Assembly (NCBI RefSeq): GCF_001544615.1
Contig: NZ_FCNV02000014.1
Coordinates: 1 to 64,000, forward strand
DNA length: 64,000 nt
Source of the DNA: Caballeronia concitans
Lineage (GTDB): Bacteria > Pseudomonadota > Gammaproteobacteria > Burkholderiales > Burkholderiaceae
Direction of reading: 5' to 3'
Shown: positions 1 through 64,000 of the stretch, piece after piece
How positions within the stretch are numbered: position 1 is the stretch's first letter
Layout of the letters: each line of letters starts with the position of its first letter
The notes under the pieces: generated by a model
What the model was told of the DNA's origin: nothing
Database searches by the model: none
Seen by the model: the letters and a program-made list of their open reading frames with translations, nothing else
Made by a program: the position numbers and the translations under genes

Positions 1-309
1 CCGCTGACCCACTTCGCTATCACACATCACGCGCTCTACCACCTTACTCTGAGGGGCGTCGTTCGCGGATCGCTTACGATCGAACAGATGCGGTTCGATC
101 CTCCGGATTTGACAGTAGCGCGCGGCGATCACGTGGTGTGGATCAACAAGGACCTGTTTCCGCACACAGCGACATCCGACGCAAAGGCGTTCGATTCGCG
201 CGACATCGCGCCGGATGCATCGTGGAGCCACGTGGTGCGTGAGACAGGGCGCTACATGTATTCCTGCACGCTGCATCCAACGATGCATGCGGTCCTCAAT
301 GTGCGATGA
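1..309 (+). CDS. Cupredoxin-domain protein, 5' end outside window
   Basis: The frame is open from the first base, so the start lies upstream of the window. The visible 102 residues form the C-terminal half of a plastocyanin/amicyanin-like copper domain. FPHTAT supplies the first His ligand. YSCTLHPTM supplies Cys, His and Met, the usual type-1 copper set. Such proteins are small periplasmic electron carriers. The stop overlaps the ATG of the sigma-factor gene (ATGA), so the two are translationally coupled. With the cytochrome genes downstream this suggests a periplasmic redox module under ECF control. The signal peptide cannot be checked because it lies outside the window. Confidence 0.85.
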   Translation, partial: PLTHFAITHHALYHLTLRGVVRGSLTIEQMRFDPPDLTVARGDHVVWINKDLFPHTATSDAKAFDSRDIAPDASWSHVVRETGRYMYSCTLHPTMHAVLNVR

Positions 310-1004
310 AGACGACCACGACCATGAGCCTTGCTGCTGAGACCACTGACGACGACCTCGGTATCGCGCGCCGCATCGCTGCGGGGGATCGCGCCGCCTT
401 CGCTCTGCTGATGCGACGGCATAACCGCCGGCTTTATCGCATGGCGCGCGCGACCTTGCGCAACGACGCCGATGCGGAGGATGCGCTGCAGGATGCGTAT
501 CTGCATGCATACAGATCGATGAACCAGTTCCGCGGTGATTCACAGTTGTTCACGTGGCTGTCGCGGCTCGTGCTCAACGAATGCTTCGGACGCCTGCGGC
601 GCACGGCGAGGCGGCAGAATGTGATTCCGATGGTGGAGTCCCCCGACTTCATCGAACCCGCCGATGCAATGGTCACGCGCGACGACAACGCTCCAGATCA
701 AGCGCTCGCGCGTTCGCAGGTGCGTGCGCTGCTCGAATCGAAGCTCGACGAATTGCCCGAGTTGTTTCGCGTCGTATTCGTGCTGCGCTCCATTGAGGAA
801 ATGAGTGTCGAGGAGACCGCGCAGTGTCTGAGCATTCCAGAAGCGACTGTGCGCAGCCGGCATTTTCGCGCGCGCAGCATGTTGCGCGAGTCGCTCGCTC
901 AAGCGCTCGATCTCGCGGAGCGCGACGTGTTCGAGTTCGGCGGGACGCGATGCGATCGCGTCGTTGCCAACGTACTGTCGAAGCTTTCGGGTGGCGCGTC
1001 ATAA
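306..1004 (+). CDS. RNA polymerase ECF sigma factor
   Basis: 232 residues. Region 2 runs over roughly residues 24-95, with RHNRRLYRMA, the DAEDALQDAYLHAYR helix and FRGDSQLFTWLSRL for -10 recognition. Region 4 runs over about 140-205, with LPELFRVVF and the helix-turn-helix MSVEETAQCLSIPEATVRSR. This is the two-domain layout of group IV sigma factors that redirect RNA polymerase to a small regulon. The start overlaps the cupredoxin stop. No anti-sigma gene follows, so it is controlled by something upstream of the window or by an unlinked partner. A GGAATAAA box at 1146-1153 resembles ECF -35 elements and could mark its own target promoter for the cytochrome genes. Confidence 0.92.
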   Translation: MKTTTTMSLAAETTDDDLGIARRIAAGDRAAFALLMRRHNRRLYRMARATLRNDADAEDALQDAYLHAYRSMNQFRGDSQLFTWLSRLVLNECFGRLRRTARRQNVIPMVESPDFIEPADAMVTRDDNAPDQALARSQVRALLESKLDELPELFRVVFVLRSIEEMSVEETAQCLSIPEATVRSRHFRARSMLRESLAQALDLAERDVFEFGGTRCDRVVANVLSKLSGGAS

Positions 1005-1026
1005 CGTTGGCTTTTCGGCGTTGGTC

Positions 1027-1046
1027 TCGTGCCAATCTTGGCACGA
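1027..1046. promoter_or_regulatory. Perfect 20-bp palindrome
   Basis: Arms TCGTGCCAA and TTGGCACGA match perfectly with a 2-base TC centre. It sits 23 bp after the sigma-factor stop and about 320 bp before the cytochrome start. The right arm contains TGGCAC, the -24 half of a sigma-54 promoter, but the -12 element is not at the correct spacing. It could be an operator or a short hairpin. The rest of the 359-bp gap up to 1363 holds the GGAATAAA box (1146-1153) and no convincing gene. Confidence 0.5.
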
Positions 1047-1363
1047 TCATGCGTAGCGTGCCCCGCTTCCCTTAAACGCTGGGAGGAGCCGGATCTCGAC
1101 GCATTGCGTGGCTGTGAAATAGCACAGCCGGCGAAAACGGTCACTGGAATAAAGCGGGATCCTCCATCGTTCTTGTCATCGTGCAAGCAGCCGGACGCCG
1201 ATCCATCCCGTGGCGGCATGAGCCTGTTTAGCGCATCCGACCTGCAGGCGACTCGATCATGCCGTGCACGATGTGTCGCCTTTGTCTTCCCGCTCGTCAC
1301 AGTAAAGCCGTCGACGCGCCTCGAAAGCCCGTCGATGCCAGGCGAGCCAGAGGAGAGGAGGGC

Positions 1364-2737
1364 ATGGTGAATTTCGTCGCCATTCGTCGCCTGCTTCAAT
1401 GCGCCTTGATCCTTGCAGTCGGGGCTGTCTGCATGCTTAACGCGTCATCTGTTCAGGCGCTGCCGATCTTCGCTCGTCAGACAGGGCAAAGCTGCGTCGC
1501 CTGCCACGCAGGCGGACAGTTTCCTGAACTGACACCCTATGGCCGAATGTTCAAACTGAACGGCTACACGTTCGGCGAACGTACTGTTCCTATCGCCGTC
1601 ATGGCGACGCTCGATCTCACGAAGACGCGCGTCAATCATGATGCCAGCGGCAACCTTGTTTCGCCCAAGGACGGATTGCCGATATTCGATGCAGCCAGCA
1701 TCTTTCTGGCCGGCAAGATTACTGACAGGATCGGGGCGTTCACGCAGTTCACTTACTCGAACTACGATCATCAGGATGCCAACGGCAGATGGATTGGTCA
1801 CTGGGCGTCCGACAACATGGACTTCCGTTACGTAGACAGGATCATCGGGGACGCAAGCGACCTGATTCTTGGCACCACCCTGCATAATAGTCCGACCGTG
1901 CAAGACGTTTGGAACAGCACTCCGGCCTGGAGTTACCCGTACCTTTCCTCGCCGACGAGTGCGGTGGGCGCGCCACAATTCCAGCCGATCATCGAAGGGT
2001 CACTGGCACAGCAGGTTGTCGGCGCAGGAGGATACCTGTACTGGAACCGGACGATCTACGCGGAACTGTCCTTCTACAGTACGGCTGACGGCATCTGGTC
2101 GTTCATGAGCAAAGGCAACAAGGCCGGCGATCCGAACCATCCGCAGACCTACGTCCGTGGCCAAAACCCTTATTGGCGTGTTGCGCTGACTCACGAGTGG
2201 GGACCGCACAACATCATGGTCGGTACGTTCGGGCTGAATGTCAACGTCTACCCCAACGATGCCAACGCATTTCCGAGCTTCACTCAGGGCGTAACTCGCT
2301 ATCGCGATATCGGCTTCGACGCGCAGTACCAGTATCTGCTCGAGCCGAACACTTTCACGGCACAGGCGCGCTACATCCGGGAAAACATCAGTGATCCGAA
2401 TAACCTCGTTTTTGGCGACAGCCAGTCTGCCAATTTGAAGTCCTTGCGTCTGAAAGCCTCTTACATTTATCAGGCCAAGTACGGTGCGAGTCTTTCATTT
2501 TTCAATATAACCGGCAGCCCGGACAGCGTCGCCTACGCCGGCAGCGCTAACTTTTCTCCTGCCACGCAAGGCTGGACGCCGGAAATATTCTGGATTCCCG
2601 TTCAGAACATTCGCGTAGGTTTGCAATACACGCATTTCACCAAATACCTTGGCGCACGTTCGAACTACGATGGTCGAGGACGCAGTGCGAGCGCTAACGA
2701 CACACTGTTCCTGTACTTTTGGGCTGCATACTGGTGA
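1364..2737 (+). CDS. Monoheme cytochrome c fused to a probable outer-membrane beta-barrel (Cyc2-like layout)
   Basis: 457 residues from ATG 1364, which is preceded by AGGAGAGGAG at 1351-1360. The open frame reaches back to 1259 but lacks an RBS there. Residues 1-32 are a signal peptide ending VQA. A single heme-c site CVACH lies at residues 44-48, close to the mature N-terminus. The remaining ~400 residues alternate polar and hydrophobic positions, are rich in Tyr/Trp/Phe, and end in ...WAAYW, an aromatic C-terminus typical of barrels handled by BAM. An N-terminal heme followed by a barrel is the layout of Cyc2 porin-cytochromes, which move electrons across the outer membrane. The homology itself is inferred from layout, not from alignment. 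Alternative: a generic cytochrome-like outer-membrane protein. Confidence 0.8.
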   Translation: MVNFVAIRRLLQCALILAVGAVCMLNASSVQALPIFARQTGQSCVACHAGGQFPELTPYGRMFKLNGYTFGERTVPIAVMATLDLTKTRVNHDASGNLVSPKDGLPIFDAASIFLAGKITDRIGAFTQFTYSNYDHQDANGRWIGHWASDNMDFRYVDRIIGDASDLILGTTLHNSPTVQDVWNSTPAWSYPYLSSPTSAVGAPQFQPIIEGSLAQQVVGAGGYLYWNRTIYAELSFYSTADGIWSFMSKGNKAGDPNHPQTYVRGQNPYWRVALTHEWGPHNIMVGTFGLNVNVYPNDANAFPSFTQGVTRYRDIGFDAQYQYLLEPNTFTAQARYIRENISDPNNLVFGDSQSANLKSLRLKASYIYQAKYGASLSFFNITGSPDSVAYAGSANFSPATQGWTPEIFWIPVQNIRVGLQYTHFTKYLGARSNYDGRGRSASANDTLFLYFWAAYW

Positions 2738-2807
2738 CGCTTCCTGCGCGCTGCATTACAGACGTGAGGCTGCGACGACCACGACGTCGGCATCGGGAGG
2801 AAATCGA

Positions 2808-3551
2808 GTGAAAGCCTTGCCATCGATTATGGCGGCCGTACGGTCCGTGAGCCAACGCCCCACGCAATCGGACATTCATGCGATTTCCCGATGGATCGCG
2901 CTTTTTACGCTGTTGAGCGCCGTTGGTTGCCACAATATCGAGCAATCACGGCAAATCGACAATCCAGCCGTCGCCGGGAGGACGATCGCGCAACAGGTGT
3001 GCTCGAACTGCCATGGCGTGAACGGCGATTCCGTCTCGCCCACGTTTCCCAAGCTTGCCGGACAGCAAAAGGAATATCTGGTCAATCAACTGATGGACTT
3101 TAGGGCACACCTTCGGTCCGATCCGAATGCAAAACGGTTCATGTGGGGATTTTCGCATCTGAGCGACCCGCAAATCGATCAGCTTTCCGCTTATTTCGCG
3201 AATCGTCCGCCACCCGCTGGCGTGCCAGGTGATCGTCGCCTTGTCGAGGACGGCAAGACTATCTTCACTTCCGGTATACCGGATAAAGGCGTGCCCGCCT
3301 GCAGTGCGTGTCATGGGGCACACGGTGAAGGCATGGGAGAATTTCCGCGTCTCGCGGGGCAGCATGCAGACTACATTCTGAAGCAACTGCTGGTGTTTCG
3401 GCATGCTGGCTTGCGGCCGCGTGGGGAGCCAATGAAGGCGATCTCCGACAAGCTGTCAAATGAGGACATGCGCTCGGTAGCAACGTTTCTCGCAGCCTAT
3501 CCGTCTCGGGCTGGTTCCGAACCAACCATCAGGGAATCGAGCCATGAATGA
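2808..3551 (+). CDS. Diheme cytochrome c (c4-type)
   Basis: 247 residues from GTG 2808, with GGGAGG at 2795-2800 giving 7-bp spacing; an alternative ATG is at 2829. Two CxxCH sites, CSNCH and CSACH, sit in two similar ~90-residue halves. Each half carries the FPKLAGQ or FPRLAGQ pattern and a downstream Met-containing loop, as in cytochrome c4, a periplasmic two-electron carrier. The N-terminal helix ends SAVGC, so it may be lipid-anchored rather than cleaved. It lies 70 bp after the porin-like cytochrome and is the likely periplasmic partner that takes electrons from it. Confidence 0.88.
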   Translation: MKALPSIMAAVRSVSQRPTQSDIHAISRWIALFTLLSAVGCHNIEQSRQIDNPAVAGRTIAQQVCSNCHGVNGDSVSPTFPKLAGQQKEYLVNQLMDFRAHLRSDPNAKRFMWGFSHLSDPQIDQLSAYFANRPPPAGVPGDRRLVEDGKTIFTSGIPDKGVPACSACHGAHGEGMGEFPRLAGQHADYILKQLLVFRHAGLRPRGEPMKAISDKLSNEDMRSVATFLAAYPSRAGSEPTIRESSHE

Positions 3552-4068
3552 TCGCGTTGCATTCGGCGCTGGACTAATCGGTCTTCCAAGCAAAACGGCG
3601 ATCGACGGCGCGCCTATTGTGGGTGGAAGCTCTCGTCGGGGAAAGTCGGGGACAATTCGAAACGTCCGCGGGCGCTTACTGTGCGAGCTGAGGCCACGGC
3701 GTGACGGTCAGCGGCAAGCTGGCGGTATCGAAGAATCACGAGAAGCCGCCGCCGGACCTGCTCGATCGTCGCGCAACGGTTCGTGAGCGCGGATACGACG
3801 AAGCGGAATCCGTGCTTATTCCGGGCGTCGCCGCGATAAGTGCTTAACGGCTCAAGCGGGTCCGGGTTCGGCCGGTCGCCCGCGGCAGACAGCAAGCGGC
3901 CAGAGTTACTGCCATTCGCGAACGTCCGTTATCGAATCGCCGATAGCGCGGCCAAACAATTCTGGGCGAGCTAGGCTCCGTGGACTACTCTGTTGCATGC
4001 GGTAAGTGCTTTTCGTCCACACGCTGTCATTCGCTGCAGCGCTGAAGTCAATGGTCGGAGACCGTGCA
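3552..4068 (+). other. Intergenic region, no supported gene
   Basis: 517 bp. A short open frame (3544-3786) overlaps the cytochrome stop through ATGA, but its product is basic, low in hydrophobics and matches no family I know. It reads like chance. I see no terminator or repeat. A GGAG at 4057-4060 belongs to the next gene. Confidence 0.4.
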
Positions 4069-4557
4069 ATGATCGCCAAAGCCCTCTCTACTGGCATTTT
4101 TTTACTGGCTGGATTTATCTGCCCGACATTCCCCGCATTTTCTCAGTCATCTCCACCAACGTCCGAAAGAGCCGCACAAACCAAGGAGCTGGTCGACAAA
4201 GCCGCCGCGTTGATAGACAGCAAAGGCAAAGCCGCGTTTGCCGAGTTTAGAATCAAGGGCAGTGAGTGGTTCCATGGCGACACCTATCTGTTTGCTTACG
4301 ATCGAAACGCAAATGTCCTGTTGAATCCGGCCTTCCCTGCGCGGGAAGGGACTAACGTCCACGGCCAGAAAGATGCCAACGGCAAGCTGTTTCATGACGC
4401 CATGATCCATACGGCTGAAACAACGGGATCGGGCTGGGTCGACTACATGTTCCCGAGACCGGGGCAGACTGAGCCATCGCATAAATGGACGTATGTAAGG
4501 GCAGTCAAGATTGACGGAGTTCCAGGCTTGGTAGGTTCGGGCTTCTATTCGGAGTAG
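4069..4557 (+). CDS. Exported single-Cache-domain protein
   Basis: 162 residues from ATG 4069 with GGAG 8 bp upstream. An upstream in-frame ATG at 4006 has no RBS and would bury the signal peptide. Residues 1-25 are a signal peptide ending FPAFSQ. The mature part is one small-molecule-sensing Cache (sCache_2-like) domain, seen in the helix TKELVDKAAALIDSKGKAAFAEF, then DTYLFAYDRNANVLLNPA and the GSGWVDYMFPRPG strand region. These domains usually form the extracellular part of chemoreceptors. Here there is no membrane or signalling part, so it is a free periplasmic binding protein. Ligand unknown. It stands alone, with gaps of about 500 bp on both sides. Confidence 0.82.
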   Translation: MIAKALSTGIFLLAGFICPTFPAFSQSSPPTSERAAQTKELVDKAAALIDSKGKAAFAEFRIKGSEWFHGDTYLFAYDRNANVLLNPAFPAREGTNVHGQKDANGKLFHDAMIHTAETTGSGWVDYMFPRPGQTEPSHKWTYVRAVKIDGVPGLVGSGFYSE

Positions 4558-5040
4558 CCTGGGAGGCTCAGCGCAGTGAGGCCACCCCACAAGACGTGAC
4601 GTGCGCAGTGCAGACGCGACTACCTACACGGCGCACTGATCGCTTGCTCCACGCCAAATTGCAACGAGGCCGCTAAAGCGGGACTCATGCCTTTCGGAAG
4701 GAGCACGGTGAGGAAGGGATTGGACGTTTCCGGCCCGTCGAGCTTGCTCATAGTGGACTCTGTTTCAGATGACGATCCTGCTAACGGCCCCGACCGCGGC
4801 CATTGGAGTTGTGAAGCAAGTAGGTGGATGCCGCCCAGTCCTGTACAACCGTATGGTTTATCTGCCGGAAGGAGCACCCAACGCTCGTCTATTATTTTCT
4901 TGGCTTCTTGCCTCGAGTAAGGAACGCAATGAGCAAGGCCGGCCAGCTTCACATCAGGATCTTAACTACAGGAAGTCGCCAGGCAGCACGCTAACCAACA
5001 CGACAATCCGATACAACAAGACGAACGAGGTCCGTTACCC
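4558..5040. other. Intergenic region, possibly remnant DNA
   Basis: 483 bp of mixed composition. A minus-strand frame of 110 codons (4620-4952) and overlapping plus-strand frames are open, but none shows a recognisable domain, RBS or consistent codon use. The region joins an AT-richer acetyltransferase gene, so it may be the edge of an acquired segment. I cannot assign any function. Confidence 0.35.
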
Positions 5041-6027
5041 ATGCTGTGCATCGAGGATCTGGCCGTTCCACCAGAGGGGTTTCTACACGGCGAGCCGGAG
5101 GGCGCTGAGTATTACGAGGCCGTCCAGATGGCCGGCATGGATGATTTCCATTTCGGCTATTTTGCCGCTTACCGGGCAGGCCGGCTCGTTACGGTGGCAC
5201 CTTACTTTGTCATGAATTTTAGGCTCAATACCTTGTTGCCCAACGGCTGGCTGAAGCAGAGCCTGAGCTTGATCCGGTTCAAGCTGGCTTGCATCGGGAA
5301 TCCGATAGCGGATGTTGGCCGCATCCATGGAGATGCCTCCCTGGAAATCCTCTCAGCCATAAACGAGGAGCTGGCGAAGAAGGGTAGCCTGCTCGCCTAT
5401 AAGGGATTCGGTCAGGACCTGCCGCTGCCGGATTTTGTGCAGGCGATAGGTCTGCCCGTACCTGTGCTGGCGCTCGGCCCGGACTATTACCAGTCGATGA
5501 AGAGCGACCGCAGAAACCTCCTTAAACGCAAGCTGAAAAAGTCATCCGCACTGCGCTACGAGGAGTGCGCCGGTCTGCCAGAAAACCTGGTCCCCAAGGT
5601 ATATCAGCTGTATCTGAACACCTATCACAAGGCCGACTTGAAGTTCGAGAAATTAACGCCTGAATATTTCGTCAACACCAACGCGCTTAGCCAGTACCTG
5701 CTTTTCTACCTGGAAGACGAGTTGATCGGGTTCACCCAATTGATCGGCAAGGGAAACAAGCTGGTTAACCGCTATATCGGACTGGACTACGACAAGAGCA
5801 GGGACCACGGCTTGTACTTTGCCATGTTCATCCGCGCGATAGATTTCGGCATCCGCGAAGGCTTCACGGAAATCGAACTGGGCGCCACGTCCTACGAGTT
5901 CAAGCGCATCCTGGGCGCCCGCCAGCTTCCCACGTGGAACTATTACCGGCATACCACCCCGTTGTTCAACTGGATTCTCGGGAAGTTACGCGGTGTGCTG
6001 GAACCGTCGGAGTCCGAATTGCGCTAG
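5041..6027 (+). CDS. GNAT/FemAB-like N-acyltransferase
   Basis: 328 residues from ATG 5041 with GAGG at 5027-5030. It looks like a double-GNAT protein of the Acetyltransf_6/FemAB type. The N-terminal half (about 1-150) holds the variable lobe. From about 165 the motif SDRRNLLKRKLKKS precedes the second lobe, where YLEDELIGFTQLIGKGN, the NRYIGLDY strand and the EIELGATSYEFKRILGA end region are typical. Substrate unknown; relatives aminoacylate or acylate amines in cell-envelope or natural-product pathways. The gene is visibly AT-richer than its neighbours (many AAG/GAT/TAT codons), stands alone, and is followed by an IS remnant, suggesting horizontal gain. Confidence 0.7.
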   Translation: MLCIEDLAVPPEGFLHGEPEGAEYYEAVQMAGMDDFHFGYFAAYRAGRLVTVAPYFVMNFRLNTLLPNGWLKQSLSLIRFKLACIGNPIADVGRIHGDASLEILSAINEELAKKGSLLAYKGFGQDLPLPDFVQAIGLPVPVLALGPDYYQSMKSDRRNLLKRKLKKSSALRYEECAGLPENLVPKVYQLYLNTYHKADLKFEKLTPEYFVNTNALSQYLLFYLEDELIGFTQLIGKGNKLVNRYIGLDYDKSRDHGLYFAMFIRAIDFGIREGFTEIELGATSYEFKRILGARQLPTWNYYRHTTPLFNWILGKLRGVLEPSESELR

Positions 6028-6153
6028 CGCGCGAATAGGGTGTCTCTCCGGAAGTGTCGTGCCGCAGTGTTGAACGACCGCTTCGGAGGAGACTCAAGGG
6101 CCGGAGTGGTTCGAGAACATTACAACTTTGCCGTAAAAAACAATGTTGCCGCT

Positions 6154-6360
6154 AAGTTCAAATGTCGGGGTTGCTGCTCACCCTGGCTTGAGTCGGCGCC
6201 CGGCGACGGCCTGAATCACCTTGAGCCGGTCCAGTTCGCGCATCGACATCGTGATGGTCCCAGTCGTGTTCATGGTCCGCGCTCCAGAAACGCTTGTCTG
6301 GCCACGAACCTACGGCAAAATGCGACATCTCTACTTAGCAGAAACACGACATTTGAACTT
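6154..6360. mobile_element. Internally deleted ISNCY-type insertion sequence (MITE-like)
   Basis: A perfect 14-bp inverted repeat, AAGTTCAAATGTCG at 6154-6167 and CGACATTTGAACTT at 6347-6360, brackets 207 bp. Similarity between the ends continues imperfectly inward. Inside, on the minus strand, is the start of a transposase gene that runs into a stop after 31 codons. The right end also carries a second CGACAT copy at 6323-6328. I could not find a flanking target duplication. This is what remains when an IS loses most of its transposase but keeps both ends. Confidence 0.65.
6178..6273 (-). pseudogene. Transposase N-terminal fragment, ISNCY family
   Basis: 31 codons from ATG 6273 to TGA 6178. 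The product contains the string ITMSMRELDRLKVIQAVA, which I recognise as the conserved N-terminus of ISNCY (IS1202-type) transposases. There it leads into the helix-turn-helix and then the integrase-like catalytic core. Everything after residue ~26 is missing, so no transposition activity remains. It lies inside the 207-bp inverted-repeat element. Confidence 0.65.
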
Positions 6361-6452
6361 GGGACCTACAACATAAAACATCGATAGTAAAGATTATGTC
6401 AATTACGATTGGGACACACGGTCCACAACCGCAGCCCCAACCGACGCCTCCC

Positions 6453-7421
6453 CTAAATCAACACATCCACCGAATTCATCACGCGCCGCATCTCCGGCGT
6501 CGATGTCGATGCCGGATCGCGGATGGTGTCCATCAGGCAATTGACGAAGCAGTCGGCCGCAGCGCTGCGCGGCTGTCCGGGCCGCGTGACCACGCCGACC
6601 AACGACTCGTCGAGTTGCTCCCGCACCGGAATCGCACAAAGCGATTCCCGTGGCGCGCAGCGCTCGACGAGCGGCCACGGAAAAATGCTCACCATATCCG
6701 TCTTTTGCAACAATGAAACCGCCACCGTCAACGAATGCAGAAAATGAACGCTGCGCGGCGAAGGCAAGCCGTGCCGCTTGAACATGTTGTACGGCGCGAT
6801 ACCCTCCGTCTCCGCATCGAGCGCGACGAGCCAGTCCTCGACGAGCAGGTCCGCAAGCGCCCGGCTCTCCGCATGAGGATGCCCCTGCCGTGCGACGACG
6901 GCGAGCGTCGTCAGAAAGAGCGGCTTGAAATCAAAGTCAGAGGCGATCTCGCCCGGCGACTGTCGCCCGATGTGAATGTCGAGACTCCCGTCGCGCAGCC
7001 GCGGATTCGCAATCGCCAGCAATCCCTCGAAAAACTCCAGTTGCACCTCCGGCATGATCTGCCGGAACCGGCGCACGGCGTCGGGCAGGAACGTCATCGC
7101 CACCCACGCCGTGGCCGCAATGGAAAGGCGTCCGCGCGTTTCGCCACGCATCGTGTCGACGGCCTGATGCGCCCGCGCAATCTGACCGACAATGAGACGC
7201 GCGTGCTCCAGCAGCGTCCGCCCGTCCGCCGTGAGCGTGACGCCCGACGGCGTGCGCGCGACGAGCTGGAGCCTGAGATCGCCTTCCATCTGCTGAAGAC
7301 TCTGCGTGATCGCAGCCGGTGACGCGTTGAGCATGCGCGCGGCGCCTCGCACGCTGCCGGTATCGGCGACCGCGACAAGAGCGCGAAGCTGATGAATCTT
7401 CATGTGTTCCAAGAGCCCCAT
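6453..7421 (-). CDS. LysR-family transcriptional regulator
   Basis: 322 residues from ATG 7421; a second ATG at 7403 (MKIHQLRALVAV) fits the usual LysR start better. The N-terminal winged helix-turn-helix spans about residues 7-66, with TGSVRGAARMLNASPAAITQSLQQME as the recognition region. A periplasmic-binding-protein-like effector domain follows over about 95-300. It is close to the aromatic/dicarboxylate-responsive group by general layout, but the effector is unknown. The porin gene lies 130 bp upstream in the same direction. No divergent partner is visible, since the IS remnant lies beyond its 3' end. Confidence 0.88.
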   Translation of the reverse strand: MGLLEHMKIHQLRALVAVADTGSVRGAARMLNASPAAITQSLQQMEGDLRLQLVARTPSGVTLTADGRTLLEHARLIVGQIARAHQAVDTMRGETRGRLSIAATAWVAMTFLPDAVRRFRQIMPEVQLEFFEGLLAIANPRLRDGSLDIHIGRQSPGEIASDFDFKPLFLTTLAVVARQGHPHAESRALADLLVEDWLVALDAETEGIAPYNMFKRHGLPSPRSVHFLHSLTVAVSLLQKTDMVSIFPWPLVERCAPRESLCAIPVREQLDESLVGVVTRPGQPRSAAADCFVNCLMDTIRDPASTSTPEMRRVMNSVDVLI

Positions 7422-7551
7422 GTTGCGCCGGGACGAGATGCTGGCGTGTCACCGCGATTCGCTCCGCAGCGCGTTTCAATGCAGGTCGCTCGCGAACGAG
7501 CGCCGAGGTTCGACAGAACGCGAAATCCATTGGATGAAAAAAAGCCTTCGG

Positions 7552-8598
7552 TCAGAACCGGTGTGTGATGCCTGCCATCACCCCGAACTGGTGCGCTCCA
7601 TTGAGCGGCGCGTCTCCATATTCATAAACGGTCTGGGAGCTATGAGCGGAGTTCCTCGAGAATCCGACATTCAAATACGCCTGGGTGCGAACGGATAATG
7701 AATAGACAGCGCCTGCCACATAGAGCGTCGGATTGCCCGTCTGCGGATCGTTCGAAAGGGTCTGATAGGCCGCAGCCCGAACCTGAAAATCCGGCGAAAC
7801 GTCATAGCGCCCGCCTCCCCAAATCACCGTTTTCACGGGCGACAAGTCTCCGGTCGTGCGCTCGACACCAGCAAGCAGTGTTGCCGCTCCAATCTTGTAC
7901 GCAGCGGCGATCACGCCGATCTCCTCGGTCTGCCCCGAGGTATCCACCGTCGCCGTCTGCGCGCCGTTCTTTTGTCGTAGCGCCGCGCTCATGCTGAACG
8001 GGCCGTGACTGTATTGCATCCCGATTTCCAGGGTGCGGCCGGATCGGAAATTCCCTGCCACGCCTCCAGTCGCAACCAGCCCTTCGAAAACGAAGCCGCC
8101 GTAGTTGTTCGATACATACTTGATCGCGTTGTTGACGATGATGTCCGACAGCGGATTGAGCTGCGCCTGCCCTCCATAGGCGGCGAAGTAGTTCGGATCG
8201 AACGTCACCGTTTCATCGAAGAGAACGGAGAACTGGCGGCCTGCTGTCACCTTCCCGAGACCGCCCTTGAGACCGGCATAGCTCTGCCACCCGAACGCCT
8301 CACCGGGCAGCCCCGCCATTCCGTTAGTCATGCTGAACGATTGGGACAACTCGAAAATCGCGGATACCCCGCCGCCCAGATCCTCTGATCCGCGCATCCC
8401 GAAGATCGTCGGTATGTTTCCGTAATTCTGGAGGTTGATCGCCGAATGCTGTCCGTCTGCACGCGTCGTGTACTGAAGACCTACATCGAGAATTCCGTAA
8501 AGCGTCACGCTGCTTTGTGCCATCGCTCCTTGCGACGCACACGCCAAAACCAGAAACGCACCTAACTCAACGACCTTCGACCTCGATTGTCTGCGCAT
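7552..8598 (-). CDS. Outer-membrane porin, Burkholderia general-porin family
   Basis: 348 residues from ATG 8598, preceded on this strand by AGGAAGAG. The signal peptide ends GAMAQ. The mature protein begins SSVTLYGILDVGLQYTT, the classic first strand of betaproteobacterial trimeric porins. It continues with GMRGSEDLGGGVSAIFELSQ and ends in THRF, the C-terminal Phe signature recognised by BAM. It forms a 16-strand trimeric pore for small solutes. A run of T follows the stop on this strand and may end transcription. Upstream at 8599-8938 (340 bp) I see only promoter-type DNA, including a TTGACG at 8689-8694 in the gene's sense. Confidence 0.93.
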   Translation of the reverse strand: MRRQSRSKVVELGAFLVLACASQGAMAQSSVTLYGILDVGLQYTTRADGQHSAINLQNYGNIPTIFGMRGSEDLGGGVSAIFELSQSFSMTNGMAGLPGEAFGWQSYAGLKGGLGKVTAGRQFSVLFDETVTFDPNYFAAYGGQAQLNPLSDIIVNNAIKYVSNNYGGFVFEGLVATGGVAGNFRSGRTLEIGMQYSHGPFSMSAALRQKNGAQTATVDTSGQTEEIGVIAAAYKIGAATLLAGVERTTGDLSPVKTVIWGGGRYDVSPDFQVRAAAYQTLSNDPQTGNPTLYVAGAVYSLSVRTQAYLNVGFSRNSAHSSQTVYEYGDAPLNGAHQFGVMAGITHRF

Positions 8599-8938
8599 TG
8601 TCTCTTCCTGATATGCGTGATCACCGACCGGGCGTGCCGGGCAGGACTATTTTTTTGTGTTTAACGGTTCAATAACATCTCGTCTCTACGTCAAAATCGG
8701 GGGGTTGGCAGGAGCAGTTGCTTCAAATTCACTGAAAGCCGTTTGCGAATTCGTGGGCCTGCCTCTTCCTTGATGCCGACTTTAGCCAGAATGCGTGTGA
8801 CAGTCTCTATACGGATGGCAGAATGGTCGGTAAGGCGTACAGTCCGGCAAAGCTATACACCTGGGCATTGTTGGCGATGCATAGGAATCCGGAATAACAA
8901 AGGTGAAGAGCGTACTCGAACGATCGAGTACAAACCGT

Positions 8939-9889
8939 CTAGCCGATGCCAGCCGAGCTTCTTCCGACGTAGCCGGAACAGCTGTCGATGTCTTCGACGC
9001 AATCGACCATCAGCGTCATCAGGTCGCGAAGTTTTCTTCCGGCAAAGCGCTGCTTCTGATAAGCACAGTAGATGCGTCTCGGCTTCGGCTTCCACTCAGG
9101 CAACACGGGAACGAGCAGTTCCTGGGTCAGCTCGGGCCGCACGAAGAAGTCCGGCAACAAGGCGATGCCGAAGCCGTCGATGCAGAACGTCTTCATGATC
9201 CAGGGATCGTTGGTCGTGACATTGGCCTTGGGACGATACGGCTGGCCTCCGCCTTGCGAATGCAGCATCAGGCCGTCCTTGTCGCCGCTGGCCGAGCGGA
9301 TGACGATCGAATCGTGGTGCGTGAGGTCCATCGGCGTGACAGGATTGCCCTTCTTCTGAAGATAGGACGGGCTGGCGTACAGCCCATAGCCAATCTGACC
9401 GAGCAGCTTGCCGACCAAGTCCGGAATGTCCGGCAGTTCGGCGCAGATGTAGCCGTCGATCTCCTCGGCTTTCGCGCAACCGGGATAGTCGGCGATATCG
9501 AGGTTGAGCTTCACATTCGGATGTCGCGCCATGAACAGCTTGGTGACATGCGCGGCGAACGTGGTGCTGAATTCGCTGTCGGCCTTGATCGTCAGTTCGC
9601 CGCTAATGCCGGAGCCCAGTTCTTGTAATTGCTCGCGGGCGAGTTCCAGCCGTCCGGAGACGTCAGCGAGTATCTGCTCGCAATGCGTGTAGAAGGCCCT
9701 TCCCGCTTCCGTCGGCGTCATGCCGCGCGCGCGCCGGTTGAACAGCGTCACGCCTAGCTCTTCCTCCAGCACTTGCAACTGACGGCTGAGCGTTGCCTTG
9801 GAGATGCCGCTGACGGCTTCGGCCTGCGTCAGGCTTCCGCTTCGCATCACGAGCGAGAAGGCCATCACCAGTCTCATATCTAACTGCAT
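8939..9889 (-). CDS. LysR-family transcriptional regulator
   Basis: 316 residues. The N-terminal helix-turn-helix is MRSGSLTQAEAVSGISKATLSRQLQVLEEELG, shown here in parts around residues 16-50. The effector domain begins near residue 90 with ELTIKADSEFSTTFAAHVTKLF. It ends with a Cys-containing tail. This is a standard-length LysR. It is separated by 215 bp from the pntB remnant and points away from it, so its former target may have been lost. The ligand is unknown. Confidence 0.88.
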   Translation of the reverse strand: MQLDMRLVMAFSLVMRSGSLTQAEAVSGISKATLSRQLQVLEEELGVTLFNRRARGMTPTEAGRAFYTHCEQILADVSGRLELAREQLQELGSGISGELTIKADSEFSTTFAAHVTKLFMARHPNVKLNLDIADYPGCAKAEEIDGYICAELPDIPDLVGKLLGQIGYGLYASPSYLQKKGNPVTPMDLTHHDSIVIRSASGDKDGLMLHSQGGGQPYRPKANVTTNDPWIMKTFCIDGFGIALLPDFFVRPELTQELLVPVLPEWKPKPRRIYCAYQKQRFAGRKLRDLMTLMVDCVEDIDSCSGYVGRSSAGIG

Positions 9890-10104
9890 AACCTCTCTCC
9901 ACTGCGGCGCCAGTTTCTGCTCATCTGCCGGACTCAGGCGACATCGAGAGGCGCGATGCCGCGTCGTAATTCACGCTCGCGCCTCTCGATGACCTTTCAG
10001 TCTGACGCGGGAACGAAGCGATCCGCAATGCGGGAGAACGATGAGCAGACGCGTCGAAGAAGTCCGCCGGTCTGCAGATCGTTCGTCCCGCGCGACCGTA
10101 TGCG

Positions 10105-11312
10105 TCAGTGGACGGCCTTCACCATGTCCTCCACGACCTTCTTGGCATCGCCGAATACCATCATGGTCTTGTCCATGTAGAAGAGTTCGTTGTCCAGCCC
10201 GGCGTAACCGGCGGCCATCGAGCGCTTGTTCACGATGATGCTCTTCGCCTTGTAGGCTTCGAGAATCGGCATGCCGGCAATGGGCGAGCCGGGATCGGTC
10301 TTGGCGGCCGGGTTGACCACGTCGTTGGCGCCGAGCACCAGCACGACGTCGGCCTGACCGAATTCGCCGTTGATGTCTTCCATCTCGAAGACCTGATCGT
10401 ACGGCACTTCCGCCTCGGCCAACAGCACGTTCATATGACCGGGCATCCGTCCCGCAACCGGGTGAATCGCATACTTCACCGTCACGCCCTTTTCCTTCAG
10501 CAGCTCGGTGAGTTCCTTAAGCGCATGCTGCGCACGCGCCACCGCGAGACCGTATCCCGGCACGATGACCACGGTTTCCGCGTTGCCCATCAGGAAGGCG
10601 GCATCGTCGGCCGATCCCGACTTGACCGGACGCTGCTGCTGGCTGCCTGCCGCCGCTCCCGTCGCACCGCCGAAGCCGCCCAGCAGCACGTTGAAGAACG
10701 AGCGGTTCATCGCGCGGCACATGATGTACGACAGAATCGCCCCGCTCGATCCGACCAGCGAGCCCGCGATGATCAGCATCGGATGATTCAGCGAGAAGCC
10801 GATGCCCGCCGCCGCCCAGCCCGAATACGAGTTCAGCATCGAGACGACCACGGGCATGTCCGCGCCGCCGATCGGAATGATGATGAGAACGCCGAGCACG
10901 AAAGCGAGCGCGAGCATCAGCACGAAAGGCAGCCACTCCTGCGATTGCACGAAGATGACGCCGAAGCCGATCATGATCACCGCCAGCAGCAGGTTCAGGG
11001 CGTGCTGCCCGGCGAACACCACCGGCGTGCCCTGAAACAGGCGGAACTTGAAGCGCCCGGCCAGCTTGCCGAAGGCGATCACCGAGCCCGAAAAAGTAAT
11101 CGCCCCGACAAAGCAGCCAATGAACAATTCGATGCGATTGCCGAACGGGATCTCCTGCGATTGCTGCGTCGTGATGCCGAACACCGCCGGCTCGGCCACC
11201 GCCGCGACCGCGATGAACACGGCGGCAAGACCGATCAGCGAGTGCATCGCGGCGACGAGTTCCGGCATCTTCGTCATCTCGACCTTCTTCGCCGCGTATC
11301 GGGCGTTGGGGC
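10105..11312 (-). pseudogene. pntB: NAD(P) transhydrogenase subunit beta, 5'-truncated
   Basis: From KKVEMTKMPELVAAMHSLIGLAA onward (seen from about 11295 down) the product matches PntB to its C-terminus. It includes GGADMPVVVSMLNSYSGW of the membrane domain and the NADP-binding domain III with PGYGLAV, HPVAGRMPGHMN, GANDVVNPAA and KRSMAAGYAG. E. coli PntB has about 80 residues and three membrane helices before this point. Here they are absent and replaced by out-of-frame sequence from the reductase gene. No pntA is nearby. Proton-coupled transhydrogenation needs the lost helices, so this is a decayed copy. A working pntAB may exist elsewhere. Confidence 0.85.
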
Positions 11313-11987
11313 CTTGAAGTACTCGAGGTGAACGCGTTCGGGCGGCAGCGTGGAAAACGTCGCTGAAAAGGCATCCATCAGCGGCGTGGGACCGCAGCAA
11401 TAAAAATCCGTATCGGACCGATGCGCGGCGAGCACATCGGCGAGATTCAGGGATGCCGCGCCGGGTTCGCCGTCGAACACGCAATGAAGTGCGCCTGCGT
11501 GATGGCTTGCCGCGGCAAGTTCTTTCAGTTCAGCGAGAAATGCCGCCTTGGCCGGCGAACGGGCGCAGTAATAGAAGTCCCACGAGCGTCCAAGCTGACT
11601 CAGCCGCCGTGCCATCGCCAGCAAGGGCGTGACGCCGATTCCGCCTGCAACGAGAACCGAGTGTGCAGCAGTCTCATTCAGCGGAAAGAAATTGCGCGGC
11701 GCACTCACGGTCAAACGGGTGCCGAGTCCGACGGAGTCGTGCATGAACATCGAACCGCCGGCGCCGCCCGCATCGCGATGAACGCCGATCACATACCGGT
11801 GACGCTCGGGAGCGTTTGTCAGTGAGTATTGCCTGATCATGCCGGACGCAAGGTGCACGTCGATATGCGCGCCAGCCGTGAATGGCGGCAATTCCCCGCT
11901 GACAGGCCAAAGCTCAAAGGAGCGCACGGTTTCCGCTTCGATGCGGATGCCGCGCACTTCGACTTCAAACGTCTCCGACGACTTCAT
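11274..11987 (-). pseudogene. Oxygenase reductase (VanB/phthalate-dioxygenase-reductase type), 3'-truncated
   Basis: 237 residues. The N-terminal flavin domain shows FTAGAHIDVHL and RQYSLTNAP. The NAD domain shows VLVAGGIGVTPLLAMA and FYCCGPTPLMDAF. Family members then continue about 85 residues into a plant-type 2Fe-2S ferredoxin domain. Here the frame runs after VHLEYFKA directly into pntB DNA and stops. Without the iron-sulfur domain it could not pass electrons to an oxygenase in the usual way. It sits 15 bp downstream of the VOC gene, in one operon. The missing partner is presumably a Rieske demethylase or dioxygenase. Confidence 0.85.
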
Positions 11988-12002
11988 CGCTCCTCCCTGA
12001 AA

Positions 12003-12392
12003 TCAGAGCAAGACTGTGTTGATTCGAAATACATTGCTCTCCGGGTCGAGCAGAACCGCCTGATACCAGTGGTAGTAGGTTTCATACGGCGCCTTGATCA
12101 ACGTGGCCCCGGCCTCCAGCGCGATGGGCACGAGCTTGTCCACGGCCTCCGGTGTATCGACGTCGAAATTGAGCAGAAGCTTGATACCGCTCGTTTCGCT
12201 GAGATGAGAGAGTTGGAGTAAGTCGTATGCTTCGTGCGCATTGAATCCAATGCAGCTCTTTCCCGTGTCGAGCCCGCGAAAGATCGGCGAGCGGATGGAT
12301 TCGATTTCCTGAAAGCCGAACACCTTCTGATAGAAAGCGCTCAGCGCCACGATATCGCGGGCAAAGACGTTGACGTAAGACAGATGTGCCAT
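12003..12392 (-). CDS. VOC (glyoxalase/bleomycin-resistance) family protein
   Basis: 129 residues with the paired beta-alpha-beta-beta-beta fold. It begins MAHLSYVNVFARDIVALSAFYQKVFGF and ends QAVLLDPESNVFRINTV, both typical of the superfamily. Members are metal enzymes (glyoxalases, extradiol dioxygenases) or binding proteins; this one is a single-module form. It heads an operon with the truncated reductase and lies 90 bp downstream of a perfect palindrome (12482-12495). In related species such VOC proteins accompany Rieske-type demethylases, which I take as context only. Confidence 0.82.
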   Translation of the reverse strand: MAHLSYVNVFARDIVALSAFYQKVFGFQEIESIRSPIFRGLDTGKSCIGFNAHEAYDLLQLSHLSETSGIKLLLNFDVDTPEAVDKLVPIALEAGATLIKAPYETYYHWYQAVLLDPESNVFRINTVLL

Positions 12393-12481
12393 GTTCTATT
12401 CCTGGGGACAGCCGCTCCGATTTTGCAAAAGACGCCATCGGTTGAACGCGATTTCGGGCATCTTGCGTAATCGAACTTTTC

Positions 12482-12562
12482 CTGAACATGTTCAGTACGA
12501 TTTGCTTTTCTCAAACGTCCCGCATGAGACCAATGCACGTGCAGGCTGAACCATCTGTACAG
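12482..12562. promoter_or_regulatory. Two palindromes upstream of the VOC operon (site pair 1)
   Basis: CTGAACATGTTCAG at 12482-12495 is a perfect 14-bp palindrome. CTGTACAG at 12555-12562, preceded by AT, is a perfect 8-bp palindrome. Their starts are 73 bp apart. The same pair at the same spacing occurs at 15960-16040 upstream of the gfa remnant. Together they look like a two-site operator for one regulator; the MocR gene encoded between the two copies is the obvious candidate. Confidence 0.6.
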
Positions 12563-12930
12563 TGAACGGTCGTGCGGGGCGCGTAGGTTTTAAAGGGGCG
12601 CGCTACGCAGCATCTGCTCAACCGCTCGCACAGAGATGCATTCCATACTTCGTTAATCATGATTAGCCCGCTGAGTGAAACGATGCGTTTCATCTTTTCA
12701 CCAGCCTCCCCGAATTTACCGGCGACTTTTCCGCTTTAGTACGTTCGCCGCCCGGTAATCGTTCTCACGATCCGCGTCCGCAGAGCCTTTGAAGTATTGA
12801 CTTCATGGCTCGGATGCAGGGAATCTACGCGGCTCTGAGCGAAATAACCGACGAGAATCCGTCAGTCTCGCGAGCGTTTCAATCGTGAAAAGCACCGTAT
12901 TTTTTTCCTACCTTTTCTTGCGGCTATCGG

Positions 12931-12947
12931 TAGATAAAATTCATCTA
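12931..12947. promoter_or_regulatory. Imperfect palindrome before the MocR gene
   Basis: TAGATAAAATTCATCTA is symmetric at 14 of 17 positions and lies about 64 bp before the MocR start, overlapping an AT-rich -10-like stretch. It could be an autoregulatory site. It differs from the CTGAACATG sites, so a different protein may bind here. Confidence 0.35.
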
Positions 12948-13010
12948 GGAGCGATTCCATCCGCAGCCTTCGCAACCGAATCGCAAAACAAACTAAAGCG
13001 GAGACACCCC

Positions 13011-14564
13011 ATGACTGGCTATGCAACATCAATGGCGGAGCGCATATCTGCGAATGACGCGATGCCGGACAGCGACTGTGAAGTCGCGACATTACCCATG
13101 CCTTCGCCTTCGAGGCGCGAACCGGCGCAGCTGGAAGAACTGCGCATCGAGCGTCAGCGTGGCGTGAGCCTTGTGAAGCAGATCGTTGCGAAGCTCGATG
13201 CCATGGTCGAGTCGGGGCGCCTGCGTCCGGGTACGAAGACACCTTCGGTTCGTGAACTGGCGAAGTCACTCGAGGTGAGTACGTTCACGGTGGCCGAGGC
13301 TTACGATGTGCTCGTCTCCCGGGGTGTGCTGAGTTCGCGGCCGGGCTCCGGATACTTCGTGACTTCGCGCACCGCGCAGGTGACGGCACTGAGGGATGTA
13401 CCGCCAATACGAAAGGAAGCGGCTTGCGGTTCATGGCTGACGGTCCTCGTTTGGAATCAGGACCCCGATCTGCTGCGAGTCGGTTCAGGCGTGCTGCCGC
13501 CCGAGTGGTGCAGCGAAAGCATGTTGTTGCAGGCAGTGAAGCAGGCCATCAAGATGCCGGCTGAACGTCTCGTCGGTTATGGTCATCCGCTCGGCTTCCC
13601 GCGCCTGCGTCAATTGCTCGCCCGTGGGTTCACGGAGCGATTCTGTCCTGTCTCACCGGAGCAGATCGTTCTCACGAATGGCGTATCGCACGGTCTCGAC
13701 CTTGTTGCACGAACCATTCTGCAGCCGGGCGATACGGCATTCGTCGAAGAACCCGGTTACTTCAACACGAACCATCTCTTGCGCAACTATGGCGTACGCA
13801 TACTCGGCGTGCCGCGAGGATCGGACGGACTCAATGTCGACAAGCTCGCGGAGATGGCCGCGGAACACAGGCCCAAGGCGATCTTTCTCAGTTCGGTGCT
13901 GCAAAATCCGCTTTCGTCCACGTTGCCCGCTTCTCAGGCCTATCGCGTGGTCGCGTTGGCCGAGCAATACGACTTCCATATCGTAGAAGACGACATCTAT
14001 CGCGATCTGGCATTGCCTTCGGATCCGTCATTGGCATCGCTGGATGGATTGAATCGCGTGATCTGCCTGGGTGGCTTCTCCAAGACCATCGCTCCGTCCC
14101 TGCGGACAGGATTCATTCTTTGCCCGGATCATCTCGTATCCGATATCGTCCGCACGAAGATGGCATGCGGCCTGACGACGTCGGAACTGAATGAGCGATG
14201 CATATTCGAGCTGTTGTCGGACCCGGGGCATCGCCGCTATATCGACAGACTGCGGATGCGCCTTGCAAACGACCGCGAGCGGTTTCTTTCCTTTCTGGCC
14301 GAAGTCGGCATGACGCCTCTCGCCACGCCCCGTGGCGGACTCTTCGTGAGTGCGGGATGGCAGGTCAAACCCACTGCCCAGTTCAATGCGGAATCCATCA
14401 CGGCAGAAGCGAAAGCTGCGAAGATCGCGCTCGTGGGAGGCGATCTGTTCATGCTCGCGCCATCCACGGATAGCGTCTGGTTTCGCTTCAACGTGGCCTA
14501 CTGCGGTTCACCGGAGCTGCTGTCGTTCCTGAGAAGCGTCTCCGCGCGTGCGCCGAACGCGTGA
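13011..14564 (+). CDS. MocR-type (GntR/aminotransferase) transcriptional regulator
   Basis: 517 residues from ATG 13011 with GGAG 7 bp upstream; the open frame extends to 12885 without an RBS. A GntR winged helix-turn-helix occupies about residues 50-115 (LRPGTKTPSVRELAKSLEVSTFTVAEAY). A fold-type I PLP aminotransferase-like domain follows over about 160-510. The PLP lysine motif appears as GGFSKTIAPSLRTGF. MocR proteins sense amino compounds or PLP derivatives and usually control adjacent genes. This one lies between the VOC/reductase operon and the fghA/gfa operon, both reading away from or towards it with shared palindromes, so it likely controls both. Confidence 0.9.
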   Translation: MTGYATSMAERISANDAMPDSDCEVATLPMPSPSRREPAQLEELRIERQRGVSLVKQIVAKLDAMVESGRLRPGTKTPSVRELAKSLEVSTFTVAEAYDVLVSRGVLSSRPGSGYFVTSRTAQVTALRDVPPIRKEAACGSWLTVLVWNQDPDLLRVGSGVLPPEWCSESMLLQAVKQAIKMPAERLVGYGHPLGFPRLRQLLARGFTERFCPVSPEQIVLTNGVSHGLDLVARTILQPGDTAFVEEPGYFNTNHLLRNYGVRILGVPRGSDGLNVDKLAEMAAEHRPKAIFLSSVLQNPLSSTLPASQAYRVVALAEQYDFHIVEDDIYRDLALPSDPSLASLDGLNRVICLGGFSKTIAPSLRTGFILCPDHLVSDIVRTKMACGLTTSELNERCIFELLSDPGHRRYIDRLRMRLANDRERFLSFLAEVGMTPLATPRGGLFVSAGWQVKPTAQFNAESITAEAKAAKIALVGGDLFMLAPSTDSVWFRFNVAYCGSPELLSFLRSVSARAPNA

Positions 14565-14568
14565 GCCG

Positions 14569-14595
14569 GTGCGCCCTCTTCAATGAAAGGCGCAC
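14569..14595. terminator. Probable bidirectional terminator hairpin
   Basis: GTGCGCC at 14569-14575 pairs with GGCGCAC at 14589-14595 around a 13-base loop. It lies in the 45-bp gap between the convergent MocR and fghA genes. No long T run follows, so efficiency is uncertain. Confidence 0.4.
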
Positions 14596-14609
14596 ACGGA
14601 CTCTATGAG

Positions 14610-15440
14610 TTACCGCAATGCTTGCGCGTGGTAAGCAATGTGCCCGCCGATGAAACTGCTGATGAAATAGTAGCTATGGTCATAGCCGGGGCGTAGATTC
14701 AATTGCAGTGGATGGTCCACCGCTTCACACGCTGCACGAAGCAATTGCGGTTGCAACTGGCCTTCGAGAAACTCGTCGGCCTCGCCCTGATCCACGAGCA
14801 GCGGCAAACGCTCGACCGAGTTCTGCAACAACGCCACCGTGTCGTATTGTTTCCACGTCTCCTCATCTTCGCCGAGATAAGCGCTGAATGCCTTCTTGCC
14901 CCACGGCACCTGAGTCGGCGCGACGATCGGCGAAAAAGCCGACACGCTGCGGTAACGTCCCGGATTACGCAGTGCAATGGTCAATGCGCCGTGCCCGCCC
15001 ATTGAATGCCCGCTGATTGCGCGTGCCTGACTAGCGGGAAATTCGGCTTCGATGAGCGCCGGCAATTCATCGACCACGTAGTCATACATGCGGTAGTGAG
15101 TTGCCCACGGCGCTTGTGATGCGTTGACGTAGAAGCCCGCTCCTTTGCCGATGTCGTACGCTGGATCGTCGGGTACATCGTCGCCGCGCGGGCTGGTATC
15201 CGGCGCGACGATGATGAGGCCGTGTTCAGCGGCGTAGCGCTGAGCGCCGGCCTTGGTGACGAAATTCTGCTCGGTGCAGGTCAGGCCCGAAAGCCAGTAC
15301 AGCACCGGGCATTTTTCTCCGCGCAAGGCCGCATCGGGCAAATAGAGACCGAACTTCATCTCGCAGCCGAGCGTCGACGATACGTGTTTCCAAACTTCCT
15401 GGCGGCCGCCGTGGCTGGCGTGTTGCTCGATGCGTTCCAT
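14610..15440 (-). CDS. fghA: S-formylglutathione hydrolase
   Basis: 276 residues, full length for the family. An alpha/beta-hydrolase with the nucleophile elbow GHSMGGHGAL (Ser), DQGEADEFL carrying the acid Asp, and the GYDHSYYFISSF segment carrying the catalytic His. The substrate-site stretch LSGLTCTEQNF is also intact. It hydrolyses S-formylglutathione to formate and glutathione, the last step of glutathione-dependent formaldehyde oxidation. Two bases upstream ends the gfa remnant. The dehydrogenase that makes the substrate (adhI/adhC) is normally in this operon but is absent here. It may be supplied by another locus. Confidence 0.95.
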   Translation of the reverse strand: MERIEQHASHGGRQEVWKHVSSTLGCEMKFGLYLPDAALRGEKCPVLYWLSGLTCTEQNFVTKAGAQRYAAEHGLIIVAPDTSPRGDDVPDDPAYDIGKGAGFYVNASQAPWATHYRMYDYVVDELPALIEAEFPASQARAISGHSMGGHGALTIALRNPGRYRSVSAFSPIVAPTQVPWGKKAFSAYLGEDEETWKQYDTVALLQNSVERLPLLVDQGEADEFLEGQLQPQLLRAACEAVDHPLQLNLRPGYDHSYYFISSFIGGHIAYHAQALR

Positions 15441-15442
15441 GA

Positions 15443-15916
15443 TCAGGCCTCGCGATAAGTGCCCTTCGCCTTCGCCGAGTGAGCGGCCAGAATGTCCATC
15501 AAGGCCGGACTGAGGCAGTCGTAGGGTTCCAGTCCCTTGTCACGCAGCGTCTGACGGATGTCGGCCATCGCAGACGGGGCCGTGCCGCTTTCGATGACGG
15601 ACGAAACGAAAGCTGCAAAGCCGGGACCATCCCAGCCGCTCTCCTTCGACAGTTCGCTGTGAATGAAGTCGAGTCCGTAGAAGGCGTGATCCTTGTTCTC
15701 GATGCGTCCGTACAGATGCGTTCCGCAGGCACTGCAAGCGTGACGCTGAATCAACGCGCTTTCGTCCACCACCTTCAGCTTTTCGCCGTGTGACATCTCA
15801 CTCGCCGATTCGAAACATCTTGACGACGATAAGAAATACCCATTGAATATCCGACTCAAATTCGACGCTGCCTGAAGGACTTCTGCTGCGCCTGGCAATT
15901 CATGCCGCCAGCGCAT
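15443..15916 (-). pseudogene. gfa: S-(hydroxymethyl)glutathione synthase, 5'-truncated
   Basis: From [16 protein letters not shown] (about 15787 downward) the product matches Gfa to its end: [36 protein letters not shown] and [10 protein letters not shown]. Gfa proteins are about 190 residues. The first ~75, which carry several zinc-binding cysteines, are missing. The 43 codons ahead of the match are unrelated. The gene would normally speed the reaction of formaldehyde with glutathione. Adjacent fghA keeps its reading frame and spacing. The break at about 15.79 kb, together with the loss of adhI, suggests a deletion inside a formaldehyde operon. Confidence 0.8.
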
Positions 15917-15959
15917 TCAAGCGAAGTTTTCCGCGAAAGTATTATCGGCAAACAGTGCA

Positions 15960-16040
15960 CTGAACATGTGCAGTCGATATTTCAATCAGGCGGCCGTGAC
16001 GGAGTCGAGAACATGCCGGTTGCTGGCGCTATCTGTACAG
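15960..16040. promoter_or_regulatory. Two palindromes upstream of the gfa remnant (site pair 2)
   Basis: CTGAACATGTGCAG at 15960-15973 (one mismatch from palindromic) and CTGTACAG at 16033-16040, again preceded by AT. The starts are 73 bp apart, exactly as at 12482/12555. The DNA between the sites is mostly different, which argues for functional constraint rather than simple duplication. The 344-bp gap 15917-16260 otherwise holds nothing I can name. Confidence 0.6.
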
Positions 16041-16260
16041 CTGCGCTGAGGCTGTGTGTCCGGCGCACATAGAGCGAACGTCAACGGACAGCGTGTGTTC
16101 ACAATTGATTGACGCGTTCATTGTCTCGATCCGTATTCGCGCACACCATGCCGCGATATCGTGGTTGCACCGTCGACAAATCGCGGTGCGAGTTGTCGCG
16201 TGATGCGGCTTTGCCTGCCGGCCGCTGGTTCTACGTGGCTCTCAGCATAGGAGGCAAAAG

Positions 16261-17172
16261 ATGACTCATCAAACCAGCTCGCCGCGCGCGGACGGACGCG
16301 CGCGGGGTTCAACTCTTTGCCTGCGCTGCCAGAAAGCGGCGCCGGGTTTGCATGGCCGCGCGGGCATGGTCGCGAGGTCCGACTGCGCAGAGACCAATCA
16401 CGATGATTCGCAGCGCCGCGATCGGGTCGAAGCCTTGCTGCGTCATGCGCTCGCGGCGGGTGAATTGAGGGTCGCCTATCAGCCGGTGCTCGATAGCGTG
16501 TCGCACGAGACCGTGGGCGCCGAGGCGCTGCTGCGCTGGACCAATAGCGAACTCGGCGACGTCGGGCCCGCCGAATTCATACCCATTGCCGAAGAATCCG
16601 GCCTGATGAAGAGCATCGGTGACTGGGTGTTGCAACAGGCCTGCGCCGAGGCCGCTCAATGGCGCTCGACCGTGGCCCCGCGTCTCGTGGTCTCGGTGAA
16701 CGTTTCGCCGGTCCAGTTCGACGAAGACCTTATACGGCGCGTTGCCGCGTGCCTCGAATGGACCGGACTCGAAGCATCGGCGCTTCAGATTGAAATCACC
16801 GAAGGCATATTGATGCCCGACGACGCGGCCGTTCGAGCGACGATCAAAGCGCTCGCGGATCTTGGGGTGAAGCTCGCTATCGACGACTTCGGAACGGGTT
16901 ACGCGTCCTTGTCGGTTCTCAAGCGCTTCGCTTTGCACAATCTGAAGATTGACCGCTTATTCGTTGGGGATTTGCCCGACAGCCACGATTCGATCGCGAT
17001 CACGCGTGCACTCGTTGCGATGGCGCATGCGCTCGGCATGACCGTGACCGCCGAAGGCGTTGAAACTTCCGCTCAGGCCAAGGCGCTGCGAGAGTTGGGT
17101 TGCGACATGTTGCAGGGCTATCTGTTCGGCCGTGCGACGAGCCCGGCGGAATTCGTCCGGATGCTGTCCTGA
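16261..17172 (+). CDS. EAL-domain cyclic-di-GMP phosphodiesterase
   Basis: 303 residues from ATG 16261 behind AGGAGG. The first ~55 residues are Arg-rich with a CLRC pair and no known domain. An EAL domain fills residues ~60-300. The metal and substrate motifs are present: GAEALLRW, SVNVSPVQF, QIEITEG, AIDDFGTGYASL, LKIDR and TAEGVET. The active-site Glu, Asn, Asp-Asp and Lys all appear intact, so hydrolysis of c-di-GMP to pGpG is expected. No membrane segment is visible, so it is cytoplasmic. It stands alone. The CxxC in the leader could bind metal. Confidence 0.9.
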   Translation: MTHQTSSPRADGRARGSTLCLRCQKAAPGLHGRAGMVARSDCAETNHDDSQRRDRVEALLRHALAAGELRVAYQPVLDSVSHETVGAEALLRWTNSELGDVGPAEFIPIAEESGLMKSIGDWVLQQACAEAAQWRSTVAPRLVVSVNVSPVQFDEDLIRRVAACLEWTGLEASALQIEITEGILMPDDAAVRATIKALADLGVKLAIDDFGTGYASLSVLKRFALHNLKIDRLFVGDLPDSHDSIAITRALVAMAHALGMTVTAEGVETSAQAKALRELGCDMLQGYLFGRATSPAEFVRMLS

Positions 17173-17239
17173 TCAATGAAATGAATGAATCGACCTGCGC
17201 GTTTGCAGAGTCGGTTAACCAAGAATAATTATTTTGTCA

Positions 17240-17262
17240 TCGTGCCAACGGAGACGGCACGA
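17240..17262 (+). promoter_or_regulatory. Hairpin in the leader of the 90-residue protein gene
   Basis: TCGTGCC at 17240-17246 pairs with GGCACGA at 17256-17262 around AACGGAGAC. It lies just before the AGGAGG of the next gene, where folding could affect ribosome access. An AT-rich stretch (AATAATTATTTTG) precedes it and may be a promoter. Confidence 0.4.
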
Positions 17263-17276
17263 ATCAGGAGGAAACC

Positions 17277-17549
17277 ATGTGTGATGCAGAACTTGTCGCG
17301 ACACTGTTGAACCGCTGGGCCAGTCAGACCTGCGAAGAAGAATTTCAGGCTTATCTTGCCCTTCTGCGCCAAGGCAATCTACCGTTCACTCGCGAACTCG
17401 GCTACGTGGGTACGTACGGCATTCGCGATACGAACGCGTGCCGTACCGAGTCACTGATTTTCCGCGACGGCTCGCGTGCGTTGCGCCTCAGTACGCCGAA
17501 CAGCGCGGCGGGATGGACGCGCTGGACCGCGTTACAACCCCTTCCATGA
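17277..17549 (+). CDS. Hypothetical protein, 90 residues
   Basis: ATG 17277 follows AGGAGGAAACC, an excellent RBS, so I believe the gene is translated. The product begins MCDAELVATLLNRW and contains a helical first half (EEEFQAYLALLRQG) and a strand-rich second half with GYVGTYGIRDTNACRTESLIF. No signal peptide or membrane segment. I recognise no family. It lies 104 bp after the EAL gene on the same strand, with its own AT-rich upstream DNA and hairpin. Confidence 0.6.
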   Translation: MCDAELVATLLNRWASQTCEEEFQAYLALLRQGNLPFTRELGYVGTYGIRDTNACRTESLIFRDGSRALRLSTPNSAAGWTRWTALQPLP

Positions 17550-17581
17550 AGCGCTCGGGATCTGCGCTTCGTAAATAGCGA

Positions 17582-17609
17582 TCTCCCTCGGTCTCATGAT
17601 CGAGGGAGA
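17582..17609. terminator. Hairpin between convergent genes
   Basis: TCTCCCTCG at 17582-17590 pairs perfectly with CGAGGGAGA at 17601-17609 around a 10-base loop. It sits 32 bp after the 90-residue gene and 130 bp after the 3' end of the minus-strand gene at 17740. There is no strong U tract. Confidence 0.45.
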
Positions 17610-17739
17610 GTGATTTGAAGGCGAACTCACGAGCAATCTCGCTGGAGTTCTTTCGACAGACGCAAACGCCGATGCCGTGTGCATGGCAACGCCTCTGCAC
17701 ACGGCTTTGTCCCCACTCACGTCGCTATGTTCACCGCAC

Positions 17740-18132
17740 TCACACCGTCTCGACGACGCGGGCTGCGGCCTTGAGTTTGGCGTCATCATAGACGCGGCGG
17801 CGTTCCACTTCGACCAGCGCCCGTTTGCGCTTGATCGACTCCCAATGAATGCCCGCGCCCATCACGGAGACATAATCGTCGAAGCGGTGCTTCCTCGCAC
17901 GGCGAAAGAATTCGGGCCCGGGCAGTCCGTTGTAGAGCGTGAGCAACGCGCCATAGTCAACGGCCGAAAGTTCGCCGAGCGAAGCCACTGCTTTCTCGAG
18001 CGCATCGTACCGAGTTGCCAGTGGATCGTCCGGCCCGAACATCGCGTGAAAGCGCTGATAAGGCAGCAGCCTTTCCTGCTCGGCGGCGCGTCGCAAGGCC
18101 GAGGCAATGCGTTCAATACGTTTTGCTTCCAT
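17740..18132 (-). CDS. Conserved-looking hypothetical protein, 130 residues
   Basis: Start chosen at ATG 18132, preceded on this strand by GAGGAGGGGG; the open frame continues to 18210 without an RBS. The product is rich in charged helices: MEAKRIERIASALRRAAEQERLL, then PYQRFHAMFG, a middle with YGALLTLYNGLPGPEFF, and a basic C-terminus KRKRALVEVERRRVYDD. No signal peptide and no transmembrane helix. I recognise no domain. Codon use matches the chromosome. It has no operon partner: the methyltransferase gene 211 bp upstream is on the same strand but separately spaced. Confidence 0.65.
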   Translation of the reverse strand: MEAKRIERIASALRRAAEQERLLPYQRFHAMFGPDDPLATRYDALEKAVASLGELSAVDYGALLTLYNGLPGPEFFRRARKHRFDDYVSVMGAGIHWESIKRKRALVEVERRRVYDDAKLKAAARVVETV

Positions 18133-18342
18133 GTTCCCCCTCCTCGCAAGAATCTTTCCGATAGTGGGGGCAAGATACCTTCGACGACGGATCACCGGGA
18201 GGCCTAGCACTGATTAACGCATAAAGCAGCGCTAAACGCCGCAAGAGCCGAATACTTTGATCGGAGTGAGTTTCCGACGAGCGAATTCAAACGCATTGCA
18301 TCCGCGCTTACGATCGAGTGCCTTGAGTTGCACGCGATATCG

Positions 18343-19224
18343 CTAAGGCTTGACGAACTTGAGTGTCATGCGATCCGACTCGCCGATTGCGGCATAGCGT
18401 GCCCGATCGACGTTGCCGCCCTCGTAAGTCGGCGGCAGCGACCACACGCCGTGCGGATAGTCCTTCGTATCCTTCGGATTCGCATTGATCTCACTGCGCG
18501 CGACGAGCACGAAGCCGGCCGCTTGCGCATGCTCGATGACGAACGCCTCGGTCACGTAACCCGAGTCGATCATCTGCTGGAGCGTCGTTCCCGGCTTCGC
18601 TCTATGTTCTTCGACACCGAGTTCGCCGCCATGCTTGAGCGCACCGTAAAACGCGCGCAGGTTGGCATCGATCTGTCCGTCCTTGATCCAGTTGTGGATG
18701 TTTCGAAACGTGAAGACGCGGTCGAATTGCTCGTGCGCGTCGAAGCCTTCGAACTGACCCGCCCGCAACGTACCGACGACCGTGTTCCCGTATAGCGCCG
18801 GAGCATTCGCGAGCTTGCGCCGATAATTCGCATCGGTCTCGCGATCTTCTGCGGCAAGCTCGGCGGATGTGCTTAGATATTGCGCTTCATACAAGTGTCC
18901 GGAGTCGCGCAGGTAAGGCGCGAGTATGTCCGTGTACCATCCTCCGCCCGGCGCTATTTCCAATACCGTTTGCGTCGGAGTGAGATCGAAGAATTGCAGT
19001 GTCTCTTTCGGATGGCGATACACATCCCGCGCACCCGCTCGCTCGCTGCGTTGCGATCCGGCGATGGCGGCATCGAGCGACATCGCGTTTGCACTTTGCG
19101 TTTGCGACTCACGCGATGAATCCCGCGACTGCATCGACGACGACGCGCAGCCCGTCAGGGCGAGCGTAAGAAACGTGGCGGCAACTGCGGCACAACGTGT
19201 CCGGTCAGGGCGACTGAGGTTCAT
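18343..19224 (-). CDS. Lipoprotein with class I SAM-methyltransferase fold (COG4798-like)
   Basis: 293 residues from ATG 19224. This start gives an N-terminal helix and lipobox LALTGC followed by ASSS; the longer frame to 19350 would hide it. After a Ser-rich linker the domain begins RHPKETLQFFDLTPTQTVLEIAPGGGWYTDILAPYL, where EIAPGGGW is the SAM-binding loop. It continues to FTFRNIHNWI, the post-motif-II region. COG4798 predicted methyltransferases share the exported layout. A SAM fold outside the cytoplasm is puzzling because SAM is not known there, so it may bind another ligand or be retained inside. No operon partner. Confidence 0.82.
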   Translation of the reverse strand: MNLSRPDRTRCAAVAATFLTLALTGCASSSMQSRDSSRESQTQSANAMSLDAAIAGSQRSERAGARDVYRHPKETLQFFDLTPTQTVLEIAPGGGWYTDILAPYLRDSGHLYEAQYLSTSAELAAEDRETDANYRRKLANAPALYGNTVVGTLRAGQFEGFDAHEQFDRVFTFRNIHNWIKDGQIDANLRAFYGALKHGGELGVEEHRAKPGTTLQQMIDSGYVTEAFVIEHAQAAGFVLVARSEINANPKDTKDYPHGVWSLPPTYEGGNVDRARYAAIGESDRMTLKFVKP

Positions 19225-19488
19225 GGCGATCGGTGCAGGGCTTGAGAAAAGCAACACGATACGCGCGTTCCTCGCCGTTTGCCCTGTCCGCGTTGGCAGC
19301 CGCTTTCCGCGTGCCGCATTTCGAAAGGCGCCTGCAATGTCGCAGGTCATACGCCTTCGGAGTCGCGAAGTGATTCGCCGGGACCGGCCGATTCTGACCG
19401 TGCTGCGTCGCGCACGACGATTGCGTGCATTCCATTCGGACGGCGTGAATAGCTGCTACATTGTCTGAAGGCAATCGCGATATTTCAT

Positions 19489-23310
<3,822 letters not shown>

Positions 23311-23316
23311 TGTCGC

Positions 23317-24411
23317 TTAGGGACTATCGGCAAGCGATACTCGCCGATCCCGTTGCGACAACTTGAGCGCCTCCCATCCCAGATCGGCAAAGCACGGACC
23401 TTGCGTCGCTTCGCTGAATTTCACGTCGTTGTGTTCGGCGTTCCATTCGAGTATCACGACTTTCCCATCGGAATCCACAGTCAGATCCCAGCCGATACAG
23501 CGCGCAAACGGCACCTTCGCATGAAGCTCGACGACCTTGTCGGCACATGCGGAAAACGCGGGCAACGTCAGACCTTCGAAAGTGACTTTCGAGTCGGGAT
23601 GCGCGTGGGCATCCGTCCAGTCGCTCAGATAGCCCTTGCTGAAGAGGCGTCCGGTTGCGAGGTCGATGGGTACGCACACTTCGCTGTCGGGCCGGATATA
23701 CGTGTCGGCGGCGCGGCCGAGGCGCAGGAAACACGCGCGCAACGAGACGTGGCCCGCATCGTCGACGACGGTGGTCAGACGCACCGTGGCGACCGCCTTC
23801 GATGCGAACTGATCGAACCATGCGTGCTGCACGATGAATCGTTGCAGCACGCCGTTGCCGAGCTGGCGGATGCGCGCGACATCGAACTCTCTGCGATCCA
23901 TCAGAAAGACGCCCTTGCCTTGCGACGTCTGATCGAGCTTGAACGCGACGCTATCCGTGCTGCGGAACACGATGTTCGCGACTTCCGAATCCGGAATGGC
24001 AATATGATCGGCGGTATAGAAAATGCCGTTCACGTAGTACGCGATATCCGGGAATGCGTCGTCGCGAAAGAGGAGCCGCGCAACCGGCTTGAGGTGCGAG
24101 ACCTGACCGTAGAGTCCCTTCAGTTTCGGAACGACGACCCAGCCGTAATAGTTATCGGGAATCCAGCCTTCCTTGAACTTGCCGCTCAGCGCCGTATAGA
24201 CGTGCAGCCACGGTGCGTAACACGCGTCGCCGAATACGTCGGATGCGTAGGCATCGGCGAGCCGCAATTGAGCGGGGTCCGTTCTTCCGTGCTTCTCTTC
24301 GATCGCGCGGCGGATCATTCGGGCCTCGACGCCATGCCTCCAGTGAAAACGGCGGGATGAGAGATTCCGCCATGAAACTTTGACTAAGGTCTTGACCTGC
24401 TTGGGTGACAT
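23317..24411 (-). CDS. Sugar-transfer-associated ATP-grasp enzyme
   Basis: 364 residues. The N-terminus (MSPKQVKTLVKVSWRNLSSR) is basic. The ATP-grasp fold shows SVAFKLDQTSQGKGVF in place of the nucleotide-binding lysine loop, the strand VLQRFIVQHAWFD, and the metal-binding end CIGWDLTVDSDGKVVILEWNAEHND. This is the pattern of the ATPgrasp_ST family, found in capsule and polysaccharide loci where it likely ligates an amino or carboxylic group to a sugar-linked substrate. Here it stands alone, convergent with the hybrid kinase. Substrate unknown. Confidence 0.8.
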   Translation of the reverse strand: MSPKQVKTLVKVSWRNLSSRRFHWRHGVEARMIRRAIEEKHGRTDPAQLRLADAYASDVFGDACYAPWLHVYTALSGKFKEGWIPDNYYGWVVVPKLKGLYGQVSHLKPVARLLFRDDAFPDIAYYVNGIFYTADHIAIPDSEVANIVFRSTDSVAFKLDQTSQGKGVFLMDRREFDVARIRQLGNGVLQRFIVQHAWFDQFASKAVATVRLTTVVDDAGHVSLRACFLRLGRAADTYIRPDSEVCVPIDLATGRLFSKGYLSDWTDAHAHPDSKVTFEGLTLPAFSACADKVVELHAKVPFARCIGWDLTVDSDGKVVILEWNAEHNDVKFSEATQGPCFADLGWEALKLSQRDRRVSLADSP

Positions 24412-24631
24412 AGTGCGGTCCGTGTAGATGTTCTTCGTGCCAGCATGGACGTTAACCAGTGCGGTCTTATCAAGCGCTTAATGAAACAAAACTTGGCGGA
24501 TAAGCGCTGCGTTTTGACGCCGCTGGAGTTAATTCACCTTGCTAATTCACTACATCGCTCTTTCGACGTAAGCAATACGACAGATGCACCCGGAAAATAC
24601 GCGATGTTGTCAGACGATAGACGGCTCTTGC

Positions 24632-24653
24632 ACGCTCGAGCGTCGCCTATAAT
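24632..24653 (+). promoter_or_regulatory. Promoter -10 with adjacent 12-bp palindrome
   Basis: TATAAT at 24648-24653 is a perfect sigma-70 -10 box. The -35 region is poor. Immediately upstream, ACGCTCGAGCGT at 24632-24643 is a perfect palindrome in the spacer, a good position for a repressor or activator. The nearest gene is the GYD protein 257 bp downstream, giving a long leader. The rest of the 498-bp gap (24412-24909) is AT-richer, with no supported gene. Confidence 0.45.
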
Positions 24654-24909
24654 TTTTTTGGCACCTGACGGTCGCCTTAAACGCCAAGTGCCAGGCCGGA
24701 ACGCGAAACATTCAAACGATGTTCCTTTATCTGCGGCGTTGCTGCGTAAGCGCCCGTCCCATAGGCGCAATGCCGCCTTGTCTTCCTTCGTCTTTGCGTC
24801 TTTATGCACGCATGGAAAATCCGGCGCACGTCGTGTTGCGCTGGCCGTCCTTCACGGACCGGCCACGATTCACGCGTGCGGCAGATTCACTTCACTTCGA
24901 GAGGACAAC

Positions 24910-25203
24910 ATGGCCACTTACATCATGCTGCTCAACTGGACCGATCAGGGCGTGCGTACCGCCAAGGACACCGTGAATCGGGCGCGCGCATTCCGCGAAT
25001 CGAGCAAGGCAATGGGCGTAACCATCGGCGCGATGCACTGGACGCTCGGCTCCTACGATCTCGTTGTCTCCTTCGACTCACCCGACGACGAAACGGCAAC
25101 ACGTCTTGGACTGGCGCTCGGCGGAATAGGCAACGTACGCACGACGACGATGCGCGCTTTCGGCGAGGACGAAATGGAGCGCATAGTCGGCGGACTCAAA
25201 TAG
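24910..25203 (+). CDS. GYD-domain protein
   Basis: 97 residues from ATG 24910 behind GAGAGGACAAC. The frame is open back to 24445 without a credible start. The product is the whole GYD family fold, a ferredoxin-like alpha/beta domain: MATYIMLLNWTDQG, a helix with NRARAFRESSKAMG, the strand GAMHWTLGSYDLVVSFD, and the end FGEDEMERIVGGL. The name comes from the GxYD motif, seen here as GSYD. Function of the family is unknown; it resembles small ligand-sensing ACT-like folds. The chromate-transporter gene follows at 124 bp but has its own signals. Confidence 0.88.
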   Translation: MATYIMLLNWTDQGVRTAKDTVNRARAFRESSKAMGVTIGAMHWTLGSYDLVVSFDSPDDETATRLGLALGGIGNVRTTTMRAFGEDEMERIVGGLK

Positions 25204-25326
25204 ATGCAAAAGGCGCAACGCACGCGCCATGCACACACGCGGGCGCTGCGCCAGTGTATCGTTGCTCACCATCGCCTTGTATTTGCACGAGGCATTTGAG
25301 TGAGCCAACGCACTATGGAAGCAAAC

Positions 25327-26547
25327 ATGTCGGCGCGCAATCGCCGCGCGGGCACGGCACTTGAAGTACTTCTGGTCTTTTTTAAACTCGGATTGACGTC
25401 GTTCGGCGGACCGGTCGCGCACATCGGCTATTTTCGCCGTGAGTTCGTCGAGCGGCGTCACTGGCTCAACGACGAAACCTTTACCGATCTCGTCGGCCTT
25501 TGTCAGTTCCTGCCCGGACCCGCGAGCAGTCAGGCGGGTTTCTCCATCGGCCTCTTGCGTGCGGGCTGGCTCGGCGGCATCGCGGCATGGTGCGGCTTCA
25601 CGCTGCCATCGGTTGCGCTGCTGATCGGCTTTGCAAGCATTGCTCCGTCGATGCGCGGCCCATTCGGCAGCGGCCTGATTCACGGGCTGAAACTCGTCGC
25701 GGTTGCGGTCGTTGCGCAAGCCGTGTGGGAAATGGCGCGGCGATTGTGTCCGGATCATCGGCGGGCAGGAATCGCGCTCGCGACAATCGCATTGCTCGCC
25801 CTTATCGATACCGCTTACGCGCAACTCATCGCTATCTTGCTGGGTGCGCTGCTCGGCGTTGCATGGTACAGGACGAGCGGACCGGTGAGCATCGCAACGA
25901 CGCACGAGCACACGCATGAGTTTCGCGTGTCGCGTTTCGCAGGCGCACTCGCGCTCATTGTCTTCTGTGCGCTTCTCGTCGGGCTCCCGGCACTCGCGTC
26001 GATCGATTCAACGCACACGGTCCGGATATTCGATGCGTTCTATCGCTCGGGCGCGCTGGTCTTCGGCGGCGGTCACGTCGTGCTGCCGCTTCTTCAGCAG
26101 GAAACCGTGGCGACGGGCTGGGTATCGTCGAATGCATTTCTCGCGGGATATGGCGCCGCGCAGGCCGTTCCAGGTCCGCTGTTCACGTTCGCTGCCTTTC
26201 TTGGCTGGACCATGACCGCGATGCAAAGTCACCTTTGCGGCGCCATGCTTGCGACGGTCGGCATCTTCCTGCCCGGTCTGCTTCTCGTGCTTGCCGCATT
26301 GCCTTACTGGCAAGCGTTGCGGGCGCGCCCGTCCACGGCCGCTGCGTTGTCGGGCGTGAATGCGGCCGTCGTCGGACTGCTGGCAATGGCGCTCTACTCG
26401 CCGGTCTGGACCAGCGCAGTGAATACCCGCTCCGACTTCGCCATTGCCGTCATTGGCTTCTTTCTTCTGACGCGCTGGAAGGTTCCGCCGCTCGTCGTGG
26501 TCATGCTTTGCGCATTCGCCGGTATTGCAGAAGCTGTCCTGCGTTAA
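25327..26547 (+). CDS. chrA: Chromate efflux transporter, CHR family
   Basis: 406 residues from ATG 25327 with GGAAG 5 bp upstream; GTG 25300 or ATG 25315 are in frame and possible. Two homologous CHR halves of about 190 residues. The first carries FKLGLTSFGGPVAHIGYFR and LCQFLPGPASSQ. The second carries FGGGHVVLPLL and AAQAVPGPLFTFAAFLG, both the signature repeats. About ten membrane helices. It exports chromate using the membrane potential. No chrB regulator is visible in the window. It ends 8 bp from the convergent cytochrome gene. Confidence 0.93.
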   Translation: MSARNRRAGTALEVLLVFFKLGLTSFGGPVAHIGYFRREFVERRHWLNDETFTDLVGLCQFLPGPASSQAGFSIGLLRAGWLGGIAAWCGFTLPSVALLIGFASIAPSMRGPFGSGLIHGLKLVAVAVVAQAVWEMARRLCPDHRRAGIALATIALLALIDTAYAQLIAILLGALLGVAWYRTSGPVSIATTHEHTHEFRVSRFAGALALIVFCALLVGLPALASIDSTHTVRIFDAFYRSGALVFGGGHVVLPLLQQETVATGWVSSNAFLAGYGAAQAVPGPLFTFAAFLGWTMTAMQSHLCGAMLATVGIFLPGLLLVLAALPYWQALRARPSTAAALSGVNAAVVGLLAMALYSPVWTSAVNTRSDFAIAVIGFFLLTRWKVPPLVVVMLCAFAGIAEAVLR

Positions 26548-26555
26548 ATCGATGC

Positions 26556-27890
26556 TTATTTATGAATTGCCGAACGAAGCCGCTCGACCTGCCGATCCGA
26601 CACCGGCCTCGCGTGATTACCCCATGTGCCCCTGATGAACGTGACCACGTCTGCGATCTGACTCGACGTGAGTTGATCGTTAAAGCCCGGCATCTTCTGC
26701 ACGGCAGGCCCGGTCCCGGTCGCCGGACTCTTGCTTCCTTCAATGACGATACGCATGACGGAGGTCGGGTCATCCGACAGCACGGCAGGATTGCCCGCAA
26801 GCGCCGCTGCCTTGCCGGGTTGCCCGCTTCCATCGGCCTGATGACAACGCGCGCAGAACGACAGATACACGCCAGCGCCGGGCAATTCCTTCTCGCCGGT
26901 CTTCAGGCTTCGCTCGGTCTGCACTTTGGCGTGCGCGTTGTTGTCATAGCTGCCGTACCTGTGCTGCGGCGGCAGTGACTTGAGATACACCGCTATCGCG
27001 TTCAAGTCGGCATTCGTCATGTATTGCGTGCTCTCTTCGATCGCGGGCGCCATCGCACCGAAGGCGATTGCTCCGGCGCCGTGTCCCGTGCGCAAGAAAT
27101 CGACGATGTCCTGTTGCGACCATCGCCCCAATCCGCTTCCCGGATCGCCTGTGAGATTCGGCGCCAGCCAGTGATCGTTCGCGCCGCCAGTCAGATACAG
27201 CGGTGACTTTTCGCTATAGCCAAGCTCGTTATAAGCAGGGCCGCGCGGCGTGTGACATGCGCCGCAATGTCCGAGACCTTGCACGATATAAGCGCCGCGA
27301 TTCCATTGCGCGCTCTGCTTCCGGTCCGGCGCGTATTCATCGCGATTGCCGAACGCGAAGTCCCAGAACAGCATGCCCCAGCGCTGATTGAACGGAAACG
27401 GCAGATGCGTCTCGGGCGCGCGCTTCGCCGCGGGCTTGAGGCCGTGCATGAGGTAGGCATAGAGCGCGGTTACGTCGTCATCCGTCATATGCGCGAACGA
27501 CGCATAAGGCATCGCGGGATAAAGACGCTTGCCGTCGCGACGCTTGCCATAGCGGATCGCGTCCGACAATTCCTTCAATGTATAGCGTCCGATGCCGTAT
27601 ACCGGATCGGGCGTGATGTTGCTGGCATAGATCGGCCCGAACGGGGAATTGACCGCCATGCCGCCGCCGAGCGGCGTGTGATCCGCGGCATCGTGACAGG
27701 CCGCGCAATCGCCCACCTTTGCGAGATATTCGCCGCGTGCGATGAGCTTCGGGTCACTCGTCATCGGTGATTGCGCGTCGATGTCGCGCGGAAGATGATC
27801 GTCCGCGCTTCCGCTGCATCCGGCGAGCACCGTGGCCGCTGCGAGCAGCATCGAGGCGATAAGGCGTGTCGAGCTTCTTGGCGCGTTCAT
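26556..27890 (-). CDS. Triheme cytochrome c lipoprotein (dehydrogenase-subunit II type)
   Basis: 444 residues from ATG 27890, coupled to the preceding gene, whose stop is at 27892-27894. An upstream start at 27932 would bury the lipobox TVLAGC. Three CxxCH sites, CAACH, CGACH and CARCH, lie in three cytochrome domains. Order and spacing match the cytochrome subunit of membrane alcohol/gluconate dehydrogenases (AdhB/GndC type), for example PNLTGDPGSGLGRWSQQDIVDFLRTG in split form around residue 270. It is the last gene of the oxidase operon, so here it probably feeds electrons to the caa3-like enzyme. No dehydrogenase subunit is adjacent. Confidence 0.88.
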   Translation of the reverse strand: MNAPRSSTRLIASMLLAAATVLAGCSGSADDHLPRDIDAQSPMTSDPKLIARGEYLAKVGDCAACHDAADHTPLGGGMAVNSPFGPIYASNITPDPVYGIGRYTLKELSDAIRYGKRRDGKRLYPAMPYASFAHMTDDDVTALYAYLMHGLKPAAKRAPETHLPFPFNQRWGMLFWDFAFGNRDEYAPDRKQSAQWNRGAYIVQGLGHCGACHTPRGPAYNELGYSEKSPLYLTGGANDHWLAPNLTGDPGSGLGRWSQQDIVDFLRTGHGAGAIAFGAMAPAIEESTQYMTNADLNAIAVYLKSLPPQHRYGSYDNNAHAKVQTERSLKTGEKELPGAGVYLSFCARCHQADGSGQPGKAAALAGNPAVLSDDPTSVMRIVIEGSKSPATGTGPAVQKMPGFNDQLTSSQIADVVTFIRGTWGNHARPVSDRQVERLRSAIHK

Positions 27891-27891
27891 A

Positions 27892-28365
27892 TCAATGCCA
27901 TTGACTGCAAGAGACGAGAAACACTTCCGCAAGGATCGTGAATACGATTCCGACGACGAATCCGCAACCGATCAACGCACTGCATAACGCAATAAAGCGC
28001 TTGCGGCTGATTTCCTCTTCTTCACGAGGCGGCTCTTCTTTCAACTCACTGTCTTTCGTCCGCTCCTTCATGCGTCGATGTTTCTTATGCAAAAAGATGA
28101 AGCCGCGCAAAGCAAGCGCCGCGCATACGAAGGAAATAAGCAGCGCGACGATGGATATCGCCCACAACCAGGCGTGCATATGCGCAACGCCGGGAGAGTC
28201 GAGCGGCACGGTCGTGTCGCAGGTCTGCGCGGAGATCGTTTCGGAGACGATCACTTGTAAGAGCCACGCGCCCGGCGAAAGGAAAAAGCCGGCGCCCGCG
28301 CACCATGCAAGGCGGCGCTTTTCAGCGTGAGTGAGTTTCAGCGCGTCGGATGCGGAGCCCTGCAT
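27892..28365 (-). CDS. Small inner-membrane protein of the oxidase operon
   Basis: 157 residues from ATG 28365, which overlaps the subunit I/III stop by one base (TGATG), so it is translationally coupled. A longer frame to 28908 is an artefact inside the upstream gene. Three probable membrane helices: CAGAGFFLSPGAWLLQVIV, ISIVALLISFVCAALALR and ALIGCGFVVGIVFTILAEVF. A strongly charged cytoplasmic loop (MKERTKDSELKEEPPREEEE) lies between helices 2 and 3. I recognise no family; position suggests a fourth subunit or assembly factor for this oxidase. Confidence 0.75.
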   Translation of the reverse strand: MQGSASDALKLTHAEKRRLAWCAGAGFFLSPGAWLLQVIVSETISAQTCDTTVPLDSPGVAHMHAWLWAISIVALLISFVCAALALRGFIFLHKKHRRMKERTKDSELKEEPPREEEEISRKRFIALCSALIGCGFVVGIVFTILAEVFLVSCSQWH

Positions 28366-30965
28366 CAATGGCCCCTCAGCCAGAACGGCGTCACGTAAAG
28401 CGAAGTGAAGATGAAGAGCCATACGACATCGACGAAGTGCCAGTACAAGCCGCCGATACGCATGGGCGCATTGCGCTCGGCATCGAAGTAACCGAGCGCG
28501 ATCCATGTGGCCAGCAACACCAGAATCACGATGCCGACGAGCACGTGCGCCAGATGGAAGCCGGTGATCGTGTAGTACAGAGAGCCGTATAGATGGGCGC
28601 TCACGCCATATGCATGATCGTGCCATTCCTTCATCTGAATGCCGACGAAGAGACACCCGAGCAGAATGGCGATAACCATCAGCCAGAACGCCGGTCGTGT
28701 GCGGCTTTTCCTGAGCGTGCGTTCGGACAGCCACGCGAACACACTGCTCAATATCAGCACCGCCGTACTCATTGCGCCGATGCCGATCTTCGGCATGCCT
28801 TCGGGCGGCCACGCGAGTTGCGTCTGCGATTGCGAATAGAAATACGCGAAGATGAGATAACCGAAGAGACTCGCCTCGGTCACGACGAGCGCGAGCACGC
28901 CCCACCATCCGCCCGAATGTTCGCCCGCGCTGCCGACGGGAAGCGCGTCCCGCTTCTTCGCGCTGCGTGCCGGCGTGGTTTGTTCCGGCTTGGGCGGTTC
29001 ACGTTGCGCGAGCGATCGACGAGGCCACATCCATGCAATGAGCGTCGCGCCGCTCGCGGCGAATGCGGCGAGCGTCATCGACGGCGATCGCAGCAGCATG
29101 CCGAGAAACGTCAGCGCGGTGAAGAGTCCGAGGAAGAACGGAGACCACGCGTCGTCCGGCATCTTGAGAATGACATCGGGCTTGCCGGTGAACGGATGCA
29201 CGCCGAGCGACTCGCGCCCTTGATGAAGCAGGTAACCTTCTTCGAGACTCGAGCGCCGTCCCGACCGCTGCAAACGATCCTCCCACATCGGATGACGCGA
29301 CTCGACAATCGGAAGCACCGCGAAGTTGTACGGCGGCGGCGGCGAAGGCAGCGACCATTCGAGGCCGGGCGCATCCCACGGATTCGACGGCGCGATCTTT
29401 CCGCGTCGTGCGGAGACGAGCGCGTTCACCGCGAACACCAGTACACCGATGCCCAGCAGGAATGAACCTATCGTCGTAATGAGATTCGACGTGTCCCAAC
29501 CCATGCCGTCCGGATACGTGTAAATGCGGCGCGGCATGCCGAGAAGGCCCGAGATGTGCATCGGAAAGAAGCCGAGATTGAAGCCCACGAAGACGATCCA
29601 GAACGCGATCTTCCCGATGGTCTCGTTCATGAGCCGCCCGGTGAATTTCGGAAACCAGTAAGTTATGCCGCCGAATACCGGAAACACGTTGATGCCGAGC
29701 AGCACGTAATGCAAATGCGCCACGACGAAGTAAGTTTCGTTGAGTTGCCAGTCGAGCGGCACGGCGGCCGTCATCACGCCCGATACACCGCCGATCACGA
29801 ACATCAGCACGAAGCTCGCGAAGTAGAGGAACGGCACGGTGAAGACGGGGCGGCCCATCCATATCGTCGCGATCCATGCGAAGACGGCGACCGCGCTCGG
29901 TATCGTGATGAGCACGCTCGCTGCGCCGAAGAACGCGAGCGCGAGCGGCGCGATGCCGGTTGCGAACATGTGATGAATCCATACTTCGAAGCCGATGATC
30001 ATCGTGGCGACGGTGGACATCGCGACCGCCGCATACGCGACGAGCGGACGCCTGCTGAACGTCGGCAACGCGTCGGAGACGATGCCCATCGCAGGCAGCA
30101 CGACCACGTAGACCCACGGATGCGCGAACATCCAGAAGAGGTGTTGCCAGAGCAACGGGCGGCCGTCGGCGGCGACGTCGAAGAAATGCGTGCCGATGTT
30201 GCGATCCATCCATAGCAGGAAGAACGCGAGGCTCACGGCGGGCACGGCGAGCAGGTTCGCGAACGAGACCGTCAGCGTGCCCCATACGATGATCGGCAGC
30301 CGGTCCACCGACATGCCCACCGCGCGCATGCGAAAGAGCGTCACGACGAAATTCACTGCGCCCACGGTCGTCGATATGCCGAGCAGCACCATGCCGAGCG
30401 AATAGACATCGATATTCGGGCCACGGCTATATTCGAGCGACGACAGCGGCACGTAGTTGAACCATCCCGCATTGGGCGCCTGACCGAACGGGAAGCTGCA
30501 ATACAGAAACACGCCTGCGAACAGAAACACCCAGTACGAAAGCGCATTGAGGCGAGGAAACGCCATGTCGCGCGAACCGAGCATGAGCGGCCACAGAAAG
30601 TTGGCGAATCCACTCAGCACCGGCAGCGCGTACAGAAAGATCATCGTCACGCCGTGCATCGTGAAGAGTTGCGCGTACTGGTCGGGCGTGAGCAGCGTTT
30701 CGTTGGGCCGCGCGAGCTGCAGACGCATCAATAATGCTTCGACGCCACCGATCAGCAGAAACACGAACGCGGTGACGATATAGCGCAAGCCGATCTTCTT
30801 GTGATCGACCGTCGTGATGAAGCCGCGCCAGCCCGATTCGCCTTCCCATATCTCGCGCAAACGCTTCTCGTCTTCCGAACCTTGCGGCACGCGGCCAAAG
30901 TCCGGCTCTCGACGGAACGCGACGCGGTCCATCTGCTTCATGCTGCGATCGCTCGTTGCGGACAT
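28365..30965 (-). CDS. ctaD: Fused cytochrome c oxidase subunits I and III, divergent caa3-like
   Basis: 866 residues from ATG 30965 behind AGGAAG. Residues ~45-560 are subunit I and ~660-866 subunit III. Heme and copper ligands are kept: His104, His282 and Tyr286 in HPWVY, His331-His332, His417 and His419. D-channel Asp133 is kept in SRDMAFPRLN. Two proton-channel residues are not. The Glu of HPEVY is Trp284, with no Tyr-Ser pair before it (FA instead), and the K-channel Lys of PTGIKVF is Ala360 (PSAVAVF). The His-Asp at the Mg site is Asn409-Glu410. It reduces oxygen using electrons from subunit II. First three genes of the operon are tightly packed. Confidence 0.9.
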   Translation of the reverse strand: MSATSDRSMKQMDRVAFRREPDFGRVPQGSEDEKRLREIWEGESGWRGFITTVDHKKIGLRYIVTAFVFLLIGGVEALLMRLQLARPNETLLTPDQYAQLFTMHGVTMIFLYALPVLSGFANFLWPLMLGSRDMAFPRLNALSYWVFLFAGVFLYCSFPFGQAPNAGWFNYVPLSSLEYSRGPNIDVYSLGMVLLGISTTVGAVNFVVTLFRMRAVGMSVDRLPIIVWGTLTVSFANLLAVPAVSLAFFLLWMDRNIGTHFFDVAADGRPLLWQHLFWMFAHPWVYVVVLPAMGIVSDALPTFSRRPLVAYAAVAMSTVATMIIGFEVWIHHMFATGIAPLALAFFGAASVLITIPSAVAVFAWIATIWMGRPVFTVPFLYFASFVLMFVIGGVSGVMTAAVPLDWQLNETYFVVAHLHYVLLGINVFPVFGGITYWFPKFTGRLMNETIGKIAFWIVFVGFNLGFFPMHISGLLGMPRRIYTYPDGMGWDTSNLITTIGSFLLGIGVLVFAVNALVSARRGKIAPSNPWDAPGLEWSLPSPPPPYNFAVLPIVESRHPMWEDRLQRSGRRSSLEEGYLLHQGRESLGVHPFTGKPDVILKMPDDAWSPFFLGLFTALTFLGMLLRSPSMTLAAFAASGATLIAWMWPRRSLAQREPPKPEQTTPARSAKKRDALPVGSAGEHSGGWWGVLALVVTEASLFGYLIFAYFYSQSQTQLAWPPEGMPKIGIGAMSTAVLILSSVFAWLSERTLRKSRTRPAFWLMVIAILLGCLFVGIQMKEWHDHAYGVSAHLYGSLYYTITGFHLAHVLVGIVILVLLATWIALGYFDAERNAPMRIGGLYWHFVDVVWLFIFTSLYVTPFWLRGH

Positions 30966-30975
30966 CGTGTCTTCC

Positions 30976-32040
30976 TTACCTGAGAGCAGCGAGATACGCC
31001 GACAAATCCCCCGCTTCGGCGGGCGTGAGTTTCATGTCGGGCATGAGCGTTCCGGGCTTGATCTCCTGCACGTGCTGAACCCAGTTCATCAGATTGTCCG
31101 GCGTATTGACGACCGTACCCGCCGCGATCAGCCTGCGCGACAGCACATGCGTGAGATCCGGTGCCTGCACGCCGGCGGCCGGGCTGCCGCGCACCGTATG
31201 ACAGCCCGCGCACCGCTCTTCGAAGAGCTTCGCGCCGCGCACGGCCTGCACCGTGGACGGCGCAGGCGCAGGCGCGCGTTGAGCGGTCATCCATCGTTCG
31301 AATTCCGCTTGCGGCTCTGCATAAACCTCGAAGGCCATGTGTGCGTGCTGCAAGCCGCAATACTGCGTGCATTGCCCGCGAAACACGCCCGGGCGATCCG
31401 CCTGAATCCACTGCCGATTCACGACGCCCGGTATCGTCTGCGTCTTGCCGGATAGTTCAGGCACCCAGAAAGCGTGAATCACGTCGGCGCTCTTGAGTTG
31501 CACGAGCACCGGCACGCCTACGGGAATGTGCAGTTCATTGGCGGTCGTGAAGTGAGTCGGGCCGTCGCCGTAGTCGACTTTCCACCACCAGTCATACGCG
31601 GTCACGGTGACGGTGAGCGCGGGCGTGCGCGGCGGATCGGCGACTTCGGCCAGCACCATCAGCATGTAGACGCCGATGCCCAGCAGCGCGACCGTCGAAA
31701 TAGCGGTGCCGACATAGACGAAGCTCACGCCGCCTTTCGATGTCAGCGCGCGCGGGTCCTGCTGCTTGCGACGCCGGAACATGGCGATGATGAGCATCAC
31801 CGCGATGGCGAGACACACGAAACAGCAGATAGCCGTGAGTATCCAGTCGAGGCGCAGCACCGGATGTGCAGCCGGTCCCTTGCTGCGCAAAAAATACGCG
31901 AGCGGTGCCGATTCGTGCGCCACCGCTTCCTGACTCTCCGATGTTCCGTTGTCGGCCCACGCGCACAGGGCGTACAGCGCGACTACGCACGTCGCGCCGA
32001 GCCGGCATGTCCATGCCGAAAGCCGGCGTATCGCAATCAC
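30976..32040 (-). CDS. coxB: Cytochrome c oxidase subunit II with fused cytochrome c
   Basis: 354 residues from GTG 32040, with AAGGAG at 32045-32050; the frame also offers a start at 32070 without an RBS. A signal peptide ends LCAWA. Two membrane helices follow (LDWILTAICCFVCLAIAVML and ISTVALLGIGVYMLMVLAEV). The cupredoxin domain holds the CuA set: HAFWVPEL for the first His, then GQCTQYCGLQHAHM for two Cys, His and Met. A C-terminal cytochrome c domain has CAGCH and MPDM for the heme ligands. It passes electrons from soluble cytochromes to subunit I. First gene of the operon; subunit I starts 11 bp later. Confidence 0.92.
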   Translation of the reverse strand: MIAIRRLSAWTCRLGATCVVALYALCAWADNGTSESQEAVAHESAPLAYFLRSKGPAAHPVLRLDWILTAICCFVCLAIAVMLIIAMFRRRKQQDPRALTSKGGVSFVYVGTAISTVALLGIGVYMLMVLAEVADPPRTPALTVTVTAYDWWWKVDYGDGPTHFTTANELHIPVGVPVLVQLKSADVIHAFWVPELSGKTQTIPGVVNRQWIQADRPGVFRGQCTQYCGLQHAHMAFEVYAEPQAEFERWMTAQRAPAPAPSTVQAVRGAKLFEERCAGCHTVRGSPAAGVQAPDLTHVLSRRLIAAGTVVNTPDNLMNWVQHVQEIKPGTLMPDMKLTPAEAGDLSAYLAALR

Positions 32041-32388
32041 ATTCGCTCCTTCGATGCCACGCTGGAGCACGCGAGATAGCAGTCCTCATACCTGCATGCA
32101 TCGCGCATTCACTGCATCAGGTAAGTCGCATTAGTGAATGCTTTCGAACGTATTGATAGGGGCTTACGCTTTCACGACTTTCGCAAAGGCTTCTTTGACT
32201 TCCGCGCAGAACGTTTCAGCGACGACGGGCATCGGCTGCAATGCGTTCGTCACGATTTAAAGCTGGTCCTGCACGGCGGGCGCGAAGGCTCTCACCGCGA
32301 CGCGCTGCTTCGCGTAGGCTGCGGTGACGGGATGGATCGCAAGATCGAAGCCAAATACTTCGACTTCCACATGTACGGCAAGTGATAT
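32041..32388. other. Intergenic region with possible gene remnant
   Basis: 348 bp upstream of the oxidase operon and downstream of the HMG-CoA lyase-like gene. A minus-strand frame interrupted by a stop (roughly 32370-32160) reads like coding DNA (FGFDLAIHPVTAAYAKQR, then AETFCAEVKEAFAKVVKA before a stop). I cannot name the family. The operon promoter must also lie here (upstream of 32040); I see no clear -35/-10. Confidence 0.3.
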
Positions 32389-33384
32389 TCAAACTTGCGG
32401 TGCCGCCGGCAACGGCCGGCCATGCGCGCGTTCACGGATCGCTCCGAAGTCGGCCGGCGGGCGATGCAAGTCGAGGCGGCGGCCGGCCTTCACGATCTGG
32501 CTAGGAATGTCATGGCCGATGAGCGCGGGCAGGCGCTTCGCGGCATCGATGAGGCCGCCGAGATTCACGCCCGTGTCGTAGCCCATGAGTTCAAGCGCAT
32601 GCACGATCTCCTCGCTGCACACGTTGCCCGTCGCGCCCGGCGCATACGGACATCCGCCGATGCCGCCGAGCGACGCATCGAACCGGTGCGCTCCCGCGTC
32701 GATGCCCGCGAGCACGTTCGCGAGTCCCATGCCGCGCGTGTTGTGAAAGTGCAGCGTGAGTTCGGTGTCCGGCCAGCGCGTGCGAAACGCGCTCGCGAGC
32801 GCGGCCACCTGAGTCGGATACGCCATGCCGGTGGTATCGCATAACGTGACGCCGCGCGCGCCGATCGTGCCGATGAAAGCGTCGCACCACTCCATCACGG
32901 TGGACTCGGCCACGTTGCCCTCCATCGGGCAACCAAATGCACAGGATAACGAAACATTTATCGCGACACCCGTATCGCGTGCGATATGGGCCACCGCCGA
33001 GAGCGCGTCGAACGACTGGCTGCGCGTCATTCGCAGGTTCGCGAGATTGTGCGTTTCGCTCGCGGACATCACGAGATTCAATTCGTCCGCGCGGGCTTCG
33101 ATTGCCCGCTCCGCGCCGCGCACGTTCGGCACGAGCGCGCTGTACACGACGCCTGGCCGGCGCTCGATGCCGCGCAGCACGGCATCCGCATCGCTCAAGG
33201 CAGGAATCACCCTAGGCGAAACGAACGCGGTCACTTCGATCTTCGCCACGCCGGCGCGCGACAAGGCATCGACGAGCGCGATTTTCTCTTCCGTCGCAAC
33301 GAACGCGGACTCCGCCTGGAGGCCATCGCGCGTGCCGACTTCCTGCATGTAGATGCGCCGTCCGGCGCCGTTCCAGAGCTTCAT
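32389..33384 (-). CDS. Hydroxymethylglutaryl-CoA lyase-like enzyme
   Basis: 331 residues from ATG 33384, overlapping the CoA-transferase stop (ATGA) and preceded by AGGTGG. TIM-barrel of the HMGL family: QEVGTRDGLQ at the N-terminus (catalytic Arg-Asp), TLHFHNTRGMG with the metal His pair, and the lid Cys in GGIGGCPYAPGATGNV. It cleaves HMG-CoA or a related 3-hydroxy-3-methyl acyl-CoA to acetyl-CoA and a keto acid. With a CoA transferase and a transporter upstream, the operon looks built to import, activate and cleave a branched dicarboxylate such as hydroxymethylglutarate or citramalate; the substrate is an inference. Confidence 0.9.
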   Translation of the reverse strand: MKLWNGAGRRIYMQEVGTRDGLQAESAFVATEEKIALVDALSRAGVAKIEVTAFVSPRVIPALSDADAVLRGIERRPGVVYSALVPNVRGAERAIEARADELNLVMSASETHNLANLRMTRSQSFDALSAVAHIARDTGVAINVSLSCAFGCPMEGNVAESTVMEWCDAFIGTIGARGVTLCDTTGMAYPTQVAALASAFRTRWPDTELTLHFHNTRGMGLANVLAGIDAGAHRFDASLGGIGGCPYAPGATGNVCSEEIVHALELMGYDTGVNLGGLIDAAKRLPALIGHDIPSQIVKAGRRLDLHRPPADFGAIRERAHGRPLPAAPQV

Positions 33385-34586
33385 GCGACCACCTTTCTGC
33401 CGCGCAATGCGGCGATATCTTGCGTCGAATAACCGAGTTCCCGCAGGACGTCGTCGGTGTCGTCGCCGAGTCCGGGGGCCGAACTGCGCACCGTGCCCGG
33501 CGTGCCGAGCAGCTTCGGCACGACGCCCGGCACTTCTACTTCGTAACCGTCGCGCGTGGTTTGAGAAAGGATCATGTCGCGCGCGCGGTAATGCGGATCT
33601 TCCGCGATGTCCTGCGCCGTGTAGACCTTGCCCGCCGGCACGCCCGCCGCGCCGAGACTTTCGAGGATATGCTGCACGGGTTGCGTGAGCGTCCACGCTT
33701 CGATGGCCCGATCGAGTTCGTCAGCGCGTGCGACACGTCCCGCGTTATCCGCGAGATCGGGCGCCGCGCCCAGATCGTCGCGGCCGATGGTCTGCATCAA
33801 ACGCTTGAAGATGCTGTCGCCATTGCCCGCGATCAGCACGTACCCGTCCGAACAGCGATACGCATTCGACGGCGCAATGCCCGGCAGCGCGCTGCCCGCT
33901 GCTTCCCGCACCGCGCCGAACGCGCTGTACTCGGGAATCAGGCTCTCCATCACGTTGAAGACGGCCTCGTTCAACGCGACATCGATGACTTGCCCCTTCC
34001 CGCCATTCACCTTGCGATGATAAAGCGCAGTGAGAATGCCGATGGTGCCGTGCAGCGCCGCGAGCGTATCGCCGATGGAGATGCCGCAACGCACCGGCAC
34101 CCGCCCAGGCTCGCCGGTCAGATGCCGCAGCCCGCCCATCGCTTCGCCGATCGCGCCGAAGCCCGGCAGATCACGAAAAGGCCCGGTCTGCCCATAGCCC
34201 GAGATGCGCAGCATGACGAGGCCGGGATTGACGCTCGACAGTTCGTCCCAACCGAGCCCCCAGCGTTCGAGCGTGCCCGGACGGAAGTTTTCGATCAGCA
34301 CGTCCGCTTCGGCAATCAGCTTGCGGGCGATGTCCTAGCCTTCCGGACTGCGCAGATCGAGCGCGATGGAGCGCTTGTTGCGCGATTGCACTTGCCACCA
34401 TACCGATGTGCCGTCCTTGATGAGACGCCAGTTGCGCAACGGGTCGCCGCTGCCGGGCGCTTCGATCTTGATGACGTCCGCGCCGAACTCGCCGAGCGTC
34501 TTGCCTGCGAAGGGCCCTGCGATCAGCTGCCCCATCTCGATGACGCGCACGCCTTGCAAAGCGGCAGCGGACATGACGTTGTTCAT
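33381..34586 (-). pseudogene. CaiB/BaiF CoA transferase interrupted by an amber codon
   Basis: From ATG 34586 the frame encodes VRVIEMGQLIAGPFAGKTLGEFGADVIKIE, the standard family III CoA-transferase start, but hits TAG at 34335-34337. The same frame resumes without a shift at DIARKLIAEADVLIENFRPG and runs to 33381, about 401 codons in all. Family members have Gln at this point (SPEGQDIA), so a single CAG-to-TAG change explains it. The catalytic Asp region (ALNEAVFN) and GGVPAGKVYT-like end region survive. It would move CoA onto a carboxylic acid for the lyase downstream. Inactive unless the stop is read through or is a sequencing error. Confidence 0.88.
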
Positions 34587-34642
34587 GGGTGATGCTCCTT
34601 CAGATGTCTTCCCTATCTCGGGGCTTTACGATGATTGCGCAT

Positions 34643-35971
34643 TTATCGCGCAACGGCATGTTCTTCGCGCACGCGCAGTCTTGCGGGCAAGGCGAAGATC
34701 AACATGGCCGCGCAGACGAGCGCAATGCCGCCGATCACATACAGCGCCGGTGTCGTGCTGCCCGTGACGTCCTTGATATGGCCCACCATCACCGGGCTGA
34801 CGATGCCGCCCAGTTGACCCAGCGTGTTGATGAGCGCGATGCCGCCTGCTGCGCCCGCGCCCGTCACGAGCTTCGGCGGCAGCGCCCAGAAGGCCGGAAC
34901 GGACGCGATGATGCCCGCGCCCATCACCGCGAGCGCGGCGATCAGAAGGCTCGTGTGCTTGTCGAAGATACCGGCGCACAGGAAGCCGATTGCAGCGAGC
35001 AGCATCAGCCCCGCGACGAAACGGCTGCGATGGCCGCTCGCATCGGACAGGCGGCCGACCGCGACCATCGTGATCGCGCCGCACAGATACGGGACGGCGG
35101 TGAGGAAGCCGATCGTCGTCGGATGCGTGATGCCCGACGTGCGAATCAGATGAGGCGCCCAGAAATTGAGGCCGTAAGAGCAGACCTGGATCATGAAGTA
35201 GACGAGCCCGAGTTTGAGAAAGCCGGGCGTCTTCAGCGCGCCGATCAGCGAGTGTCCGCCGATGTGCCGGTTTTGATCGGCGATCCGGTTCGACAGCATG
35301 GCCTGTTCATCGCGCGTGAGCCACGTCGCGTCTTCGATGCGGTCCTTCAGCACCTTGAACACGAGATAGCCGAGCGCCACACAGGGCAAGCCGCCGACCA
35401 GAAAGAGCCAGTGCCAGCCGCGCATGCCGAGCACGCCTTCCATGTTCGCCAGTACGAGACCCGCGACAGGACCGCCGAGAATCCCCGCGAACGCCGAAGC
35501 CAGAAACAGCATGGACGTGATGCGGCCGCGATACGCCACCGGAAACCATAGCGTCAGATAGAAAAGGACGCCGGGTGCGAAGCCCGCTTCCATCGCGCCG
35601 ATCAGAAAGCGCAGCGTGTAGAACTGCCATTCGGTCTGCACGAAGGCCATCAACGCAGTCGCGATGCCCCACGAAATCATGATCCGGCAGATCCAGCGGC
35701 GCGCGCCGACCTTGTAAAGCATCATGTTGCTGGGCACTTCGAAAAGCACATAGCCCACGACGAAAAGACCCGCGCCGAGGCCATAGGCCGTATCGGTCAG
35801 GCCGAGATCGCTTTGAAGCGCGAATTTGGCGAAGCTGATGTTGATGCGGTCGAAGAATGCGAACAGATAGCAAACCATGATGAGGGGCATGATTCGCCAT
35901 GCGACCTTGCGCACGGTGCGCGCTTCGTCGGGAGTCGGCAGGTCGATGCTGGCCGATAGGGTCTCGTTCAT
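34643..35971 (-). CDS. MFS transporter, anion:cation symporter type
   Basis: 442 residues. Twelve predicted helices. Family signs of the ACS group (phthalate, tartrate, glucarate permeases): MPLIMVCYLFAFFDRINISFAK at helix 1, AGLFVVGYVLFEVPSNMMLYKVGAR with the loop 2-3 signature region, RFLIGAMEAGFAPGVLFYLTLWFP, and a second half beginning LGLVYFMIQVCSYGLNFWAP. It imports organic anions with protons. It lies between the LysR gene upstream and the CoA transferase downstream on the same strand, so it likely brings in the substrate of that pathway. Confidence 0.9.
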   Translation of the reverse strand: MNETLSASIDLPTPDEARTVRKVAWRIMPLIMVCYLFAFFDRINISFAKFALQSDLGLTDTAYGLGAGLFVVGYVLFEVPSNMMLYKVGARRWICRIMISWGIATALMAFVQTEWQFYTLRFLIGAMEAGFAPGVLFYLTLWFPVAYRGRITSMLFLASAFAGILGGPVAGLVLANMEGVLGMRGWHWLFLVGGLPCVALGYLVFKVLKDRIEDATWLTRDEQAMLSNRIADQNRHIGGHSLIGALKTPGFLKLGLVYFMIQVCSYGLNFWAPHLIRTSGITHPTTIGFLTAVPYLCGAITMVAVGRLSDASGHRSRFVAGLMLLAAIGFLCAGIFDKHTSLLIAALAVMGAGIIASVPAFWALPPKLVTGAGAAGGIALINTLGQLGGIVSPVMVGHIKDVTGSTTPALYVIGGIALVCAAMLIFALPARLRVREEHAVAR

Positions 35972-36146
35972 GTTCGTCTCCGGTTATCGCCGGACTCCGT
36001 GCGCTCATCGCTATGCATGGAGTGCGGCTGCCAATAAGAATCGGGCGCTCTGGTGGCGCATGGAGACATACTGATGGCGCGGCCTACGACGGAGAAGCGC
36101 AAAGAGGCGAAACGAGCTTTCGCGGTCTGCGAAAGCTGAAGCGGTG

Positions 36147-37064
36147 TCAGTTCGATGTCGACCGACTACTCTGCGTCTTGCAGAGATGATCGACGAGAAG
36201 GCGCACGTGGCGCGAAACTGCATTCGGGTCCCGCATGCCGATCAAAAGCTGGCGCTCGGTCCATGCGTCCTTCAGGGGAACCTGACGCAGATTGAGCGAT
36301 CGCACGAGCGCATGCACGGCCAGCGATGGAAGCACCGCGACGCCCATGCCCGCCGCAACCATTTGAAGCATGGCGTCGAAGCTGCGTACCCGGATGCGCA
36401 ACTTGAGATGCCGCCCCAGCGCTTCCGCTTCCATCTGCATGCGTTCGGCGAGCGAGGTGCCCTTCGAAAGACTCACGAAGTCGTATTCGAGTGCTTCTTC
36501 GAAGGCGATGGAACGCCGCGCGGCCAAAGGATGCGACCGGGGCATGACGAGCACGAGGCGATCGGCGTGATAGTTCGTCAAGTGAATGCCCAGGGCCGGC
36601 GTGCGGTCCGCGAAGATGCCGAGATCCGCACGGCCGTCGAGCAACGCGAGCACGATGTCCCTGCTGTTTTGCTCTTCCAGCTCGATGCGTATGCCCGGGT
36701 TCGCCTCCGTGAAGCTCGCGATGTCGGACGGCAGGAACTGCGTGATCGCTGACGTGTTCGCCCATAGTCGCACGATGCCGACCATGCCGGACGCATAGTC
36801 CGATAGATCGGCGGCGAGCCGGTCGACATCGTGAAGAATGCGTTGCGCGTGATCGTACAAGGCCTGCCCCGCGACGCTGCGCGTGACGCCGCGAGAATGG
36901 CGTTCCAGAAGGCTCGCGCCCACGGCCCCTTCGAGGTCCGAGATGCGCTTGCTCGCCGCTCCGACCGCCAGATTGGCCAGTGCCGCGCCTTTGCTGATGC
37001 TGCCGGCCCGGACGATCAGACTGAACAGGGACAGAGAAACCAGATCGAGGCGGTGCAGGTTCAT
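36147..37064 (-). CDS. LysR-family transcriptional regulator
   Basis: 305 residues. The helix-turn-helix lies at residues ~5-65, with SLFSLIVRAGSISKGAALANLAVGAASKRISDLE, given here across the recognition helix. The effector domain starts near 90 (GIVRLWANTSAITQFLPSDIASF). A variant of the usual 'F..VA..GS...AA..L' motif is seen (LIVRAGSISKGAAL). It is the first gene of the strand that continues to the MFS transporter 175 bp later, so it probably regulates that operon. The inducer is unknown. Confidence 0.88.
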   Translation of the reverse strand: MNLHRLDLVSLSLFSLIVRAGSISKGAALANLAVGAASKRISDLEGAVGASLLERHSRGVTRSVAGQALYDHAQRILHDVDRLAADLSDYASGMVGIVRLWANTSAITQFLPSDIASFTEANPGIRIELEEQNSRDIVLALLDGRADLGIFADRTPALGIHLTNYHADRLVLVMPRSHPLAARRSIAFEEALEYDFVSLSKGTSLAERMQMEAEALGRHLKLRIRVRSFDAMLQMVAAGMGVAVLPSLAVHALVRSLNLRQVPLKDAWTERQLLIGMRDPNAVSRHVRLLVDHLCKTQSSRSTSN

Positions 37065-37185
37065 CGCAAGTCACTCTCAAAGTATTGCGTCATTCGGCGG
37101 CGCAAAGGCGCAAACGTGCCGATGCAGGCAAAGCGCTTGCTGATCGATTCCCGCGCTTATGCCATCTCAGACACTGGAGGACATC

Positions 37186-37395
37186 TTGACGACTTCACGC
37201 CTCGGGGCATACGTGCCCGCACCACATGACAATGTGGCATGCGTTATTCAATTGATGTCCACGCCACCCGATGAACCATCGGACGCCGATAGCGACGACC
37301 TCGACGATCTTCTCGACGAGACCGGCGCCGTCACCAATCGAAGCGATGGCAAGACCGGCACGGATACCGAGGCCGAGCCGAATCGCAAGTCATGA
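37186..37395 (+). CDS. Possible small acidic protein
   Basis: 69 residues if TTG 37186 is used, which has GGAGG 5 bp upstream. ATG 37159 and ATG 37255 are also in frame. The C-terminal half is a disordered, strongly acidic tract (DEPSDADSDDLDDLLDE) ending NRKS. I know no family. The only support is the RBS and the non-random acidity. It is convergent with the flavin reductase gene, 22 bp away. Confidence 0.35.
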   Translation: MTTSRLGAYVPAPHDNVACVIQLMSTPPDEPSDADSDDLDDLLDETGAVTNRSDGKTGTDTEAEPNRKS

Positions 37396-37416
37396 CCTCT
37401 CGCGGGCGATGCGCGA

Positions 37417-37998
37417 TCAACGCGGCAGTGCCCTCGCCTGCCGCACGTCCGATGCCCGCGCGAATTTCCCCGCGCCCAAATGGTGAATCGTATGTAATTC
37501 TGCATTCGATTCATCGAGACTCCAGTGGCCGTTCGCAAACACGCGCTCGTCCGCCGCGGCCGCGACGACTTCCGCGAAACACGTGTCGTACGCGGCTTCC
37601 GTATGCGGCTCGCTGATCAGCCGGCATTCGAGCCACGCGGCGCAGTCCTGCTCGATGAGCGGCACGCCGAGTATTTGGCCTTTTGTCGATTGAATACCGA
37701 ATGCATCGAACTTGTCGATGTCGCGGCCGCTCGCCGTGCCAACGGCATACGTCAGGTCGATCGCCGCCGCTCCCGGCACACAGACGCCGAACGATCCGCT
37801 CGCCGCGATGAGTTCGCGCGTGTACGTGCTCTTGTCGATCACGATAGCGATGCGCGGCGGCGTGAATTCGACGGGCATCGACCAGGCGGCGGCCATTATG
37901 TTGCGGCGCTCGCCGTGGGCGCTCGTCACGAGCACGGTCGGGCCATGATTGACGAGGCGGCTCGCGTGTTCGAGCGCGACGGGGACGAATCGGGACAT
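37417..37998 (-). CDS. Flavin reductase-like (FMN-binding) protein
   Basis: 193 residues. The flavin-reductase-like domain shows GPTVLVTSAHGERRNIMAAAWSMPVEFTPP, split as the first strand and FMN phosphate loop, then RIAIVIDKSTYTRELI and the FGVCVPG strand. Conserved later parts include PLIEQDCAAWLECRL and FAEVVAAAAD. Members reduce FMN with NAD(P)H or bind it tightly as a stress protein. No monooxygenase partner is adjacent. It could supply reduced flavin elsewhere. Confidence 0.88.
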   Translation of the reverse strand: MSRFVPVALEHASRLVNHGPTVLVTSAHGERRNIMAAAWSMPVEFTPPRIAIVIDKSTYTRELIAASGSFGVCVPGAAAIDLTYAVGTASGRDIDKFDAFGIQSTKGQILGVPLIEQDCAAWLECRLISEPHTEAAYDTCFAEVVAAAADERVFANGHWSLDESNAELHTIHHLGAGKFARASDVRQARALPR

Positions 37999-38227
37999 GG
38001 GCGGAATCCGTTTGGACTAAGAGACGCGAGATTGTAGGCGTTATCGGGACGGAGCACGCTGCCGGCTCCTCCGATGCGCGCGCCTTTGATTTCGCGGAGA
38101 ATCAACTAGATGCGCGCGGTCGCTTCGCATTTTTGCAGTGCAACAGCACACGGCATATCGTGCGGGCGGCGATAGCCGTTGGCATTTTGTATGCCGCAGG
38201 AAACGTCTTGCATTCAAGGAGCAGCAG

Positions 38228-38620
38228 ATGGCACGCGAAATCATTCGTGTGGAACCGTTGTCCAGCTGGCTCGAGCGCTGGAAGGCGCCGACCTCCGTTG
38301 CCACGCGTCATGGCGACACGGTCTACGTGTCCGGTCTTCCGCCCTTCGATCCGCAGACCGGCGAAGTGCTCGATGCGCCCATCGAACAGCAGACGCAACG
38401 CGTGCTGGAGCAACTGAAGCTGTGCGTCGAGACGGCGGGATCGTCGCTGGATCAGGTGCTCAAGTGCAATGTCTATTGCACGTCGGTCGAACTGTTTCCC
38501 GTCGTCAACGAGATCTATGCGCGCTTCTTCGGACCGGAGCCGCCTGCCCGCATCTTCATCAACGTGCCCGCATGGCCCGGACGTTTCGACATCGAGATCG
38601 ACTGCGTGGCAGCGGTCTAA
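38228..38620 (+). CDS. RidA/YjgF-family protein
   Basis: 130 residues from ATG 38228 with AAGGAG 7 bp upstream; earlier in-frame codons to 38138 lack an RBS. The chorismate-mutase-like RidA fold is seen in SVATRHGDTVYVSGLPPFDPQTGEV, TQRVLEQLKLCVETAGSSLDQVLKCNVY and PARIFINVPAWPGRFDIEIDCVA. In classical RidA the active-site Arg lies in the PARxxxxV segment; PARIFINV fits. Such enzymes hydrolyse reactive enamines or imines from PLP enzymes. This variant, with GLPPFDP, belongs to a side branch of unknown substrate. It stands alone. Confidence 0.88.
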   Translation: MAREIIRVEPLSSWLERWKAPTSVATRHGDTVYVSGLPPFDPQTGEVLDAPIEQQTQRVLEQLKLCVETAGSSLDQVLKCNVYCTSVELFPVVNEIYARFFGPEPPARIFINVPAWPGRFDIEIDCVAAV

Positions 38621-38656
38621 GCCAGAGGTGTGCATCATCGCGACTCACTCGATATT

Positions 38657-38705
38657 CGAAGGCGGTTATTAACGGCAGCCTTCGCGCCGACTTTAGGGTT
38701 TTTTA
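38657..38705 (+). terminator. Possible Rho-independent terminator after the RidA gene
   Basis: CGAAGGC at 38657-38663 pairs with GCCTTCG at 38678-38684 around a 14-base loop. A run of six T follows at 38699-38704. The gap between stem and T run is long, so function is uncertain. Confidence 0.4.
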
Positions 38706-38776
38706 TCTGGCGAGCCGTTCGCCGGGAACATCTTTCAATTCTCTGTAAAAACGCGCCAAAAAAACTTCAGACGATT

Positions 38777-38793
38777 CTTATCGAATTGATAAG
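38777..38793. promoter_or_regulatory. Operator-like inverted repeat before the exported-protein operon
   Basis: CTTATC at 38777-38782 and GATAAG at 38788-38793 flank GAATT. A further CTTATC copy lies at 38807-38812. The surrounding 38750-38830 is the most AT-rich stretch nearby, as expected for a promoter. It lies 244 bp before the lipoprotein gene that starts the operon. The 416-bp gap holds no gene I can support. Confidence 0.45.
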
Positions 38794-39036
38794 CACATGA
38801 TATGCTCTTATCCAACTCAGAAAGATAAACATCGCATGAGCGCACGGGGTGAGTGGCTAATCAGTAAGTCGTGATACTGCGCGGGGTCCAGACATTTCGC
38901 TGAGAGAAAGCTTTCGCTTTAATTAGACATCCAAAAGAATTCGAGGCTCATACGAGGGCCGGCTGTAGTCACTAGCAGAACACGAACAAAAGCACCTCAG
39001 GTGCAGCACGATTTTCCAGTACGGGGAGACCAACCC

Positions 39037-39534
39037 ATGCAGTTTCGCAGCATTCATGTTGCGCCGCTTCTGCTCGCCCTCGCGCTTGGCGTGTCGGCGT
39101 GCAAAGACAGCGAGAAAAGCCAGTCCACGCGTGAAGGCGACGTCCCGGTGACCGTCGCGACGGTGCGCACAGAACTCGAACACAAGAACTTCGGCCAGGC
39201 GGCATCGCTCGCCGACAAACTCACTGCCTCCAATCCGAACGATGTCGATGCCTGGATGATCGCCGCCGACGCGCGTTCGGCAGTGGGCAATCGCATCGAC
39301 GCGCTGGCTGCGCTGGAAAGCGCGATGAATCACGGCATGCGCGACATCACGCGCCTCGATGCCGATTCCTATCTCGATCCGCTTCGGTCGTCGAGCGAAT
39401 ACGAAGCGCTGCTCATGCGCTTCGGGCTCATGCGGCCGCTCGCGAAGGCCGGCGATACCTCGATCGTCGAAACGTCGACAGGCACGGTGGTGCGTGCCGG
39501 CGACGTGTCCGTCTCTCTTCCGAACGACAAGTAA
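39037..39534 (+). CDS. Exported-operon gene A: lipoprotein with TPR-like helices
   Basis: 165 residues from ATG 39037 behind GGGGAGACC. The lipobox LGVSAC predicts attachment at Cys22, with K-D following, a residue pair that permits inner-membrane retention in enterobacteria. The mature part has helical pairs resembling a short TPR: VRTELEHKNFGQAASLADKLTASNPNDVDAWMIAADARSAVG, given here as one continuous region around residues 45-85, then a second unit with ALAALESAMNHG. It ends in a Thr/Val-rich strand region. No family I can name. First gene of a tight run; the next gene starts 18 bp later. Confidence 0.8.
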   Translation: MQFRSIHVAPLLLALALGVSACKDSEKSQSTREGDVPVTVATVRTELEHKNFGQAASLADKLTASNPNDVDAWMIAADARSAVGNRIDALAALESAMNHGMRDITRLDADSYLDPLRSSSEYEALLMRFGLMRPLAKAGDTSIVETSTGTVVRAGDVSVSLPNDK

Positions 39535-39552
39535 TCCATCACACGCAACGAC

Positions 39553-41190
39553 ATGACTTTCTTCAAACAGAAACTGCTGAGCGTCGCGGTCGCGGCGCTC
39601 GTCATCACGCCTTGCGCCCACGCGCTCGATATCGAGGCACGCGGCGTCGGTTCCGCTGCGATCACGGGCGACGTCAACTCCGTGCGTACCGTGGCGCTGC
39701 GTCAGGCGAAGCGCAATGCGGTGCTGTCCGCGCTCGACAGGGTCGTCGGCGCGGGAACGAGCCGCAACGCCGACGTGCAGGCGAAGCTCGACGACCTCGT
39801 CGTGCAGATCGGCGACGAAGCGTTCTATGACGTCACACCGAGTTCCGCCGACGGCCAGTATCAGGTCAAGGTGACGCTTCGCATGGACGACAAGGCGCTG
39901 CGCAGCGAGATCAGCGATCTCGGTCTCGCGCTGAACACGAACGCCACGCGCAGTCAGCCGATTCTCGTGATGATGGACGAGTTCTTCACCACGCCGACCA
40001 ATCTTCGCGCCCCGCTCGAAGAACTCACTGAATTCCGCCACGAAGCCGGCTCGCATTACAACGAAAAGGAAGCCGCGTCGAGTTCGAAACATGCCGCGTA
40101 TGCGGCGAGCAGCGATGCCGCTTATGCGTCGAAGGAACAGGTCGCGTTCGCCGTGAACGACAAGTCGGCCAATCACGTGAACGCTGCGTACAACGCGAAC
40201 GTCGCGGGCGCCGCGCAAGACAGCTACGGAAACGCGGCGGCAATGTCCGCGAGCGGCTCGGGCCGGCTCGATGCTTCGAGCCAGAACAGTCATCAGGCGG
40301 CGGGCGCAGCGTCCCGTCAGGTGGCCGCTGCGGCGAGCAGCCGGGTCGCGGCGGCGTCATCGTCGAATTCGGCTTACGCGCATAACGTGAACGCCGAAGA
40401 TCACGACAACACGTACTTCCGCAAGCTCGTGAAGTACCAGCCGCAAAACACCGGACCCGACCGCAAGAACTACACGTATAACGAGCTGAAAGGCCAGCTC
40501 GGCGATCTCGACATCAAGGTGCTCGACAACGCGATCTTCAAGAGCCGCTACTTCGGCGACCGCGCCATCACGCTGGATCAGTTGGAGAACGGCGCGGAAC
40601 TCACCAAGTACGTCGACTACGCGCGCAAGGACGCGACGGCCGACTATCTGATGATCGGCTCGTCGGTGATCTACGATCTCGGCGTCGATAAAAACTCGGG
40701 CCAGGAGTCGTGCACGGGCGTCGCCAGCACGAAGACGTTCTCGACCAAGACCGGCGAAGACATCGGCTCCGCCACGCAATCGGAAGCCGCGATCGGCGCA
40801 TCGCCGGACGATTGCCGCGCACGCCTCGCCGTCAAGCTCGCGGGCAGCCTCGGCAATCAGGTCGGCAAGCGCATTCAGGAGTTCGTCAAGAAGCGCACGA
40901 TGTACGGCGCCGAATACACGATCCGTCTCACGGGCGACAATCTTCCGCTCATGACGCGCACGGCATTCGGCCAGGCGCTGAAGTCGGTGCCGGGTCTCGA
41001 CAAGGCCACGCAGCGTCAGGCCGGCGCCGGCCAGGTGGAAATGATCGCGACGTATCGCGGCAGCGATCCGCTCGATCAGGCAATCGCGATGGCGCTCGGC
41101 ACCAACCCGCAGTTCGCGAGCCTCGATTCGGCCGTGGACGGCAACGTCATCACGCTGTGCATGAACGGCTGCAAGAAGGCGGTGCACTGA
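39553..41190 (+). CDS. Exported-operon gene B: FlgT-N-like protein with long Ala/Ser-rich insert
   Basis: 545 residues. A signal peptide ends CAHA. Residues ~26-120 resemble the N-terminal domain of the flagellar outer-membrane ring protein FlgT (ARGVGSAAITGDVNSVRTVALRQAKRNAV, split over strand and helix; then VKVTLRMDDKAL). Residues ~172-280 are low-complexity, built from Ala, Ser, Asn, Tyr and His (SSKHAAYAASSDAAYASK and similar). Residues 285-545 form a second folded domain with a Cys in QESCTG, another in DDCRAR and two in LCMNGC. No flagellar gene is nearby. The stop is one base before the next ATG, so translation is coupled. Function unknown. Confidence 0.85.
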   Translation: MTFFKQKLLSVAVAALVITPCAHALDIEARGVGSAAITGDVNSVRTVALRQAKRNAVLSALDRVVGAGTSRNADVQAKLDDLVVQIGDEAFYDVTPSSADGQYQVKVTLRMDDKALRSEISDLGLALNTNATRSQPILVMMDEFFTTPTNLRAPLEELTEFRHEAGSHYNEKEAASSSKHAAYAASSDAAYASKEQVAFAVNDKSANHVNAAYNANVAGAAQDSYGNAAAMSASGSGRLDASSQNSHQAAGAASRQVAAAASSRVAAASSSNSAYAHNVNAEDHDNTYFRKLVKYQPQNTGPDRKNYTYNELKGQLGDLDIKVLDNAIFKSRYFGDRAITLDQLENGAELTKYVDYARKDATADYLMIGSSVIYDLGVDKNSGQESCTGVASTKTFSTKTGEDIGSATQSEAAIGASPDDCRARLAVKLAGSLGNQVGKRIQEFVKKRTMYGAEYTIRLTGDNLPLMTRTAFGQALKSVPGLDKATQRQAGAGQVEMIATYRGSDPLDQAIAMALGTNPQFASLDSAVDGNVITLCMNGCKKAVH

Positions 41191-41191
41191 G

Positions 41192-43210
41192 ATGCGCACG
41201 AAAGTTTCCGCACTGATCGCCGCGCTCGCTTTAATAGGCGTGCCGCACGCGCAGGCCGCGCAATCGGTCGGCCTGTATGTCGTGCCCGGCATCTTCTTCG
41301 ACGACGTCGCGCCCGGCTCCGATCGCACCGCATCGGCGAGCAGCAAGATCGATCCCGGCTTTCGCGCATCGCTCGATATCGGGCAGACGGTCGCGCTGCT
41401 TCAGCAACGCGCACAGGCGCATTTCTCCGCGCTCGAACCGACCATCGACAGCAAGAACCGTCTGCGCACGCTGGCCTTGTCCGTGCAGGTGACGCGCGTC
41501 TCGCGCTATCAGATCGACAAGAGCGACGGCACGACGGACGTCTACTTGCCGATCACGCTGAGCGTGTACTTCAGCAATCCGGTCACGGGCGAAGTGCTGC
41601 AGTCGTTCAGTCAAACGCGCTATGACGTGATGACCGTGCAGCAATCGCTGTCACACGCCGATCTCGATGCGAAGGTCGCCGCGGCGTATCGCGCAGGTTT
41701 CGCCGCGCTGCTCGACAGCACGCTCACGGCGGCATCGAGCCAGTTCAGTCCGTACGTCATCGAAGCGACCGTGGCGGACACGTGGCGCGGCTTCACGCTG
41801 CTCGACAAGGGATCGCAGTCGGGCATCGGCAAGGGCGACGTGCTCGATGCCGGCGACGCCGAAGTGCGCGTGGTCTACGCCGGCCAGAGTTACGCGGTCG
41901 CGGTTCCGGTGCTCGGCAAGCCCGCGAGCGGCGCGGTGTTCAGCCGCCCCGGCACGATGGCGCTCTCCGACGTGCGCAAGCCGCGCGTGCTGGCGATCGT
42001 GAGCGATGGCAACAGCGACCTGTCCGATGCCGTCAGCACGCAGCTTTTCACCGACCGCCTCGGCAGTAACGCGCCGTTCGCCACGCTGCCGCTCAACGCG
42101 AACTTCAGTCAGGTGCAGGCGTCGATCGACAGCCATACCGGAATCGGTCATGACGTGAGCGGCAAACGCGCGCTGCCGAACTACTTTATCCGCATGGTGT
42201 TGCCGCCCGCGCGTCACTACACGCTCGCGACCAATCTCGCCTACAAGACGCAGCAGCACTATCAGGCGTGGGCGTTCGCGGAACTCGTATCGAAAGACGG
42301 GCGCGTGCTGTATGCAGCGGACGTGGATCAGCGCATCGACGATACCGTGACCAATCAATCCGGCTTCAACGTCGCGGACAGAAAGGAAGTAATCCTTAAG
42401 AATGCGCTCAGCGATCTCGCCGACCGCTTCGCGAAAGAGGTGCGCTTCAAGCCGGTGACGCTGAACGTGACCGATGCATCGTCCGATACGTTTCAGATCG
42501 ACGATCCCGGCATGAACCTGCAGCCCGGCGACAGCTTTCAGGTGTCGCACGACGCGGGCCGTCCGGGGAACATCACCGAACACGTGCTCGTGCCGACGTG
42601 GGAAGCGCGCGTCGTGAGCCGCAACGGCAATACCGTCGTCGCGTCCACGGACCTCGCCGTCGCGGGCGATCCGCCGCGCCCTTCGCGTGGCGATGTCGTG
42701 CTGCTGGACGGCATTGCGAACGCATCGGCGAGCGCGCAGCGGCTGGCGTTCTGTCCGTCGGACAAGAATCAGATCGGCTCGGTCACGCTCGATCGCTTCA
42801 ACCAGCTCGCGTATGCAAGCGCGACGCGTGCGCCCATCACGCTCGTCGATCCCACGCTCGCGGCGCTCGTCAAGGCACGCGTGAACGGCACGACCGGTTT
42901 CTCGACGACGCTCGAACTCAAGCCGGCCGTCTATGACCGCTGCCTCCAGGCGCTGAACCGCATCGATCAGAAAGACCAGCATTGCGAAAGCGGCGCATGC
43001 GCGACCGTCTACAACGTGCGTCTCGCGTACCGTCAGAAAGCGGGCGACACGGTCGCGGGGCAAGCCATTCTCGAACATGGCTTCACGACGAACGCGTATC
43101 CGGCCTCGACCGACAAGTCGAATATCGCCGAACTACAGAACGTGGATCTCGACGCGGACACGCGCTCGGGTCTCGATGGTGTCATGAAGCAACTCCTCAA
43201 AACCAACTAG
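41192..43210 (+). CDS. Exported-operon gene C: large periplasmic repeat protein
   Basis: 672 residues with a signal peptide ending HAQA. It looks multi-domain. An N-terminal region (about 25-190) carries VQVTRVSRYQID and TDVYLPITLSVYFSNPVTGEVLQSF. Two or three small barrel-like units each hold a Gly-Asp turn: QSGIGKGDVLDAG near 212, NLQPGDSFQVS near 446 and PSRGDVVLLDG near 500. Such 'GD' turns occur in the C-terminal domain of FlgT-like proteins. The last part has Cys pairs (DQKDQHCESGACATVY). I cannot assign a family; the layout suggests a rim or ring component in the periplasm working with gene B. Confidence 0.83.
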   Translation: MRTKVSALIAALALIGVPHAQAAQSVGLYVVPGIFFDDVAPGSDRTASASSKIDPGFRASLDIGQTVALLQQRAQAHFSALEPTIDSKNRLRTLALSVQVTRVSRYQIDKSDGTTDVYLPITLSVYFSNPVTGEVLQSFSQTRYDVMTVQQSLSHADLDAKVAAAYRAGFAALLDSTLTAASSQFSPYVIEATVADTWRGFTLLDKGSQSGIGKGDVLDAGDAEVRVVYAGQSYAVAVPVLGKPASGAVFSRPGTMALSDVRKPRVLAIVSDGNSDLSDAVSTQLFTDRLGSNAPFATLPLNANFSQVQASIDSHTGIGHDVSGKRALPNYFIRMVLPPARHYTLATNLAYKTQQHYQAWAFAELVSKDGRVLYAADVDQRIDDTVTNQSGFNVADRKEVILKNALSDLADRFAKEVRFKPVTLNVTDASSDTFQIDDPGMNLQPGDSFQVSHDAGRPGNITEHVLVPTWEARVVSRNGNTVVASTDLAVAGDPPRPSRGDVVLLDGIANASASAQRLAFCPSDKNQIGSVTLDRFNQLAYASATRAPITLVDPTLAALVKARVNGTTGFSTTLELKPAVYDRCLQALNRIDQKDQHCESGACATVYNVRLAYRQKAGDTVAGQAILEHGFTTNAYPASTDKSNIAELQNVDLDADTRSGLDGVMKQLLKTN

Positions 43211-43236
43211 AAATAACTCTCACGGGAACACATCGC

Positions 43237-43926
43237 ATGAAAACCTACTCCGCATTGCTCGGCGCCCTCATCGTGACCGGCCTCGCCACCCAGATGCCGC
43301 AAGCCAACGCTTTCGGCCTCGGCAATCTGACCTCGGCGATTCCGGGTGTGGGCGGCAGCGCATCGGCGAGCACGGTGACCGGCTCCGACATCGATCTCTT
43401 CATCAAGACCGCGCAGGACGCGGACACGATGATCGCCACGTCGTCGCGCTACATTTTCCGCGCGATCGAAGGCAAGGAAGCCATCGCGAAGCAGGAAGCC
43501 GAACTTGCAGCGGCGAACGCGATCGCCGATCCGGCCGAGAAGGCCGCGGCCATCAACAAGATTCGCGAAGACGAAGCGACGGCCGTTCAGAAGGCGCTGG
43601 CAAGCAGCGACATTCAGCAGAAGCTCGCCGCGATGAACAAGGATCAGTTGAAGGCGTTCGGCAACGCGGCATTCACCTACTTCCTGGGCGTGCTGAAGGA
43701 CAAGCAACTGGCCGACGGAAGCCGCGCGCTCGTGACCGGCGTCGCCGCGAATCCGATGCTGCTCCCGCGTCTCGCCGCACTGAAGGATGTCGCCACGTCC
43801 GTGAGCGCGCAGGCCGTCAGCACCGCGAAGATCGGCGAAGGTCTGGTTCGTCTGTCGAGCACGGGCAAGATTGCCGCGCTGCCGAAGTCGGCTTCCGAAG
43901 ATCAGAAGCCGGTCGAAACGCTGTAA
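43237..43926 (+). CDS. Exported-operon gene D: secreted helical protein
   Basis: 229 residues from ATG 43237 (weak GGGA upstream). A signal peptide ends QANA. A Gly/Ser-rich linker (LTSAIPGVGGSASAS) precedes a nearly all-helical body: DIDLFIKTAQDADTMIATSS, KEAIAKQEAELAAANAI, DPAEKAAAINKIREDEATAVQKAL and RLAALKDVATSVSAQAVSTA. No Cys in the mature part. No family recognised; it resembles a helical chaperone or scaffold. It follows gene C by 26 bp. Confidence 0.8.
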   Translation: MKTYSALLGALIVTGLATQMPQANAFGLGNLTSAIPGVGGSASASTVTGSDIDLFIKTAQDADTMIATSSRYIFRAIEGKEAIAKQEAELAAANAIADPAEKAAAINKIREDEATAVQKALASSDIQQKLAAMNKDQLKAFGNAAFTYFLGVLKDKQLADGSRALVTGVAANPMLLPRLAALKDVATSVSAQAVSTAKIGEGLVRLSSTGKIAALPKSASEDQKPVETL

Positions 43927-43950
43927 GCGTCAATCGGCAATTCATCGATC

Positions 43951-43984
43951 GAGCGTGAATCCGACATCGTCCGGATTCACGCTC
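43951..43984 (+). promoter_or_regulatory. 13-bp perfect hairpin between genes D and E
   Basis: GAGCGTGAATCCG at 43951-43963 pairs perfectly with CGGATTCACGCTC at 43972-43984 around ACATCGTC. No T run follows. It could be a partial terminator, an mRNA processing or stability hairpin that lowers or separates expression of gene E, or a protein-binding site. Confidence 0.55.
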
Positions 43985-44020
43985 GCGCATCCAGATCATT
44001 CGATTCGATAGCAGGACATC

Positions 44021-44359
44021 ATGAAGAGACTCACGTTCGCGGCGGCCATCGTTCTTTCGGCGTTGTCGATCAACGCGCACGCCGAGATGCGCTGCGGGAT
44101 CATCACCAACACACTCCCCGGCGGCGATCTGGTGCTGGACGATCGCGACGCTGCCTGGACGCTCGACCAGAACGGCGTGCCCGACAACATGCCTCCTACC
44201 AATCGCGGTGAGCAATGCGGCTGCGTCACCGGCACGACGGACGCACAGACGCACACGTTCACCAGCGTGACGGGCGGCAAGCTGAAGCCGATGAAAGTCT
44301 GCGATGCAGACAAGAAACTCACTCAGGCATTCAAGGCGCGATATCACCTGGCCAATTGA
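44021..44359 (+). CDS. Exported DUF4087-like protein
   Basis: 112 residues from ATG 44021. A signal peptide ends INAHA. The mature protein follows the DUF4087 pattern: EMRCGIITNTLPGG, then LDDRDAAWTLDQNGVP, then a Cys pair QCGC and a C-terminal KPMKVCDAD. Four cysteines could make two disulfides in the periplasm. Function of the family is unknown. It follows the exported operon after the hairpin, 94 bp from gene D, and may be its last gene. Confidence 0.75.
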   Translation: MKRLTFAAAIVLSALSINAHAEMRCGIITNTLPGGDLVLDDRDAAWTLDQNGVPDNMPPTNRGEQCGCVTGTTDAQTHTFTSVTGGKLKPMKVCDADKKLTQAFKARYHLAN

Positions 44360-44551
44360 AACGCGGCTGCGTCTCGCACAAATCCGTTCCTCGACATTCC
44401 TTATGAGCCGCTTAAGAAAGGCTTGGCACTAGAAAAATAAAAACGCGAAATAAAAGCGAACTGAAAGTCCTTGTTCATCGACTCGCCGCATTTCCAAAGC
44501 ACAGTAACCGACTTCCGCAAGACGTTCATCAACAGCAAACGGAGTCGAGGC

Positions 44552-46270
44552 ATGAGGAAGACGAACAAGCGCGCAGTCCCGCAACGCCCCATCGCCGCCG
44601 CGATCCTCGCGGTGGCCGCATTGCATGCGTCGATTGCAATGGCAGGCGACGACGATCATCGCGGCCACGATCGCGACAACAACCATGCCCACGCGATCAA
44701 GCATGTGATGCTCATCAGCTTCGACGGCATGCACGAGCAGGACGTGGCGCGATGCATCGCGTCCAATACGTGTCCCAACATCGCGCTGCTGGCAAAGGAC
44801 GGCACGACTTACACGAACGCGCATACGCCCGGCCTGTCGGATTCGTTTCCGGGACTCGCCGCGCTCGTGACGGGCGGCTCGCCCAAGACCGCCGGACTCT
44901 TCTATGACGTGTCCTACGACCGCACGCTCTACTCGCCGTCGGACTCGAATTGCACCGGTCCGCAAGGCTGGAACGTGGTCTTCGATGAAACCACCGGCAT
45001 CGATGCGAAGAATGGCGGCGCGCTCACGCATCTCGATGGCGGCGGCGCGTTCAATCCGCAGGCCATTCCGCATGCGAAGGTCAATGGCGTGTGCAAGCCG
45101 GTGTATCCGCACGACTATGTGAAGACGAATACCGTTTTCGAGGCGATCAAGGCGGGCGTGCCGAACGCGCGCACCGCGTGGGCCGACAAGCATGCATGGG
45201 GTTATGACTGGCTCAACGGACCGTCGGGCGCGGGCGTCGATGATCTGATGCGCACGGAGATCAACTCCATTGATCCGAAGACGCAGACGGACTACACCGA
45301 CGTCTATACCCATACCGAAGTGTTCGACGATCTGCATGTGCAGGCGTTGATCAATCAGATCGATGGCAAAGATTCCGCGGGCACGGCATCGGCCGCTGTG
45401 CCGACGCTCTTCGGCGCGAACTTCCAGACGTTGAGCGTGGCGCAGAAGGCGCCAGTCGCGAAGAGCGGCGGCTATCTCGATGCGAGCTTCACGCCGGGAA
45501 CGCAAGTGAGCGCGGCCATCAAGTATGTCGATGCATCGCTCGGCCGCATCGTGGCGGAACTGAAGCAGCGCAATCTCTATCAGTCGACCGCGATTGTCGT
45601 GACGTCCAAGCATGGTCAGTCGCCGGCGGATCACAGCAAGCTCGTCAAGAACGGCGACACGCTTTCCAAGCTGCTTCAGACGAACAATTATCTCGATCCC
45701 AACGGCAACTACGGCCAGAACGCGACGAAGAGCGGCAATCTGAACGACGGCACCGGGCTCGTCAATACCGGCTTCGCGCAAACGGACGACGTCGGGCTCA
45801 TCTGGCTGCGCGATCAGCATCAGCTTGCGCAGGTCGTCAAGACGCTGAAGGACAATCTGAGCTGCAACGCGCCCGGCATCTGCGCCGATGGTCCGTATGC
45901 ATATCTGCTCTATGGTCCGCGCATGACGGCCGCATTCGGCGATCCGCGTGAAGGCCGCACGCCCGATATCATCGTGCAGCCGAATCCGGGCGTGATCTAT
46001 ACGTCGAGCACATCGAAGGACGCGGAACACGGCGGCAATGCACCGGACGACAATCATCTCGCACTCGTGGTCTATGCGCCCGGCGGCAAGCACGCGGGCG
46101 GCACGGTGAACGATCGCGTGCTGACGACGCAAGTCGCCCCCACGATGCTGAATCTGCTCGGCGTGGATGCGAAGCGTCTGCACTCGGTCGTGGCCGAAGG
46201 CACGCAAGCGCTGCCGGGCTTCGATGGCGATCACGGTCATGATCACGATCGCGATCACGACCGCGACTGA
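44552..46270 (+). CDS. Exported alkaline-phosphatase-superfamily hydrolase
   Basis: 572 residues from ATG 44552, GGAG 7 bp upstream. A signal peptide ends SIAMA. The phosphodiesterase/nucleotide-pyrophosphatase type of the superfamily is seen in HVMLISFDGMHEQDV (metal Asp), the nucleophile region HTPGLSDSFPGLAALVTGG, VTSKHGQSP for a metal His, and DDNHLALVVYAPG near the end. The mature N-terminus and C-terminus are both rich in His and Asp (DDDHRGHDRDNNHAHA; HGHDHDRDHDRD), likely metal-binding tails. Substrate unknown: a phosphodiester or pyrophosphate. A 192-bp gap separates it from the DUF4087 gene. Confidence 0.88.
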   Translation: MRKTNKRAVPQRPIAAAILAVAALHASIAMAGDDDHRGHDRDNNHAHAIKHVMLISFDGMHEQDVARCIASNTCPNIALLAKDGTTYTNAHTPGLSDSFPGLAALVTGGSPKTAGLFYDVSYDRTLYSPSDSNCTGPQGWNVVFDETTGIDAKNGGALTHLDGGGAFNPQAIPHAKVNGVCKPVYPHDYVKTNTVFEAIKAGVPNARTAWADKHAWGYDWLNGPSGAGVDDLMRTEINSIDPKTQTDYTDVYTHTEVFDDLHVQALINQIDGKDSAGTASAAVPTLFGANFQTLSVAQKAPVAKSGGYLDASFTPGTQVSAAIKYVDASLGRIVAELKQRNLYQSTAIVVTSKHGQSPADHSKLVKNGDTLSKLLQTNNYLDPNGNYGQNATKSGNLNDGTGLVNTGFAQTDDVGLIWLRDQHQLAQVVKTLKDNLSCNAPGICADGPYAYLLYGPRMTAAFGDPREGRTPDIIVQPNPGVIYTSSTSKDAEHGGNAPDDNHLALVVYAPGGKHAGGTVNDRVLTTQVAPTMLNLLGVDAKRLHSVVAEGTQALPGFDGDHGHDHDRDHDRD

Positions 46271-46556
46271 TCGCTCCATGCGAATCAGCGGCTGAAAAAG
46301 CACCGTCGCGGCGCGCTCGCGGGCGCGTCGTGATGGTACGTTGCATCGCCAAGACACCCTTAGCCACCGGCATCGATGAGTAGAAATTTCATATGAACAC
46401 AAAAGGTGACGGAACAAATACCTAGAGCGCTCGCGGTAAAAGCATGCTAGATGCGTCGCGCTAAGACTTTCTTAAGTAATGGTTGACTAAACTTTGAGCA
46501 CTTCAACGAGCGAAGCAATATCCGCTTCTGCACTCGTTCTCTCAAGCGGAGCATCC

Positions 46557-47312
46557 ATGCAAGAAAGAAGCGCACTCACTGTCAAGGTTCCTGAAGTTAC
46601 TTTTGGCTTCTGGCTCATCAAGATCGCAGCCACGACGCTCGGTGAAACCGGCGGCGACGCGGTGTCCATGTCGATGAAGCTCGGCTATCTGGTCAGCACG
46701 ATTATCTTCGCGATCGTATTCATCGCCGCTGTCACCGCGCAGATGAAGGCCCGCAAATTTCATCCCGCGCTTTACTGGCTCACTATCGTCGCGACGACGA
46801 CCGTCGGCACCACGATGGCGGATTTCGCCGATCGCTCGCTCGGGATCGGCTACGCAGGCGGCAGTGCGATTCTGCTTGCGTTGCTGCTGATTTCACTCGG
46901 CGTGTGGTATCGCGTGACGGGTTCGGTATCGGTGAAGACCGTGTCATCGCCGCGCGCCGAAATCTTTTATTGGGTGACGATCATGTTCTCGCAGACGCTC
47001 GGCACGGCGCTCGGCGACTGGACCGCCGATACCGCGGGCCTCGGCTACACGGGCGCCGCGCTGATCTTCGGCGGGTTGCTCGCGCTGACCGCGATTGCCT
47101 ACTTCGCGACGCGCATCTCGCGCACGTTCCTGTTCTGGAGTGCGTTCATTCTCACGCGACCGCTGGGCGCGGTGCTGGGCGATTTCCTCGATAAACCCAT
47201 CGCGCAAGGCGGACTGGATTTGAGCCGTTACGGAGCATCGCTCGCGCTCGTGACGTTCATGCTCGTCTGCATGCTGATGTTCAGGCAGCGCCCGGCTTCG
47301 GCCATGCATTGA
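46557..47312 (+). CDS. COG4705 membrane protein with DUF347 repeats
   Basis: 251 residues from ATG 46557 with GGAG 6 bp upstream; a TTG at 46494 opens the frame but has no RBS. Eight helices in four repeats, each with a Gly...Asp core: TTLGETGGDAVSMS, TTVGTTMADFADRSLG, SQTLGTALGDWTADTAG and TRPLGAVLGDFLDKP. COG4705 proteins are inner-membrane and are often encoded next to two-component systems, as here (the histidine kinase ends 45 bp away, convergent). Transported ion unknown. Confidence 0.88.
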   Translation: MQERSALTVKVPEVTFGFWLIKIAATTLGETGGDAVSMSMKLGYLVSTIIFAIVFIAAVTAQMKARKFHPALYWLTIVATTTVGTTMADFADRSLGIGYAGGSAILLALLLISLGVWYRVTGSVSVKTVSSPRAEIFYWVTIMFSQTLGTALGDWTADTAGLGYTGAALIFGGLLALTAIAYFATRISRTFLFWSAFILTRPLGAVLGDFLDKPIAQGGLDLSRYGASLALVTFMLVCMLMFRQRPASAMH

Positions 47313-47356
47313 AGGGGCCACAGGCATCGTGCCCCGCGCTCACGATTCTGTTCGCG

Positions 47357-48733
47357 CTATAAAGCCCCGAACGTCGCCGTGAAGATGACCCCGCGCATCG
47401 GCTGCTCGCGATGCGTAAGCGCAATCTCCCCGCGATGCGCCTGCACGATCTCCTTCGCGATCGCGAGCCCGAGCCCGGTCCCTTCGGTATCGGCGGATGC
47501 GCGATAGAACGGCTCGAACACGCGGCTGCGCGCTTCGGCGGGAATGCCGGGGCCGTCATCGGTGACGGTGAGCGTCACGCGAGTTTCGTCGCGCGCCACC
47601 GCGACGGTCACATGCCCGCCCGCTTGCGTATAGCGAATCGCGTTCTCGGTCACGTTATGAACGAGCGCCGACAGCAATCCCTGATGCCCGATCATCCACG
47701 CTGATTCGGCCAGCTCCGCGCCGAGGTTGATGTCGTGCTTCTGCGCGAACATCGCGAGATCTTCGATCACGTCCTGCGCAATCGCAGCGAGATCCACCTT
47801 CTGTCTCGCGAGCTGCGTGTAGTCCGCGGCTTCCGCCTGCGCGAGCAGCAACAGCTTGTTGGTCAGGCCGACCATCGACCGGTTGCTGCGCTGCATTGCC
47901 GCGAGCGCTTCTGAAAGCGTCGGCTCCATCTCGCGATGCTGCCGCGCGAATTGCAGTTGCGTTTCCAGCAGCGTGAGCGGTGTGCGCAACTGATGCGCGG
48001 CATCCGCGATGAAGCGCCGTTGCGCCGCCACCTGAAGCCCGAGCCGCGCGATGCACTGATTGATCGCCTCGACAATGGGCCGCAACTCCGTATGCATTCG
48101 CTCGACGCGCAAGGGTTCGAGCTGCATCGGATCGCGATCCATCACCTCTTCCTTCACCTTCAGGAGCGGCCGCAATTCGAACGTCAGGCCGATGCACGTC
48201 AGCGCCACCGCAAGCAGCACCATCTCGATCTGCCGCACGAGTTGCGGACGCCAGATTTCGCGGAGCATCGCATCGCGCGAAGCCTGCGTCTTGCCGATCG
48301 AAACGAGCACGCTGCGGATCGCGCCGTTGTCATACATCTGGCGCACCATGCCGACCGCGCGGATCGGCTTGCCATGTATGGCGGCGTCGTAGAAGACCGG
48401 TGAATCATGGGCCGCCGACGTCTTGCGCGTCGGAAAGTCGGGCGCGCCCGCGAGCAGACGCCCATCGTCGACGCTGACGTTGTAGAAGACCTGATCGCCT
48501 TGCGGCGACGCGAACACTTCGAGCGCGGCAGGCGGAATGTCCACAAGCAGGCGGCCATCGGACCACTCCACTTCGCCCGCTATCATCCGCGCCGAAGCGA
48601 GCAGCGTGTTTTCCTGCACGAGATCGGCGGTGTGACGGGCGTTGTCGTACGCGGCCTTGCCGGTCACGAACACATAGATCGCGAGCGGCACGAGCAGCCA
48701 CCACAACAGGCGAATGCGCAAGCTATTGGTCAT
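47357..48733 (-). CDS. Sensor histidine kinase (TctE/QseC group)
   Basis: 458 residues from ATG 48733, which overlaps the regulator stop by 11 bases. A transmembrane helix (RLLWWLLVPLAIYVFVTG) and a short periplasmic sensor region (about 35-150) are followed by a second helix near 165-185 (MVLLAVALTCIGLTF). A HAMP-like linker leads to HisKA with AAHQLRTPLTLLETQ (phospho-His) and HATPase with ENAIRYTQ, TDDGPGIP and GTGLGLAI. In TctE relatives the signal is tricarboxylate or a similar anion; here it is unknown. The adjacent COG4705 gene is convergent and a possible target. Confidence 0.92.
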   Translation of the reverse strand: MTNSLRIRLLWWLLVPLAIYVFVTGKAAYDNARHTADLVQENTLLASARMIAGEVEWSDGRLLVDIPPAALEVFASPQGDQVFYNVSVDDGRLLAGAPDFPTRKTSAAHDSPVFYDAAIHGKPIRAVGMVRQMYDNGAIRSVLVSIGKTQASRDAMLREIWRPQLVRQIEMVLLAVALTCIGLTFELRPLLKVKEEVMDRDPMQLEPLRVERMHTELRPIVEAINQCIARLGLQVAAQRRFIADAAHQLRTPLTLLETQLQFARQHREMEPTLSEALAAMQRSNRSMVGLTNKLLLLAQAEAADYTQLARQKVDLAAIAQDVIEDLAMFAQKHDINLGAELAESAWMIGHQGLLSALVHNVTENAIRYTQAGGHVTVAVARDETRVTLTVTDDGPGIPAEARSRVFEPFYRASADTEGTGLGLAIAKEIVQAHRGEIALTHREQPMRGVIFTATFGAL

Positions 48734-49400
48734 CGTCCTTCTTGCGCAGCAGATAGCCGAGCCCACGCAGCGTGACGATCGCGGCCGAACTGCCGTCAAG
48801 CTTCTTGCGCAGCCGCGACACGTAAATTTCGACTGCGTCCTCGCTCGGCTGATCTTCATGCGAGAAGATCGCATCCAATAGCGATGCCTTCGAGACCGTC
48901 TTGCCGAGACGCAAGATGAGCGCTTCGAGCACGCTGCGCTCGCGCGGCGTCACGTTGAGCGGCGCGCTCTTGAGCGTGAACTGGCGCGTGTCGATATCGA
49001 AGACGAGATCGCCGCACGCGACTTCGTTCGCCGTCGATGACGAGCGCCGCCGGATCATCACCTTCACGCGCGCAACGAGTTCGCGGACTTCGAACGGCTT
49101 CACCAGATAATCGTCCGCGCCCGCGCCGAGCAATTCCACTTTCTCGTCGATGGAACCGCTCGCGGTCAGGATCATCACCGGCGTCGCATCGCCGCGCTGT
49201 CGCATGCGGCGCAGTACGTTCTTGCCCGATAGTCTCGGGAGATTCAGATCGAGCAACACGACATCGTATTGATTCGTGCGCAGCAGTTGATCGGCGGATT
49301 CGCCGTCCTGCACGGCTTCGAGCACGAACGCGTCCTGTTCCAGCATCTTCGCGAGCCAGAGAGAGAGCGTCGGATTGTCTTCGACGAGAAGCAGCTTCAT
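48723..49400 (-). CDS. OmpR-family response regulator
   Basis: 225 residues from ATG 49400 (MKLLLVEDN). The receiver has the acidic pair ED, the phospho-Asp in VVLLDLNLPRLSG, a Thr in LTASG and Lys in DYLVKPFEV. The C-terminal winged helix ends EIYVSRLRKKLDGS and TLRGLGYLL. It is coupled to the kinase downstream. It faces the ABC-transporter operon (49567 on), 166 bp away, so divergent transcription makes that operon another candidate target. Confidence 0.93.
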   Translation of the reverse strand: MKLLLVEDNPTLSLWLAKMLEQDAFVLEAVQDGESADQLLRTNQYDVVLLDLNLPRLSGKNVLRRMRQRGDATPVMILTASGSIDEKVELLGAGADDYLVKPFEVRELVARVKVMIRRRSSSTANEVACGDLVFDIDTRQFTLKSAPLNVTPRERSVLEALILRLGKTVSKASLLDAIFSHEDQPSEDAVEIYVSRLRKKLDGSSAAIVTLRGLGYLLRKKDDDQ

Positions 49401-49566
49401 GGTGCGCGATTGTAGAGGTGTCTCGCGCAATGAACGCATCGGGTTAACACCCATGTTTTCGCATCGTCGCAGAAAGCTGGCAGAAGGTTTCGCGTTCCTA
49501 TAATCGCCGCACACAATCGAAAAGCGGGTCGCACTACATCACGGCCCACACTCAAGGAGACTTCAG

Positions 49567-50583
49567 ATGCGTACCCTTCGCCAGATCGCGGTTTTGTCCG
49601 GTATCACCTTCGCACTCGCGGCGGCGTCCGTGTCCGCGCACGCCGAAAAGATTTCCATCATGGTCGGCGGCGCCACCAAGATCATCTATCTGCCCGCGAA
49701 GCTGACCGAGCAGCTCGGCTACTTCAAGGACGAAGGGCTCGACGTCGAAATTCTCTCGCAACCCGCAGGCGTGGATGCCGAGAACGAGTTGCTCGCGGGC
49801 GCGGTGCAAGGCGTCGTCGGCTTCTACGATCACACCATCGACCTGCAAAGCAAGGGCAAGGAAGTGCAGGCGCTCGTGATCTTCGGTCAGGTGCCGGGCG
49901 AAGTCGAAATGGTCTCGACGAAGCAGGCCGACAAGATCAAGAGCATGGCCGACGTCAAAGGCAAGACGCTCGGCGTGACGGGCCTCGGTTCGTCGACGAG
50001 CTTTCTCACGCAGTACCTGGCGCAACGCTCCGGCGTGACGTCGAAGGAATACACGCTGCTGCCGGTGGGCGCGGATGCGAGCTTCATCGCGGCGATCAAG
50101 CAGGAGCGCATCGACGCGGGCATGACCACCGAGCCGACCGTCTCGCAACTGCTCAAGACGGGCGACGCCAAGGTGCTCGTCGATATGCGCACGCTCGAAG
50201 GCACGCGCGCCGCGCTCGGCGGCACGTATCCGGCATCGAGCTTCTACGTGCAGCGCGCGTGGGCCGAATCGCACAAGACCGAAGCCGCGAAGCTCTCGCA
50301 CGCATTCGCGAAGACGCTCAACTTCATCGCGACGCATAGCGCCGAAGAGATCACCGAGAAGATGCCGAAGGACTATTACGCGAAGAACAAGGACCTGTAC
50401 GTGGCCGCGCTGAAGGCCTCGCTGCCGATGTTCACGAAGGACGGCAAGATGCCCGCCGATGGTCCCGACACCGTACTGAAGGTGCTCTCCGCATTCAATC
50501 CTTCGGTGAAGGGCAAGCATATCGATCTCGCGCGCACGTATTCGAACGACTACGTGGCCGCCACGGCGACGGCGTCCAAGTGA
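49567..50583 (+). CDS. ABC transporter substrate-binding protein, NMT1/SsuA type
   Basis: 338 residues from ATG 49567 behind AAGGAGACTTC. A signal peptide ends SAHA. The mature fold starts KISIMVGGATKIIYLPAKLTEQLGYFKDEGLDVEIL, given as the first strand-helix unit, and continues ENELLAGAVQGVVGFYDHT and KTLGVTGLGSSTSFLTQYL. These are the marks of the family that binds nitrate, sulfonates, pyrimidine precursors or thiamine precursors. The ligand cannot be read from sequence. First of a three-gene operon with complete ATPase and permease. Confidence 0.9.
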   Translation: MRTLRQIAVLSGITFALAAASVSAHAEKISIMVGGATKIIYLPAKLTEQLGYFKDEGLDVEILSQPAGVDAENELLAGAVQGVVGFYDHTIDLQSKGKEVQALVIFGQVPGEVEMVSTKQADKIKSMADVKGKTLGVTGLGSSTSFLTQYLAQRSGVTSKEYTLLPVGADASFIAAIKQERIDAGMTTEPTVSQLLKTGDAKVLVDMRTLEGTRAALGGTYPASSFYVQRAWAESHKTEAAKLSHAFAKTLNFIATHSAEEITEKMPKDYYAKNKDLYVAALKASLPMFTKDGKMPADGPDTVLKVLSAFNPSVKGKHIDLARTYSNDYVAATATASK

Positions 50584-50590
50584 GGCTTCA

Positions 50591-51382
50591 ATGATGAATC
50601 AATCCACTCAACCCGCAATCGAGCTGCGCCACGTCTCATGCCGCTTCATCTCGCCGGACGGCAAGGCGACGGTCGCATTGCGCGACTTCAGCATGTCCGT
50701 GGCGAAGGGCGAGTTCGTTGCTATCGTCGGTCCGACGGGCTGCGGCAAATCGACGACGCTCAGCATGATCACGGGCCTGCTCAAGCCGACGACGGGCGAA
50801 GTGCGCGTGATGGGCCAGCCGGTCGACGGCATTGACCCGCGCATCGGCTTCGTCTTTCAGGCGGATGCCGTGTTTCCGTGGCGCTCGGTGCTCGACAACG
50901 TCGCGGCAGGCCCCATGTATCGCGGCCGTTCGAAGTCCGCCGCCTACGACGAAGCCAACGAATGGCTGCGCCGCGTCGGCCTCGACAAGTTCGGCAAGCA
51001 CTATCCGCATCAGCTCTCGGGCGGCATGCGAAAGCGTGTCGCGCTCGCGCAGACGTTCATCAACAAGCCCGAAATCCTGTTGATGGACGAGCCCTTCTCC
51101 GCGCTCGACATGCAAACACGCACGCTGATGCAGGATGAACTGCTGCAACTGTGGTCGGCCAATGCGGGATCGGTCGTGTTCGTCACGCATGATCTCGAGG
51201 AAGCAATTGCGCTCGCGGATCGCGTGTTCGTGCTGACCGCGCGCCCCGCGACGCTCAAGAAGGTCTACGAGATCGATTTGCCGCGTCCCCGCATCACGTC
51301 GGAAATCCGCTATCACCCGCATTTCATCGAGATTTCGCGCGATATCTGGCACGACCTGCGCGAAGAAGTGCAGATCGGTTGA
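50591..51382 (+). CDS. ABC transporter ATP-binding protein, NrtD/SsuB type
   Basis: 263 residues; ATG 50591 with GAGG 5 bp upstream (ATG 50594 also possible). Walker A is GPTGCGKST. The Q-loop is VFQADAVFPW. The signature LSGGMRKRVALAQ and Walker B ILLMDEPFSALD are intact, with the switch His in VFVTHDLEEAI. It energises import by the preceding binding protein and the following permease, 8 bp and 23 bp away respectively. Confidence 0.94.
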   Translation: MMNQSTQPAIELRHVSCRFISPDGKATVALRDFSMSVAKGEFVAIVGPTGCGKSTTLSMITGLLKPTTGEVRVMGQPVDGIDPRIGFVFQADAVFPWRSVLDNVAAGPMYRGRSKSAAYDEANEWLRRVGLDKFGKHYPHQLSGGMRKRVALAQTFINKPEILLMDEPFSALDMQTRTLMQDELLQLWSANAGSVVFVTHDLEEAIALADRVFVLTARPATLKKVYEIDLPRPRITSEIRYHPHFIEISRDIWHDLREEVQIG

Positions 51383-51405
51383 ACCTGAGCCAAAGGAACA
51401 TCACT

Positions 51406-52266
51406 ATGTCCACGCCTCAACAAGCGATGCCCGCGGGCATCGACCCGACCGCGCTCGCGCAGGTCGAACGTGAAGCGCAGAAGCGCATCAAGCAGCGCCA
51501 CGCGCTCGTGATCGGACTGCGCATTGCGGTGCTCGTCCTCGTGCTCGGCGGCTGGGAGCTGTCCGCGCGTCTGCACTGGATCGATCCGTTCTTCTTCTCG
51601 ATGCCGTCCGCGATCTTCGAACAGATCGTCGAATGGTTCGTCGAGGGCACCTCGCAAGGCCCGCTGCTCACGCAGGTCTGGGTCACGCTCGAAGAGACGA
51701 TCCTCGGCTTCCTGATCGGTTCGGTGGGCGGCATCTTCTGCGGCATCGTGCTCGGTCGCAACAAGCTGCTGTCCGACGTGTTCAGCCTCTACATCAAGAT
51801 CGCCAATTCGATTCCGCGCGTCGTGCTCGGCTCGGTGTTCGTGATCGCGCTCGGTCTCGGCATGGCGTCGAAGGTCGCGCTCGCGGTCGTGATGGTGTTC
51901 TTCGTCGTCTTTGCGAATGCGTTTCAGGGCGTGCGTGAGGCGGATCGCTACATGATCGCGAATGCGCAGATTCTCGGCGCGTCGCGGCGGCAGGTGACGA
52001 CCTCGGTGGTGATTCCGTCGGCGCTGTCGTGGATTCTCGCGAGCCTGCACGTTAGCTTCGGCTTTGCGCTGGTCGGCGCGGTGGTCGGCGAGTTTCTCGG
52101 CTCGAAACAGGGCATCGGCCTCTTGATCTCCACGGCGCAAGGCGCGTTCAATGCGAGCGGCGTGTTCGCGGCGATGATCGTGCTGGCCGTGGTCGCGCTT
52201 GCGGCGGACTATCTGCTCACGGCGGTCGAGCATCGCTTGCTGAAGTGGCGGCCCACGGTGAGTTGA
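51406..52266 (+). CDS. ABC transporter permease, NrtB/SsuC type
   Basis: 286 residues from ATG 51406 with AAAGGAA upstream; a TTG at 51379 inside the ATPase gene opens the frame but is unlikely. Six helices. The cytoplasmic EAA loop that docks the ATPase is seen as ANAQILGASRRQVTTSVVIPSALSW around residue 195. Third and last gene of the importer operon. The strong terminator at 52289 follows. Confidence 0.93.
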   Translation: MSTPQQAMPAGIDPTALAQVEREAQKRIKQRHALVIGLRIAVLVLVLGGWELSARLHWIDPFFFSMPSAIFEQIVEWFVEGTSQGPLLTQVWVTLEETILGFLIGSVGGIFCGIVLGRNKLLSDVFSLYIKIANSIPRVVLGSVFVIALGLGMASKVALAVVMVFFVVFANAFQGVREADRYMIANAQILGASRRQVTTSVVIPSALSWILASLHVSFGFALVGAVVGEFLGSKQGIGLLISTAQGAFNASGVFAAMIVLAVVALAADYLLTAVEHRLLKWRPTVS

Positions 52267-52288
52267 TCGCTCGTTCATGCGCTCAAGG

Positions 52289-52320
52289 AAAAACCCCACG
52301 CGGCTGCGTGGGGTTTTTTT
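52289..52320. terminator. Rho-independent terminator of the ABC operon
   Basis: CCCCACGC at 52294-52301 pairs with GCGTGGGG at 52306-52313 around GGCT. A run of seven T follows (52314-52320) and five A precede it, so it works in both directions. It lies 22 bp after the permease stop. Confidence 0.93.
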
Positions 52321-52900
52321 ATAGCCGACGCAAACTTACTCGTTATGCCCGACCTTTGTGAGCGATATTGCATTGTTGGTGTCGCATATTTTTTAACGCA
52401 GTCGATGCGGTCGCAAATCGGTCGCTATTCGCCCCTTCTCTTCGATTCACTAACGCGATTTGTCTGGCCGTTCCAAACGCGATTCATTCCGTTTTCACGA
52501 CGAAAAAGAAAGTGTCGCTAACGTCCATCAAAGGGTTGACGGCGACTGAATCAAATCCCTAAAATTGACAGTCTTCAACGATTGGGCGAACGCCTTGGAC
52601 ACCAGCAGTAGTCGACCTTCAAATCAGATTTCCGCCTGAGCGACTGACGTCCGCGCCTTTTCAACGCCGCCGTTTGTCACCCAGGCAAGCGGTGCGCGCA
52701 GCAGTACTTTCCAGTTACTTCCACGTGCACCTTATTCGCGCCAGATTGCGCAGCGCGTTCGCGCATGCGCCGGTCTGGCTTCGCCGCCGTTTTGCTTGCG
52801 GCCGTGCTTACGCGCGCCTTTCGTCAGGCTCGTGTACGCGGTAAGCGCATGCGGGACGGCGCTTGACCGTGTTCTTCCGGAACATCGAACAGGAGCCGCC
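52321..52900. other. Intergenic region upstream of the metal-transporter leader
   Basis: 580 bp. It begins AT-rich (52330-52580) and becomes GC-rich towards 52730. No supported gene. The promoter of the transporter transcript must lie here or just after. A short open frame 52796-52978 contains the first leader ORF at its end. Confidence 0.4.
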
Positions 52901-52978
52901 ATGAGCGACAGTGACAGTTGTCCCTTAAGCCGCACGACCCTTTTGAATCCGGGTCGCGGGGACACTTCGGCCAAGTAG
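52901..52978 (+). CDS. Leader ORF 1, 25 residues
   Basis: ATG 52901 follows AGGAG at 52891-52895 with 5-bp spacing. It encodes MSDSDSCPLSRTTLL and a C-terminal NPGRGDTSAK. It ends 313 bp before the transporter start. A nested stem-loop covers most of it, so translation and folding would exclude each other. This is the classic arrangement of a translation-controlled attenuator, though no control has been shown. Confidence 0.45.
   Translation: MSDSDSCPLSRTTLLNPGRGDTSAK
52919..52964 (+). promoter_or_regulatory. Nested stem-loop overlapping leader ORF 1
   Basis: The inner stem is CGACCC (52935-52940) with GGGTCG (52951-52956) around TTTTGAATCC. The outer stem is TGTCCC (52919-52924) with GGGACA (52959-52964). 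Ribosomes on leader ORF 1 would melt it. Confidence 0.45.
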
Positions 52979-53060
52979 CCTGACTCAGCTCAGCTCCGCC
53001 GGACTGGCCCGCGCCCATGACGCGGCGAGCAGGCAAGCTGCTGCCGCACGGAGCCAGATC

Positions 53061-53195
53061 ATGAACTTCCTTCTTCTTTCGCAACTGCCGCAGCGCGACG
53101 CATCACGTGCCCACTACGAAGCGATGCTCGCGCTCGATGTCCGCCAGTCGGTGCTGGTCCGTTTCCTGCGCCACTTGAAAGTCCTTTTTTCCTGA
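53061..53195 (+). CDS. Leader ORF 2, 44 residues
   Basis: ATG 53061 has GGAG at 53050-53053 with 7-bp spacing. It encodes a Leu-rich, basic peptide beginning MNFLLLSQLPQRDASR and ending RFLRHLKVLFS. It stops 96 bp before the Nramp-like gene. The last codons include a run of six T. With leader ORF 1 it suggests translational sensing of the mRNA leader, as in Mg2+- or Mn2+-transporter leaders of other bacteria; this parallel is inference. Confidence 0.5.
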   Translation: MNFLLLSQLPQRDASRAHYEAMLALDVRQSVLVRFLRHLKVLFS

Positions 53196-53210
53196 AACAA
53201 CAAGCGTGTC

Positions 53211-53247
53211 TCGGCATGCGCAAGCAGTCATTGCGTGCGGATGCCGA
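53211..53247 (+). promoter_or_regulatory. Hairpin just before the Nramp-like gene
   Basis: TCGGCAT (53211-53217) pairs with ATGCCGA (53241-53247), and CGCAA (53219-53223) pairs with TTGCG (53231-53235), leaving a small internal loop. It lies between leader ORF 2 and the transporter RBS (GGGGG near 53282). No T run, so it is not a simple terminator. Confidence 0.5.
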
Positions 53248-53291
53248 GAGTCGACGTTTGTCCAAAAACATGAGTTGCCACGGGGGCCAAC

Positions 53292-54947
53292 ATGTCCACG
53301 CCATCCAACGTCTCTCCGCCAGATGTCACTCAACGCGGCGCCGTCCTCGACGACGCCCACATCGGCGACATTCGCGGCGCGTTCGGCTCGATCGCACATC
53401 ACGACACCGCACCGCGCGGCACGTGGTGGGCGCGTCTGCGCACGCTGCTCGCCATTCTCGGACCGGGCCTCATCGTCATGGTCGGGGACAATGACGCCGG
53501 TGCATTCGGCACCTACACGCAAGCGGGCCAGAACTACGGCACGACGCTGCTCTGGACCATGCTGCTGCTCGTGCCCGTGCTCTACGTCAACCAGGAAATG
53601 GTGCTGCGTCTCGGCGCGGTGACGGGCGTGGGCCATGCGCGACTGATCTTCGAGCGCTTCGGCAAGTTCTGGGGTGCGTTCAGCGTGATCGATCTCTTCC
53701 TGCTCAACGCGCTCACCATCGTCACTGAATTCATCGGCATCACGTTCGTGCTCGACTTCTTCGGGATACCCCGGATCGCGGGCGTCTGCATCGCGGCCGC
53801 GCTGACGATGGCCGCCGTGAGTACCGGCGACTTCCGGCGCTTCGAGCGCTTCGCGGTGGGGCTTTGCGTGCTGAGCCTCGTGCTCGTGCCGGTGCTCGTC
53901 GCGATCCATCCGCCGGTCTCGCAGATGACGCGCGATCTCGTCGTGCCGAACTGGCCCGCTCATGCAAAGCTGTCGGACGTGATGCTGCTCGTGATCGGCA
54001 TCGTCGGCACGACGGTCGCGCCGTGGCAACTGTTCTTCCAGCAGAGCTATGTGATCGACAAGCGCATCACGCCGCGCTTCATGAAGTACGAGAAAGTGGA
54101 CTTGTGGATCGGCATCGCGTTCGTGCTGATCGGCGCAGTCGCCATGATGAGCTTCACCGCGGCGCTCTTCGCGGGCCATCCGGAAGCCGGCAACTTCACC
54201 GACGCGGGCGGCGTCATTGCGGGCCTCGGTAAGTACGTGGGCCGCACCAGCGCGACGCTGTTCGCGGTTGCGCTGCTCGATGCGAGCATCATCGGCGCGG
54301 CGGCCGTCTCCTTATCGACCGCCTACGCAATCGGCGACGTCTTCAAGATCCGCCACTCGCTGCATCGCGGCGTAACGGATGCAAAGGGTTTTTATCTGGT
54401 GTACTTCGGCATCGTCGCACTCGCGGCCGCCATCGTGCTGATCCCAGGAAGCCCGCTCGGCCTGTTGACGGAAGCGGTGCAAACATTGGCGGGCGTGCTG
54501 CTGCCCAGCGCCACCGTGTTCCTGCTGCTCCTTTGCAACGACAAAGCCGTGCTCGGTCCCTGGGTCAACTCGAAGAAGCTCAACCTGTTCACGGGTTCGG
54601 TTATCTGGATGCTCGTGATGCTGTCGATCATTCTCACGGCGTCGGTGATGTATCCCGACATCGCCGGCAAGACGATCATCGACGTACTGGTCGGCGGCAC
54701 CGCACTCGCGATTGTCGGTTATGCGGCCACGCTACTGTTGCGTCGCGCGAGCCCAGGTAAGCATGTGCCGCACGCGCCGGTCGATCACGCGCAGCGCAAC
54801 GCATGGCGCATGCCTTCGCTGAATACACTCAAGCCGCAGAAAATGACGCTCGCGACGCGCGTGTGGATGGGCGTCTTGCGCGCTTATCTGGTGATTGCGG
54901 TGGGACTCGTGGTTTTCAAAGTGCTGCAGATGACGCTATTGAAGTGA
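53292..54947 (+). CDS. Nramp-related divalent-metal transporter (Mn2+/Mg2+ type)
   Basis: 551 residues with a ~45-residue polar N-terminus and about eleven to twelve helices. The helix-1 metal motif, DPGN in classical Nramp, is DNDAG here (Asp66-Gly70, in GDNDAGAFGTYTQAG). The helix-6 region reads APWQLFFQQSYVIDKR instead of the MPH motif. Both features are those of Nramp-related Mg2+ transporters (NRMT) rather than MntH. A Mg2+ or mixed Mg2+/Mn2+ role is therefore my preference, not proven. It imports metal across the inner membrane. A long leader with two small ORFs and hairpins precedes it. Confidence 0.85.
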   Translation: MSTPSNVSPPDVTQRGAVLDDAHIGDIRGAFGSIAHHDTAPRGTWWARLRTLLAILGPGLIVMVGDNDAGAFGTYTQAGQNYGTTLLWTMLLLVPVLYVNQEMVLRLGAVTGVGHARLIFERFGKFWGAFSVIDLFLLNALTIVTEFIGITFVLDFFGIPRIAGVCIAAALTMAAVSTGDFRRFERFAVGLCVLSLVLVPVLVAIHPPVSQMTRDLVVPNWPAHAKLSDVMLLVIGIVGTTVAPWQLFFQQSYVIDKRITPRFMKYEKVDLWIGIAFVLIGAVAMMSFTAALFAGHPEAGNFTDAGGVIAGLGKYVGRTSATLFAVALLDASIIGAAAVSLSTAYAIGDVFKIRHSLHRGVTDAKGFYLVYFGIVALAAAIVLIPGSPLGLLTEAVQTLAGVLLPSATVFLLLLCNDKAVLGPWVNSKKLNLFTGSVIWMLVMLSIILTASVMYPDIAGKTIIDVLVGGTALAIVGYAATLLLRRASPGKHVPHAPVDHAQRNAWRMPSLNTLKPQKMTLATRVWMGVLRAYLVIAVGLVVFKVLQMTLLK

Positions 54948-54968
54948 GTCGCGTATTCACGTTGATTC

Positions 54969-55012
54969 AAAGGGCGGCGCGACTCGACGGACCGCACTGC
55001 ACCGCCCTTTTT
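54969..55012 (+). terminator. Probable terminator of the Nramp-like gene
   Basis: AAAGGGCGG at 54969-54977 pairs with CCGCCCTTT at 55002-55010, with T to 55012. The loop is long (24 bases). It also faces the convergent gene ending at 55034. Confidence 0.65.
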
Positions 55013-55033
55013 CCGATAGTTAAATAACGCTGA

Positions 55034-56263
55034 TTACTTCGCAGCGAAGACCGACACGCCTCCGTTGACGAACCCATTCGCCGCGCAACCTGGGCATCCC
55101 GCTGGCGATGTCGCCGACGAATACGGCACGAAGATCGTCCCGGTCGCCGGATCGATTGCGACGGAGTGCGCGTTGTTGCCCGTGTTCAGCCGCGTCACGA
55201 CACTGCGCTTCGCCGCATCGACGATGGTCAGCACCGGCGTGCACGGCGATGCGGTCGAACATGCCCCGTTCGTCGACGCGTTGCCCGACGATGTCCAGCG
55301 GCTCGCCGCGTTGTAGTACCGGTTGGTCGGCGCATCGTATTCGAGTTGATCGCCGCCGCCCGCATTGAGCGATGCGACGATCGCCCCACTCGTCCGGTCC
55401 ATGATCTGCAAGAGCAATGGCGCGCCGGTCGTCGCTTCTCTGCATCCCACGGCGATATCCGTTCCCGGTCCGAGCGCGAGTCCGGTGGGATCGCAATTGC
55501 CTTCGGCGTACATGGCGACGCCGGCGAGTGCCGTGTAGTTCTGCGTGCCGCCGCTCGGGATGGCGCGAACGGCCGCGCCCGGCAACTTGACCAGTTCGCC
55601 ATGCGGGTTGGCCGTGCTGCCATCGACATTCACGTAGAAGTTGTCACCCGTCGGGTCGTATCTGCAGGCTTCGAGTCCCGCAGTCGGCTTTCCGGCGTTA
55701 TCGGTGAAAGTCACTTTCGCGACGATCCGCTGTGTCGCCGTGTCGATGAAAGTGGCGAACGGCGTGGGCTCTTCCGGACTCGAGATCATCAGGATGCCGT
55801 GCGTCGGATCGAGACAGCCTTCGTCGGCGCGCACGCCGGTGCTGCTCACGGTGATCTTGCTCTGCACGACGCCCGCTGCGGGATCGACGATCTTCACCGA
55901 GTTGACGTCCCCGACATACACGAGATTGCCGACCGTGATCGCCCCGTCCGGACCCGCGGACGAGTTCGGGCCGGGGCCGAGACCCGTGAAAGCGAGGTCG
56001 CCGCTTCCCTGTATCGTCTTGAGGAATGCCTTCGAATTGATATCGATCGAATCGAGAGACGCGTTATTGCGATCGGTAAAGACGTAACGCGTGCCGGCGA
56101 TCGCCCCAATATCGAATGAGAAATTTACACCGGCTTTGATATTCGGCACGGCGATATCCGACAGATAGCGCGGTCCGCTATTGTTGTCGTCGTGACCTCC
56201 ACACCCCGCGAGCGCGATGACGGCAGTGGCCGCCAGGACTTGTTTCCACCTATACGTTTGCAT
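55034..56263 (-). CDS. Lipoprotein beta-propeller (YncE-like)
   Basis: 409 residues. Lipobox IALAGC predicts Cys21 acylation. Repeated blades resemble YncE/cytochrome-cd1-type propellers: DRNNASLDSIDINSKAF, AITVGNLVYVGDVNSVKIVDPAAG, ATFIDTATQRIVAKVTF, QIMDRTSGAIVASLNAG and LTIVDAAKRSVVTRLNTG. Cys pairs near the end (CSTASPCTP, CPGCAAN) may form disulfides. No enzymatic motif; such propellers bind proteins or ligands at the cell surface. It stands alone. Confidence 0.82.
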   Translation of the reverse strand: MQTYRWKQVLAATAVIALAGCGGHDDNNSGPRYLSDIAVPNIKAGVNFSFDIGAIAGTRYVFTDRNNASLDSIDINSKAFLKTIQGSGDLAFTGLGPGPNSSAGPDGAITVGNLVYVGDVNSVKIVDPAAGVVQSKITVSSTGVRADEGCLDPTHGILMISSPEEPTPFATFIDTATQRIVAKVTFTDNAGKPTAGLEACRYDPTGDNFYVNVDGSTANPHGELVKLPGAAVRAIPSGGTQNYTALAGVAMYAEGNCDPTGLALGPGTDIAVGCREATTGAPLLLQIMDRTSGAIVASLNAGGGDQLEYDAPTNRYYNAASRWTSSGNASTNGACSTASPCTPVLTIVDAAKRSVVTRLNTGNNAHSVAIDPATGTIFVPYSSATSPAGCPGCAANGFVNGGVSVFAAK

Positions 56264-56736
56264 TGCTTATCCCCTTCAACGGTTGAATAGCCTGCATGCA
56301 GCGCGCCTCGCAAGTCACGGACGCCCGCACAGAATACGGACGACGCGACACAAAAGATTGCTATCGTTTTCACCGGCATGTGAGCGCGCCTGGCTTAAGC
56401 AAGCCATAAGGCTGGACGGCCGATACTTCCGCGTTGCGTTTGGAGTGAGTTGTCAGAATTGCGTGACATTCCTGTTCTGCGCAGGCGGCGAGCGCACGTC
56501 GGTTTCATGCACAAACGCGATCATTCGCATATCTAAGTGTCGCAGGTTATCTAACATCGATTGGGATGAAAACTGACTGCAATGCGTGTGTAAGCTTTCC
56601 GTCCAGATTCACGATAAAAAATCGATGTGCTATCCAGCGCACACATGGCGCCTCCTTCTCCGCGCCTCAGGTCCGGATTCTGCGCACCGCGATTGACTCT
56701 CTCCGGCAGCGTTCGTCTACTCACTCAGCTTGCACT
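56264..56736. other. Intergenic region between divergent lipoprotein and kup genes
   Basis: 473 bp, AT-richer in its centre. It must hold both promoters. A frame in phase with kup is open from 56566 but lacks an RBS and conserved residues, so I place the kup start at 56737. I found no clear operator. Confidence 0.4.
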
Positions 56737-58635
56737 ATGTCTACATCCGCCCTACAGACTGCTGCACCAGCAAAACGCGCCACGCCTACGCTTGCGCTCG
56801 GCGCCATCGGCGTGGTGTTCGGCGATATCGGCACGAGTCCGCTCTATACGTTGAGGGAATGTCTGAAAGCCGCCGGCGGCGTCAATCCGGCAAACGTTTA
56901 TGGCATCGTTTCATTAATCTTGTGGTCGATCATCGTCGTGGTCACGCTCAAGTACGTCTGCTTCGTCATGCGCGCGGACAATGACGGCGAAGGCGGCATT
57001 CTCGCGCTGACCGCGCTCGCGTCGGGCGTGGCGCCGGTGCGGCTTCGTCGCCTGCTGCTGACACTCGGCGTCTTCGGAGCGGCCATGTTCTATGGCGACT
57101 CCATGATCACGCCGGCGATCTCGGTCATCTCCGCAGTCGAAGGCGTAACGTTGGTCGATCCGCATCTGTCGACGTGGATCGTCCCGATCGCACTCGTCAT
57201 TCTCACGGCGCTCTTCAGGGTTCAAAAGCGTGGTACGGGCGCGGTGGGCAAAGTGTTCGGGCCCATCATGTTGATATGGTTCCTCACACTCGCAGTGACT
57301 GGCGTGATGAACATCGCGAGTCGGCCCGGCATTCTGCAGGCGGTGTCTCCGGCGTTTGCGCTCGAGTACCTTGCGCATGCGCCCGGTACTGCCTTCATCG
57401 TGCTCGGGTCAGTGTTTCTGGCTCTGACTGGCGGCGAGGCGCTTTATGCGGACATGGGGCATTTCGGCAAGAGGCCTATCCGCTTGTCGTGGCTGTTGCT
57501 CGTCTTTCCTGCGCTGGTGCTCAACTATTTCGGTCAGGCGGCTTTGGTGCTGAACAAGCCGTCGGTCATCAGCCAGCCCTTCTTCGAGTCGGTGCCCGCG
57601 TGGGCGCTCATTCCTCTCGTTTTGCTGGCAGCGCTCGCCACCGTCATCGCTTCACAGGCTGTCATATCCGGCGCGTTTTCGATGACCAAGCAGGCGGTGC
57701 AACTCGGCATGCTTCCACGCATACCCGTCGTTCACACGTCGAGTCATGAAGTGGGTCAGGTCTACGTGCCGTTCATCAATCTCACGCTCTATGTGGCCGT
57801 CGTTTTTCTCGTGCTGTTTTTCCGGTCTTCCGACAATCTCGCGGCCGCTTACGGCATTGCCGTCGCGTCCACGATGCTGCTCACGACGCTCCTGATGTAC
57901 TTCGTCACGCATTGCCTGTGGCGCTGGCGACCACTCGCGACCGTTGCGGTCATCGGTCCGATGGCGCTCGTCGATGCGTTATTCGTGGCGAGCAATGCGA
58001 ACAAGATCATGGACGGCGGATGGTTTCCCCTTCTGGCAGGCGCCGCGCTTTTCACCGTCATGACGACATGGCACAAGGGACGCGAAACCATCGTCCAGCG
58101 AATCAAAAGTGAAAGCCTGGAACTGGCGCCGCTCATCAAGTCGCTCACGGCAGGCGAGCATCCCGTCATGCGTACGCAAGGCACTGCGGTGTTTCCCGGG
58201 GGCGTGGCCCGCATGACGCCTACCGCGTTTCTGCACAACCTGAAGCATAACGGCGTGATGCATCGCATCAACATTTTCCTGGCCGGCTCGACTGACAACA
58301 CGCCGCATGTATCCGACGATGTCAGAGTGAGTGTCGAGAGTCTCGGCCACGGTTGCTATGCCGTGACGGTGCGTCATGGATTCATGGAGATTCCCAACGT
58401 CCCGGCCATTCTCGAGCTCGTGGAGAAGCAGATTCCCGACTGGCGATACGATCCCGCCGACGTCTCGTTCTTCCTCGGCAGAGACACGATCGTGGCGACG
58501 GGAAAGAGTCACGCGATGCCGTTGTGGCGCGAACGGCTGTTCGCGTTTCTCGTGCGCAACGCGGCGCAGGCGGCCGAATACTACAGCTTGCCGCCTAACC
58601 GCGTCGTCGAGATGGGCGGTCAGATCAATCTCTGA
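56737..58635 (+). CDS. kup: Low-affinity potassium transporter Kup
   Basis: 632 residues from ATG 56737 (MSTSALQ). Twelve helices in the N-terminal ~440 residues and a cytoplasmic C-terminal domain, the standard Kup length. Signature GVVFGDIGTSPLYTLRE at the start, then DNDGEGGILALTAL, GDSMITPAISVISAVEG and GGEALYADMGHFG. The C-terminal part contains FLGRDTIVATG, typical of Kup. It is a K+/H+ symporter of the inner membrane, important at low pH or high osmolarity. It stands alone. Confidence 0.96.
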   Translation: MSTSALQTAAPAKRATPTLALGAIGVVFGDIGTSPLYTLRECLKAAGGVNPANVYGIVSLILWSIIVVVTLKYVCFVMRADNDGEGGILALTALASGVAPVRLRRLLLTLGVFGAAMFYGDSMITPAISVISAVEGVTLVDPHLSTWIVPIALVILTALFRVQKRGTGAVGKVFGPIMLIWFLTLAVTGVMNIASRPGILQAVSPAFALEYLAHAPGTAFIVLGSVFLALTGGEALYADMGHFGKRPIRLSWLLLVFPALVLNYFGQAALVLNKPSVISQPFFESVPAWALIPLVLLAALATVIASQAVISGAFSMTKQAVQLGMLPRIPVVHTSSHEVGQVYVPFINLTLYVAVVFLVLFFRSSDNLAAAYGIAVASTMLLTTLLMYFVTHCLWRWRPLATVAVIGPMALVDALFVASNANKIMDGGWFPLLAGAALFTVMTTWHKGRETIVQRIKSESLELAPLIKSLTAGEHPVMRTQGTAVFPGGVARMTPTAFLHNLKHNGVMHRINIFLAGSTDNTPHVSDDVRVSVESLGHGCYAVTVRHGFMEIPNVPAILELVEKQIPDWRYDPADVSFFLGRDTIVATGKSHAMPLWRERLFAFLVRNAAQAAEYYSLPPNRVVEMGGQINL

Positions 58636-58684
58636 TCCGAACATGCTCGTGGCATCGCACCACTCGCACCGCTACCTCCGATGC

Positions 58685-60544
58685 TCAAACATCTCCGATC
58701 TTGAACGGCAGTTCAAAGTTGCCTCCGCTGTTGATCAGGCTGATGTACTCGAGATAACGCGACTGCGCCGTGTCTTGCGCGGGAACGTATTTGCCGGGTA
58801 ACGGAGCCTGCAACTCATTCGGAAGGATATCCGTCATCAATCGGTGATACAGGTCGTTCGCCGCGGGCGACCCACTCCGGTTGTCCAGTTCGAGCCTGCC
58901 TCGCTCGGTAGAATAGTCGTAATACTCGAGATCGCTCTTGCCGGTGATGGTCGTCGTCGATGGCGCCCAGTTCGAGTAGGTCCCGAGCTTGCCCTCGTCG
59001 GTTCTCACGCCAATGATGTGCGAAGCCGACGAATTGAAGTTGTACACCTCGGGCACGATTTCATCGGACGCGAAGACCACATAAGGCCGGCCCGGCGCGC
59101 TTGCACTCTTCAGCATCGGAAGCATGTCGTGGCGACAGCCATACATCTGGGCATAGTCCCCGGTCATCCAGCTTCGCGAGCCGCCGTTGGCGATGCTGGC
59201 CAGCATCGGCAGGATGTCGACGGACGAGGTCAGTCCGCTCCGAACGACATGGAGATCGTCGTTGTATTGCCCGGTCGGATCGACGACGATAAGCGGAACG
59301 TTGAACGCCTCCTCGTAGCACGTCCCGGTTTTGCCCGAGATCAAGCCGTGGGCGCCTGCATAATCGCCGTGGTCCGCGGTCAGCACGATGATCGTCTTCT
59401 TCGCGACGGCAGGCGGCAATGAGTCGACGACCTGGCCGATCTTCGAATCGACGATGGACATGATCTGCGTGTAGGAATCGAGGCCCCGTTTCCAGTAGTG
59501 GAAAGGCGCCTTGGCGACTCCCTTGGTCACCGAAGGCGGCGGCAAGTTCGGATTGAGCGGATAAGCCGAGATTTCGTAATCTGTTCCCCGCGTGTCCTGC
59601 ACCCCGCCCCAGACCGCTTCCTGAAGCGTGCGGTTAAAGGTTTGCATCGGCGGTTTGTTGGCCGCCAGTTGCGCACCGGACTCCCAGTTCGGCGCGGTTG
59701 CCGGATACCCATACTGAGGCGGATTGCGCAGCGGATTGAATTCCCAGTTGTACGTCGGTGGTCCTGCGGTGTAGTCGATCCACTGCGAATAACCGTTCGG
59801 GTTGTACTTGCTCGAAGCAAAGAGTTCAGTGAAGCGCTTGAACTCCGTGCCCGCAGGAAAGAACTCCTTGTCGTGCGGATTGATGAAGCCGACGGTCAGG
59901 CACCACGGCGGATCGGCCGGTCTGCGCCGCTGCAACCACTGCGTTGCCTGATCGGCGATGTTCGTGTCGCTCAGATAGCCTTCTCCCGGGTCTCCGATCG
60001 TGCCCTGCAGGTTGCTGCCAGTCGGATCGGGGTAGGTCATGCCCTCGAAGCCGTAGAGCCCAAGCGGTCTGTGCCCTTTATGCACGATCGACAGATGCCA
60101 TTTCCCGATATACGGCGTGATGTAGCCGAGAGACTGCAGAATCTTGCCGTAAGTCGGGAATTGACGATTCAGCACCGGTTGTATGGAGACCTTGGTGTCG
60201 GGTGAATCCAGAATGGTCGTGAGCAGCCAGTTCTGGTGCGTATACAGGCCCGTGATAAGGGCCGCGCGCGCCGGGCTGCATGCCGAGGCTGCGGTGTAGT
60301 GGCCGGAAAACTTGACGCCCTTTCGCCAAAGATCGAACGTCCTGGGCATATAGGTCTTGAGAAAATCGCGCGCATCCGAAACGCCTTTCGGAAATACGCG
60401 AGGAAAACGCATCTCATCCAGAAGGATGAACAAGATGTTGGGCTTGCCGCCTTGAGCGCTTTGGGCACTCTGGGCGGCCACGTTCGTCGTTGCGATGGCA
60501 GCGCCGACGGCCGATGTCTTTTTGATAAAATTGCGCCTATCCAT
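58685..60544 (-). CDS. Tat-exported sulfatase
   Basis: 619 residues from ATG 60544 with AAGGAG 8 bp upstream. A GTG three codons earlier directly abuts the RBS and is unlikely. The Tat signal is DRRNFIKKTS. The type I sulfatase motif CSPAR (Cys at about residue 89), followed by AALITG, supplies the formylglycine precursor. Other metal and active-site motifs: ILFILLDEMR near the start, IGKWHLS and LTADHGDYAGAHG. About 100 residues longer than a minimal arylsulfatase. It hydrolyses a sulfate ester in the periplasm; substrate unknown. No formylglycine-generating enzyme is in the window, so one must act from elsewhere. Confidence 0.9.
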   Translation of the reverse strand: MDRRNFIKKTSAVGAAIATTNVAAQSAQSAQGGKPNILFILLDEMRFPRVFPKGVSDARDFLKTYMPRTFDLWRKGVKFSGHYTAASACSPARAALITGLYTHQNWLLTTILDSPDTKVSIQPVLNRQFPTYGKILQSLGYITPYIGKWHLSIVHKGHRPLGLYGFEGMTYPDPTGSNLQGTIGDPGEGYLSDTNIADQATQWLQRRRPADPPWCLTVGFINPHDKEFFPAGTEFKRFTELFASSKYNPNGYSQWIDYTAGPPTYNWEFNPLRNPPQYGYPATAPNWESGAQLAANKPPMQTFNRTLQEAVWGGVQDTRGTDYEISAYPLNPNLPPPSVTKGVAKAPFHYWKRGLDSYTQIMSIVDSKIGQVVDSLPPAVAKKTIIVLTADHGDYAGAHGLISGKTGTCYEEAFNVPLIVVDPTGQYNDDLHVVRSGLTSSVDILPMLASIANGGSRSWMTGDYAQMYGCRHDMLPMLKSASAPGRPYVVFASDEIVPEVYNFNSSASHIIGVRTDEGKLGTYSNWAPSTTTITGKSDLEYYDYSTERGRLELDNRSGSPAANDLYHRLMTDILPNELQAPLPGKYVPAQDTAQSRYLEYISLINSGGNFELPFKIGDV

Positions 60545-60844
60545 GAATAGCACTCCTTATGAACGTCAGGGTATGTTCTTTGTGGGGTCAGAGCTTGATA
60601 CGACCAATTCGGCCAGCACCGTTTTTCTAGTTGGCTTAAGGTGTCGAGCCACACACAGGATAGGCGAAACGGCTCCTTGACAATGGAAGAATCCATTTCA
60701 TGGGATGTCACTGCGACAGCGCGACAGCGGCCAGACGCCAGGCGTAAGGAGAGGAGTCGTCGTCTACGCAGTCACGCGAGTCTTCTTCCGGGGGAGCGGC
60801 TTGCGTCATTCGCGCCAATGACCTGCCTGCTCTGGCTGTCTCGC

Positions 60845-61309
60845 TCAATCGCCTTCCGGCATCTTCGAAGAATGATGACTAGTAATTAGCCACTTATGGC
60901 CGTCCCACACATAGGTGAACGTATAACGCGCTTTGACTGTGGAACCGTCGCCGAACTTGAATGTGTAGGTTCCGGCATCGATCGCGGTGTTGCATTCGAT
61001 CATGATGTCGCGGAAGTCAATGGTGCCGACGGGTTTGCTTTCGAGAAAATGCTTGAAATAGTCCAATTTATCTTCGACCGAGACTCGCGGCTTGTTCGAT
61101 ACTGTTGCCAGCAGAATCGAGCGTAGAGCGTAGTTCGCCACGACCTTCTGTGGATCGCCGGTCTTGAGCGAATCGTTCCATCGATCGAACAGTGCGGCAA
61201 TCTGCTTCTTCGACGCCGGATGACAAGTTTCGGTCTTCGCCAGAGCGCCACCGCTTGCAACACAAAACACGATGGCAATTGCGAATCGTTTCGGCGGGTG
61301 ATTCATCAT
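60845..61309 (-). CDS. Exported NTF2-like (SgcJ/EcaC-type) protein
   Basis: 154 residues from ATG 61309 (ATG 61306 equally possible), preceded by AGAGG. The frame extends to 61453 without an RBS. A signal peptide ends SGGALA. The mature part is one NTF2 cone: KQIAALFDRWNDSLKTGDPQKVVANYA, then KLDYFKHFLESKPVG, and the strands TYTFKFGDGSTVKARYTFTYVWDGHKWLITSHHSS, given as its end region. The SgcJ/EcaC group is named from polyketide loci but is mostly of unknown function. It may bind a small molecule in the periplasm. Confidence 0.85.
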   Translation of the reverse strand: MMNHPPKRFAIAIVFCVASGGALAKTETCHPASKKQIAALFDRWNDSLKTGDPQKVVANYALRSILLATVSNKPRVSVEDKLDYFKHFLESKPVGTIDFRDIMIECNTAIDAGTYTFKFGDGSTVKARYTFTYVWDGHKWLITSHHSSKMPEGD

Positions 61310-61615
61310 GAAAGCACCTCTCTGGCCGTCGAAGGTGGTCGCGCGAAAGTCGCTCGCCACGGAGTGTCCCGAGACTTTTATAGTTGAAAAATCGCGCAAC
61401 ACCAATAACATTTGCATTGCGTTGCGTGAACGCGTTCCGTCGTACAGCAGCATCGCAAGGCTTGGCCGCTCTTATATCGCTGTGAGAAGTCACTCCCTCC
61501 AGACGAATACGCTGAGCGAAGCAACGTTGCGCGATTGCCTTCCAATGGATTGATCATGCGCTTGAGGTTGCATCCAGACCTGCTATAACGAAGTGACGCG
61601 ATACGCCTCCATTTT

Positions 61616-61633
61616 TACGAACGTTAGTTCGTA
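61616..61633. promoter_or_regulatory. TetR-type inverted repeat before the propeller gene
   Basis: TACGAAC (61616-61622) and GTTCGTA (61627-61633) flank GTTA. It lies about 70 bp before ATG 61703, close to where a promoter would be. TetR-family operators often have this form. No TetR gene is in the window. Confidence 0.45.
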
Positions 61634-61702
61634 CTCCGTCAAACCAATCGCCCGGCCATACCCTACCGGTGCAACGCCGTCGTCCCGATCGAGAGGTATG
61701 GC

Positions 61703-63271
61703 ATGAAACGACTTCATTGCGCGCGCCGGGCTGTTGCGATGCTCATCGGCATGGCATCGGTCATGTCGATGAACACCGCGACGCTCGCTCAAGGCATGCC
61801 GTCGGGAAACGGCTTCCGCATGGATCCGCCTTTCATTGCGAGTCCCCAACTGAGCAAGAACACCGCGTCGACGGTGCCGGGCGCCTCGGCACTCACTGCG
61901 GCCACCGACTGGCCCACCTTCGGCATGGACAGACAGCGTTCCGGCTATAACGCGGTCGAACGCGTGCTCAGCACCGGTAACGTGTCTCAGCTTCGCCTGC
62001 ATTGGACGACCGATATAGGCGGTCCCATCACCACGCAGCCGACGCTGATCACAGGCGTGCCGATCGACGGCCGGCCAACCGATGTCGTCTACGCGGCCAC
62101 GTGGTCGGGGCGAATTGTTGCGCTAAATGCCGCGACGGGTGCGATCATCTGGAGCGTTCAGGCGCCCACCGTGCAAACGCGCTGCGGCAACTTCAATCCA
62201 TCGCAAGGCTTCGTAGGGACGGTGGGTACGCCGACATTGGACCGAAGCACGAACCGCATGTATGTCGTCACGGGCTACGGCTTTCTGCATGCGCTCGACT
62301 TGTCGACGGGCGCCGACGTCATGCCGTGGGTCCAGCTGATCGACGCGCAGAGTGCTTCGCCAAAAACGATCGTCTTCGGCAGCCCGACGCTCAACGGCTC
62401 CGATATCTATGTCACCACGGCGAGCCCATGCGACGTGCGGCCCTATCACGGTCAGATCGTGCGTGTCTCGACGACGAACGGTGCGATCCTGAACAGGTGG
62501 TACACGACGGGCGCGAACGGTCCCGACGGAGGGGGCATCTGGGGACCGGGCGGCGCATCCATCTCTCCGAACGGCCTGTGGATCTACACGGCCACGGGCA
62601 ACGCGTTTCCGGACGCACAGAACGCGCCTTATGCGGAACATGTGGTGAGGCTCACGAGGAGTCTGACACTCGATGCCGCGAATGCGCCGCCGCTCTCGAC
62701 CACCATCGACGTGGATTTCGGCGCGACGCCGCTGCTCTTTCAGACCGCATCATGTCATCCGATGCTGGCCGCGATGCAGAAAACCGGCAGGCTTTATATC
62801 TATGACCGCAATACACTCGCGGACGGTCCCATCTATTCGTTTCAAATCGGTCGAAGTACACCGGCAGGCAATTTCATCGGCCTGCCCGCATTCGATCCGG
62901 TGCTCAATCGAATCTATCTGGGCAATCCGGTCGATTCGAGTTCGGGCATCGTCGGGCACGGTCTCGTTGCGCTGTCCATTCAATCGGACTGCTCGGTTTC
63001 AATCGCGTGGAATCTGCCGGTCGGCGTGAATTCGGCGGGGCAGAATCCGTCGATCTCGCCCATCGTTGCCAATGGCGTCGTCTATTACGCCGATGGAGTA
63101 GGAAGCGAGGTATTCGCCGTCGATGCACGCAGTGGATTGCAGCTTTGGAGCACTAACAATTTGCCGGCAGCAGACCGCGTGACGGGAGGCATCTTCACAT
63201 CGCCGACGGTCGTGAATGGACAGCTCTTCGTCGCGGGATTCGACCACAAGATTCACGCGTATGGTTTATAG
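61703..63271 (+). CDS. Exported PQQ-type beta-propeller protein
   Basis: 522 residues. A signal peptide ends ATLAQ. Repeated blades carry the PQQ-like pattern: GRIVALNAATGAIIWSVQ, GFLHALDLSTGADVMPW, GQIVRVSTTNGAILNRWY, TGRLYIYDRNTLA and EVFAVDARSGLQLWSTN. Relatives include outer-membrane assembly factor BamB and quinoprotein dehydrogenases, but the catalytic residues of the latter are not seen. Cys pairs (RCGNF; SPCDV; SDCSV) suggest disulfides. Probably a periplasmic scaffold or binding protein. An inverted repeat lies upstream. Confidence 0.85.
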   Translation: MKRLHCARRAVAMLIGMASVMSMNTATLAQGMPSGNGFRMDPPFIASPQLSKNTASTVPGASALTAATDWPTFGMDRQRSGYNAVERVLSTGNVSQLRLHWTTDIGGPITTQPTLITGVPIDGRPTDVVYAATWSGRIVALNAATGAIIWSVQAPTVQTRCGNFNPSQGFVGTVGTPTLDRSTNRMYVVTGYGFLHALDLSTGADVMPWVQLIDAQSASPKTIVFGSPTLNGSDIYVTTASPCDVRPYHGQIVRVSTTNGAILNRWYTTGANGPDGGGIWGPGGASISPNGLWIYTATGNAFPDAQNAPYAEHVVRLTRSLTLDAANAPPLSTTIDVDFGATPLLFQTASCHPMLAAMQKTGRLYIYDRNTLADGPIYSFQIGRSTPAGNFIGLPAFDPVLNRIYLGNPVDSSSGIVGHGLVALSIQSDCSVSIAWNLPVGVNSAGQNPSISPIVANGVVYYADGVGSEVFAVDARSGLQLWSTNNLPAADRVTGGIFTSPTVVNGQLFVAGFDHKIHAYGL

Positions 63272-63286
63272 ACGCGGACGATACGT

Positions 63287-63318
63287 GCATCGCGCCCGCG
63301 GCCCTCATTGCGCGATGC
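63287..63318. terminator. Hairpin between convergent genes
   Basis: GCATCGCGC (63287-63295) pairs perfectly with GCGCGATGC (63310-63318) around a 14-base loop. It begins 16 bp after the propeller stop and overlaps the end of the RNase-like gene. No T run. Confidence 0.5.
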
Positions 63319-63772
63319 GTTTGAAACTCGCGTAATAGTCGTCGGTGTAATAGCAGTCGCCTGTCTGCTTGCGCGGGCCGCCGCATACGATTCGACGTTG
63401 CCCGCGATCGGCCGATCCGGGGGTGCGCACCGTGTATGCGTGGTAATAGCCGCGAGCGTGTTGCGGCAGCAAGGTTGCGCTGTTGCGAAAGAGGACGCCG
63501 TCTTCGCTAAAGGGATAGGGTCCGCCCGCTTTGATGAGCCGCAGCGTTTCCACCGCTTCGTCCGGCAACTGCTTCTGGCCGACCGAGGCCAACGGGCCTC
63601 GCACCAGCGCGCCCGATGCGGCGACTGCATCGCTCGATGCCTGCGGCTGGGAGGACGCCTGACTCGCGGATGCGCCCGAATCCTGGGTCGCGTCCTGAGA
63701 TCCTTTCTTGCCGCATCCGCATAGGGCTGCGCTCAAGGCGAACATGCACAACACAGTCCACGCGCGCTTCAT
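63305..63772 (-). CDS. Lipoprotein with RNase Sa/barnase fold lacking catalytic residues
   Basis: 155 residues. The lipobox ends LCGC (Cys20). After a Ser/Gln/Ala linker, residues ~75-155 match microbial RNase N1/Sa proteins: GPYPFSEDGVLFRNSATLLPQHARGYY in sequence, given as the core, then the DRGQRRIVCGG strand and YYTDD. In RNase Sa, Glu54 (YYHEYTV) and His85 (TGDHYATF) are catalytic. Here they are Ala112 (YYHAYTV) and Tyr146 (TDDYYASF). Arg126-Arg127 remain. RNA cleavage should be lost, so it may bind RNA or nucleotides, or act as an envelope structural protein. No barstar-like inhibitor is adjacent. Confidence 0.8.
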   Translation of the reverse strand: MKRAWTVLCMFALSAALCGCGKKGSQDATQDSGASASQASSQPQASSDAVAASGALVRGPLASVGQKQLPDEAVETLRLIKAGGPYPFSEDGVLFRNSATLLPQHARGYYHAYTVRTPGSADRGQRRIVCGGPRKQTGDCYYTDDYYASFKRIAQ

Positions 63773-63842
63773 CGATCGGTTGTCTCCGGTTGACCCTATT
63801 CGACGACGAACGAATCAAGCATATCGCTAGTGTCACACTGAA

Positions 63843-64000
63843 TCAACGTTCGAGCACTGCTGCTCGCAGGTCTTGTCCGAACTTCACGATGCGCTGGCGA
63901 TTCGGTGATGCAGTCGCAATCGACTGATCAATACAAGCGACGACGCGCACTCCGGACACTTCAGCCGCGCCTTTATTCCGCCCTAGCCCCACAAATAAAT
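63843..64000 (-). CDS. C-terminal fragment of a gene continuing beyond the window
   Basis: The frame is open from the window end down to TGA at 63843-63845. The last ~50 residues include GVRVVACIDQSIATAS and RQRIVKFGQDLRAAVLER. It reads like the end of a soluble protein. I cannot name the family from this part. The start lies outside the window. Confidence 0.4.
   Translation of the reverse strand, partial: LFVGLGRNKGAAEVSGVRVVACIDQSIATASPNRQRIVKFGQDLRAAVLER

Follow-up and report, generated by a model that had tools for sequence, protein, structure and literature searches.

Can a run of exported proteins without an evident function form an envelope machine or ring of its own? The question is raised by five consecutive genes, A to E, in the window, the 64,000-nucleotide stretch of Caballeronia concitans DNA analysed here. 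The sequence-only reading had described them as five exported-protein genes on one strand with junctions of 18, 1, 26 and 94 bp, and the coordinates agree exactly with this description. Its view that all five products are exported also stands, as judged by eye only: A has a lipobox (LGVSAC), and B, C, D and E have signal-peptide-like starts. The features of the locus are as follows.

39037-39534, + strand: gene A; lipobox LGVSAC (by eye), sub-threshold TPR, conserved C-terminal tail RAGDVSVSLPNDK
39553-41190, + strand: gene B; predicted exported protein of 545 aa, with a FlgP/FlgT-N-like domain at 26-122, an insert at ~163-285 and four invariant Cys
41192-43210, + strand: gene C; predicted exported protein of 672 aa, in which ~121-222 resembles the FlgT middle/C-terminal region
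43237-43926, + strand: gene D; predicted exported protein of 229 aa without a family match
43950-43985, + strand: D/E hairpin of 14 pairs, terminator-like, without a T run
44021-44359, + strand: gene E; predicted exported DUF4087 protein (Pfam PF13316, E 4e-10)
38952-44367, no strand given: block common with C. grimmiae plasmid p3, 85% identity by megablast

The five genes had been read as a single operon. A-D are conserved together, but E lies outside the unit: a hairpin precedes it, and it was present in one of 13 fetched cassette loci, that of Caballeronia grimmiae (L026). Folding of the D-E spacer gave a shuffle z-score of −3.14 over the whole spacer, and a hairpin folds at the equivalent D/E position in C. 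grimmiae, likewise without a T run. The terminator scan did not report the hairpin at 43950-43985. E-matching DNA was found in at least two other Caballeronia genomes among the matches listed (G535 and G657), and B was found in neither of them. As far as seen, E is a neighbour that accompanies the cassette in Caballeronia only. Rfam and tRNA scans of the window gave no matches, and a consensus scan revealed no sigma-70-like promoter.

Twelve copies of the cassette were counted (the window, L012-L017, L019, L021 and L024-L026); for L012 and L016, the sequence of D was taken from L020 and from coordinates derived from L018, whose contigs are the same as judged by length. C and D were intact in all 12 copies, and wherever a copy was read D adjoined B and C. 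The reading frame of B was intact in 11 copies and frameshifted in L021. Gene A was full length in six of the 12 copies (the window, L012, L016, L017, L025 and L026), cut down to the lipobox and a tail of ~30 residues in two (L014 and L015), frameshifted in one (L021) and not found in three (L013, L019 and L024). The conserved unit is A-B-C-D, and its core is B-C-D. Synteny of A-D holds in all copies found, apart from the losses of A, so the objection that these genes might be scattered in other genomes fails.

The B-C-D order is kept in Caballeronia, Cupriavidus, a member of another Burkholderiales family (L017), Psychrobacter and Novosphingobium, and the cassette is often plasmid-borne. A plasmid search with B matched five of 72,556 records: C. 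grimmiae p3 (94%), two large Cupriavidus replicons, a 49-kb plasmid of Psychrobacter urativorans (32%) and a 35-kb plasmid of Novosphingobium humi (24% over about half of B). B, C and D were consecutive in all three plasmid copies opened, and in the Novosphingobium copy the lipoprotein gene A lies directly upstream. Among the genome samples the cassette was rare. The source genome was the sole match for B among 58 genomes of the genus and 369 of the class, and for C among 398 genomes of the phylum sample; C was also found in 2/300 genomes of the order (the source genome and one other) and in 9/398 of the family, where the other eight were all Cupriavidus, while B occurred in one of six genomes of the family of G205. 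These samples were drawn evenly, and the counts are no proof of absence elsewhere, because the Psychrobacter and Novosphingobium plasmid copies belong to groups in which sampling gave no copy. The idea of a general Burkholderiaceae operon must be given up: the cassette is rare and moving, and it reaches alpha- and gammaproteobacteria.

Comparison of window positions 36000-48000 with C. grimmiae p3 by megablast showed that only 38952-44367 is shared, at 85% identity, and that neither flank matches. Mobile elements accompany several copies: transposase genes lie on either side of the Psychrobacter copy, an IS605 OrfB gene directly downstream of L017, and a site-specific integrase ~4 kb upstream of the cassette in C. 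grimmiae. The search for an empty insertion site was negative, the flank genes matching separate places in other Caballeronia genomes among the matches listed. A-D are a horizontally moved cassette associated with mobile DNA. A search of 50,697 phage records with B alone gave no relative, and deep B and C profiles gave 89 and 41 pattern matches in viral contigs, none of which was confirmed.

This rare, patchy, plasmid- and transposase-associated occurrence would suit accessory cargo with a cell-surface role in defence, competition or resistance to stress, and tellurite-type genes lie near one copy. However, none of eight proteins from three copies matched PADLOC at E 0.1, and the neighbourhoods seen share no recurrent defence genes; we consider this account decidedly unlikely.

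The element TAAAKCACACGAWAWCCGTATCA occurs once per genome in five genomes of the Cupriavidus group, where its coordinates place it upstream of the cassette, and was not found in the source genome. It points to no regulon, given this single occurrence per genome at that position. A promoter element common to Caballeronia and Cupriavidus was also sought and dropped, as the best candidate matched at 16 of 24 bases and 60 shuffles gave a mean of 15.9.

Sequence divergence from the C. grimmiae plasmid copy was used to assess selection (Nei-Gojobori, own script). The dN/dS values were 0.31 for A, 0.06 for B, 0.09 for C, 0.12 for D and 0.12 for E, and with this range of 0.06-0.31 A-E behave as real genes. 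Pairwise identities across 11 taxa were strongly correlated (B-C 0.98, B-D 0.98, C-D 0.996). The trees of B, C and D were largely congruent; the main groups agree, and some Cupriavidus copies are placed differently. B, C and D are under purifying selection and are co-inherited.

Library searches assigned E and left the remaining genes without a family. At E 1, neither Pfam nor NCBIfam gave a family for B, C or D, and the TPR repeats of A remained sub-threshold in both libraries. Pfam at E 1 gave no FlgT_N, LPP20 or FlgO match for the five genes of the window, for A-D of L024 and L025, or for B-D of L017. FlgT_N was not found in the source genome, in a search in which no control genome matched either. 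In PHROGs, A-E gave only weak matches. The earlier remark that no gene has a clear function is upheld for B and C, neither of which is covered by a characterised family in Pfam, NCBIfam, PHROGs or PADLOC; D had no relatives in Pfam, NCBIfam, PHROGs or, by deep profile, the PDB. A literature search, which covered few subscription journals, found no description of the cassette. By these searches, B, C and D represent three families of predicted exported proteins that the libraries used here do not list.

The same searches bear on a role in envelope maintenance, in which a lipoprotein-tethered activator or scaffold of the LpoA/LpoB kind would serve peptidoglycan or outer-membrane assembly without forming a ring. 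The Lpo comparison fits a TPR-bearing lipoprotein with partners of FlgT-like type, and the insert of B, if flexible, could span peptidoglycan. Against it, neither Pfam nor NCBIfam matched any of A-E to LpoA, LpoB or TolB at E 1, and the patchy distribution suits accessory cargo better than housekeeping, which leaves this role quite improbable.

Because PDB searches gave nothing below E 0.3, whether by sequence (B, C) or by deep profile (B, C, D), profiles were compared directly. The FlgT set comprised six loci (L027-L032), FlgT_N having matched in 10 of 185 genomes; one locus (L033) was kept apart, and three below the cut-off (L034-L036) were left out. Five lipoproteins adjoining FlgT-set genes formed the second set, which we take to be FlgP from their position beside FlgT. 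Two of its members were scanned, of which one passes Pfam LPP20 and one is below the cut-off; NCBIfam named none of three FlgT-neighbour proteins scanned, and the L027 locus also has a clear FlgO. For CsgG, 14 of 20 loci were tried and 11 sequences kept, with E. coli csgG added.

The strongest similarity was between mature B and FlgP, with a score of 42.4 (E 4.8e-5) against a decoy maximum of 23.2 (200 shuffled). The alignment begins at the first mature residue of B and spans the whole FlgP-like domain. B scored 33.1 with FlgT, at FlgT-N (decoy maximum 22.1, 200 shuffled), and C scored 34.3 with FlgT over ~121-222 (decoy maximum 26.9, 200 shuffled). The latter segment matches the end of the FlgT middle domain and the start of the C-terminal domain, with the FlgT domain borders in both the B and C alignments being those we assume. 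Against reversed FlgT as a control, B scored 24.8 and C 16.2. With 60 decoys per pair, z-scores were 12.3 for B-FlgP, 7.6 for B-FlgT and 6.5 for C-FlgT, from shallow alignments of 5 to 6 sequences with modest hhalign probabilities of 13 to 68%. Negative pairs were low at the same decoy number (B-CsgG z 1.5, C-FlgP z −0.8), as was D against the three compared families (z 0.6, 1.0 and −0.1).

The sequence-only reading had proposed a FlgT-N-like fold for B, and the first domain, at z 7.6 over shuffled decoys, supports it. As the relative of B, FlgT is only partly retained: the similarity to FlgT-N stands, but FlgP/LPP20 is the better match (z 12.3 vs. 7.6). The suggested relation to CsgG-type lipoproteins has nothing behind it in B (z 1.5), but a short stretch of C gave z 5.7 over 23 columns only (60 decoys). 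CsgG had been considered for B because the insert of B might sit at the CsgG constriction loop; this candidate was dropped, the middle region of B scoring 16.9 against 18.0 for the top of 100 decoys. Since C also has this short CsgG-like match, its similarity to FlgT may be one of fold only.

Curli-like secretion, with B and C as an outer-membrane gate or accessory ring and D as an exported surface protein, would draw on that stretch of C and on D itself, which is predicted to be exported, keeps its place beside B and C and has no relatives found. However, no CsgG family match was obtained in B or C by Pfam, nor any in the source genome, and B has no CsgG similarity. Neither B nor C has a strongly hydrophobic segment after the signal peptide or an evident transmembrane hairpin, and D is without curlin-like repeats by eye. 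Secretion of this kind is unlikely.

Of the relatives found, H-ring proteins are the nearest. The Vibrio H-ring is made up of FlgO, FlgP and FlgT; it lies against the outer membrane on its inner face and helps the flagellum to pass through that membrane (PMC7990780). The cassette might thus be an accessory flagellar part that adds an H-ring-like scaffold to the motor of its host. However, A-E contain no FlgO-like gene by Pfam, and, in line with the earlier remark that no flagellar gene lies nearby, none was seen by eye among the window ORFs; none was seen among the annotated neighbours of three plasmid copies either, in PLSDB gene tables that are incomplete. Psychrobacter, which carries B-C-D on a plasmid, is described as non-motile (PMC5822837). 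Given that description and the non-flagellar annotated plasmid neighbours, a general flagellar role is unlikely, and we regard an accessory part of the motor as very improbable.

Features of B and C beyond the aligned domains were also characterised. The low-complexity insert of B, singled out earlier as unusual, was taken as residues 163-285; composition counts bear out its Ala/Ser richness, with 49% Ala+Ser vs. 17% in the remaining B, and 8% V/I/L/M/F/W vs. 27%. Its dN/dS against C. grimmiae is 0.05, so the insert is constrained in sequence within Caballeronia. Across five deep-alignment members, 43 to 51% Ala+Ser is kept while the sequence varies and the length ranges from 86 to 134. Amphipathic periodicity was barely above the 95% shuffle level in one of five sequences, at a beta-like angle. 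The best of the weak PHROG matches of A-E, to a tail-fibre family (E 0.005), falls over this insert. Self-comparison revealed no internal repeats in C. Its G-D motif at 205-217 lies inside the FlgT-aligned segment, and a second, weaker one aligns at ~C 402-455. The five deep-alignment members share four invariant Cys in B and two in C; together with the lack of strongly hydrophobic segments, this fits soluble, oxidised proteins that are periplasmic or attached to the outer membrane.

Taken together, these data point to A-D as an outer-membrane-anchored periplasmic complex, a ring or scaffold that would be a remote, non-flagellar relative of the H-ring with D as partner or cargo. We give this reading a probability of roughly 40%. 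We infer the location of the complex, ring formation and the roles of the tail, the insert and D. In the proposed arrangement, lipidated A would sit in the outer membrane and dock the complex through its conserved tail, the TPR part being dispensable; that L014 and L015 shed the TPR part yet keep the tail suggests that the tail does the docking. B, with its FlgP/FlgT-N-like domain, and C, with its FlgT middle/C-like region, may assemble as a ring locked by disulfides, from which the Ala/Ser-rich insert of B could project as a flexible or extended segment. D would be a partner or cargo that is held by the ring or let through the outer membrane. As A is missing from three of the 12 copies, some can evidently do without the proposed anchor, which can be lost or replaced. 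The more specific claim of a self-standing, flagellum-free outer-membrane ring machine, moved by plasmids among alpha-, beta- and gammaproteobacteria with D as its client, is somewhat unlikely.

If the outer-membrane-anchored ring or scaffold is correct, FlgP/FlgT-type outer-membrane ring modules occur independently of flagella and travel as cargo. This would bear on the origin of the H-ring, and four genes would suffice as a compact model of an outer-membrane scaffold. Even if the proposed mechanism fails, the families of B, C and D stay together across proteobacterial classes and have no entries in the libraries used here. The cassette is small enough for deletion and assay.

Among known systems, CsgG, the curli channel, shares the 23-column stretch with C; it differs in that the cassette has no Pfam CsgG match and B no similarity to it. 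An uncharacterised FlgT_N protein (L033, genome G745) shows colinear weak matches to the N-terminal domain (E 8e-4) and the C-terminal part (E 0.055) of B, values from a single-sequence profile without decoys, and it is without the insert. FlgT of the Vibrio-type H-ring resembles the first domain of B in its FlgT-N part and C 121-222 in its middle/C-terminal part. In the cassette, however, the FlgT-like parts are split over B and C, neither has a Pfam FlgT_N match, and no flagellar linkage was seen. FlgP/LPP20 differs from B in being an outer-membrane lipoprotein, whereas B has no lipobox by eye and the lipoprotein of the cassette is A. B is also 4-5 times the length of the FlgP-like domain, with the Ala/Ser-rich insert and further C-terminal parts, yet its residues 26-122 align over that entire domain.

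The region upstream of gene B was compared across Cupriavidus copies of the exported-protein cassette A-B-C-D, among them L013, L014, L015, L019 and L021, and the lipoprotein gene A was found in graded states: full length, reduced to the lipobox and the conserved C-terminal tail, or undetectable, with only signal-peptide-like remnants. Gene A appears to have undergone stepwise erosion within Cupriavidus. The record of L021, carried by genome G557, shows frameshifts in both A and B, together with intact copies of C and D; these frameshifts may represent either sequencing error or decay. A 23-base element precedes the cassette in Cupriavidus leaders, e.g., those of L014, L015 and L021, and occurs once per genome in all five Cupriavidus-group genomes searched.

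In the window, the DUF4087 exported-protein gene E, 3' of D, is adjoined by a further exported-protein gene:

44552-46270, + strand, type I phosphodiesterase/alkaline-phosphatase-like exported protein (PF01663)

This gene is not linked to the cassette, because among the matches listed its relatives are sited elsewhere in many genomes of the genus.

Two other genes of the window were noted:

33381-34586, - strand, split CoA-transferase family III (CaiB/BaiF-type) gene (PF02515 matches of both pieces)
19489-23310, + strand, 1273-aa ORF with a CheB-like start (judged by eye)

An in-frame stop codon (34335-34337) interrupts the former, and the two resulting pieces match PF02515 positions 88-366 and 1-74 (Pfam). 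The start of the latter resembles a CheB-type chemotaxis or signalling hybrid; no flagellar genes were seen near this ORF.

On plasmid p3 of Caballeronia grimmiae (L026, 18304-25635), the cassette is adjoined by genes of the TerD, VWA and TerY-C types.
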